Assembly (NCBI GenBank): GCA_027062365.1
Contig: JAMOTK010000040.1
Coordinates: 1-33,761, forward strand
Origin: Sulfurovum sp.
GTDB lineage: Bacteria > Campylobacterota > Campylobacteria > Campylobacterales > Sulfurovaceae
Direction: 5' to 3'
DNA: 33,761 bases
Part shown: in pieces, positions 1 to 33,761 of the stretch
Position numbering within the stretch: the first letter of the stretch is position 1
How the letters are laid out: each line of letters starts with the position of its first letter
Program-made: the position numbers and the translations under genes
Notes under the pieces: generated by a model
What the model was told of the DNA's origin: nothing
What the model saw: only the letters and a program-made list of their open reading frames with translations
Databases searched by the model: none

Positions 1-714
1 CATAGAGAGTTAGGGGCTAAGAAGTCCGAGATACCCGAGTTTAAAGAGGTATTAGAGATGGAATTCTCAGATGTACCATTTCTCTATACCTTTGATGCAC
101 TAAATACCCAAGTAGAGAGCCTCAATGGGATTGAATCTAAAGGAAAGAGGTACTTAGCCAAAGTCAAAGGAAACCAAAAAACATTACTGAAACAAGTAAG
201 TGAAGCCTTTGAAGAGGAGTATGCAAAAGAGGTGCATACTATAGTAGAAGAGAAAGATAAAAGAGAGTCTATTGAGGGGAACAAATGGGTAAAAAGAGAG
301 ACTTATGTTTTAAGTGTAAAAAGTGATAAATTACTGATAAGCAATAGCTCTTTTAGTCATATAAAATCAATCATCAAGCAGGTAAAACATATAAATGATA
401 TGAAGGGCAAAACAAAAGTAAAAGAGCAATATTTAATTGCAAATTTTATAGAAAGCCCCAGCTACTTTAAAGAGGGAATCAAAGACCATTGGTGTTGTGA
501 AACCTACCATTACTATAAAGACAGATTAACAAAAGAGGATGATTGTAAAATATCAGTTAATCCTTTTGGATTAGCTATTCTAAGGAGTTTTGTTATTAAT
601 TGCATACAACTTCACCTAAACAAACATAAACCTAACAATAAAAGCCTCAATATGTCTGGTATTTTTAAGAGTTGTGGAAATAATCCTGATTTTTTGGGTA
701 GATTGGTTACATAA
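1..714 (+). CDS. ISAs1-family transposase, C-terminal part (start lies before the window)
   Basis: The frame is open from base 1, so the gene begins outside the window; an internal ATG at 58 is not the real start. The protein resembles the C-terminal half of ISAs1-type DDE transposases (H-repeat-associated family), which cut and join insertion sequence ends. Visible landmarks are the strand FLYTFDALNTQ, holding an acidic residue of the DDE core, then YLAKVKGNQKTLLKQ, and HWCCETYHYYKDRLTKEDDC, which corresponds to the family block HWxIEN...DVTFxED with the last catalytic acidic residue. The protein runs to the usual C-terminal end (NPDFLGRLV). The stop codon lies inside the 3' end of the truncated VIT gene on the other strand, so the element ends abruptly there. 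No terminal inverted repeat could be recognised. Whether the element is active cannot be judged from this half. Confidence 0.85.
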   Translation, partial: HRELGAKKSEIPEFKEVLEMEFSDVPFLYTFDALNTQVESLNGIESKGKRYLAKVKGNQKTLLKQVSEAFEEEYAKEVHTIVEEKDKRESIEGNKWVKRETYVLSVKSDKLLISNSSFSHIKSIIKQVKHINDMKGKTKVKEQYLIANFIESPSYFKEGIKDHWCCETYHYYKDRLTKEDDCKISVNPFGLAILRSFVINCIQLHLNKHKPNNKSLNMSGIFKSCGNNPDFLGRLVT

Positions 715-1165
715 TGGGATTTATATTGTATGAAAATGACCTATTGGCAGGAATGGGATAGAGTCTAAGTTTATAATGATTGCCTAAAGTTTTTTCCAAA
801 ATAGCAGGGTCTATCTGTTGGCGAATGGTATTTTCATAGCTCTCTTTTGCCTTGACTTTTGGGACAATCACAGCATCACGATACTGCCCCTCTATCTCCA
901 AAGCATAACCCACTACAGCTTGATTTTCTAGCAGAGGTAGCTTCAAATCTCCCTCTAAGATACGTTCATTTGGGTTATAAAATCCCATTTCATACGTCGT
1001 TTGGGCGATGTTTCCTGTGATTTTACTCTGAATATTGAGCGTTTGCAAGATGATAGGGTTGAGTGTATCATTGGCTAAGACAATGCTTGGGATAGGAATA
1101 GGTTCTATGGCATGGAGGGTAAGAAAGCTTAGAGATAAAGCAATTATTTTAAAGAGTGTTTTCAT
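707..1165 (-). pseudogene. VIT-domain protein, N-terminal fragment cut by the IS end
   Basis: The 152-residue product begins with a clear signal peptide (residues 1-19, MKTLFKIIALSLSFLTLHA). It then reads as a VIT (vault/inter-alpha-trypsin) domain: a beta-rich segment with TTYEMGFYNPNERILEGDLKLP, then LLENQAVVGYALEIEGQ and KVKAKESYENTIRQQIDPAILE. VIT proteins are normally several hundred residues long, with a von Willebrand A domain after the VIT domain. This one stops after the VIT domain, exactly where the convergent ISAs1 transposase ends (8-base overlap), so it looks truncated by insertion or deletion. The intact form would be a secreted or surface protein. The fragment could still be translated, but it lacks the expected downstream domain. 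Confidence 0.7.
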
Positions 1166-1179
1166 TTTTAGCCTTTATA

Positions 1180-1197
1180 AAAGAGTATCTACTCTTT
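1180..1197. repeat. Short perfect inverted repeat between two gene fragments
   Basis: AAAGAGTA and TACTCTTT flank a two-base centre. The palindrome covers the stop codon of the AAA-like fragment and lies just upstream of the VIT fragment. It lacks a clean T-run in either direction, so calling it a terminator would be weak. Confidence 0.35.
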
Positions 1198-1503
1198 ATT
1201 GTAGCCAAAAATGAAAGAAGTTGATATGATAATATCAAGAAATGAATTGTACCATTGTATCAAAGTAATATCTTCACTACCAAAAGAAGACATATCAATA
1301 TTGACACAGTTATATCCCTCTTGGGCTAATCTATGAGATGTTTGTACCCTTAGAGAGGATTTACCCACTTGTCTAGCATTGAGAATATAACAGTATTTAG
1401 ACTCTTTAAGAGATTGATAAAGTGTAGTATCTGCTTCTCTTTGGATATATGCTTTGCTCTCTATAGGAAGTGTGCCACCTACTTGATAGAAGTTATTACT
1501 CAT
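1189..1503 (-). pseudogene. AAA-like ATPase (AAA_35 type), N-terminal fragment
   Basis: The 104 residues match the N-terminus of the AAA-like domain family: FYQVGGTLPIESKAYIQRE, then YCYILNARQVGKSSLRV, which contains the P-loop core GKSS, then GYNCVNIDMSS, as in the family's strand after the P-loop. The protein loses similarity after WYNSFL and stops before any Walker B sequence, so it cannot be a complete ATPase. Its ATG overlaps the stop of the upstream PIN toxin (ATGA), so the start is probably native and the 3' part was lost. The missing middle portion of such an ATPase is found upstream, fused to a PIN N-terminus at 2152-2601. The two pieces are in the wrong order for one gene simply split by an insertion. 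Confidence 0.65.
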
Positions 1504-1907
1504 AATATAATTATCTCAACTTCTGTGATATTTTGTAATTTTTTAAATCCTTTATCAAAAGTTACTAATTGCTTAGAGATATAATATTCAGCAAAAGCTA
1601 AATGAAATACATCAAAGGAGTGTCTATAAAAATCTTTTTGCTTCATAATCTCTAAAGCCCTTTGATACACATCATTAGAGGGTTTAATAAACTTACGCAT
1701 AAAATTTAAATATTTTTCTATATCTTCTTGACTCTCTTTTTGTTTTTTTGCTATAAATGCATACTCATAGAGATTTATCTCTGATGTGATAAGCATTTTA
1801 TTCTCTATTGCATTATGTAGTAAATTGATAGACTTAGCTTGTTGCGTTTCATCATCTACTTTAGATAAAAAAGCATAAAGATAAATATTGGTATCAAAGT
1901 ATATCAT
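1500..1907 (-). CDS. PIN-domain toxin (VapC-like ribonuclease)
   Basis: This is a 135-residue PIN-domain protein, the length expected for VapC-type toxins, which cleave RNA with Mg2+ held by conserved acidic residues. Visible are the N-terminal YFDTN (first Asp), SEINLYEYAF (central Glu), HSFDVFHLAFAE and TFDKGF near the C-terminus (the later acidic cluster). The start overlaps the end of the putative antitoxin by 14 bases, the usual coupling in toxin-antitoxin pairs. All catalytic positions seem present, so the toxin may be functional. Its stop overlaps the start of the AAA-like fragment. Confidence 0.8.
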   Translation of the reverse strand: MIYFDTNIYLYAFLSKVDDETQQAKSINLLHNAIENKMLITSEINLYEYAFIAKKQKESQEDIEKYLNFMRKFIKPSNDVYQRALEIMKQKDFYRHSFDVFHLAFAEYYISKQLVTFDKGFKKLQNITEVEIIIL

Positions 1908-2133
1908 CTATCATCTCATCTGTATCTATAGCATTCTTTTTAGTAAGCATTACTTGATTATCCCCTTTTCTAACAAGAGAATAAAATTCCTTTAAAATAT
2001 CATCATCATTATTATCATTTGAATGAGGTTTTTTGATACTAATCTCTTTTATCATATCCTCTTTTAAACTCTTCAATAGATTTAAAACACTATCTATATA
2101 ATTATCATCTATTTTTAATTCTATTATTTGCAT
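1894..2133 (-). CDS. Putative antitoxin paired with the PIN toxin
   Basis: This small acidic protein of 79 residues sits directly upstream of the PIN toxin and overlaps it, the position and size of a type II antitoxin. It begins MQIIELKIDDNYIDSVLNLL, similar in style to the other antitoxin at 2602-2829 (MQKIIIKINSSIYEHIMLFL). Both look like members of an antitoxin type whose N-terminus forms a strand and helix. An Asp/Asn-rich stretch lies in the middle (residues about 39-46). No DNA-binding fold can be assigned by eye. The function rests on context. Confidence 0.6.
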   Translation of the reverse strand: MQIIELKIDDNYIDSVLNLLKSLKEDMIKEISIKKPHSNDNNDDDILKEFYSLVRKGDNQVMLTKKNAIDTDEMIDDIL

Positions 2134-2151
2134 ATTATTATCCTTTATAAA

Positions 2152-2601
2152 TTAAAATGTTTCTAGTTTCACCTTTAGACCAGTATTAAAGGGTGATTGA
2201 TTAGGATTATCAATCGCTAAACTTGCATCAGAAGAGTAAGACAAAATCATATTAAATTTTTTCCAATCTTGATTACTAGATGGTTTACTATCATTCCAAG
2301 CCCTAAGCATTCCAAAAAAATCACTAGAAACACTTTTATATTCAAACAATCTATCTGCTTCATCTATCAATAAAACAATAGGTTTATCAACAAGAGATAA
2401 AATTTTGCTCATATATTTTTCTGCTCTTCTTTTAGGAGAAAAATGAGATATTTTTTGTATAAAATTCTCTTCTAACGCTACAATAGATAGTTCATCTAAT
2501 ATATAAGCAGATACAGCTTTATATTGCTCTATAAAATCATCAATCTTTTTCTCTCCGTTTAGATAATAGATAATGATATTGGAATCTAGTAGATATTTCA
2601 T
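2152..2601 (-). pseudogene. Chimeric ORF: PIN toxin N-terminus fused to middle of an AAA-like ATPase
   Basis: The first 28-30 residues (MKYLLDSNIIIYYLNGEKK) are a typical PIN-toxin start with the first catalytic Asp. From about residue 35 the protein is instead an AAA-like ATPase segment: SPKRRAEKYMSKIL, then PIVLLIDEADRLF with a textbook Walker B DEAD-like acidic pair, DFFGMLRAWNDS and QSPFNTGLKVKLETF, after which it stops. It therefore lacks the rest of the PIN domain, and also the P-loop and C-terminus of the ATPase. The start is immediately adjacent to the stop of the upstream antitoxin, as in a normal antitoxin-PIN pair. The simplest reading is an in-frame deletion that joined a PIN gene to a following ATPase gene. 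Neither activity is expected. Confidence 0.65.
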
Positions 2602-2829
2602 TTAGTGAGCATCTCTATAAATATCTCTATCTTCTCTTATCTCCCTTTGCCATTCTACGGGGTCTTTTATTTTACCTTTCAATATACCAAATGCTTTTGT
2701 AGATGCTTTGGAGGGTATGGAGTTTTTATTTGGGATTTGAATATCTATTAGATTTTTAGGTAAACTTTGTAGAAAAAGCATAATATGCTCATAAATAGAG
2801 GAATTAATCTTAATAATTATCTTTTGCAT
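2602..2829 (-). CDS. Antitoxin of a PIN-type module (its toxin is now chimeric)
   Basis: This 75-residue protein ends AFGILKGKIKDPVEWQREIR, a C-terminal signature often seen in antitoxins encoded before PIN toxins. That segment probably binds and blocks the toxin. It starts with a short strand-helix block. The downstream gene begins directly after its stop but is only the first part of a PIN toxin fused to other sequence, so the antitoxin appears orphaned. A likely -10 lies at 2848-2853 and an AAGGA ribosome-binding site at 2836-2840. Confidence 0.65.
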   Translation of the reverse strand: MQKIIIKINSSIYEHIMLFLQSLPKNLIDIQIPNKNSIPSKASTKAFGILKGKIKDPVEWQREIREDRDIYRDAH

Positions 2830-2847
2830 CTAGTATCCTTTTCTTTT

Positions 2848-2853
2848 ATTATA
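2848..2853 (-). promoter_or_regulatory. -10 element (TATAAT) for the leftward toxin-antitoxin cluster
   Basis: On the minus strand this reads TATAAT, about 20 bases before the ATG of the antitoxin at 2829 and upstream of an AAGGA Shine-Dalgarno. No convincing -35 is visible. Confidence 0.45.
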
Positions 2854-2916
2854 GCTATTTTTTGGTAAATAGTGGTTAAGGGGTTGCTTAAACTTTATGG
2901 TATAATAATCTAAACA

Positions 2917-3039
2917 AAAGACCTACCTCAAAATGAATTTTCAAAACTAAGAGAGTGGTTTTCAAAGTATGATTCTGAGATTTTGGATAAATAGATACTT
3001 GCCGATAATCAAGTAGTAAAAAAATTTAAGTTTGATTAG
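2917..3039 (+). pseudogene. Remnant of an antitoxin gene
   Basis: Read in the frame of 2917, this stretch gives LPQNEFSKLREWFSKYD, then DSEILDK, a TAG, then ILADNQVVKKFKFD and a second stop. This pattern (LxxxExxxLREWFxxYDxxxWDxQIxxDxxxGKL) is the C-terminal part of a common addiction-module antitoxin family that pairs with RelE/ParE toxins. It lacks a start and carries an internal stop, and no toxin of its own follows, so it is a dead fragment. Confidence 0.55.
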
Positions 3040-3044
3040 CTTTT

Positions 3045-3053
3045 TGCTATAAT
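3045..3053 (+). promoter_or_regulatory. Extended -10 promoter (TGCTATAAT) of the RelE-like module
   Basis: TGC followed by TATAAT lies 28 bases before the antitoxin ATG at 3082, with AGGAG at 3069-3073 as the Shine-Dalgarno. The same extended -10 occurs before several other genes in the window. Confidence 0.6.
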
Positions 3054-3081
3054 GAATTAAAAATTTATAGGAGCATATACA

Positions 3082-3300
3082 ATGACAATATTACTAGAGA
3101 CAGCATTCAAAAAAGCTTCTGCTTTACCTGAGGTAGAGCAAGATATATTTGCAAAACTTTTTATGGAAGAGATAGAGTCTGAAAAAAAGTGGGGTGAACT
3201 TTTTTCTCAGTCAGAAGATTTATTGGGAGATATGGCAGATATGGTTTTAGATGACTATGCTAATGCAAAAACCAATCTCCTGACACAAGAGCAACTTTGA
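3082..3300 (+). CDS. Type II antitoxin of a RelE-like pair
   Basis: This 72-residue acidic protein follows the pattern LLETAFKKASALPEVEQD, then EIESEKKWGELFSQSEDLLG, a family of small antitoxins found directly before RelE-like toxins. It would bind and neutralise the downstream toxin and probably repress its own promoter. Its last codons overlap the toxin start by four bases (TTGA), so the two are translationally coupled. It has a good Shine-Dalgarno (AGGAG, spacing 8) and an extended -10 promoter upstream. The identification rests on pattern and context, both of which fit well. Confidence 0.75.
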   Translation: MTILLETAFKKASALPEVEQDIFAKLFMEEIESEKKWGELFSQSEDLLGDMADMVLDDYANAKTNLLTQEQL

Positions 3301-3560
3301 CCTCTCATACTCATAAGAATTTTTGGAAACTTTATAAAAAACTATCAAAAAATGTAAAGATACAAGCTAAAAAGCAGTATCTTATTTTTGATAATGACCC
3401 TTATCATGCTAGTTTACATTTTAAATGTGTGCATTTGACCAAACCCATATACTCAGCAAGAATTACAAAAGATTACCGAGCAGTAGGAGTTTTGACAGAT
3501 GATATAATCGTATGGTTTTGGATAGGTAATCATGCTTCGTATGACAAGTTGATAAAGTAG
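3297..3560 (+). CDS. RelE/ParE-superfamily toxin
   Basis: This 87-residue basic protein starts at TTG, overlapping the antitoxin stop. The C-terminal half, HASLHFKCVHLTKPIYSARITKDYRAVG and VWFWIGNHASYDKLI, is characteristic of a RelE-like family whose members end in WFWIGxHxEYDxL. Such toxins usually cleave mRNA, often on the ribosome. The fold's basic and aromatic positions are kept (Arg in SARITKDYR, His in GNHASYD), so the gene looks intact. It forms a two-gene operon with the preceding antitoxin and is followed by a terminator-like hairpin at 3649-3673. Confidence 0.8.
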   Translation: MTSHTHKNFWKLYKKLSKNVKIQAKKQYLIFDNDPYHASLHFKCVHLTKPIYSARITKDYRAVGVLTDDIIVWFWIGNHASYDKLIK

Positions 3561-3648
3561 CTTCGATTTGACCAACGGAGATACCCTTGTGTGTATCAAA
3601 CAAGGATACCTAAAATAATATATAAGAGATTATCACTTTCTTTTCTTG

Positions 3649-3673
3649 TACCCATACTTAAATGGGTATTTTT
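3649..3673 (+). terminator. Rho-independent terminator-like hairpin
   Basis: TACCCAT (3649-3655) pairs perfectly with ATGGGTA (3662-3668) around a six-base loop and is followed by a T-run. It lies 89 bases after the RelE-like toxin. The rest of the interval 3561-3783 shows nothing recognisable. Confidence 0.5.
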
Positions 3674-3783
3674 ATGAGTGTTATTGAGGCAAAGTTTAAG
3701 TTTTCATCGTTATATGACCCCTAGAGATTTACCTTAAAGTACCATGACTATACAGGACATAGGAACTAAGGAAAGCAAAATTA

Positions 3784-4452
3784 TTATTTACTTTTAAAAT
3801 ATTTCTGAAAATATTTATGCCTTCTATTATTAGGTTTTAGTACAGACCAATAATGACCTTTATTAAAAAAAACTTTACCTTTTCTTTTAACTAGTCTATC
3901 TAATATAATTATACCACATTCAAGATTTTTCTTAGGGTCAAATATTGTTTTTGAAGAATCCCTAGATAATTTAAATTTATCTTTTTTCCAATCAAAATCA
4001 CACCCATAATATCTTTTATCTGAATAAGATAGTTGTAGTAATCCTTCTGATAAATAGAATGATTTTGTTTGATTATCCCAGCCTCTTTTGTCTTTTGAAG
4101 CAAATCTTTTTCTATTTTGTTGATTTTTATTCCAGTCATTTATATATTTATTACAATTTTCTTCTGACCATACACTAAGACATGAAACACCTAAATTTTT
4201 TTCCCAATATATACTTGTAGGCTTAAGGTTACTTTCTGCACGAGCAAGTGCGTAGAAAAAAGTTTTCCAATAATTCATATCATTATTATATTCTAAAAGA
4301 TTAGTACCTCTTTCCTTTATATAATCTTCAATATAAACATCATATTTTTTATCCCAACCACTTTTTAAAGTATTGTTATTTAATAATTCATTTTGACAAC
4401 TACTCAGAGCAAGGAGTAATCCCATTAAGATAAAAATCTTTTTCATTTTCAT
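3784..4452 (-). CDS. Lipoprotein resembling an SLT-type lytic transglycosylase
   Basis: The 222-residue protein has a lipoprotein signal (hydrophobic stretch, then ALSSC with Cys about 19), so it should be anchored in a membrane facing the periplasm. The body carries features of a soluble lytic transglycosylase fold: FFYALARAESNLKPTSIYW, where the Glu of ARAES is in the position of the catalytic acid, then LSEGLLQLSYSD, similar to the family block xxGLxQxxP, and IFDPKKNLECGIIILDRLV, the block in which the family counts repeats of the helical core. Such enzymes cleave peptidoglycan glycan strands. It stands alone, leftward, upstream of the divergent radA. Cell wall remodelling or a lysis function are both possible. 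The assignment is by motif only. Confidence 0.6.
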   Translation of the reverse strand: MKMKKIFILMGLLLALSSCQNELLNNNTLKSGWDKKYDVYIEDYIKERGTNLLEYNNDMNYWKTFFYALARAESNLKPTSIYWEKNLGVSCLSVWSEENCNKYINDWNKNQQNRKRFASKDKRGWDNQTKSFYLSEGLLQLSYSDKRYYGCDFDWKKDKFKLSRDSSKTIFDPKKNLECGIIILDRLVKRKGKVFFNKGHYWSVLKPNNRRHKYFQKYFKSK

Positions 4453-4605
4453 TAAGAATCCTTTTATTTAATATTATTATATAATAACAAATATTGATTT
4501 TATATTATTTTTCTTTAGTAATCTTGACTTTTTTGCTAGACTAGAGTATATATCCATAAAACATGTCAATTTAACATACTTCTAGCATAAAAGATTTTTT
4601 TTGTC

Positions 4606-4611
4606 TATAAT
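4606..4611 (+). promoter_or_regulatory. -10 element (TATAAT) upstream of radA
   Basis: A perfect TATAAT lies 27 bases before the radA ATG, after a T-rich run. AGGAG at 4627-4631 is the Shine-Dalgarno, seven bases from the start. Confidence 0.55.
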
Positions 4612-4638
4612 GTCTTATTCTAGTTTAGGAGTGATATA

Positions 4639-5988
4639 ATGGCGAAGAAAAAAACACTTTTTGAGTGTCAATCATGTGGATTTCAATCTCCTCGATGGAT
4701 GGGGAAGTGTACCTCTTGTAATGAGTGGGAGAGTATGGTAGAGCTTAGTACAGAACAGATTAAATATCTCAAAGAAACGAGCCATTCTAGTAGGGTTGCT
4801 ACAGCGATTAAAGCCATGCCTATTACACAAATCAAAGAAGACAATGTCACACGGTTTACTTCTGGGAGTAGAGAGTTAGATTTGGTACTAGGTGGGGGTG
4901 TGGTGCCTGGGTCATTGACGCTTATTGGGGGTAGTCCTGGGGTGGGGAAATCTACGCTACTTTTGAAAATAGCAGGTAATCTAGCCAAGGTCAATAAAAA
5001 AGTCCTCTATGTCTCAGGAGAAGAGTCAGCAGGACAGATAAAGCTACGTGCCAATCGTCTTGATGCCAACCATGACAATCTTTACCTTTTACCAGAGATT
5101 AACCTCTCTACAGTTATCAATGAAATCAACCATCAATCGTATCAATTTATCATTATTGATTCTATCCAAACACTCTATAGCGAAGAGACCCCCTCAGCAC
5201 CTGGGTCGGTCACGCAAGTGCGTACCATTACCTTTGATTTGATGCGTATTGCTAAGTCTTTGCATATCCCTATCTTTATCATAGGGCATATCACCAAAGA
5301 TGGCTCGATAGCAGGGCCTAGAGTGCTAGAACACATGGTAGATACGGTACTCTATTTTGAAGGAGATACCAATTCTGAGTTACGTCTCTTACGTGGATTC
5401 AAAAATCGTTTTGGTGCGACCAATGAGGTGGGTATCTTTGAGATGAACAAAGAAGGTCTCAATGATGCCACGTCTATGGCAGGGAAATTTTTTAACAAAG
5501 AAAAACTACAATCAGGCTCTGCACTAACGGTCATTATGGAGGGTTCTCGTCCCATTATCATAGAAGTTCAAGCCCTAGTTTCAGAAGCGTATGGACATCC
5601 AAAACGCTCTTCTACAGGCTTTGACAACAATCGTTTAGGTATGTTACTCGCCCTACTTGAAAAAAAGTTAGATTTGCCTTTGGGTACGTATGATGTGTTT
5701 ATCAATGTCTCAGGAGGCATCAAAATCAATGACCCCTCTGCTGATTTGGCAATCATCGCTGCCATACTTAGTAGCTATAGAGACCGTGAATTGAGTGCTG
5801 AGAGTCTATTTTTGGGTGAAGTGAGCCTTACAGGGGAGATACGTGAAGTATCAGCACTCTCTCAACGCCTCAAAGAGATAGAAACCCAAGGATTTTTAAA
5901 AGCCGTCATCCCCAACAAACCTACAGAAAAAACCAATATCAAATGCTTTATCGCTGATGAAGTTTCTAAGGTTGTAGAGTGGATGTAA
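4639..5988 (+). CDS. radA: DNA repair protein RadA (Sms)
   Basis: RadA is a RecA-related ATPase that helps branch migration and processing of recombination intermediates. The 449-residue length is typical. The N-terminal zinc finger is CQSCG...CTSCNEW (Cys 10, 13, 24, 27). The Walker A is GGSPGVGKST (about residues 97-106), Walker B FIIIDSIQ (about 170-178), and the RadA-specific KNRFG motif is present (about 254-258). The C-terminal part is the Lon-protease-like domain (SGGIKINDPSADLAIIAA). The last 62 coding bases form one copy of a perfect 65-bp direct repeat whose second copy lies 5.6 kb downstream. The gene is therefore complete but marks the left edge of an inserted island, which separates it from acpS. 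Confidence 0.97.
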   Translation: MAKKKTLFECQSCGFQSPRWMGKCTSCNEWESMVELSTEQIKYLKETSHSSRVATAIKAMPITQIKEDNVTRFTSGSRELDLVLGGGVVPGSLTLIGGSPGVGKSTLLLKIAGNLAKVNKKVLYVSGEESAGQIKLRANRLDANHDNLYLLPEINLSTVINEINHQSYQFIIIDSIQTLYSEETPSAPGSVTQVRTITFDLMRIAKSLHIPIFIIGHITKDGSIAGPRVLEHMVDTVLYFEGDTNSELRLLRGFKNRFGATNEVGIFEMNKEGLNDATSMAGKFFNKEKLQSGSALTVIMEGSRPIIIEVQALVSEAYGHPKRSSTGFDNNRLGMLLALLEKKLDLPLGTYDVFINVSGGIKINDPSADLAIIAAILSSYRDRELSAESLFLGEVSLTGEIREVSALSQRLKEIETQGFLKAVIPNKPTEKTNIKCFIADEVSKVVEWM

Positions 5989-5991
5989 AAT
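5927..5991 (+). repeat. 65-bp direct repeat, left copy (radA 3' end)
   Basis: Bases 5927-5991 are identical to 11585-11649. The repeat covers the last 20 codons and stop of radA plus three bases. It behaves like an attachment-site or target duplication: insertion at the 3' end leaves radA intact. Confidence 0.9.
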
Positions 5992-6126
5992 GATGAGGGG
6001 ATTAATATCATATTAAAATATACGATAATTCTCTCCAAAATATAGCTTATTTCAAGTATTTTAGTCTGTTTTTGAGGTATTTTTTATAGGGTACTGAATG
6101 GTTACAAAACTTTTAACTAGACGAAA

Positions 6127-6990
6127 CTAATTTAATTTTTCAAACATATCTATTAAATCCTTTTTCAATTCGTCTTTCAATTCTTCTGGTTCTAGGATTG
6201 TTAAATAAGGTAACCATTGTTTAATCAATGGTAAAACTTCTTTAGCTTGTGTATATTTCACAGTAATTTTAATGCTACCATCTTTCTCTTTATTTTTAAA
6301 TTTATGAGATTTCATAAGGATTTCCATATTTTCATCAAAATATTTTGAGATTGATGGTTCGGCTAATAAGACAGCCTCTCTTTGCTCTACACCATATAAT
6401 GAAAATTCATTTTGAAACTTATTTATTTGAAATTCTTTATATTTTTCAACAGACTTCTCTTCAAATTTCTTCTCTTTAATTTCTATATCTATAATATTAT
6501 TAATTAAGCTATACTCTAACTTACTCTCATGTATATATAAAACCCACCAATTATTATTGACAGATTCTAATCCAATAGCTTTAATATCTTTTATCCAAAC
6601 CTCATTATCAAATTGTATATCACAAAAATAGTTATTTTTTATAATAGTAGATATTTCATTTCCTCTTTCACTAAGACTAAAAAGTGAAGAATATTCTTTT
6701 AATACATTTTCCATCTCATTGATAGTAGTAATAGCATCTTCAATAAGTCTATATTCGACTTTATTACTTCGACCTACTTTTATATTCTTATCAACTTTTT
6801 CAATAAATTTTTCATCTTCCATTTTACTAAACAATGTTTTAATATTTCTACTGCTTTGTTTACATTTCTCTAAAATTTTAATATTATCAGCACTAATTGT
6901 TTTATCTTTCGCTCTCTGAAATTCATGAATAATATATAAAAAACATTTATAGTTTAAATTTTTAGATTTTTCCAATTTATTTTTCCTCAA
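6127..6990 (-). CDS. WYL-domain transcriptional regulator
   Basis: This 287-residue protein has an N-terminal helical region that fits a winged helix-turn-helix (residues about 10-80), a WYL-like core (NNWWVLYIHESKLEYSLINNI, about 145-165), and a C-terminal WCX-like end (EVLPLIKQWLPYLTILEPEELKDEL). WYL regulators bind nucleic acid ligands and often control phage-defence operons (BrxR and CapW are examples). It is the last gene of the leftward island operon. A perfect 13-bp inverted repeat (7001-7034) sits just upstream and may be its operator. The coordinate 6990 uses a TTG; a second TTG at 6975 has a better placed GAGGA and may be the true start. The typical WYL tripeptide is only approximated here (WVL). 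Confidence 0.7.
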   Translation of the reverse strand: MRKNKLEKSKNLNYKCFLYIIHEFQRAKDKTISADNIKILEKCKQSSRNIKTLFSKMEDEKFIEKVDKNIKVGRSNKVEYRLIEDAITTINEMENVLKEYSSLFSLSERGNEISTIIKNNYFCDIQFDNEVWIKDIKAIGLESVNNNWWVLYIHESKLEYSLINNIIDIEIKEKKFEEKSVEKYKEFQINKFQNEFSLYGVEQREAVLLAEPSISKYFDENMEILMKSHKFKNKEKDGSIKITVKYTQAKEVLPLIKQWLPYLTILEPEELKDELKKDLIDMFEKLN

Positions 6991-7000
6991 TCATTTATTT

Positions 7001-7034
7001 AAAGTAAATTAACTTGAATGCGTTAATTTACTTT
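7001..7034. promoter_or_regulatory. Perfect 13-bp inverted repeat before the WYL regulator
   Basis: AAAGTAAATTAAC (7001-7013) and GTTAATTTACTTT (7022-7034) are exact reverse complements around an 8-base centre. It fills most of the 50-base gap between the 98-residue protein gene and the WYL gene. On the transcribed strand it is followed by A-rich rather than T-rich sequence, so an operator or an RNA stem for attenuation is more likely than a simple terminator. Confidence 0.5.
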
Positions 7035-7040
7035 TAGGTT

Positions 7041-7337
7041 TTAAATTTGTTTTAACAAACTATTTAATTTATCAATATTTTTGTTGATAACATCTCGTTT
7101 AGTATAAAGATTTTTTATTTTTTTAGGTGTTAAGTTTCTTTCAGAAGCCTGATTATAACTTAAACTCCATTTATTTTTAAACTGCTCTTTTGCTTCATAT
7201 ATTCTAGCCTTTTTTTGTGCTTTTAATTTTTCTCTTTGTGCATCTCCATCATCAGACCTTCTTCTCTTCGGTTTATCATCACTTAATATCGCTCCTGCTA
7301 CTGCAACTGCTGCTGCTCCTATTAACCATGGTAACAT
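7041..7337 (-). CDS. Small one-helix membrane protein of the GTPase operon
   Basis: This 98-residue protein has an N-terminal hydrophobic helix (about residues 2-18, LPWLIGAAAVAVAGAIL), then a very basic patch (KPKRRR) and a charged, probably helical tail (residues 30-98). The helix lacks a cleavage motif, so it is probably a membrane anchor with the charged tail in the cytoplasm. It is 11 bases downstream of the smallest GTPase and clearly in the same operon. I do not recognise a named family. A plausible role is membrane recruitment of the dynamin-like proteins, inferred from topology and position only. Confidence 0.6.
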   Translation of the reverse strand: MLPWLIGAAAVAVAGAILSDDKPKRRRSDDGDAQREKLKAQKKARIYEAKEQFKNKWSLSYNQASERNLTPKKIKNLYTKRDVINKNIDKLNSLLKQI

Positions 7338-7348
7338 ATTATTTCCTT

Positions 7349-8092
7349 TTAAAATAAATTTTTGATATTTTGGATATCACTATCAAGCTCTTTTTTTAGA
7401 GTTGTTATCTCTTGATTAACTCTATCTTTTTTTTCATACAGTTTATCTTTTTGAGTTCTAATTTCTTGTTTTATTACTCTTTTTTTCTTCTCTATCTCTT
7501 TATCTCTATTTTCAAGAAAACTTTTTTGCTCTTTTATAATCAAACGATTAAGCTCTTCAATATTACTCTTTTGTTGAATATTATGATTTGCATGTTTTGC
7601 TCTAGTAGAGGATACAGCGATAATACTCATAGGCTTAATAGCAAAGTTTAATTGATTTCTTATCTTTATTCTTATTTCATCAATATCTTTTACTTGATCT
7701 ATTTGTGTTAAAATAATAGCAATATTTTGATTAAATTTATATCTATCTTTTAGAAATTCTCTCTCTTTATTATCTAACTCACCTTCTGCTACACTATGTA
7801 CAAAAAGCAAACAATCTGACTCTGTTAATATTTTATGAGCTTCATCATCATCTCCTCTTCTTATATCAGCATCAAGACCTGGAGTATCTATCCAAGTAAT
7901 ATTATTAGAATTAAATCTTTTTATCTCTACCGTTTCTCTAATATCAGCGACTTTAAATATATCCTTATGTACTAACACATTTAACAAAGAACTCTTCCCA
8001 TGGTTATATTTACCATAGACAGCAACTTGAAGTGTATTAGGACGGTTTTTAAATTTATTTAAATCTACTATGAGATTATTTACCTTATTCAT
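7349..8092 (-). CDS. Small dynamin-like GTPase with C-terminal coiled coil
   Basis: This 247-residue GTPase has G1 YGKYNHGKSS (about residues 25-34), a G2 threonine in RETV, G3 DTPG (about 68-71), G4 as TQID instead of the usual N/TKxD, and a G5-like AVSST. After the G domain, residues about 175-247 are almost entirely charged and heptad-like (KEIEKKKRVIKQEIRT), so a long coiled coil is likely. It is much shorter than a full dynamin and lacks an obvious membrane paddle, so it may work with the two larger GTPases encoded just upstream. The gap to the previous gene is 10 bases. LeoB/LeoC-type proteins are the nearest named idea, not demonstrated. Confidence 0.75.
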   Translation of the reverse strand: MNKVNNLIVDLNKFKNRPNTLQVAVYGKYNHGKSSLLNVLVHKDIFKVADIRETVEIKRFNSNNITWIDTPGLDADIRRGDDDEAHKILTESDCLLFVHSVAEGELDNKEREFLKDRYKFNQNIAIILTQIDQVKDIDEIRIKIRNQLNFAIKPMSIIAVSSTRAKHANHNIQQKSNIEELNRLIIKEQKSFLENRDKEIEKKKRVIKQEIRTQKDKLYEKKDRVNQEITTLKKELDSDIQNIKNLF

Positions 8093-8102
8093 TTTCTTTC
8101 CT

Positions 8103-9542
8103 TTAAAAATTTATTTTATGTATTTTAATTAATGATCTCTCGAGAATATTTTTAGTATTTTTATCTCTGCTAATATCTTGATTTATCTCATCTATCTTTT
8201 CATTTAATTCATTTATAGTATTTTCAAAACTTTTTTCTATAATCTCAATAGTTTGAGCATTCATGGATGTCATTATTGTTTCTCTTATATCTTTTGTTGC
8301 TTGACTTATTTGAAGAGCTTTTAATCTTTCATTTTCATTGTGTCTATCAGTTGCTTCATCATTCATACTAAACATAGAGATAAGTGATGTAATCATTTGT
8401 GCAACTATCTTCATTGGTGGTGGCAGAGGGATAGATTCTATGATTGGTATAATCATTGCTATATCTAAATTACTTGAAGCCCCCTCATCTTCTTCAGTTA
8501 TTTCCAATATCTCTATATTCTTTTTATCAATAATAGATATTTTTTCTTTAAGTTCAGAAGATAAATAATGCTCAATATCTTGATAGAGTGTTTCTATCTC
8601 TGTGTTCACTTTATATTCTTGATTTGTTTTTAATAATGAAATAATAGTATTGAGTGTTTCAACTATTTTCATCTGAATATAATTTTTAATGTCACTTAAT
8701 AAAATAGATTTTTGAGATTCCACAAGGGTTAACTGCTCTAGTAAAATATCTAAATTACTATTCTCTAACTTAAAACTCTCAATAATAGGACGAAATAATT
8801 GCTTCTCTATTTGTGCTTTGAGTGTTTTTAAAATTTGATGTTCAGTGTTATACTCTTGAAGCCATAAATTAAATTTATCCTCAAATTGATTATAATTAGA
8901 GTGTTCTATGAGTTTACTCTTATCTGCTAATTTGCCTTTCAATGCTGTTTTTAGATTAATTGGAATTAGGTTTATTTTTTTTATTAGACTAATATCTATA
9001 TTATGCTTACTCGACTCTTTCAACATAATTTTATTTAATCTCTCAATAGATAATGCAACACTACCTTCGCCTAAAGTATCTTTTTTTAAATTCTCATAGT
9101 TAAAAACTAAAAAAATATCTTTCTCTTTTTTCAGTAATTTAAAAAGTTCTTTATAAATAGAAGCATTGTCTTCATCATCTTTTCGGATAACAAAAACAAT
9201 TAAATCACTCTTATTTAATTGTTTTTTAGTAATTTTTTCATGCTTTATAGGTGCATTAATACCAGGGGTATCTAAAAGTAGATAATCATTCCAAGTATAA
9301 GTATCAATGGTATCTGTTGTCGGAATATCTCCTATTTTCGCCTTATCTTCAGATAGAATCGTATTGATAAGTGTACTTTTACCTGCATTGTATATCCCAT
9401 AAAACATTATTTTTATATTCTTCTCTTCTAGTTTTTGTGATATTTCTTTTCTTTCTACAGAATAATTCTCTAAATTTTTCTGTAAAATATCATCAACTTT
9501 TGCTAATTCTTTTTTAATTTTACTAAACGGATTATTTTTCAT
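8103..9542 (-). CDS. Dynamin-like GTPase (middle gene of three)
   Basis: This 479-residue protein has G1 YGIYNAGKST (about residues 47-56), G2 TTDT, and G3 LDTPG (about 88-93). The G4 position FNYEN is degenerate, so base specificity may be altered. The region after the G domain is long and helical (about 230-350). A hydrophobic, proline-containing stretch follows (about 360-392, LDIAMIIPIIESIPLPPPMK...) that could act as a membrane-binding paddle, and a last helical segment returns to the G domain as in bacterial dynamins. Its start overlaps the end of the upstream GTPase by 11 bases. The architecture fits bacterial dynamin-like proteins that remodel or tether membranes. Confidence 0.8.
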   Translation of the reverse strand: MKNNPFSKIKKELAKVDDILQKNLENYSVERKEISQKLEEKNIKIMFYGIYNAGKSTLINTILSEDKAKIGDIPTTDTIDTYTWNDYLLLDTPGINAPIKHEKITKKQLNKSDLIVFVIRKDDEDNASIYKELFKLLKKEKDIFLVFNYENLKKDTLGEGSVALSIERLNKIMLKESSKHNIDISLIKKINLIPINLKTALKGKLADKSKLIEHSNYNQFEDKFNLWLQEYNTEHQILKTLKAQIEKQLFRPIIESFKLENSNLDILLEQLTLVESQKSILLSDIKNYIQMKIVETLNTIISLLKTNQEYKVNTEIETLYQDIEHYLSSELKEKISIIDKKNIEILEITEEDEGASSNLDIAMIIPIIESIPLPPPMKIVAQMITSLISMFSMNDEATDRHNENERLKALQISQATKDIRETIMTSMNAQTIEIIEKSFENTINELNEKIDEINQDISRDKNTKNILERSLIKIHKINF

Positions 9543-11127
9543 TGTTTAATTCCTTAATTTTATTTTTAAATTCTGTTATCTCTTTATTCATATCATCTAT
9601 ATTCTCAATAATATTATTTATAGATGTATCAAAACTTGTGAATATCCCTTGAATTGAATCTGTGATTTCAAGTTTTATATTCTCTTGAAGTGATGCAATC
9701 ACATCACTACTATCTACTCCTATTTTTTCACGGTGTGTAGAACTAGATTCTCTATCACTCCAATCAAAAGTAATAATTTTTGTAAACAACCCTCTTTTAG
9801 CACCTTTCTCTCTATAAGTTACTTCTATATCTTTATAGGCTTGAATATCATTTGCATTGATTTTAATAGCTATATCTTTAATATTATCAAACAAGTATTT
9901 TAATATCTTTTCTATTTCATTAGCCAGTATCTTATCTATATAGGTAGACAATTCTTCAACTAATTTATTAATATTTTTATTGTTCTCATACTTATGAACT
10001 AATGTAGATATTCTTAGGTTAGTATTACTAATGATAGTATTTAGTAAAATACTTTTTTTTATTTTTAAGTCTTCTTTTTGTTTTAAAAGTACACTTTTTA
10101 ATGTATCTATTTCAGGAAGTAATTTTTTATCTATATTTTCAATAATTTCAATTTCAAAATATTTCTTTAAAATCTTTTTAGGTTTTTGACTTTTATATTC
10201 TATACTTTTATATAAAATATCACGGTTTAAAACACCAAATAGCATCTCAATATTAGATTCTTTTATCATCTTCTCTTCAGCACATTTAGTTGAAATTGAT
10301 ACAGGTTGTAAAATACTATTTTTTATACCTATACTTTCTAATGCCTCTTTTGCTCTTTTTTTTACATCTTCTTCTTGTATTTTTCTGCCTTGGTCTGTTT
10401 TTGCTTTTAATACACTTATAAAATCATCTGTTTCATCACACCAATCCTCATCATAAAAATCAGATTTTGTAATAATAGGCAAAATAATTTTTTCTTTTTT
10501 TATCTCTTTTGACAACTCTTCCAACTCTTGTGTTTGCCCTGGAGAACCTGATGAAGTAAGCCAAATAATAGCATCAGCACTGTCTAAATATTTCTTTGTT
10601 AAGTCTCCATTCTCTTTCGTCATAGAGTGTAGTCCTGGAGAATCTACTAAAATTAAATTATCAATCTCTACCCATTGTATTCTAGCCGTAGTTTCCGTTT
10701 GTCCCACTTTAAAATTTTTATCACTATTTGATTTAACTTTTCCATCAATATCTAAATAAAATATCTCGGGTTGTTTATTTGATAATTCTACAAATAAATT
10801 AGAAAAACTACTTTTACCTGCATTGACTTTACCAAAAATAAAAAATATAAGTTTATCTCCAAAATTTTTAGAGAGTTCTTCTGATAATTCAAAGTTACTC
10901 CACTCTTTATTTATCTTTTGAATCAAACTACTAAGGACAATATTAGTAGTCTCTATATGTTTTGATAAAGGATTGTCTTTAGCAACTTTCCCATTTTGAA
11001 TATTATTTTGAATAATATTCAAAAATTCATTAGTTAACTCCTTACCCTTCTCTCCCTGTGCTATAGATGACTTTAATTCATCTCCAAATTTTTCTATTTT
11101 ATTAAAAAATTCTTTAGTATTTTTCAT
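9532..11127 (-). CDS. Dynamin-like GTPase (first and largest of three)
   Basis: This 531-residue protein has an N-terminal helical segment (1-90). The G domain shows G1 FGKVNAGKSS (about 98-107), G2 QTETTA, G3 VDSPG (about 158-162) and G4 ITKSD (about 218-222). A long helical region follows (about 310-420), then a Ser/Arg-rich loop (TFDWSDRESSSTHREK) and a final helical bundle. Length and layout are those of a bacterial dynamin-like protein. It lies 8 bases after the small protein at 11136-11396 and overlaps the next GTPase, so three different GTPases are made from one transcript. The set recalls LeoA/LeoB/LeoC (Eleos). No orthology can be claimed without alignment. Confidence 0.8.
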   Translation of the reverse strand: MKNTKEFFNKIEKFGDELKSSIAQGEKGKELTNEFLNIIQNNIQNGKVAKDNPLSKHIETTNIVLSSLIQKINKEWSNFELSEELSKNFGDKLIFFIFGKVNAGKSSFSNLFVELSNKQPEIFYLDIDGKVKSNSDKNFKVGQTETTARIQWVEIDNLILVDSPGLHSMTKENGDLTKKYLDSADAIIWLTSSGSPGQTQELEELSKEIKKEKIILPIITKSDFYDEDWCDETDDFISVLKAKTDQGRKIQEEDVKKRAKEALESIGIKNSILQPVSISTKCAEEKMIKESNIEMLFGVLNRDILYKSIEYKSQKPKKILKKYFEIEIIENIDKKLLPEIDTLKSVLLKQKEDLKIKKSILLNTIISNTNLRISTLVHKYENNKNINKLVEELSTYIDKILANEIEKILKYLFDNIKDIAIKINANDIQAYKDIEVTYREKGAKRGLFTKIITFDWSDRESSSTHREKIGVDSSDVIASLQENIKLEITDSIQGIFTSFDTSINNIIENIDDMNKEITEFKNKIKELNNEK

Positions 11128-11135
11128 GTTTTTCC

Positions 11136-11396
11136 TTATCGTACAATTTTCATTGATTTGTTGAATTGTTTTTTTCTTGGCTGAATATAGGTAGTTACTA
11201 AAATAGGGGATAATCTATCGGTTAAAGCAAATATATAAATAAAGTTGTGATATAAAACTTTAAATTGTCTAACTCCTTCTCTTGATAATAACTCTCCTTT
11301 TTTTAAAACAGATGCTATATGTCGTAAATGTGAACGCTTTGCTAAACCCAATCTCTCTTTCAATCGTCTCTTACCATGCTTTGTAATTATTGTCAT
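11136..11396 (-). CDS. Small basic protein, first gene of the GTPase operon
   Basis: This 86-residue, strongly basic protein begins MTIITKHGKRRLKERLGL and has a mid region FKVLYHNFIYIF followed by PILVTTYIQP. The pattern (T-K-H-G-x-x-R-x-x-x-R-x-G-L, then a strand ending in an iyiF...LVT block) is found in small proteins of phages and mobile elements and looks distantly like a RelE/DUF4258-type fold; this is a resemblance only. It has AAGGA before its ATG and the extended -10 promoter at 11428-11436. It could be a nuclease-like or RNA-binding partner of the GTPases, or an independent passenger. Confidence 0.55.
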   Translation of the reverse strand: MTIITKHGKRRLKERLGLAKRSHLRHIASVLKKGELLSREGVRQFKVLYHNFIYIFALTDRLSPILVTTYIQPRKKQFNKSMKIVR

Positions 11397-11427
11397 AATG
11401 TTCCTTTCTAATTTTTATTTCAGCAGA

Positions 11428-11436
11428 AGTATAACA
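11428..11436 (-). promoter_or_regulatory. Extended -10 promoter (TGTTATACT) of the three-GTPase operon
   Basis: On the minus strand TGT-TATACT lies 31 bases before the ATG at 11396, with AAGGA between. The tandem repeats at 11466-11558 lie directly upstream, at about -45 to -137 from the expected transcription start. Confidence 0.55.
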
Positions 11437-11465
11437 CACATAAGATAAAAGTAATCTTTAATAAA

Positions 11466-11558
11466 TTGACATTGGCAATGTGTATTTATAAATTAATTGA
11501 CATTGGCAATGTGTATTTATAAATTAATTGACATTGGCAATGTGTATTTATAAATACG
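11466..11558. repeat. Three 31-bp tandem repeats, each with a 13-bp palindrome
   Basis: Units begin at 11466, 11497 and 11528 with an exact 31-base period. The first two are identical and the third differs only at its end. Each contains ACATTG-G-CAATGT, a palindrome around a central base, inside AT-rich spacer. The period of about three helical turns puts the palindromes on one DNA face, as expected for cooperative regulator binding. Recombinase or iteron function is the alternative. Immediately after lies a weak inverted pair AATACG (11553-11558) and CGTATT (11573-11578). Confidence 0.85.
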
Positions 11559-11584
11559 GATAAAAAACATAGCGTATTCGGAGA

Positions 11585-11649
11585 AAAAAACCAATATCAA
11601 ATGCTTTATCGCTGATGAAGTTTCTAAGGTTGTAGAGTGGATGTAAAAT
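11585..11649 (+). repeat. 65-bp direct repeat, right copy (orphan radA 3' end)
   Basis: This is an exact copy of 5927-5991 in the same orientation. It holds the last 20 codons of radA without the rest of the gene and restores the original sequence upstream of acpS. It marks the right edge of the island. Confidence 0.9.
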
Positions 11650-11666
11650 AGGATAAAGATAGGATA

Positions 11667-11675
11667 TGCTATACT
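11667..11675 (+). promoter_or_regulatory. Extended -10 (TGCTATACT) directly before acpS
   Basis: The element ends seven bases before the acpS ATG, and no Shine-Dalgarno lies between. Transcription from it would begin at or next to the ATG, giving a leaderless mRNA. The alternative is an accidental match and coupling through the short upstream frame at 11666-11686, whose TGA overlaps the acpS ATG. Confidence 0.4.
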
Positions 11676-11682
11676 CTTTTTT

Positions 11683-12057
11683 ATGAAAATAGGAACAGAT
11701 ATTGTACAGATACAACGCATTGAAAAATCCCTAGCCAAATATGGTGATACTTTTAAAAAACGCTTTCTTTCAGCAGAGGAAATACAAAGTGCCAAAAAGG
11801 TAGAAAGTCTCGCAGGATATTGGGCAGGAAAAGAAGCCATATCCAAAGCCTTAGGCTGTGGGATAGGGGCAAAGCTTTCTTTTCATGATATTATCATTAG
11901 CAAAAGCCCCTTGGGAGCGCCTATGTTTACCCTAAGTACCAAAGCCCAAAAGATACATCAAATCACTGAGAGTTCTCTCTCTATTAGCCATGATGGTGGT
12001 TTTGCCATTGCCGTAGCTGTCATCAATTCATTTATACCCAAGGAATCTAATCTATGA
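11683..12057 (+). CDS. acpS: Holo-[acyl-carrier-protein] synthase
   Basis: AcpS transfers 4'-phosphopantetheine from coenzyme A to acyl carrier protein in fatty acid synthesis. The 124-residue length is typical. Diagnostic motifs are IGTDIVQIQRIEK at the N-terminus (Mg2+-binding Asp), GYWAGKEAISKALG (family block FxxKEAxxKAxG) and the C-terminal LSISHDGGFAIAVAV. The start has no visible Shine-Dalgarno and follows an extended -10 by seven bases, so it may be leaderless. Its stop overlaps the ATG of the next gene (ATGA). The gene probably followed radA directly before the island arrived. Confidence 0.95.
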   Translation: MKIGTDIVQIQRIEKSLAKYGDTFKKRFLSAEEIQSAKKVESLAGYWAGKEAISKALGCGIGAKLSFHDIIISKSPLGAPMFTLSTKAQKIHQITESSLSISHDGGFAIAVAVINSFIPKESNL

Positions 12058-12494
12058 AATCCAAATCTATCAACTCTTTCGTGACTCTTTTGCTTAGTTC
12101 TACACTCTTTGTAGGATGTGGTCTTGCACCTAGTTTTAATGCACGAATGCACTCTCAACCTGCCACTCCAAGCATCCCTGTTGTCCCTCCTGTCACGAAA
12201 AAAGTAACTACTACACCTAAAAAGTCTTCACACTATAGCCATAAAAATCATAAAATGAAAAAAGTAGAAGATAAAAACTATAGTGATACCTATATGTACC
12301 CAGAAGACAACTCATCAGCCAAAAAAGACCCTGTTAAAGTAAACCCATCTACCCCTACACCTACCACTTCAAGTATGACAAAAGAAGAATGTATCTCTAT
12401 GATAGGAGAAGATAAATTTACAAAATACACTCAAATGTTGGGTTCTGAAGCCAGTTCTATTAAGAGATGTAGTATGTTAAAAGCGATGAAATAG
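12054..12494 (+). CDS. Small lipoprotein of unknown function
   Basis: The 146-residue product has a lipoprotein signal peptide ending LFVGC (Cys about 22). The long middle is rich in Pro, Thr, Ser and Lys (low complexity, probably disordered). The short C-terminal helical region carries two cysteines (EECISMIG and IKRCSMLKAMK) that could form a disulfide. It overlaps acpS by four bases and is presumably co-transcribed with it. No known family is recognised. It converges on the methyltransferase gene with only seven bases between, and no terminator hairpin is visible. Confidence 0.7.
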   Translation: MKSKSINSFVTLLLSSTLFVGCGLAPSFNARMHSQPATPSIPVVPPVTKKVTTTPKKSSHYSHKNHKMKKVEDKNYSDTYMYPEDNSSAKKDPVKVNPSTPTPTTSSMTKEECISMIGEDKFTKYTQMLGSEASSIKRCSMLKAMK

Positions 12495-12501
12495 CTTTCG
12501 T

Positions 12502-13512
12502 TTAGAGACTTATCCTTTTACCCGTACCCTTGCTAAAACTTATCATCTTAAACCTATCTCCCATCATAGTAGGAGAGATAAGGGTTTTGATTTTATCAGC
12601 TTCAGAGGCATATCTTGCAGGGGTAGTTTGTTTTGAAAATTGTTCTAATATATCGATGATACCAAAGCGTATCAAGGCTCTAGCTTGTGTCTCGTAAGCC
12701 TCTTCTATAAACCCAGCATCTGTAAAAGCTTGGCTTACATGAGCAAAGTTTACATCATAGGTAATGTCATCTTTTTGAAAGGATGCTAAGAGGTCTACCT
12801 CTTTATCAAAAAGAGGAAAGACTTCGTGCTTTTTATAGATACGGATAGAGAAGTCATTGCGTACATATTTTTCCCCATAGTCAAAGGTAATAAAATCACA
12901 AACAGCGATACCTTTTGCCATCTCTAATGCAAAATCTTCATACCCTACAGCGATTTCTCCTTGTGTGAGGTAATGGTTTTTTGCCCATGATAATAGCATA
13001 GGGTTGGCTTCTTGCCATGTTATCTTATGTTTTTCGATGGTGGCTACTTTTTCATCTTTGAGTAAATCACAAGGAAAGGCATCAAATATTTCATTGGCTA
13101 CAACAAAGGCATACTCTACTTCTACCTCGCTAATATCGTTAAAATGGGTAATCATGATATCCTCCCCAAAACGCTCTTGTATATAGTCTAATTGGGCTTG
13201 ACGTACCTGTGGTTGACGCTCAACAATAGCAAATTTGAGAGTACGCACCAACATTGGGTCACAGGTATAAAGCCACTGTATCATGTCACAAAGCAGATAG
13301 CCTTTGTGTGCACCTATCTCTATGAGCCATCCATTTTTATCGGCTTTTCCTTCTTGGAGTAGCGTGTAAAAATGATTGGCGATACTTGCTCCAAAGAAGC
13401 TACTTGTACTCACAGCTGTATAAAAATCTCCTGCTTTTCCTATGTCTTTGAAGTCTTTATAGTAGCCTTTTTCTCCATAGAGCCAATCATTCATATATTC
13501 GCTAAAGTACAT
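12502..13512 (-). CDS. SAM-dependent methyltransferase, MidA/NDUFAF7 family
   Basis: This 336-residue protein opens with MYFSEYMNDWLYGEKGYYK and GKAGDFYTAVSTSSFFGASIA, the characteristic start of the family once called DUF185. It continues with a SAM-binding stretch WLIEIGAHKGYLLCDM (about residues 80-95) and the family block VVANEIFDAFPCDLL. In mitochondria the homologue NDUFAF7 methylates an arginine of a complex I subunit. The bacterial substrate is not established. Its start overlaps the end of the TolC-like gene by 11 bases, so it is probably the last gene of an argD-tolC-methyltransferase operon. Confidence 0.85.
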   Translation of the reverse strand: MYFSEYMNDWLYGEKGYYKDFKDIGKAGDFYTAVSTSSFFGASIANHFYTLLQEGKADKNGWLIEIGAHKGYLLCDMIQWLYTCDPMLVRTLKFAIVERQPQVRQAQLDYIQERFGEDIMITHFNDISEVEVEYAFVVANEIFDAFPCDLLKDEKVATIEKHKITWQEANPMLLSWAKNHYLTQGEIAVGYEDFALEMAKGIAVCDFITFDYGEKYVRNDFSIRIYKKHEVFPLFDKEVDLLASFQKDDITYDVNFAHVSQAFTDAGFIEEAYETQARALIRFGIIDILEQFSKQTTPARYASEADKIKTLISPTMMGDRFKMISFSKGTGKRISL

Positions 13513-14716
13513 TTTCTATCCGTATGTAGAGTTTGAGTATTTGGAGTTGTTTGTCTATGGCATATATCTTTTGGTCTAGTTTTCTAATCGTAAGTGAATT
13601 TTTCATGATACTGGTGTCTAAAGAGGTTTTTTCTCCTGCTTCTACAAGGTTTTGTGTTACTTTAAAAAGGTTCTCATAGATTTTGGCATCTTTCTTTGCC
13701 AACATGATTTTTTGGTCTAAGATAGCCAAACTGTTGTCAATCCAATTGTACTCTTCTTTGACTTGTGCTTCTTTGTCTAAGACTTGCACTGCTGCTCTAA
13801 GCTTTTCTACTTTACTGGCTTCTATATCGGTAAGAGAATTAATATCTAATGCCATAGAAATCGAAATACCATAGTTATAATACTGTTCTTTGAGATTGGG
13901 ATTAAAGAAAAGAGGGTTTAAATCTCCATCTAAATACTGCCCATTAAGAGAAACAGTCGGTAGATATTTTGCCGTAGTGACATGGGTATTGTAGTCTGCT
14001 TGTTTGGCTCTTAGTCTGTCTTTTTTGAGTTCTAAGTTTTCGCTACGGTAGAGATGTTTTGAGATGAGTTTTAGTTTAGGAAGCTTCAATTTTTTGGGGT
14101 TTTTATCACTTAGGAGTGAAAATCTTTGATTGAGTTCTAGCACCCTTAGTTTTAATTCCAATAAATTGGCTTCGTCTTGACTTTTTTTCAATATCGCTTG
14201 GTCTAAAAAGCTACTGTCCAAAAGTCCAGACTCATAGCTATCACGTTTTTGACGTATATCTATTTGGTCATTTTTGATTAAATACGTCATTTTTTCTTGT
14301 TCTAGTTTGTTCTTTTTGAGGTTAAAAAGTATAGAGACGGCATCGCCTATCATTTGTCTCTTTTGGAGTTTTATCTCTGCTCTATTGGCATGACGCATCG
14401 CATCAGAATATTTGATAGCATAATAAATCCCTCCAGAACGAAATATCGGCTGGTCTATCTGTATCGAGTAATTGTCACGAATCGTCGTCCCGTCTTTAAA
14501 TTGTGTAGAATAATTTTTATTATAACGCAACACCACAGGATTGACCCAACTTTTAGAAAGTTTGTCACTTTCAAGCTCATTACTCTCTAACTGATACTCA
14601 AATAAAAGACTTTTATTATTAGAGAGAATATCACTCAACTCATCGGCATATACTAAGGATGCCAAACATACACTACAAAGAACAAATAACTTTTTCAAAA
14701 CGTACAAACCCTTCAT
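13502..14716 (-). CDS. TolC-family outer membrane channel protein
   Basis: This 404-residue protein has a signal peptide (hydrophobic to about residue 24, ending VYA). It has the alternating long helices and outer-membrane strands of TolC-like proteins, for example YSIQIDQPIFRSGGIYYAIKYSD and its structural repeat YGISISMALDINS. TolC proteins form the outer exit of efflux pumps or type I secretion. No inner membrane pump or adaptor is encoded beside it. The annotated ATG overlaps the end of argD by 44 bases; a TTG at 14698 would give MKKLFVLCSVCLASLVYA, a cleaner signal peptide, and may be the true start. It sits between argD and the methyltransferase in one leftward operon. Confidence 0.85.
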   Translation of the reverse strand: MKGLYVLKKLFVLCSVCLASLVYADELSDILSNNKSLLFEYQLESNELESDKLSKSWVNPVVLRYNKNYSTQFKDGTTIRDNYSIQIDQPIFRSGGIYYAIKYSDAMRHANRAEIKLQKRQMIGDAVSILFNLKKNKLEQEKMTYLIKNDQIDIRQKRDSYESGLLDSSFLDQAILKKSQDEANLLELKLRVLELNQRFSLLSDKNPKKLKLPKLKLISKHLYRSENLELKKDRLRAKQADYNTHVTTAKYLPTVSLNGQYLDGDLNPLFFNPNLKEQYYNYGISISMALDINSLTDIEASKVEKLRAAVQVLDKEAQVKEEYNWIDNSLAILDQKIMLAKKDAKIYENLFKVTQNLVEAGEKTSLDTSIMKNSLTIRKLDQKIYAIDKQLQILKLYIRIENVL

Positions 14717-15869
14717 CTATTTCATCTTTAGAGATAGTAATACTTGGTAAAAATCGTACCGTATTACGCCCTGCTTTTAAGACTATCAGTCCCTCATCCA
14801 TACAGCCACTTGCAACACTCGCTTGTATCTGTGCATCTTTGGCACGAAGCCCTCGCATCAGTCCTAGCCCTACTTCTTTTTCAAAGAGGTTTTCATACCG
14901 TGTGGCAATACTTTGTAACTTGTCTGAAAAATATGCCAAAGTTTCAGCAATCACACCTTTTTCATCCAAAGAAGACAAGACTTCAAGCACAGCCAATCCA
15001 GCCGAAGCACTCAGATAGTTACCCCCAAAAGTACTACCATGCTCACCCATACTAAGTATCTCTTTGTGTGTGGTCATCACTGCCCCAATAGGCACACCAC
15101 CACCTAGCCCTTTGGCCAGAGTAATAATATCTGGCTCTATCTCATACAAGTTTGAAGCCAAAAATGACCCTGTACGATAGATACCCGTTTGTACCTCATC
15201 GACAATGAGCAAAATCCCTTCTGCTTTTAGGTGCGTTGAGAGTTTTTGTATTTCTTTTTTATCAAAAGGTTGTACCCCTCCCTCTCCTTGCACTAGCTCA
15301 ATAAGCACAGCCACCGTCTCATCATCAATGGCTTTATACACATCAGCGATAGACTTCTCATACGAAAACCCATCAGGATACGGCGAAAAGTGAGGCGTAT
15401 GAAAGCTCTCTTGTCCTGTAGCCTTTACCGTTGTGATAGTACGCCCATGAAAAGAGTGTTCTAAAGTAATAATCTTATAGCGTTTGTTATCAAACTTCGT
15501 TTCACCATACTTACGTGCTATTTTGATAGCCCCTTCGTTGGCTTCTGCTCCAGAATTAGCAAAGAAGATACCCATATCATAGCCACTTAATTCAACGATT
15601 CTTTGGGCAAGTTTGGCTTGTGGTTCTATCACTTGCAAATTGGATATATGGATGATACTCTTAGCTTGGTCACACAAAGCAGAAGTCAAAGTCTCATTCC
15701 CATGCCCCACAGAATTCACCCCAATCCCAGAAGCAAAATCAATATAATCCTTACCCTTATCATCATAAAGCGTTGAGCCTACACCTCTTACAAAATTGGT
15801 ATAATTTCGTGCGTACGTTTGTAATACATACTTTTTATCTTGTTGTTCTAATGTCATGTTATTTTCCAT
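14673..15869 (-). CDS. argD: Acetylornithine aminotransferase
   Basis: ArgD is a PLP-dependent class III aminotransferase that converts N-acetylglutamate semialdehyde to N-acetylornithine in arginine synthesis and can also serve lysine synthesis. The 398-residue length is typical. Visible are FASGIGVNSVGH, FFANSGAEANEGAIKIARKY, HSFHGRT, LIVDEVQTGIYRTG and LAKGLGGGVPIGA, with the PLP-binding Lys at about residue 250. The start may be the fifth-residue methionine (MTLEQQDKKYV). It is the first gene of the leftward cluster with the TolC-like and methyltransferase genes. The same window carries dapE, so both argD products could feed lysine and arginine pathways. Confidence 0.95.
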   Translation of the reverse strand: MENNMTLEQQDKKYVLQTYARNYTNFVRGVGSTLYDDKGKDYIDFASGIGVNSVGHGNETLTSALCDQAKSIIHISNLQVIEPQAKLAQRIVELSGYDMGIFFANSGAEANEGAIKIARKYGETKFDNKRYKIITLEHSFHGRTITTVKATGQESFHTPHFSPYPDGFSYEKSIADVYKAIDDETVAVLIELVQGEGGVQPFDKKEIQKLSTHLKAEGILLIVDEVQTGIYRTGSFLASNLYEIEPDIITLAKGLGGGVPIGAVMTTHKEILSMGEHGSTFGGNYLSASAGLAVLEVLSSLDEKGVIAETLAYFSDKLQSIATRYENLFEKEVGLGLMRGLRAKDAQIQASVASGCMDEGLIVLKAGRNTVRFLPSITISKDEIDEGFVRFEKVICSL

Positions 15870-15951
15870 TTTTATATTTTATTTATTATAGTTATGATTT
15901 ACTTAAAAGGTATTAAATTATCAACTCCTAGACCTAATGAAAGTTTTGTAG

Positions 15952-15973
15952 GGGCAAACCTATGTGTTTGCCC
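15952..15973. repeat. REP-like palindrome (GGGCAAAC / GTTTGCCC)
   Basis: An 8-bp perfect stem with a six-base loop lies within GTAGGGGCAAACCTATGTG. Sequences of the form GTAGGGGCNAACCTATGTGTTNGCCC are dispersed intergenic palindromes in many bacteria. It may also help end argD-distal transcription, but no T-run follows. Confidence 0.5.
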
Positions 15974-16024
15974 TTAAATTTAAATGATTATTTTCAAGTA
16001 TAATATCCATAATCACATGATTTT

Positions 16025-16033
16025 TGCTATAAT
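16025..16033 (+). promoter_or_regulatory. Extended -10 promoter (TGCTATAAT) of the candidate RNA gene
   Basis: This is a perfect TGC-TATAAT after a T-run. The expected start, about six bases downstream, coincides with the first base of the self-complementary segment at 16039. Confidence 0.5.
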
Positions 16034-16038
16034 ACCCT

Positions 16039-16220
16039 ATCAGTTGGCGATTATTGTTGAAGTGCATTGTGAGGAGTTAGGTGGGACAGGGTTAGCCTCT
16101 TATAAAGGATGTAACAGTGGACTCAATTCTAATTGTTATTCTTTTGCTACTTATCATAGTAACGAAAGCATATTAAAAGCTTATGAGAGAGCGACAACTC
16201 TCTCATCTGTCCCAACTGAT
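16039..16220 (+). ncRNA. Candidate structured small RNA in the argD-rlmB interval
   Basis: This occupies the middle of the 459-base interval without a convincing protein gene (15870-16328). The ends are exact complements: ATCAGTTGG (16039-16047) with CCAACTGAT (16212-16220). Inside, GACAG (16085-16089) can pair with CTGTC (16207-16211), and TGAGAGAG (16184-16191) pairs with CTCTCTCA (16198-16205). An extended -10 promoter is placed to start transcription at the first paired base. An 83-codon frame covers part of it but has no Shine-Dalgarno and an unconvincing composition. I do not recognise tmRNA, RNase P RNA or SRP RNA signatures. A 6S-like or clade-specific RNA is possible. No clear terminator follows. 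Confidence 0.35.
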
Positions 16221-16266
16221 GTTATTATAACATAAAAGTTTAAATTTAAAAAACAAATCATTTCTA

Positions 16267-16297
16267 GTTCCCATTACCACGCAGAAGCGATGGGAAC
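16267..16297. repeat. REP-like palindrome (GTTCCCAT / ATGGGAAC)
   Basis: A perfect 8-bp stem closes a 15-base loop containing CCACGCAGAAGCG. It belongs to the widespread GTTCCCA...TGGGAACGAG type of dispersed intergenic palindrome. It lies just after the 3' end of rlmB and could also protect or end its transcript. Confidence 0.55.
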
Positions 16298-16328
16298 GAG
16301 CAAAAATATTGTTGTTATTATAGCGTAT

Positions 16329-17087
16329 TTACAAAAATGCCAATAAAGAAGCTGTCACAGCTACATTTAGAGACTCTACACCTCTTTGCATAGGGATAGA
16401 GATGCTTTTGTCACTTAGTTTTTCTATGGCTTTGCTTACGCCATCGCTTTCATTGCCTAGTACAAATATCACTTTATCGCTATAGTTTTCCTCTTTGTAG
16501 TTGCTTTTTGCATTTGCGTTTAATGTGTATATATCTGTATTGTGTTTTCTAAATTCTTCCAGTGTTTTTTTGAGGTTTGAAGTCTTGATGATAGGCATTT
16601 TAAAAAGTGTACCGACACTGGCTTTGATGACCAAAGGCGATATTTGGGTACTGCCTTTGGTGGGTAGGAGTATCGCATCTATCGCACCTGCTGTGGCTGA
16701 ACGGATAATCATACCTAGGTTTTGAGGATTGTTGATGCCATCTAAGGCAAGGATATGATATGTGCTATGTTGCTCCAAAAAGCTCTTTTCATCTCCAAAA
16801 AATTCAAGCACGATATCGAGTGCTACCCCTTGGTCTTGTTTGGCATTTTTGGAGATGCGTGAGAGCGATTGTTTATCAAGATAGGCTACCTCTATCCCTC
16901 TTTGTTGGGCGATTTTTTTCATCGTTTCCAATACAGAAGCATCTTTATTAGAGGTACATAGGTGAAGTTTGTGTATGGTAATAGCTGTATCTTCTAAGGC
17001 TTCCAAGACGGCATTGCGTCCATAAATAGTCAGTACCTTGTCAAAAAATGATTTTTTTTCCAAATATTCTAAAGAGTCTTGCATCAT
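16329..17087 (-). CDS. rlmB: 23S rRNA 2'-O-ribose methyltransferase, SpoU/TrmH family (RlmB-like)
   Basis: This 252-residue protein has an N-terminal substrate-binding domain (IYGRNAVLEALE at about 21-32, typical of RlmB) and a C-terminal SPOUT knot with the three family motifs: ALDGINNPQNLGMIIRSA, VIFVLGNESDGVS, and SIPMQRGVESLNVAVTASL. RlmB methylates the ribose of a conserved guanosine in the peptidyl transferase loop of 23S rRNA, using SAM. The protein ends immediately after the last motif, as usual. The paralogue TrmH cannot be fully excluded, but the N-terminal domain favours RlmB. It is transcribed away from the gene at 17136. Confidence 0.85.
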   Translation of the reverse strand: MMQDSLEYLEKKSFFDKVLTIYGRNAVLEALEDTAITIHKLHLCTSNKDASVLETMKKIAQQRGIEVAYLDKQSLSRISKNAKQDQGVALDIVLEFFGDEKSFLEQHSTYHILALDGINNPQNLGMIIRSATAGAIDAILLPTKGSTQISPLVIKASVGTLFKMPIIKTSNLKKTLEEFRKHNTDIYTLNANAKSNYKEENYSDKVIFVLGNESDGVSKAIEKLSDKSISIPMQRGVESLNVAVTASLLAFL

Positions 17088-17135
17088 ATAGTATCCTTTT
17101 TGCTATTTTAACATATTTTATGGCTACAATATACT

Positions 17136-18206
17136 ATGATGAAACTTTTTTATAAAACTTTACTTCTTTTTGTGCTGATTCTCTCTACTACTCTCCTCTA
17201 CCAAAAAAATACCTATGCCTATCATACACTCGTACACATTGACCCCATACCCCATACTAAAATGCTTATCTCACAAGAAAAGTATGTCGATGCCCATACC
17301 TATCTTAGCTATTTTATGGACTTTGAGTATATGCAAGACAACAAAGAAGCCCATGACCTCATCAAAAAGATAGCCACCGTACGCTCTAGCCTCAAATACA
17401 CGTCTCAAAAGATTGCCCAAGGTATCAGCACGGGGACAAGTGATGAACTCTTAGGACAAGTCTCAGCCATAGGGTCAGATTTTTTCTTTATTGGGGATAT
17501 ACGTGATTTGGCACTAGAGGGGACGCATTTTTTTAAGGATGAAGAGGTCGATGCCGTCATCATCTCACTCTCTACCATCGGTCTAGTCGCTAGTGCTAGT
17601 ACGCTTTTTACTTTAGGCTCTAGTGCCATAGCAAAAAGTGCTGTCTCTGTACTCAAACTAGCCCACAAAAGCAAACGTATCCCTCTATGGCTCAATACCT
17701 ACCTACTCAAACACTCCAAAACGATACGAAAAACCAAAAGCCTTGCAAGTATTAGTCCTCTTTTTATCACGATAAAAAAGCTAGAACAAAGAGTAGGACT
17801 ACAAGAAATGCTCAAACTACTCTCTCAAAGTACAAACTTCAAAGAGTTACAATCTATCACAAAACTTTCTAAACGCTATGGTGCAAACACCCATACCCTC
17901 TTAAAACTCTCCCATAGAAAAGTGTTGAGCCATGCCTCATACTTGAAAAAGAGTAATATCAAAACGATTAAAATAGCTTCTAGCTATGGGTCTAATGGAT
18001 TTGTACATCTCATCAAAGGGGGAGAAAAAAACTTTATTACCACAACAAAGCGTCTTAAAGCCTTTGCAAAAATAGGCTACAAAGGGGAACTTTGGAAAAT
18101 ATTTTTGTGGCTTATGAAACATCTTAGCGATACCATGCTCATGCTCATTATGGGGGTATCCTCACTGTTACTACTCCCATGGAGAAGAAGACAAGCCAAG
18201 CGTTAG
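17136..18206 (+). CDS. Membrane protein of unknown function
   Basis: This 356-residue protein is not recognised as any family. It has an N-terminal signal or anchor (about residues 3-22), a helical region with a periplasmic character, and a hydrophobic segment at about 140-165 (DAVIISLSTIGLVASASTLFTLG). A long basic helical stretch with repeated short Lys/Ser/Leu blocks follows, then a C-terminal transmembrane helix (about 325-345) before a basic tail (WRRRQAKR). A -10-like TACAAT ends five bases before the ATG, so the mRNA may be leaderless. No Shine-Dalgarno is visible. It converges on hemF with five bases between. Confidence 0.6.
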   Translation: MMKLFYKTLLLFVLILSTTLLYQKNTYAYHTLVHIDPIPHTKMLISQEKYVDAHTYLSYFMDFEYMQDNKEAHDLIKKIATVRSSLKYTSQKIAQGISTGTSDELLGQVSAIGSDFFFIGDIRDLALEGTHFFKDEEVDAVIISLSTIGLVASASTLFTLGSSAIAKSAVSVLKLAHKSKRIPLWLNTYLLKHSKTIRKTKSLASISPLFITIKKLEQRVGLQEMLKLLSQSTNFKELQSITKLSKRYGANTHTLLKLSHRKVLSHASYLKKSNIKTIKIASSYGSNGFVHLIKGGEKNFITTTKRLKAFAKIGYKGELWKIFLWLMKHLSDTMLMLIMGVSSLLLLPWRRRQAKR

Positions 18207-18211
18207 TAATC

Positions 18212-19255
18212 TTATTTGTGATTGTCCACTGTCGGAGGGACACTCTCTCCACTGGCTTGTAGGCTAAGGGCTTGGGGGTATTTTTTGTAATGTTTTCTTA
18301 CTGCGTTGGCTAAGGCTATTTTGGTTTTTTCATTCACAGGGGTGGGGACTTCTTTTGGTAATGCTTTGAGTAGTGATTCTACTAATTTGTCTTGTGGTAC
18401 TGGCATTTTTGCTGTCCATGAGGCTAAAATATTTCTATTGATATGGGAGGGGATAGACCCCATGATACCTACATCATTTTGGTCATGGATAAGTAGCCCT
18501 GATGTCGTACCTCTATCAAGTGTCAAAACTTGGAAAAGATAGAGTGTATGGTATGCTAGTTGCTCTTCTTTGTCTTCTTTGCTAAAGCGAGGATGTAGTT
18601 CTAGTTTACTAGAGAGGATAGAGATATAGGTATCTATCACAGCTTCCCCTGCCTTTTGGGCAAAAATTTTATCGGCATTAAAATCACCAGAGTTAAAGCC
18701 CTCCAGATAATAATGGCTTACCCCTCGTGTCCTACCAAGGACAGGGATATTGAAGTATCTATCTCCTTGGGCTTTGCCCTCTTCATAATGCTCATGGCTC
18801 ACCTCTTCAAGCATCTTAGAAAAAATCTTTGCATCCAAATGAGACTCACTAAGTAAAGAAGGATTCAAATCTGCCATAATACGCCAATACCCTTTGCCAT
18901 CACGCATTTGAGTCCATGAGATGTGCATGTGCACAGAAGGGGCATGAGGATTACGTGGATGGATAATAGTCGAAATAGCTGTAGCAGAACCTAAGTTTTT
19001 ACGCTCATCGTCATCATAATGCACTTGTGACATATTGACCGACCCACGGTTAAAGACTATCTCATCTCTAGCTTCATAGCGTACCCCACCTCCATGCCTA
19101 CCTTCATCACGTCCCCACTCTACAGGTTCGCACGATTTACCTTCTCCATACGTTAAGGCGATAGTATTTAATTTACTCACAAAATACGCTTGTAGTCCTT
19201 CTACGAGATTATTGGCTTCTTGGGCTTGTTTAGATTTAGCTGGGATTCGTATCAT
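18212..19255 (-). CDS. hemF: Oxygen-dependent coproporphyrinogen III oxidase
   Basis: HemF converts coproporphyrinogen III to protoporphyrinogen IX in haem synthesis, using O2. The 347-residue protein shows GGGVRYEARDEIVFNRGSVNMSQ (cut across family blocks) and VIHPRNPHAPSVHMHISW at about residues 98-116, the best-known HemF signature with its conserved His. Also visible are YWRIMADLNPS, FNIPVLGRTRGVSHYYLE and LTLDRGTTSGLL. The presence of the oxygen-dependent enzyme suggests a micro-aerobic or aerobic lifestyle. The C-terminal 50 residues are a variable extension. It stands alone and converges on the unknown membrane protein gene. Confidence 0.9.
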   Translation of the reverse strand: MIRIPAKSKQAQEANNLVEGLQAYFVSKLNTIALTYGEGKSCEPVEWGRDEGRHGGGVRYEARDEIVFNRGSVNMSQVHYDDDERKNLGSATAISTIIHPRNPHAPSVHMHISWTQMRDGKGYWRIMADLNPSLLSESHLDAKIFSKMLEEVSHEHYEEGKAQGDRYFNIPVLGRTRGVSHYYLEGFNSGDFNADKIFAQKAGEAVIDTYISILSSKLELHPRFSKEDKEEQLAYHTLYLFQVLTLDRGTTSGLLIHDQNDVGIMGSIPSHINRNILASWTAKMPVPQDKLVESLLKALPKEVPTPVNEKTKIALANAVRKHYKKYPQALSLQASGESVPPTVDNHK

Positions 19256-19316
19256 GAGGTTGACCTTTGGATATTAAAATTTTTATCATTATAGCATACA
19301 AAATTTTATTTCATTT

Positions 19317-19325
19317 TGATACAAT
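19317..19325 (+). promoter_or_regulatory. Extended -10 promoter (TGATACAAT)
   Basis: It lies 30 bases before the lipoprotein ATG at 19356, with AAGGA between. It is the same promoter style as at 3045 and 33653. Confidence 0.5.
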
Positions 19326-19355
19326 ACTTTTATCAAAGCATAAAGGATTAAAAAG

Positions 19356-19745
19356 ATGACTTCTCGCCAAATATATAACACATTTTTTATAAGCATAGCA
19401 TTCTTACTCATGGGATGTACCCCTCCATTAGATATGAAAAGTCCACTCCCCTCAACTCATAGTAGCACCCCCTACATCAAAGACAGTGATACCAAACCCT
19501 CCACACAAAAACTGGCACTCTATAAACAAACCATGAGAAAGATTGGAGGTCAAATTCAACAAGATGAAAACTACCAACGTATCGCCTTTGCCAACGACCA
19601 AGAAAAATCATGGTTTAGATCATTTACCTATCGCCTATGGGATAGACAAATCACCCCTGAAGAATTTTTAGATGAAGGACTAACAAAATACCCAGACCAT
19701 GAATATGAATTTGAATTTATCATTAAAGCATTTGATGATTTGTAA
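19356..19745 (+). CDS. Small lipoprotein of unknown function
   Basis: The 129-residue protein has a lipoprotein signal ending LLMGC (Cys about 21). A Ser/Thr/Pro-rich linker follows, then a compact C-terminal domain with many aromatic and acidic residues (SWFRSFTYRLWDRQITPEEFLDEG). I do not recognise a family. A promoter and Shine-Dalgarno are visible just upstream. It is monocistronic and converges on the histidine kinase gene. Confidence 0.65.
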   Translation: MTSRQIYNTFFISIAFLLMGCTPPLDMKSPLPSTHSSTPYIKDSDTKPSTQKLALYKQTMRKIGGQIQQDENYQRIAFANDQEKSWFRSFTYRLWDRQITPEEFLDEGLTKYPDHEYEFEFIIKAFDDL

Positions 19746-19832
19746 TGTTTCTTGGCTGAGAGAGTTATAAATATCCTCAATTAAGAAATTATCATAAGGT
19801 ATAAAGCACTATAAAAATTAGCTAATTCTTAC

Positions 19833-20852
19833 TTAAATTTCAAAAGAAAAAGAAGAGCCTTTTCCTTCTTTACTCTCTATTTGGAGTACCGTATTGTGTA
19901 GTGTTAGAATGCTTTTAACAATAGAGAGTCCTAATCCCATAGAGTTATCCCACGTATGTGTACCTGAACGGTAAAACTTTTTGGTTACTTTTCCTATATC
20001 AGAAGATGAGATACCTGCACCTTTGTCTATTACTGATATTTTGTTATCTACCATTTTTATTCGTATGTCATCTTTTGAATATTTGAGTGCATTTTCCATC
20101 AAGTTTTTCAAAACAACTTCTATCAAGGTACGGTCTGCTTCGACCATACAAGACTTTGCTTCTATAATCATATCTCTTGTAGGATATTTTTCTTTTAAAC
20201 TATTTTTTACATTGACGAAGAGACGATACATATCAAAAGAAGTTGGGTGTAGTGTGGCTTCTCCACTTTCAAACCTATTCCATAGTACCAAACGGCTCAA
20301 TAATGCTTCTATTTTTACACCATTATTATAAATTTTATTTAAAAATTTAGCTTGTAATGCCTGAGGTATCTCTTTGTCATCTTCTAAGGTTTGTGCATAT
20401 CCCATAATAGAAGCGATAGGATTACGAAATTCATGGGCAATGGCTGAAATCATATCTCCTCTTTGACGGTTTTTGAGTTTGAGTTTAGCAGTGTATCGCT
20501 GTTTAACTGCTTCACGTTTTTTAGATGCTTTGAGGACTTTTATAATGTTTTGATTGATGTCCTCAAATTCTTGTGTAAAATAGGAAGATTTGTACGTAAT
20601 TTTATCTACTTTATCAATATCTTCTAAATAATGGTTGATAAGTAGTAACTCTTTTCTCATACGTTTTGCCATGGCTAAGATAATATACATAAAGAGCATA
20701 AAAGATAATCCCATCAAAATAATAGATATTATGACTACTTCTATATTGTCTATAAATAAAAGCATTAATGTAGAAAATATTAAAAAGATACTCACACTTA
20801 TGGTAACAAATCGTGCCATGATATATTCATGAAATTGTGGTCTATAATTCAT
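19833..20852 (-). CDS. Membrane sensor histidine kinase
   Basis: This 339-residue kinase has two adjacent transmembrane helices (about 12-33 and 37-60) with almost no periplasmic loop between them, so it probably senses within the membrane or cytoplasm. The phosphorylated His is in AHEFRNPIASIMGYAQTL (about residue 137). ATP-binding boxes are NLMENALKYS, VIDKGAGISS and MGLGLSIVKSIL. No response regulator is encoded beside it, so the partner is elsewhere. Its ATG follows the dapE stop by seven bases, so the two are probably co-transcribed, an arrangement that does not reveal the signal. Confidence 0.85.
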   Translation of the reverse strand: MNYRPQFHEYIMARFVTISVSIFLIFSTLMLLFIDNIEVVIISIILMGLSFMLFMYIILAMAKRMRKELLLINHYLEDIDKVDKITYKSSYFTQEFEDINQNIIKVLKASKKREAVKQRYTAKLKLKNRQRGDMISAIAHEFRNPIASIMGYAQTLEDDKEIPQALQAKFLNKIYNNGVKIEALLSRLVLWNRFESGEATLHPTSFDMYRLFVNVKNSLKEKYPTRDMIIEAKSCMVEADRTLIEVVLKNLMENALKYSKDDIRIKMVDNKISVIDKGAGISSSDIGKVTKKFYRSGTHTWDNSMGLGLSIVKSILTLHNTVLQIESKEGKGSSFSFEI

Positions 20853-20859
20853 TTGATAA

Positions 20860-21966
20860 CTAAAATTTTTGGGTTAAGGTCTTGAATACTTCATAAAGAT
20901 TTTCTACCTCAACAATAGAAGTACGTTCATTGGGTGCATGAATTGTATCATTTATCACACCAAACTCTACCACATCTATACCATACGCACCCATAAAACG
21001 TGCATCACTCGTCCCACCTGCTGTAGAGAGCTTCGTCTCTATACCTGTAATTTGTTCTATACTCGTAGACATTTTTTGTACAATGTCTGAATCTCTTGTT
21101 GTTACAAATGGATAAGAGCCTTGTGTAAGTTTGAGTGTATAATCTAAGCCATCCAAACACTTGTCAATATGAAGTTTAACCTTTTCTTTTGTTGTATTGG
21201 TAGAGTTACGTACGTTAAACATAATATTTAATGCACTAGGCGTTACATTGGTTACTTCCATACCTCCACGTATATCAGTAATAACCATTTGGCTTGGAGC
21301 AAAGTCATCATCTCCATTGTCTAGGTTAACTCCTGCAATTTTATCTAGTATAGGTGCTATCTGATGTACGGGATTAATCGCTTTTTCTGGGTAGGCAGCA
21401 TGTCCTTGTTTACCTTGGATAGTAAGATAGCCATTAATAGACCCTCGTCTACCTATCTTTATAGCATCCCCAAAAGTAGTCTCACAAGTAGGCTCTGCTA
21501 CCACACAATAATCAGGTAACATCCCTTGTGATTTTAAATGTTCGAGCATGATTACGGTACCGTATTTGGCATCACCTTCTTCATCTGATGTAAGTAAGAT
21601 AGAAAGCGTTCCATTAAAAGACTTGACCTCTTTACATGTTTGCACAAAAGCAGCGACACCCGATTTCATATCTTGTGTACCACGGGCATAAATATATCCT
21701 TCTTTAATCATAGGCACAAAAGGATTGCTCTCCCAATGGTCTCCTGCTGGTACGACATCTACATGCCCAGCAAAACAGAGGTGTGTCCCCTCTCCAAATT
21801 TTTTATATAAAAAAAGGTTCTTCACTCCTTCTTTATTTACATACATGGCTTCATATCCATCAAGATAAGATTCTATAAATTTTAATGCTCCTGCATCATC
21901 TGGTGTTAAAGATTTAAAACTCAATAATTTAAGTAAAAGGTCGATGACATTCATGGTTTTTCTCAT
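20860..21966 (-). CDS. dapE: Succinyl-diaminopimelate desuccinylase
   Basis: DapE hydrolyses N-succinyl-LL-diaminopimelate in lysine and peptidoglycan precursor synthesis and uses two Zn2+. The 368-residue length fits. Metal and catalytic blocks are LCFAGHVDVVPAGDHW (metal-binding His and Asp), YARGTQDMKSGVAAF, LLTSDEEGDAKYG (catalytic Glu pair) and TAGGTSDARF. A near-terminal EFGVINDTIHAPNERTSI closes the fold with a metal-binding His. It is the first gene of a two-gene unit with the histidine kinase. M20-family relatives such as ArgE are less likely given TAGGTSDARF. Confidence 0.93.
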   Translation of the reverse strand: MRKTMNVIDLLLKLLSFKSLTPDDAGALKFIESYLDGYEAMYVNKEGVKNLFLYKKFGEGTHLCFAGHVDVVPAGDHWESNPFVPMIKEGYIYARGTQDMKSGVAAFVQTCKEVKSFNGTLSILLTSDEEGDAKYGTVIMLEHLKSQGMLPDYCVVAEPTCETTFGDAIKIGRRGSINGYLTIQGKQGHAAYPEKAINPVHQIAPILDKIAGVNLDNGDDDFAPSQMVITDIRGGMEVTNVTPSALNIMFNVRNSTNTTKEKVKLHIDKCLDGLDYTLKLTQGSYPFVTTRDSDIVQKMSTSIEQITGIETKLSTAGGTSDARFMGAYGIDVVEFGVINDTIHAPNERTSIVEVENLYEVFKTLTQKF

Positions 21967-22133
21967 TTTTAGTAATTTTCATTATTATATACAAGATTTA
22001 TTAGATTATCCTTTATAGAAAATATTTCATATAAAATTATCTTTTATAGCATACTACTGATTCTTTTTAAGTTTTATCCTTGTATAATCTATGATAAAAC
22101 TAAGTTTAATACGTTTAGTCTAAAAGGATTTCT

Positions 22134-24770
22134 TTGCAAATTAAAAATTATATATTAAACATAGCTATCATCATAAGTTTACTCATCTTTGGAGCACTCT
22201 CTTACTATACGTATCATACCTATATAGAATATACTAAGACACAAGACAATGCCCATTTATCTGGCTTTGTAGAAGAAATTGATAAGACACTCAATGCAAT
22301 CATCGAAGAAAGAGTAGAAAGTAGTATCTATCTATCAGGAAAAGAACAGAGTACGTTTAGAAGACTCGTATCTCGTAGAGCAGAAACAGACAATAACTTA
22401 AAAATGTTAAATAACATTATACACAGCCATGATTTTTATAGCCCTTTTAAAATATATATTGAAGATACAATCAAAGCACTTCAATCTGTAAGAGAAGAAG
22501 TAGATAGCCTTAGCCCATACTATCAAGATATTTTAATCCAAAGATACCATAATCTTATCTTTACACCTTTTTTAGAGCTATTAGAAGAAACAGCATTAAT
22601 GCAAAAAGACAAAGAGATAAAAATGTATCTCACTATGAATATGAAGTATACCATACTCAAAGAAAATACTGTTTTGGAAAACACCTATATACTCTTCTTT
22701 CTCAATAGCCAAAAAGCAATAAATAGTGATGACCTTCAAATTTGGAATAAACTTATCAACCAAGATACTGTGCCGACATTAGAACCATTGGGGCATACTT
22801 CTATCGCTTCTCATATTAAGCATCTCATGTCTCCAGAGGCATTTGAAAATTTTGCTTCATCTGAACGTGCAATGATTTTAAATCAGGCAAAAAGAGGAAT
22901 ATACTCAGTTTCAACCATAGGATGGAGTACGCAAATTGAACCAAAGATGGAATACTATAAAAAAGTACATAGTATTCTTATCAATAAGATAAAAGAGTTA
23001 GAGATAGTGCATTCAGAAAAATCACAAAAGCCTTTAATTGTATTTAGTATCAGTCTGCTTGTAATCATCTTAATACTTATTAAATTATTGATGCTCTATA
23101 AAAAAAACAAACAAACAACACATGTCTTTCAAGATACATTAAGAGATATAGAGTTGGTTTTTACAAAAGCCCAACAAAAAGAGATTCAACGGCTTATAGA
23201 AAATGGTAAGATAGACCATATCTATAAATTTTTGATACAAGCCATCAAAGATGCAAATACCACTAAAGACCTTTTCCTAGCGAGTATGTCACATGAAATT
23301 CGTACCCCACTCAATGGTATTTTGGGCTTTACACAACTTCTTAAAGAGAGTGATGAAAAAGAAGAACAGAAAGAATTTATTGCTGTAATTGAAAAAAGTT
23401 CTGCAAATCTTTTGACCATTGTCAATGATATTCTTGACCTTTCTAAGATTAAAGCAGAAAAAATAGAATTAGAAATGATTGAATTTGACCCTGTAGATAG
23501 TTTTGAATCTGCTGTTGAATCTTACGCAGCTAAAGCAGCTGAAGAAGATATTGACTTCAATATCTTTTTAGACCCTACACTTCCTAGTTTACTAGTAGGA
23601 GACCCTACCAAAATTTCTCAAATTATTGTCAATCTTATCAGTAACGCTGTAAAGTTTACACCCAAAAATGGGGAAGTTAATGTAAAAATTGAAAAACTTG
23701 CTGAAATACCCCATAGTGTTCAAATCAAATTTTCTGTGAAAGATACAGGTATTGGTATCACCGATGCACAAAAAAAGAATATCTTTGAAGCGTTTACCCA
23801 AGCTGACGTGAGTACAAGTAGAAAATATGGAGGTACAGGACTAGGACTTTCTATCTCAGGGAAATTTGCCGAACTTATGGGTGGAAAACTTGAAATTAGC
23901 AGTGAACCTAATGAAGGTTCTATTTTTTACTTTACACTTGAACTCAATAAATCAACCTCTTCTACTTTAAGAGATATTCCTAATTTAAAACACTTTACAG
24001 TAGGTATCCTTGAACCTTATCTTGGTAAAGAGTATATCTTTAATAAAAACCTTGAAGCCTATATTTCAGCTACAGGGGCAAAAATTATTCACTATACCAA
24101 TGAATCTATTTTATCACTTCATAAAGCCTCTAAGCTTCCTGATGTTATTTTTATTGACCATAAATCACGTCTAAGACAAAATGAACTAGAAAAATTTATT
24201 CATTTTAATACTAAAATCATCGTAATGTCTACAGGAGACCAAAAAAGAAATCTAAAGCATCACCAATCACATATAGATAGAGTCCTATATAAACCTGTGA
24301 ATCTTACCAAAACCCTTAAAATGTTAAGTGATAAGGAAGAGACGTATGAGAATGAAAAAAATATTACTTTTGAGAATGTACATATACTTGTAGCAGAAGA
24401 TAATCTCATTAACCAAAAACTAATACTCAATGTACTCAATAGAATTGGGATAGAAGTGACACTAGCAAATAATGGTAAAGAAGCCCTAGACTATCGTATG
24501 CAAGAACAGTTTGACATGATATTTATGGATGTTGAAATGCCAGTTATGGGTGGTATGGAAGCCACGGGTAAGATTATTAACTATGAAAAACATAGTGGTA
24601 AGACTCATATCCCTATCGTAACACTCACAGCCAACGCACTCTCTGGAGATAGAGAAAAATACATTGGTGCTGGTATGGATAGTTATCTTTCTAAGCCTAT
24701 AGAGTTAGCTACCTTACATAAGATTTTAAGAAAGTACTTTGAAGACAGAATTGTCCATCATGTCACATAA
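22134..24770 (+). CDS. Hybrid sensor histidine kinase with NIT-like sensor and receiver domains
   Basis: The 878-residue protein starts at TTG with AAAGGA five bases before. Order of parts: transmembrane helix (about 7-26); an all-helical periplasmic region (about 40-295) resembling a NIT (nitrate/nitrite-sensing type) domain, with ERVESSIYLSGKEQS and RRAETDNNL; second transmembrane helix (about 301-322); HisKA with SHEIRTPLNGILGF (His about 386); ATPase boxes NLISNAVKFT and KYGGTGLGLS; a degenerate receiver-like domain (about 622-732) that has lost part of the acidic pocket; and a complete receiver with VAEDN and FMDVEMP (Asp about 798). It is not next to an output regulator. Nitrate sensing is inferred from the family only. 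Confidence 0.88.
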   Translation: MQIKNYILNIAIIISLLIFGALSYYTYHTYIEYTKTQDNAHLSGFVEEIDKTLNAIIEERVESSIYLSGKEQSTFRRLVSRRAETDNNLKMLNNIIHSHDFYSPFKIYIEDTIKALQSVREEVDSLSPYYQDILIQRYHNLIFTPFLELLEETALMQKDKEIKMYLTMNMKYTILKENTVLENTYILFFLNSQKAINSDDLQIWNKLINQDTVPTLEPLGHTSIASHIKHLMSPEAFENFASSERAMILNQAKRGIYSVSTIGWSTQIEPKMEYYKKVHSILINKIKELEIVHSEKSQKPLIVFSISLLVIILILIKLLMLYKKNKQTTHVFQDTLRDIELVFTKAQQKEIQRLIENGKIDHIYKFLIQAIKDANTTKDLFLASMSHEIRTPLNGILGFTQLLKESDEKEEQKEFIAVIEKSSANLLTIVNDILDLSKIKAEKIELEMIEFDPVDSFESAVESYAAKAAEEDIDFNIFLDPTLPSLLVGDPTKISQIIVNLISNAVKFTPKNGEVNVKIEKLAEIPHSVQIKFSVKDTGIGITDAQKKNIFEAFTQADVSTSRKYGGTGLGLSISGKFAELMGGKLEISSEPNEGSIFYFTLELNKSTSSTLRDIPNLKHFTVGILEPYLGKEYIFNKNLEAYISATGAKIIHYTNESILSLHKASKLPDVIFIDHKSRLRQNELEKFIHFNTKIIVMSTGDQKRNLKHHQSHIDRVLYKPVNLTKTLKMLSDKEETYENEKNITFENVHILVAEDNLINQKLILNVLNRIGIEVTLANNGKEALDYRMQEQFDMIFMDVEMPVMGGMEATGKIINYEKHSGKTHIPIVTLTANALSGDREKYIGAGMDSYLSKPIELATLHKILRKYFEDRIVHHVT

Positions 24771-24881
24771 CTAAAGATAGCATAAAATATTATACCTTTT
24801 GTGCATCTCTATGTTCTAGTATCTAGTTATATCTAAACTAAATTAATATATAATAAGAAAAATGATTCTCAAAGGAACACC

Positions 24882-25172
24882 ATGCAAATTGACGATACAG
24901 TCTTAGCTAAATTAGAAAAACTCTCACATCTTCGTATAGATGAAGAAAAAAAAGAAGAGATAAAAGAACAGCTTACAGGTATCTTAGCATATATTGATAA
25001 TCTTAATGAACTTGATACAGCATCACTTTCAGCCACATTTTCAACACTTGATGGAGGAACACCCTTACGAAAAGATACACCTCGTGACACTAATACGATT
25101 GCAGCACAAATTTTAGCCCATGCACCACAAAGTACTAATGATTTTTTTGTTGTACCTGCTATAATAGAATAA
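24882..25172 (+). CDS. gatC: Aspartyl/glutamyl-tRNA amidotransferase subunit C
   Basis: GatC is the small subunit of GatCAB, which converts Glu-tRNA(Gln) and Asp-tRNA(Asn) to the amidated forms. Its 96-residue length is typical. Motifs are LAKLEKLSHLRIDEEKKEEI, LTGILAYIDNLNELDT and the C-terminal FFVVPAIIE end. A TATAAT lies at 24849-24854 and an AAAGGA before the start. It leads a rightward run with pilT, cvpA, fur and lysS, the order known in this group. Confidence 0.92.
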   Translation: MQIDDTVLAKLEKLSHLRIDEEKKEEIKEQLTGILAYIDNLNELDTASLSATFSTLDGGTPLRKDTPRDTNTIAAQILAHAPQSTNDFFVVPAIIE

Positions 25173-25202
25173 AATAAAATTATCATTCATTAAAGGAATA
25201 TT

Positions 25203-26261
25203 ATGGCTGCTTTTGATATAAAAAAACTGCTTCAAAGTGTAGTAACACATGGTTCATCAGATTTACACCTTGTTTCTAGGACTGAACCCCAGATTAGGCT
25301 AGATGGTGGACTCAAACCTATCAATCTCCCTGTGCTTACAGGAGAAGATATTGAAGAGATGTGTTACTCTTTAATTACTGAAAAACAAAAACAACAATTT
25401 GAAGAAGAATTAGAGCTAGATTTTGCTCTTTTGCTTCCAGGTATTGGTCGTTTTAGAGCCAACTACTACCGTACACTAGGTGACATCGCAGCAGCATTTA
25501 GGATTATTCCTATTGATATTCCTTCTTTAAGTGATTTGAATGCACCACCTATCTATAAACAACTTGTCAAAAGAGAAAAAGGACTTATCCTCGTCACTGG
25601 TCCTACAGGTTCTGGTAAATCTACTACCCTAGCAGCCATGCTCAATGAGATTAATCTCACAGAACACAAACATATACTCTCAGTAGAAGACCCAGTGGAA
25701 TTTATCCATCTCAATAAAAAATGTGTCTTCTCTCATAGAGGGGTCGGTGATGATACCTACTCTTTTGCAAATGCCCTCAAATCTGCCTTACGTCAAGATC
25801 CTGATATTATATTTATTGGGGAAATGAGAGATAAAGAAACCATCGAAGCAGGACTCACAGCAGCAGAGACAGGTCACTTGGTCTTTGGTACACTACATAC
25901 CTCTTCAGCCCCTGCAACTATCAACCGTATTATTGATGTATTCTCAGGAGAAGAACAAGGACAAATTAGGGCAATGATTGCTTCTTCTTTGGTCGCTGTT
26001 ATCGCTCAAGCCCTTCTACCAAAATTAGGAGGAGGACGTGTCGCTGCTTCTGAAATACTCATTACCAATTCTGCTATTTCTAACCTTATTCGAGAAGATA
26101 AAGTACACCAAATTTATTCTCAAATGCAACTAGGTCAAGGTGATAGTGGAATGCAAACACAAACACAATCACTTGTCAAATTCTATAAAGATGGAAAGAT
26201 AAGCCGGGATATAGCATTACAATATGCCAATAAAGCTGATGAATTAGCAAGAGCAATTTAG
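25203..26261 (+). CDS. pilT: Type IV pilus retraction ATPase PilT
   Basis: PilT is a hexameric ATPase that powers pilus retraction. The 352-residue length is typical. Motifs are SDLHLV near the N-terminus, Walker A GPTGSGKST (about 134-142), the Asp box VEDPVEF, GEMRDKETIEAGLTAAETGHL (Walker B region) and the His box TLHTSSA. The C-terminal half has the PilT pattern ALLPKLGGGRVAASEIL. Twitching motility or adhesion may therefore be present, though pilus genes are not in the window. It is 30 bases after gatC with AAGGA before the start. Confidence 0.93.
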   Translation: MAAFDIKKLLQSVVTHGSSDLHLVSRTEPQIRLDGGLKPINLPVLTGEDIEEMCYSLITEKQKQQFEEELELDFALLLPGIGRFRANYYRTLGDIAAAFRIIPIDIPSLSDLNAPPIYKQLVKREKGLILVTGPTGSGKSTTLAAMLNEINLTEHKHILSVEDPVEFIHLNKKCVFSHRGVGDDTYSFANALKSALRQDPDIIFIGEMRDKETIEAGLTAAETGHLVFGTLHTSSAPATINRIIDVFSGEEQGQIRAMIASSLVAVIAQALLPKLGGGRVAASEILITNSAISNLIREDKVHQIYSQMQLGQGDSGMQTQTQSLVKFYKDGKISRDIALQYANKADELARAI

Positions 26262-26320
26262 TCCACTCAAACTATTTTTAGGTAAGTATTGGATACAATA
26301 GTAAAAAAATAAGGTACAAA

Positions 26321-26911
26321 ATGGAAAATTTTTCAATGACAGATTTCAACTACTTTGATGTCACTATCGCAGCGATTGTTTTAATCTTGGGTATTAAAGG
26401 GTTTATGCAAGGGTTTTTTAAAGAAGTTTTTGGACTCATTGGACTTGTTTTAGGGGTATATTTTGCAGCACGTCTTGCACCTGAAGCCGCTATCTTTATA
26501 GATACAAACTTTCTTCACTTAGAAAATGAATCTATCTTAAAACTTATCGGGTTTTTAAGTATTCTTACGATTATTTGGTTAAGTGCCACGATACTAGGTT
26601 CTATTGTCGCAAAACTTAGTAACCAAAATGGTTTGGGTCTTTTCAATCGTATCTTTGGCTTTGTCACGGCTTCTGCTAAATATTTTCTTATTTTTGCACT
26701 GATTATTACAGCCCTTGCCAATGTAACATTGGTCAAAGACAATATTGGGAAATATGTAAAAGATTCTAAACTTTATCCTTATCTACAGCAAACAGGTGCT
26801 TATCTTATCAATTTAGATATGAATGCTTTGGTCTCTCAGATGAATCATAAAACAAAAGAAATCACTACAAGCAAAGATGATACACTTGATGATACACTTT
26901 CAAAATTTTAG
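26321..26911 (+). CDS. CvpA family membrane protein
   Basis: This 196-residue protein has four hydrophobic helices (about 12-30, 35-55, 70-95, 105-128) with the family pattern FDVTIAAIVLILGIKGFMQGF at the N-terminus and GLFNRIFGFVTASAKYFLIFALII in the middle. CvpA-type proteins are inner membrane proteins linked to colicin V production, envelope stress and biofilm functions. The molecular role is unresolved. It is preceded by pilT and followed by fur in nine bases, so it shares their transcript. The C-terminal tail after the last helix is polar and variable. Confidence 0.85.
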   Translation: MENFSMTDFNYFDVTIAAIVLILGIKGFMQGFFKEVFGLIGLVLGVYFAARLAPEAAIFIDTNFLHLENESILKLIGFLSILTIIWLSATILGSIVAKLSNQNGLGLFNRIFGFVTASAKYFLIFALIITALANVTLVKDNIGKYVKDSKLYPYLQQTGAYLINLDMNALVSQMNHKTKEITTSKDDTLDDTLSKF

Positions 26912-26919
26912 GGGATAGT

Positions 26920-27360
26920 ATGATTTCATATCCACTCCTTTTGGAAAAATTTCAAACTATTCTCAAAGAAAATAGCCTTAAATTTACCAAACAAAGAGAA
27001 CTTATACTTAAATTTTTGTATGAGAATGATGGGCATTTTACGCCTGAAGATATTTATAGACTAATTAAAGAAGAAAATCCTAATATTAATATTGGTATTG
27101 CTACCGTGTATCGTACCCTTACCTTATTAGAAACTTCACAAATAGCCAGTTCTATTTCATTTGGAGTACAAGGTAAGAAATATGAGTTAGGACTCAAAAA
27201 GCATCATGATCACCTCATTTGTAACCAATGTGGAGATATTATTGAGTTTTTTGATGAAGTCATTGAAGAGAGACAAGAAGAAATAGCCAAAAAATTTAAT
27301 TTTAAAATGATAGACCATACGATGAAAATCGTAGGTCTTTGTGAAAACTGCCAAAAATAA
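26920..27360 (+). CDS. fur: Ferric uptake regulator Fur
   Basis: Fur is a metal-sensing repressor that controls iron acquisition and stress genes. The 146-residue protein has the N-terminal winged-helix (LKFTKQRELILKFLYEN, GIATVYRTLTLLE), the metal-binding HHDHLICNQCGDIIEF and the zinc pair CENCQK at the C-terminus. CxxC pairs at CNQC and CENC suggest the structural zinc site. It precedes lysS by 14 bases, an arrangement shared with Campylobacter. PerR is the near alternative; the residue patterns here favour Fur. Confidence 0.9.
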   Translation: MISYPLLLEKFQTILKENSLKFTKQRELILKFLYENDGHFTPEDIYRLIKEENPNINIGIATVYRTLTLLETSQIASSISFGVQGKKYELGLKKHHDHLICNQCGDIIEFFDEVIEERQEEIAKKFNFKMIDHTMKIVGLCENCQK

Positions 27361-27374
27361 GAACAGGAGACAGC

Positions 27375-29033
27375 TTGATATTTAACAATCAATATATTCA
27401 AGAACGCATCAAAAAGACCCAAACCCTAAGAGAAAAAGGGATAAACCCCTACCCCAACCAAATCAAAAAAGGCACACCCTCTGCTACTTTTTTAAAGACA
27501 GCCCATTATGTCCATGATTTAGAAGTAGAAGAAGGAGAGATGAAACAAGACAAAACAAAGTCTTTTAGTCTCACTGGGCGTATCAAATTTATGCGTATTA
27601 TGGGAAAGGCCACTTTTGCCAAAATAGAAGACAATGATGGTTTAGTGCAACTCTACTTCAATCGTGATGATTTACCTGAGGGATATTATAACGATGTAGT
27701 CAAAAAACTCTTTGAAGTTGGGGATATTATTGAAGCCAAAGGCTATCCTTTTGTCACAGGCACAGGCGAACTTACCCTACATTGTTTGGAAGTCAATATC
27801 GTTACTAAAGCCATTTCTCCACTACCTGAAAAGTTTAATGGTATCAAAGACCAAGAGATTAAATATAGACAACGCTATTTAGATATGATTATGGACGCTT
27901 CAGTAAAAGAACGCTTTGTATTGCGTTCTAAGATTGTTTCAACGATTAGAAGATTTTTTGAAGACAAAGGCTTTTTAGAAGTAGAAACACCTATGATGCA
28001 CCCCATTCCTGGTGGAGCAAATGCCAAACCTTTTGTCACACATCATAACGCCTTAGGTGTGGATAGATTTTTACGAATTGCTCCTGAGCTTTATCTCAAA
28101 AAGCTCGTGGTAGGTGGTATGGAAGCAGTCTTTGAAATCAATAGGAACTTTAGAAATGAAGGCATAGATGCTACGCATAATCCTGAATTTACCTCTATAG
28201 AATTTTACTGGGCATACAAAACCTATATCGAACTCATGGAAATTACAGAAGAACTCTTTGATACACTATTTGAGAAATTAAAGTTAGAAAAAACTTTGCC
28301 TTATGGAGATATAAGTATTAATTTTAGCACACCTTTTGCCAAAGTCTCATGGCTCGATGCGATTGTAGATATTGGTGGCGTAGCAAGAGAAATAGCCATA
28401 GACAAAGACGCAGGATTAGCTTATCTTCAAGAGCATAAATGCAAAGTAGATAAAAATTGGACTTTAGGCTATGTACAAGCAGAACTCTTTGACGCATTTG
28501 TAGAAGCCAAACTCATCAACCCTACTTTCATTACCGATTATCCTGTAGATATTTCACCACTAGCAAGAAGAAGCGATACAAACCCAGAAGTCACTGAAAG
28601 ATTTGAGCTATTCATGGCAGGGAAAGAAATCGCCAATGGCTTCTCCGAACTCAACGACCCTATAGACCAATACGAAAGGTTCAAAGGGCAAGTAGATGCC
28701 AAAGACAGCATAGCAGACGACGAAGCCATGCACATGGATACAGACTTTGTAAAAGCATTAAGCTACGGTATGACTCCAACAGCAGGAGAAGGCATAGGAA
28801 TTGACCGTCTAGTAATGATGCTCACCAACCAACACACTATCCGTGATGTCCTACTCTTCCCAGCTATGAGACCAGAAGCAGAAAAACCACAAAAAATAGC
28901 CGTATCAGATGAACATAAATGTAAAAAATGTGGTCATGAAAGTATAGAAGAACTCAAACCTGCTAAAAAAGGTAAGGGAATGTTTTGTAAAGATGTGGGT
29001 GCTTGTAAAGGGCGTATTTCGGAGAGAGCTTAG
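27375..29033 (+). CDS. lysS: Lysine--tRNA ligase with a C-terminal zinc-ribbon-like extension
   Basis: Class II LysRS charges tRNA-Lys. It has an N-terminal OB-fold anticodon-binding domain (SLTGRIKFMRIMGKATFAKIED), motif 2 with NRNFRNEGIDATHNPEF, and motif 3 GEGIGIDRLVMML. Start is TTG with CAGGAGA before. Usual bacterial LysRS is about 500 residues; this is 552. The excess is mostly at the end: after motif 3, residues about 515-545 hold CKKCG and a second Cys pair (FCKDVGACKG), a likely zinc ribbon. Such a tail might bind RNA or be clade-specific. In Campylobacter glyA follows lysS; here two GTPase genes and a metalloprotease intervene. Confidence 0.95.
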   Translation: MIFNNQYIQERIKKTQTLREKGINPYPNQIKKGTPSATFLKTAHYVHDLEVEEGEMKQDKTKSFSLTGRIKFMRIMGKATFAKIEDNDGLVQLYFNRDDLPEGYYNDVVKKLFEVGDIIEAKGYPFVTGTGELTLHCLEVNIVTKAISPLPEKFNGIKDQEIKYRQRYLDMIMDASVKERFVLRSKIVSTIRRFFEDKGFLEVETPMMHPIPGGANAKPFVTHHNALGVDRFLRIAPELYLKKLVVGGMEAVFEINRNFRNEGIDATHNPEFTSIEFYWAYKTYIELMEITEELFDTLFEKLKLEKTLPYGDISINFSTPFAKVSWLDAIVDIGGVAREIAIDKDAGLAYLQEHKCKVDKNWTLGYVQAELFDAFVEAKLINPTFITDYPVDISPLARRSDTNPEVTERFELFMAGKEIANGFSELNDPIDQYERFKGQVDAKDSIADDEAMHMDTDFVKALSYGMTPTAGEGIGIDRLVMMLTNQHTIRDVLLFPAMRPEAEKPQKIAVSDEHKCKKCGHESIEELKPAKKGKGMFCKDVGACKGRISERA

Positions 29034-29097
29034 GGGGATGAAAGACACTACATGCATTTAAGAGTCTCATGGTTATATATTCGTTGTAAAGGTAGTT

Positions 29098-30204
29098 ATG
29101 CATAGTTTTTTTACTAAAGTATTAGCTGCTATAAACCCAAATGAGAACTTAGATTTAAAAAAGGTTTCACAAAAGTGGGAACAACAATTACCAACTTTAT
29201 GGCTACTTGGTAAAACAGGTGCAGGGAAATCATCTATCATACAAGCACTAACCAATAACTCTTTGGTTGAAATAGGCAACGGTTTTAGCCCTTGTACTAA
29301 AACTTCAAAGCATTATGATTATCCTTTAAATGAACCCATATTAAGATTTTTAGACACAAGAGGATTATCTGAAATAGAGTATGACCCAAGTGAAGATATT
29401 GAAATGTGTCAACACAACAGTCATGCTGTAATCATTGTTATGAAAGCCGATGAAGTAGAGCAAAGTGATGTTCTTGATGCACTCAAAAAAATCAAACAAA
29501 TAGGTGGGATTCAACACCTACTCGTAGTGCATAACACTATATTCTCTATGTCAGATGAGGAAAGCACTAAATCCATAAGGTATAATCAACATCAAGTTGA
29601 AAATGTTTGGGCTAGTAAAATTGATTTTGTTAGTGTAAATCTGTCATCTGAAAATAGAGTAGGAGTCAATGATTTAATCAAAGCCATTACTAAAGTGCTT
29701 CCCTTTTTGAGTATCATCATGGACGATAAAGAACATACTTCTAGTGAAGAGCAGAACTTTAACAAACTCCGTACAGAGATAATTTGGTATGCAGGGTCAG
29801 CAGGGGCTAGTGATTTACTTCCTGCTATTGGCTTAGTTTCAGTTCCTGCTATTCAGGGCAAAATGTTACATAGTCTAGCAAATCAGTACGGTATAGAATG
29901 GAACAAACAAACATTTATGGAGTTCCTAGGACTACTAGGAAGCAGTTTTGCGCTAAAGTACTCTGCCAAGTTTGCCATTCGTGAATTGGTAAAATTTGTA
30001 CCCGTTTATGGTCAAACGGTAGGCTCTGCTACGGCTGGAGTGATTAGCTCTGCTTCTACGTATGCCATAGGAAGAGTAGCGTGTAAATACCTATACCATA
30101 AAAGTAAAGGGGAGCCAGTATCTACAAAAGAGATGACCAAGCTCTATAAAGAAGCATTAACAAAAGGTACAAAGGTGGCAAAAAATGAAGCAGATAAAAA
30201 ATAG
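29098..30204 (+). CDS. GTPase with C-terminal DUF697 (YcjF-like) membrane domain
   Basis: This 368-residue protein has a G domain with G1 LGKTGAGKSSIIQAL (about 36-50) and G3 LDTRGLSE (about 84-91). The G4 position HNTI is degenerate. After about residue 235 a DUF697-like region begins (WYAGSAGASDLLPAIGLVSVP) with further alternating hydrophobic helices (GLLGSSFALKYSAKFAIRE, YGQTVGSATAGVISSASTYAIG) that probably insert in or lie on the membrane. It is not one of the dynamin-like GTPases in the radA island; those lack this C-terminus. Its end overlaps the next GTPase gene by 20 bases, indicating a partner protein. Confidence 0.75.
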   Translation: MHSFFTKVLAAINPNENLDLKKVSQKWEQQLPTLWLLGKTGAGKSSIIQALTNNSLVEIGNGFSPCTKTSKHYDYPLNEPILRFLDTRGLSEIEYDPSEDIEMCQHNSHAVIIVMKADEVEQSDVLDALKKIKQIGGIQHLLVVHNTIFSMSDEESTKSIRYNQHQVENVWASKIDFVSVNLSSENRVGVNDLIKAITKVLPFLSIIMDDKEHTSSEEQNFNKLRTEIIWYAGSAGASDLLPAIGLVSVPAIQGKMLHSLANQYGIEWNKQTFMEFLGLLGSSFALKYSAKFAIRELVKFVPVYGQTVGSATAGVISSASTYAIGRVACKYLYHKSKGEPVSTKEMTKLYKEALTKGTKVAKNEADKK

Positions 30205-31660
30205 TTTTAACCTTTTGGCAAAATTATCAAATAACTTTACTCTTTTATTGAGTCTGGCAATAACTATTCCTATTGTATTTCTTTGTTGTTTGGGTGGTTG
30301 GTTTATTTTTGTTAAGGGGTATATGCTCTATTTTTTACTGCTACTTATGGTTTTGTCTTTGCTAGTCTATTTTACATCTACACTAAAAAAACACCCTACC
30401 CGTGTAGAAAATAAAGAAGTCAAAGATGATATACACATAAAAAAATCCCCTCAATGGTCTAGCTTCGATGAAAATGTTTATGCTAATTTAGAAGCGTTAA
30501 TTGATGAAAAGTTAAATCACAACATAGAGTGGGAAGCACTTCAAATGCACTCTCTTGACATCATCTCCAAAACAGCACAAAAATACTACCCAAACAATAG
30601 TGAAAAAGAGTTAGCCTTTAGCGTCTCAGAGTTTCTCTTCGCAGTAGAAGAGGTAAGTAGCCGCTATAGAGGCTACATAAAAGAGTATATTCCGTTTGAA
30701 GATAGGATTAAAGTATCACTACTTAAACAAGGCTATAATCATAAAGATAAAGCAAAAATTATGGGACTAGCATATAATGTTTATAGAGCATTTAGAATGA
30801 CTAACCCTTTAGTAGGCGTGGTATCAGAGATAAGAGGACAAGTCCTCAACCAACAATTTGAAAATGTATCGACTACACTACAAAATAAAATGAAGAAAGC
30901 CCTCTTAAAAGATGTTGCTTCTGTCTCTATTGATTTGTATCGAGGGTATTTTAAAGTCAAAGATAGTGAGTTAGACAAAAGTAAAACATTTGAAGAAGAT
31001 AAATCTAATCAAGCAGAGAGCCTTGAACCATTAAGAGTAGTGGTAGTCGGACAGGTTAGTGTTGGTAAATCATCTCTAATAAATGCTATAACAGACAAGA
31101 TGGTAGCTGAAGTTAGCATAGCTCCATCTACTAATAATACGACCGTACACGAGTGTAAAGTGGAAAATATTGATGCTATTAAATTTATTGATTTAGTAGG
31201 CTTAAATGGAGATAAAGAGGTAGAAAAAGTAATACTTAAAGAGATGACAAAGAGTGACCTCATCGTATGGGTATTAAAAGCAAACCAATCTGCACGAAAA
31301 CTAGACAGTCAACTCAAAGCTCTATTTGATGAATTTTATGAAAAAGATGAAAACATAAAAAGAAAAAAACCATCTATTTTGGCAGTGCTAAACCAAGTAG
31401 ATAAACTAGAAGCCAAAGAAGAGTATAGGAAAGAATCTTCTATTATAAAAGAGGCGATAGAGTACAATAAAAAAATACTAAACCCTAATAAAATCTTAGC
31501 ACTCTCCCTAAATCCAAATGAAAAATTTTATAATATAGAAGCAGTGAAAGAGTACCTACAAGAAGCCTATGATGAGGGTATCAATACACAACTAAATAGA
31601 CGAAGAGTAGAGAACGGTCATGATAGCTTTTTTAAAAATGTCAAAAAAGTTTTTAAATAA
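30185..31660 (+). CDS. Membrane-anchored GTPase, partner of the DUF697 GTPase
   Basis: This 491-residue protein has two N-terminal transmembrane helices (about 19-42 and 45-63), then a helical region of about 215 residues, and a G domain in the C-terminal third with G1 VVGQVSVGKSSLINAI (about 286-301), a G2 threonine pair in STNNTT, G3 IDLVGLNG (DxxG, about 334) and G4 LNQVDKL. A full set of GTP-binding motifs is therefore present, unlike its upstream partner. Its start overlaps the upstream gene by 20 bases. Function unknown; a membrane-associated two-GTPase pair inserted between lysS and glyA. It converges with the metalloprotease with 10 bases between. Confidence 0.75.
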   Translation: MKQIKNSFNLLAKLSNNFTLLLSLAITIPIVFLCCLGGWFIFVKGYMLYFLLLLMVLSLLVYFTSTLKKHPTRVENKEVKDDIHIKKSPQWSSFDENVYANLEALIDEKLNHNIEWEALQMHSLDIISKTAQKYYPNNSEKELAFSVSEFLFAVEEVSSRYRGYIKEYIPFEDRIKVSLLKQGYNHKDKAKIMGLAYNVYRAFRMTNPLVGVVSEIRGQVLNQQFENVSTTLQNKMKKALLKDVASVSIDLYRGYFKVKDSELDKSKTFEEDKSNQAESLEPLRVVVVGQVSVGKSSLINAITDKMVAEVSIAPSTNNTTVHECKVENIDAIKFIDLVGLNGDKEVEKVILKEMTKSDLIVWVLKANQSARKLDSQLKALFDEFYEKDENIKRKKPSILAVLNQVDKLEAKEEYRKESSIIKEAIEYNKKILNPNKILALSLNPNEKFYNIEAVKEYLQEAYDEGINTQLNRRRVENGHDSFFKNVKKVFK

Positions 31661-31670
31661 AGCTCTACTC

Positions 31671-33554
31671 TTAATGTAAATTAACAGGAGCTAAAATAAT
31701 TAACCCTCCATCCATTAAAATAGGTGCCCAACTAGGTTTACTCAAAGCAGAACGAATATCTGTACCTAGTTTTATCTCTATACTATTGCTAAAGCCATCA
31801 TTATCAAAATCAGCTGAGGCATCAGAAGCATTTAAGGGATTGAGTCCGTAACGTAATTCCACAGTATCTAAAAGACCATCGTTATCATCATCACTATCAA
31901 TGCTATCAGCGATACCATCTCTATCTGTATCTAAGGCTACCCTAATTTGTATGCCACTAGAACAATTATTGGCAGTAGCCAATTCTGTAGCTACGCTATC
32001 TACACAAGCACCTAAATAATAAGTACCTGCACTTGTAGGGACTGTAATATTGGCTGATTTTATAGTATTACCACCGATATTTAGACTGCCTATGATAGTA
32101 TTTGAAAGTTCTGTATCACTGCTATTTATCGTACTATTTAGAGAAAGATAATAGCGTAAAGTACTAGAGTTTGCCACAGCATTCCCTTGATTTAGTACAG
32201 AAGTGTTTAGCACAACACTTTGCCCTGAAGTGACACTTGTAGCACTACTCGTCATAGAAGCAATAATTAAATCAGGAGAAGGGCTAGGTACCGTTCTCCA
32301 ATTGGCAATAATGCTTAAATTATTTGTAATTGTTGCCTTTGCATCAGCTTCATCTATTGCACCAATAGGAATACCTATAGATTCACCATTATAAGTAATA
32401 GCAGGATTTGACCAATAATCTATCCTTGGACACCCTCCTGCACAAGAATATGCCATCAAAGTATGCCATGCATTTGTAGGACTTTGGTATCCATAAGAAT
32501 AGCTATATGACCCCTCAAAAGTAGAATTTGACCTCTCATGCTTCATACCCATATTATGCCCAAATTCATGGTCAAATGCTCCACCATCGGCATAGTTGTA
32601 ATGTACCACACTAAAGGCATTTGCTTCAAAACCAGCAGAAGGATTGGTCATGACCCATGCCAAACCTCCTGATGAACTATTATTAAAAAAAAGTTGTACC
32701 ATATCAGCACTATACGTATCTCGTAAGGCATGAATGGTATCCATGTAGCCGTCTGTGGTATCGGTTAAATCATCTAATGCCGTATTAAACCCTGAACTTC
32801 GCCCTGTTTCACCCCTAGAATAGACCACTTCTGCTGTGTGGACAAGGCGTACTTGTGTGGCAATGTTACTATTGGTAAACGTGGTATTCATCGTTGCTAC
32901 AGAGGCGTTAATAATAGACTCTATGGCTGCTTGTCCTCCTGCTGCCAATCTTGCTGAGGGGGTATACACCACCATAATATCAATTATCGCTCCCGTATCA
33001 AGACGGTCAGTAGGCACAGTTAATCTATCTGTTACCCCTAGTGGAATTTTAGGTTCTAAAGGTGTTAATTCTTTGGGCATATTACTTTCCTCTATCTCTT
33101 GAAGTCTATGTGTTCCTGAAATATCATAGATAATTTTAAAAAATCGTCCATCATCAAGCCTTATACTTCCTGCTATTACCCCATCTGTACTCGCAATAGA
33201 AATATGGCTATACTCCATTCCCTCAATCGTACCTGACCATATAGTAGTAGCCGTGGCAGAAGATTTACTAATATTTTTAATCTTTGCAATATACTGAACA
33301 TCATCAAATAAATTTAAAACCAGTGATAGTTCTTCTCCTATACTAGCAGATAAAATAGTTTGAGGTAAGAGGTTCATATCTATATCAATAGTACGAGAAC
33401 GCTTTATCTTATCATCACCTTTTGCTTTCGTTTGTAATGATTTATTTTGGCTTTCTTGCATATCAATAAATAATCCTTTTGAAGTATTATTTTCTACACT
33501 ATATAAAATAATACTACTTAAGAGCATACTTAAAATAATTTTTAATGGTATCAT
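31671..33554 (-). CDS. Secreted zinc metalloprotease (reprolysin-like) with calcium-binding repeats
   Basis: This 627-residue protein has a signal peptide (about 1-20). A propeptide-like beta region follows (about 45-185), then a metzincin catalytic domain opening IDIMVVYTPSARLAAGG, with zinc-binding HEFGHNMGMKH (about 328-338) and the Met-turn in HTLMAYSC. DYWSNPAITYNG follows, as in reprolysin-type bacterial proteases. After that comes a CARDB-like beta domain (PDLIIASMTSSATSVTSGQSVV), and Asp-rich thrombospondin type 3 calcium-binding repeats (DTDRDGIADSIDSDDDNDG, then DFDNDGFSNSIE) at the C-terminus. It is probably exported and cleaves extracellular proteins. No sorting signal is seen. 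It is part of the insertion between lysS and glyA. Confidence 0.85.
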   Translation of the reverse strand: MIPLKIILSMLLSSIILYSVENNTSKGLFIDMQESQNKSLQTKAKGDDKIKRSRTIDIDMNLLPQTILSASIGEELSLVLNLFDDVQYIAKIKNISKSSATATTIWSGTIEGMEYSHISIASTDGVIAGSIRLDDGRFFKIIYDISGTHRLQEIEESNMPKELTPLEPKIPLGVTDRLTVPTDRLDTGAIIDIMVVYTPSARLAAGGQAAIESIINASVATMNTTFTNSNIATQVRLVHTAEVVYSRGETGRSSGFNTALDDLTDTTDGYMDTIHALRDTYSADMVQLFFNNSSSGGLAWVMTNPSAGFEANAFSVVHYNYADGGAFDHEFGHNMGMKHERSNSTFEGSYSYSYGYQSPTNAWHTLMAYSCAGGCPRIDYWSNPAITYNGESIGIPIGAIDEADAKATITNNLSIIANWRTVPSPSPDLIIASMTSSATSVTSGQSVVLNTSVLNQGNAVANSSTLRYYLSLNSTINSSDTELSNTIIGSLNIGGNTIKSANITVPTSAGTYYLGACVDSVATELATANNCSSGIQIRVALDTDRDGIADSIDSDDDNDGLLDTVELRYGLNPLNASDASADFDNDGFSNSIEIKLGTDIRSALSKPSWAPILMDGGLIILAPVNLH

Positions 33555-33652
33555 GATAACATTCCTTTTGTGAGACTACTTATATTTTATCTATAAATTC
33601 TTACGATACACCCCTACTCTTTTAAAATTTCATAACAATCTTAGATAAAATT

Positions 33653-33661
33653 TGCTATAAA
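33653..33661 (+). promoter_or_regulatory. Extended -10 promoter (TGCTATAAA) of glyA
   Basis: It lies 34 bases before the glyA ATG, with AAGGA at 33686-33690. It suggests that glyA has its own promoter despite separation from lysS. Confidence 0.5.
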
Positions 33662-33695
33662 TACACACAAATTATTTTCTTCTATAAGGAAGCCT

Positions 33696-33761
33696 ATGTC
33701 ATACGAAATTGAAACCTTTGACCCAGAGATTTTTCAAGCGATTGAAAATGAAAAAGAGAGA
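33696..33761 (+). CDS. glyA: Serine hydroxymethyltransferase, first 22 codons
   Basis: The frame from ATG at 33696 reads MSYEIETFDPEIFQAIENEK and runs out of the window. It matches the start of GlyA proteins in Campylobacterota, where lysS and glyA are usual neighbours. GlyA interconverts serine and glycine with tetrahydrofolate. The Shine-Dalgarno AAGGA is five bases before the start. Only the start is visible. Confidence 0.75.
   Translation, partial: MSYEIETFDPEIFQAIENEKER

What the first reader, a model, noticed from the sequence alone, without database searches (positions are those of the whole stretch)
7041..11396. Candidate membrane-defence system: three dynamin-like GTPases in one operon
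Genes of 531, 479 and 247 codons each carry G1 and G3 motifs (GKVNAGKSS, GIYNAGKST, GKYNHGKSS with DSPG or DTPG) and are packed with overlaps or gaps of 10 bases. Bacterial dynamin-like proteins occur as LeoA/LeoB/LeoC in E. coli islands, listed as the Eleos defence system, and B. subtilis DynA has been linked to phage tolerance. Here the trio is combined with two small proteins and a WYL regulator on an island, a composition I do not recognise as described.
Basis: partly seen in the sequence, partly recalled or inferred. Interest (0 to 1): 0.85.

Follow-up and report, generated by a model that had tools for sequence, protein, structure and literature searches.

The report
Three-dynamin membrane module on an island
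A small inserted DNA island in a Sulfurovum-group bacterium carries a set of three membrane-shaping GTPases that turns out to be an uncharacterised gene system found across many bacteria, often beside antiviral genes, and it probably protects the cell membrane against phages or other damage.

Summary
Three GTPase genes (531, 479 and 247 aa) lie in one tight operon with a small membrane-anchored protein, an 86-aa protein and a WYL/WCX regulator. Two of the GTPases are predicted to have full bacterial-dynamin folds; the third is a short G domain. The operon fills a 5.6-kb AT-rich island (GC 25.5% against 35.5% in the flank) between radA and acpS, which are adjacent in most relatives. A perfect 65-bp copy of the radA 3' end flanks it. 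There is no integrase.

The trio is not private to this genome. The order short GTPase – membrane protein – dynamin 1 – dynamin 2 recurs in several phyla, and the three proteins co-evolve (mirror-tree r about 0.9). It is a sister of Eleos, not Eleos: in Campylobacter volucris a true LeoBC–LeoA pair sits beside it. Other copies lie inside a type III CRISPR locus, beside CARF nucleases or restriction systems, and on conjugative plasmids. Against a defence-only reading, pairs from the window's own subclade sit in catechol/benzoate operons.

Best reading: a mobile membrane-surveillance system, most likely antiphage. New variant of a known kind; function untested.

The parts
4639..5988 (+). radA, the gene at whose 3' end the island is inserted (complete reading frame)
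   Evidence: RadA homologues in 54 of 61 same-genus genomes
5927..5991 (+). left copy of a perfect 65-bp direct repeat = last 62 bp of radA plus 3 bp
   Evidence: the repeat finder D3, 100% identical to 11585-11649; the only two copies in the genome
6127..6990 (-). WYL/WCX-type transcriptional regulator (287 aa, TTG start), last gene of the operon
   Evidence: Pfam WCX 32.1 bits, cut-off 23.9; PADLOC WYL 1.4e-11; homologous regulators next to 7 other trio loci
7041..7337 (-). A4: 98-aa protein with N-terminal hydrophobic anchor (LPWLIGAAAVAVAGAIL) and charged coil; conserved small partner of the trio
   Evidence: hydropathy 2.14; A4 family between short GTPase and dynamin 1 in most loci
7349..8092 (-). 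A3: short dynamin-type GTPase (247 aa), G domain plus C-terminal coil
   Evidence: Pfam Dynamin_N 1.3e-13, MMR_HSR1 1.1e-12; family alignments
8103..9542 (-). A2: dynamin-like GTPase 2 (479 aa)
   Evidence: MMR_HSR1 1.1e-16, Dynamin_N 2.8e-8; AF2 pLDDT 86; Foldseek best hits are Cj-DLP1, IniA, BDLP and LeoA over the full length
9532..11127 (-). A1: dynamin-like GTPase 1 (531 aa)
   Evidence: Dynamin_N 3.9e-10; AF2 pLDDT 84; Foldseek best hits MFN1, BDLP, Cj-DLP and IniA over the full length, LeoA also listed
11136..11396 (-). P0006: 86-aa protein of unknown function, first gene of the operon; accessory, not part of the conserved trio
   Evidence: no relative in the other trio loci; three relatives in the genus near a DNA methyltransferase, a TIR-STAND gene and tandem GTPases
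11466..11555 (.). three tandem 31-bp repeats, each with the palindrome ACATTGGCAATGT (11469, 11500, 11531), upstream of the operon; candidate operator array
   Evidence: 0.11 expected by chance; the 17-bp form occurs nowhere else in the genome
11585..11649 (+). right copy of the 65-bp direct repeat
11683..12057 (+). acpS, which directly follows radA in most same-genus genomes (the empty site)
   Evidence: acpS match starts within 130 bp of radA in 25 of 29 loci

Best explanation
A horizontally acquired membrane-surveillance module, most likely an antiphage system. A4 anchors the complex at the inner membrane. The two dynamins A1 and A2 bind GTP, pair with each other as heterotypic bacterial dynamins do, and assemble on membrane. 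The short GTPase A3 acts as a regulatory or capping G-domain partner. When the membrane is breached or remodelled by phage injection, assembly or lysis, they polymerise and seal or immobilise it (or, less likely, wreck it), cutting phage release. The WYL/WCX protein restrains expression through the 31-bp palindromic repeats. Shown: gene set, island, co-conservation, predicted dynamin folds, distinctness from Eleos, defence neighbours in other genomes. Inferred: anchoring, heteromeric assembly, trigger, outcome, operator.
For: The unit is conserved and co-evolves: all three GTPases in 45 of 69 loci, and in 34 of 43 loci with room on both sides; mirror-tree r 0.90-0.92 against shuffled maximum 0.28. 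Full-length dynamin folds for A1 and A2. A4 has an N-terminal hydrophobic segment. Defence neighbours in other genomes: a true Eleos pair plus WYL beside the trio in C. volucris; the trio inside a type III CRISPR locus (csm6, cas1, cas2, RAMP genes) on a Photobacterium toruni plasmid; Cmr1 and a Cas_NE0113-like frame in Mariprofundaceae; Cas_NE0113 and CARF nucleases in gammaproteobacteria; type IIG, type I and type II restriction systems. Carried on plasmids, 23 of 37 records conjugative. Patchy: 2 of 78 genomes of the genus. Published analogues: DynA delays phage lysis in B. subtilis (PMC8844932); Cj-DLP1/2 are inactive unless paired (PMC6104087).
Against: No phage experiment exists for this family in what could be searched. 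The neighbour survey had no matched background set. The window's subclade shows no strong defence neighbours and includes pairs in catechol/benzoate operons. P0001 lacks the hydrophobic tip segment seen in part of the A1 family. The gene order in the window differs from that of all relatives found, and no integrase is present, so activity in this host is not certain.
Confidence: 0.5

Rival explanations
1. A membrane-stress tolerance and repair module that is not specific for phages: it protects the inner membrane against solvents, aromatic acids, envelope antibiotics or peptides. It travels on islands and plasmids because it is useful, and its defence neighbours are just fellow passengers.
For: A short GTPase plus A1 pair sits between catA and catM in two Acinetobacter plasmids and in a benzoate cluster of Diaphorobacter, and these group with P0001 in one 100%-supported clade. 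GTPase genes in cat/ben regulons, including the catA operon of A. baylyi ADP1, were noted before (PMC6449761). DynA gathers at membrane damage sites (PMC8844932).
Against: It does not explain why the full four-gene set is embedded in a type III CRISPR locus, stands beside Eleos, and is near CARF and restriction genes. The catabolic pairs lack A2 and A4, so they may be derived.
Confidence: 0.28
2. It is simply Eleos (LeoA/LeoBC) or the catalogued 'Dynamins' defence type under a loose definition.
For: PADLOC LeoA and LeoBC profiles match all three families significantly (about 30-104 bits), so annotation tools may call it Eleos; one survey merges Dynamins and Eleos (PMC11811056).
Against: True LeoBC and LeoA score 432 and 503 bits with those models, and at most 40 bits with the trio's own profiles, where trio members score about 200-540. 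Both systems stand side by side in C. volucris. Gene number, sizes and order differ.
Confidence: 0.14
3. An abortive-infection variant: on activation the dynamins and the hydrophobic A4 permeabilise the membrane and kill the cell, and the WYL protein keeps them off.
For: The WYL/WCX gene and repeat array suggest tight control; in Bacillota A4 is paired with radical SAM maturases.
Against: The nearest tested bacterial dynamin, DynA, stabilises membranes and delays lysis (PMC8844932). No toxin-like domain was found.
Confidence: 0.2
4. Housekeeping GTPases (ribosome assembly, division) that happen to be clustered.
For: Weak matches to Der, Era and YlqF models through the shared G domain.
Against: All such matches except a generic small_GTP domain hit lie far below curated cut-offs. 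Only 2 of 78 genomes of the genus carry the A1 gene.
Confidence: 0.02

Closest known systems
Eleos / LeoA-LeoB-LeoC (E. coli ETEC H10407; LeoBC-LeoA elsewhere)
   Same: tandem dynamin-like GTPases in one operon on islands; distant sequence kinship; LeoA-like full-length fold (4aur among Foldseek hits of both models)
   Different: Leo is one LeoA plus one LeoBC dynamin (split into LeoC 206 aa and LeoB 572 aa in ETEC, PMC4159319). The trio has two full-size dynamins, a separate short GTPase and a small membrane protein. Profiles separate them cleanly, and both occur side by side in C. volucris.
Campylobacter jejuni Cj-DLP1/Cj-DLP2 (Cj0411/Cj0412)
   Same: paired bacterial dynamins in an operon; Cj-DLP1 is the top Foldseek hit of A2
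   Different: larger (84.5 and 71.2 kDa), with an N-terminal assembly domain in Cj-DLP1 and no third GTPase (PMC6104087)
B. subtilis DynA
   Same: bacterial dynamin with two G domains; membrane repair and delay of phage lysis (PMC8844932)
   Different: one fused chromosomal protein, without the short GTPase, A4 or an island
GTPase pairs in cat/ben operons (A. baylyi ADP1, Burkholderia glumae and others; PMC6449761)
   Same: the pairs seen here in Acinetobacter and Diaphorobacter plasmids are A3 + A1 homologues and group with P0001
   Different: no A2, no A4, catabolic context, no described function; the published ADP1 and B. glumae pairs were not compared here

Membership tests
Eleos (LeoA + LeoBC) | a protein that belongs to the LeoA family rather than a sister family | tested here: not met
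   trio proteins 38-104 bits where they match the LeoA model, true LeoA 503 bits; true LeoA at most 40 bits with trio profiles
Eleos (LeoA + LeoBC) | a LeoBC dynamin, whole or split into LeoB and LeoC | tested here: not met
   at most 95 bits for trio proteins against 432 for true LeoBC
Eleos (LeoA + LeoBC) | protects against phages | not testable with these tools
   needs an experiment
Bacterial dynamin-like proteins | dynamin-type G domain with G1 and G3 motifs | tested here: met
   the P-loop GKS and DxPG columns are invariant in all three family alignments
Bacterial dynamin-like proteins | long helical neck and trunk around the G domain (A1, A2) | tested here: met
   AF2 pLDDT 84 and 86; Foldseek and VIA-align matches to BDLP, mitofusin and Cj-DLP over the whole length
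Bacterial dynamin-like proteins | long helical neck and trunk (A3, 247 aa) | tested here: not met
   sequence length leaves only about 60 residues after the G domain; structure not predicted
Bacterial dynamin-like proteins | hydrophobic membrane-binding tip | tested here: inconclusive
   P0002 has a moderate hydrophobic stretch (1.42 at residue 361), P0001 none above 1; 32 of 76 A1 and 32 of 68 A2 relatives exceed 1.6
WYL-domain regulator | WYL/WCX ligand domain | tested here: met
   Pfam WCX 32.1 bits, cut-off 23.9; PADLOC WYL 1.4e-11
WYL-domain regulator | N-terminal winged helix-turn-helix | tested here: inconclusive
   only a sub-threshold HTH-like match (SgrR_N 14.7 bits, cut-off 24)
Integrase-borne genomic island | direct repeats at both ends in a gene 3' end and an empty site in relatives | tested here: met
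   65/65 bp repeats; radA followed directly by acpS in most relatives
Integrase-borne genomic island | own integrase, or repeated use of the same site | tested here: not met
   no integrase among the six genes of the island; no other family genome with a duplicated radA end except a whole-gene copy in G408; five tyrosine recombinases elsewhere in the genome

The most novel reading that the evidence does not exclude
The trio is a separate, widespread and so far unnamed antiphage system: a three-GTPase membrane machine whose small membrane adaptor A4 is, in Bacillota, a peptide-like substrate rich in Tyr/His-x-Asp/Arg motifs that a paired SPASM and B12 radical SAM enzyme modify. In some hosts it is wired to type III CRISPR signalling.
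Probability: 0.3. Interest if true: 0.85.

Novelty: new variant of a known kind. Interest (0 to 1): 0.62.

Why it matters
Bacterial dynamins mostly work as pairs, and their role in immunity rests on few examples. A conserved unit of two dynamins, a short GTPase and a membrane anchor, distinct from Eleos and present in several phyla and on conjugative plasmids, gives a compact and testable system for how membrane remodelling stops phages. Its reuse in aromatic-degradation operons allows a direct test of whether bacterial dynamin immunity is general membrane repair. The link of the anchor protein to radical SAM maturases in Bacillota would be unexpected for a dynamin system.

Tried and rejected
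Housekeeping GTPases: Der/Era/YlqF matches are far below cut-offs. Membership in Eleos: rejected by reciprocal profile scores and by side-by-side occurrence in C. volucris. Phage or prophage origin: no relative of A1 in viral contigs or phage records, no PHROG of known function for the GTPases above weak matches. Dedicated radA-targeting element: no second case among 175 family genomes searched. Close PDB sequence relatives: A1 finds no real one by sequence, A2 and A3 find mostly generic GTPases, so folds were needed. Intrinsic terminators and promoters: consensus scans not above shuffles. E. coli: no DNA match of the Citrobacter genes. The literature held here gave no description of this gene set, but the main Eleos paper is not in the library. 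Cyclic permutation of the gene order (relatives A3-A1-A2 in 40 and A2-A3-A1 in 5; window A1-A2-A3) was considered as a trace of a circular form; it is only suggestive.
Full report
WHAT IS THERE. The minus-strand operon was confirmed: P0006 (11136-11396, 86 aa), P0001/A1 (9532-11127, 531 aa), P0002/A2 (8103-9542, 479 aa), P0003/A3 (7349-8092, 247 aa), P0004/A4 (7041-7337, 98 aa) and, 50 bp on, P0005 (6127-6990, 287 aa). All reading frames are intact. All three GTPases pass the Pfam cut-offs for Dynamin_N and MMR_HSR1. P0005 passes the cut-off for the WCX domain that follows WYL domains. P0004 has one strongly hydrophobic N-terminal segment. P0006 has no confident family.

THE ISLAND. The last 62 bp of radA plus 3 bp (5927-5991) are repeated perfectly at 11585-11649, and these are the only two copies in the genome. 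In 25 of 29 same-genus loci examined, the acpS match starts within 130 bp of the radA stop. In the window acpS follows the right repeat, so 5992-11584 is an insertion. Its GC is 25.5% against 35.5% for the right flank. There is no integrase in it; the genome has five tyrosine recombinases elsewhere. No other genome of the family shows a duplicated radA end, except one with a second whole radA gene. How the island entered is therefore unknown. The perfect identity of the repeats means either a recent event or an element adapted to this species. An assembly error at a 65-bp repeat cannot be excluded without reads.

RELATIVES. In an order-wide survey of 399 genomes, only seven others had relatives of A1 at E below 1e-20, and in the genus 2 of 78 do. 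The second is the locus of a Sulfurovum MAG, so the window is a Sulfurovum by that grouping. A scan of 84,980 species gave 69 loci. Profiles for each family show all three GTPases in 45 of them, in the order A3-A1-A2 in 40 and A2-A3-A1 in 5, with A4 usually between A3 and A1. Mirror-tree correlations are 0.915, 0.906 and 0.897, against shuffled maxima of 0.12 to 0.28. The three proteins are therefore inherited as one unit. The window's order, A1-A2-A3-A4, was not seen in the relatives.

STRUCTURE. AlphaFold models of A1 and A2 (pLDDT 84 and 86) match bacterial dynamins and mitofusins over their whole length: MFN1, BDLP, Cj-DLP, IniA and LeoA at E 1e-7 to 1e-5 for A1, and Cj-DLP1, IniA, BDLP and LeoA at E 1e-9 to 1e-8 for A2. 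Superposition is loose (large rmsd), as expected for hinged dynamins. A3 has no stalk. A2's G4 motif is degenerate (NxK without a conserved aspartate) while A1 keeps T-x-S-D. The asymmetry fits a hetero-oligomer, but this is inference.

NOT ELEOS. In Campylobacter volucris the trio is followed by a 682-aa LeoBC (432 bits) and a 564-aa LeoA (503 bits), and then by a WYL gene. The trio proteins of the same locus score 30-104 bits with the LeoA and LeoBC models, and the true Leo proteins score at most 40 bits with the trio profiles. The trio is a sister system. Automated tools may still label it Eleos; this was not tested.

DEFENCE CONTEXT. On a Photobacterium toruni plasmid the whole set lies between cas1-cas2 (with csm6) and RAMP-type CRISPR genes. 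In a Mariprofundaceae contig it is followed by Cmr1 and a Cas_NE0113-like frame (clustered with the Marinospirillum one). In a Marinospirillum contig it follows a Cas_NE0113 protein and a CARF-PDDEXK nuclease, and a CARF-PDDEXK nuclease is also near the trio in another gammaproteobacterium. Type IIG and type I restriction genes lie near two other loci, and a type II restriction-modification pair lies next to an IS26-disrupted copy on a Klebsiella plasmid. Pooled PADLOC scans of flanks also returned methyltransferases, CARF, Csx1, Cas6, RtcR and WYL families. Thirty-seven plasmid records carry a relative of the dynamin, 23 of them conjugative. No matched background was run, so this is association, not enrichment.

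OTHER CONTEXTS. In Bacillota, SPASM and B12 radical SAM genes accompany the trio (clusters of 18 loci each), and A4 there carries repeated motifs such as HSRYSDHSRHSRYNEYGD. These resemble substrates of crosslinking radical SAM enzymes; this is my inference, and no NCBIfam equivalog cut-off was reached. TerB and CxxCxxCC proteins recur in other phyla. In Acinetobacter and Diaphorobacter plasmids an A3-A1 pair without A2 and A4 lies in catechol or benzoate operons. An earlier comparative study recorded GTPase pairs in such regulons, including the catA operon of A. baylyi ADP1 (PMC6449761). In a tree of A1, P0001 groups with four gammaproteobacterial trios and these pairs (100% support) and not with the Campylobacterota trios. 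The window copy was therefore probably acquired from outside the phylum's main lineage, and its own subclade is not the one with the strongest defence neighbours.

REGULATION. Three 31-bp repeats with the palindrome ACATTGGCAATGT lie about 70-160 bp upstream of the operon. They are unexpected by chance, and the 17-bp form is unique in the genome. A 31-bp period places the sites on one helical face. Binding by the WYL/WCX protein is inferred.

MECHANISM AND VERDICT. The best-supported account is a membrane-surveillance machine: A4 anchors, A1 and A2 assemble with GTP, and A3 modulates. By analogy with DynA, which clusters on membranes and delays phage lysis (PMC8844932), and with the paired Cj-DLPs (PMC6104087), it should restrict phage release or seal breached membranes. 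I give this 0.5, a general membrane-stress role 0.28, an abortive variant 0.2 and simple Eleos 0.14; these overlap. As a gene system it is not described in the libraries searched here; as a kind it is a new variant of bacterial dynamin operons.

Noticed in passing
L094:8282-13639, L113, L116, L120, L128 and other Bacillota loci: The dynamin trio is joined by a SPASM radical SAM and a B12 radical SAM gene, and the small protein A4 carries many HS(R/D)/YSD motifs, as in crosslinked RiPP precursors.
   Followed up: partly
L174:6469-9338, L175:6556-9404, L177:3469-6338: A two-gene A3-A1 version sits in catechol/benzoate operons of Acinetobacter and Diaphorobacter plasmids.
   Followed up: partly
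window 11136-11396; L161:5653-5919, L162:6268-6531, L163:897-1130: The 86-aa P0006 has relatives in only three other genomes of the 120 searched, each near a different defence-like set: a DNA methyltransferase, DUF4407 and a TIR-nSTAND gene, or tandem IIGP/AIG1-like GTPases. It may mark defence islands.
   Followed up: partly
L178:1243-2925 and L173:466-2211: Tandem small GTPases that look alike occur after P0006 in a Sulfurovum-group genome and next to the type III CRISPR plus trio locus of Photobacterium toruni.
   Followed up: no
L033:12630-13721, L034:6483-7031, L036:6614-7714, L037:12233-13129: An HP0729-family gene (NCBIfam 437.6 bits for the L033 copy) adjoins the trio in four Campylobacterales genomes; either a hotspot or a functional partner.
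   Followed up: no
window 1189-2601: Broken pieces of an AAA_35 gene interleaved with PIN-domain frames, and a short VIT-domain frame at 707-1165: a decaying low-GC stretch on the other side of radA.
   Followed up: no
window 29098-31660: Two further adjacent GTPase-like genes (368 and 491 aa, the second with an N-terminal membrane segment) with weak matches to the A2 and A3 profiles, in the ordinary-GC flank.
   Followed up: no
L172:4620-10845 (Klebsiella plasmid): IS26 copies interrupt the trio: the A2 gene is inverted and separated from A3-A4-A1, next to a type II restriction-modification pair.
   Followed up: no
G408 contigs C21 and C41: Two identical-scoring full radA genes on two contigs of one genome, possibly an assembly duplicate.
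   Followed up: no
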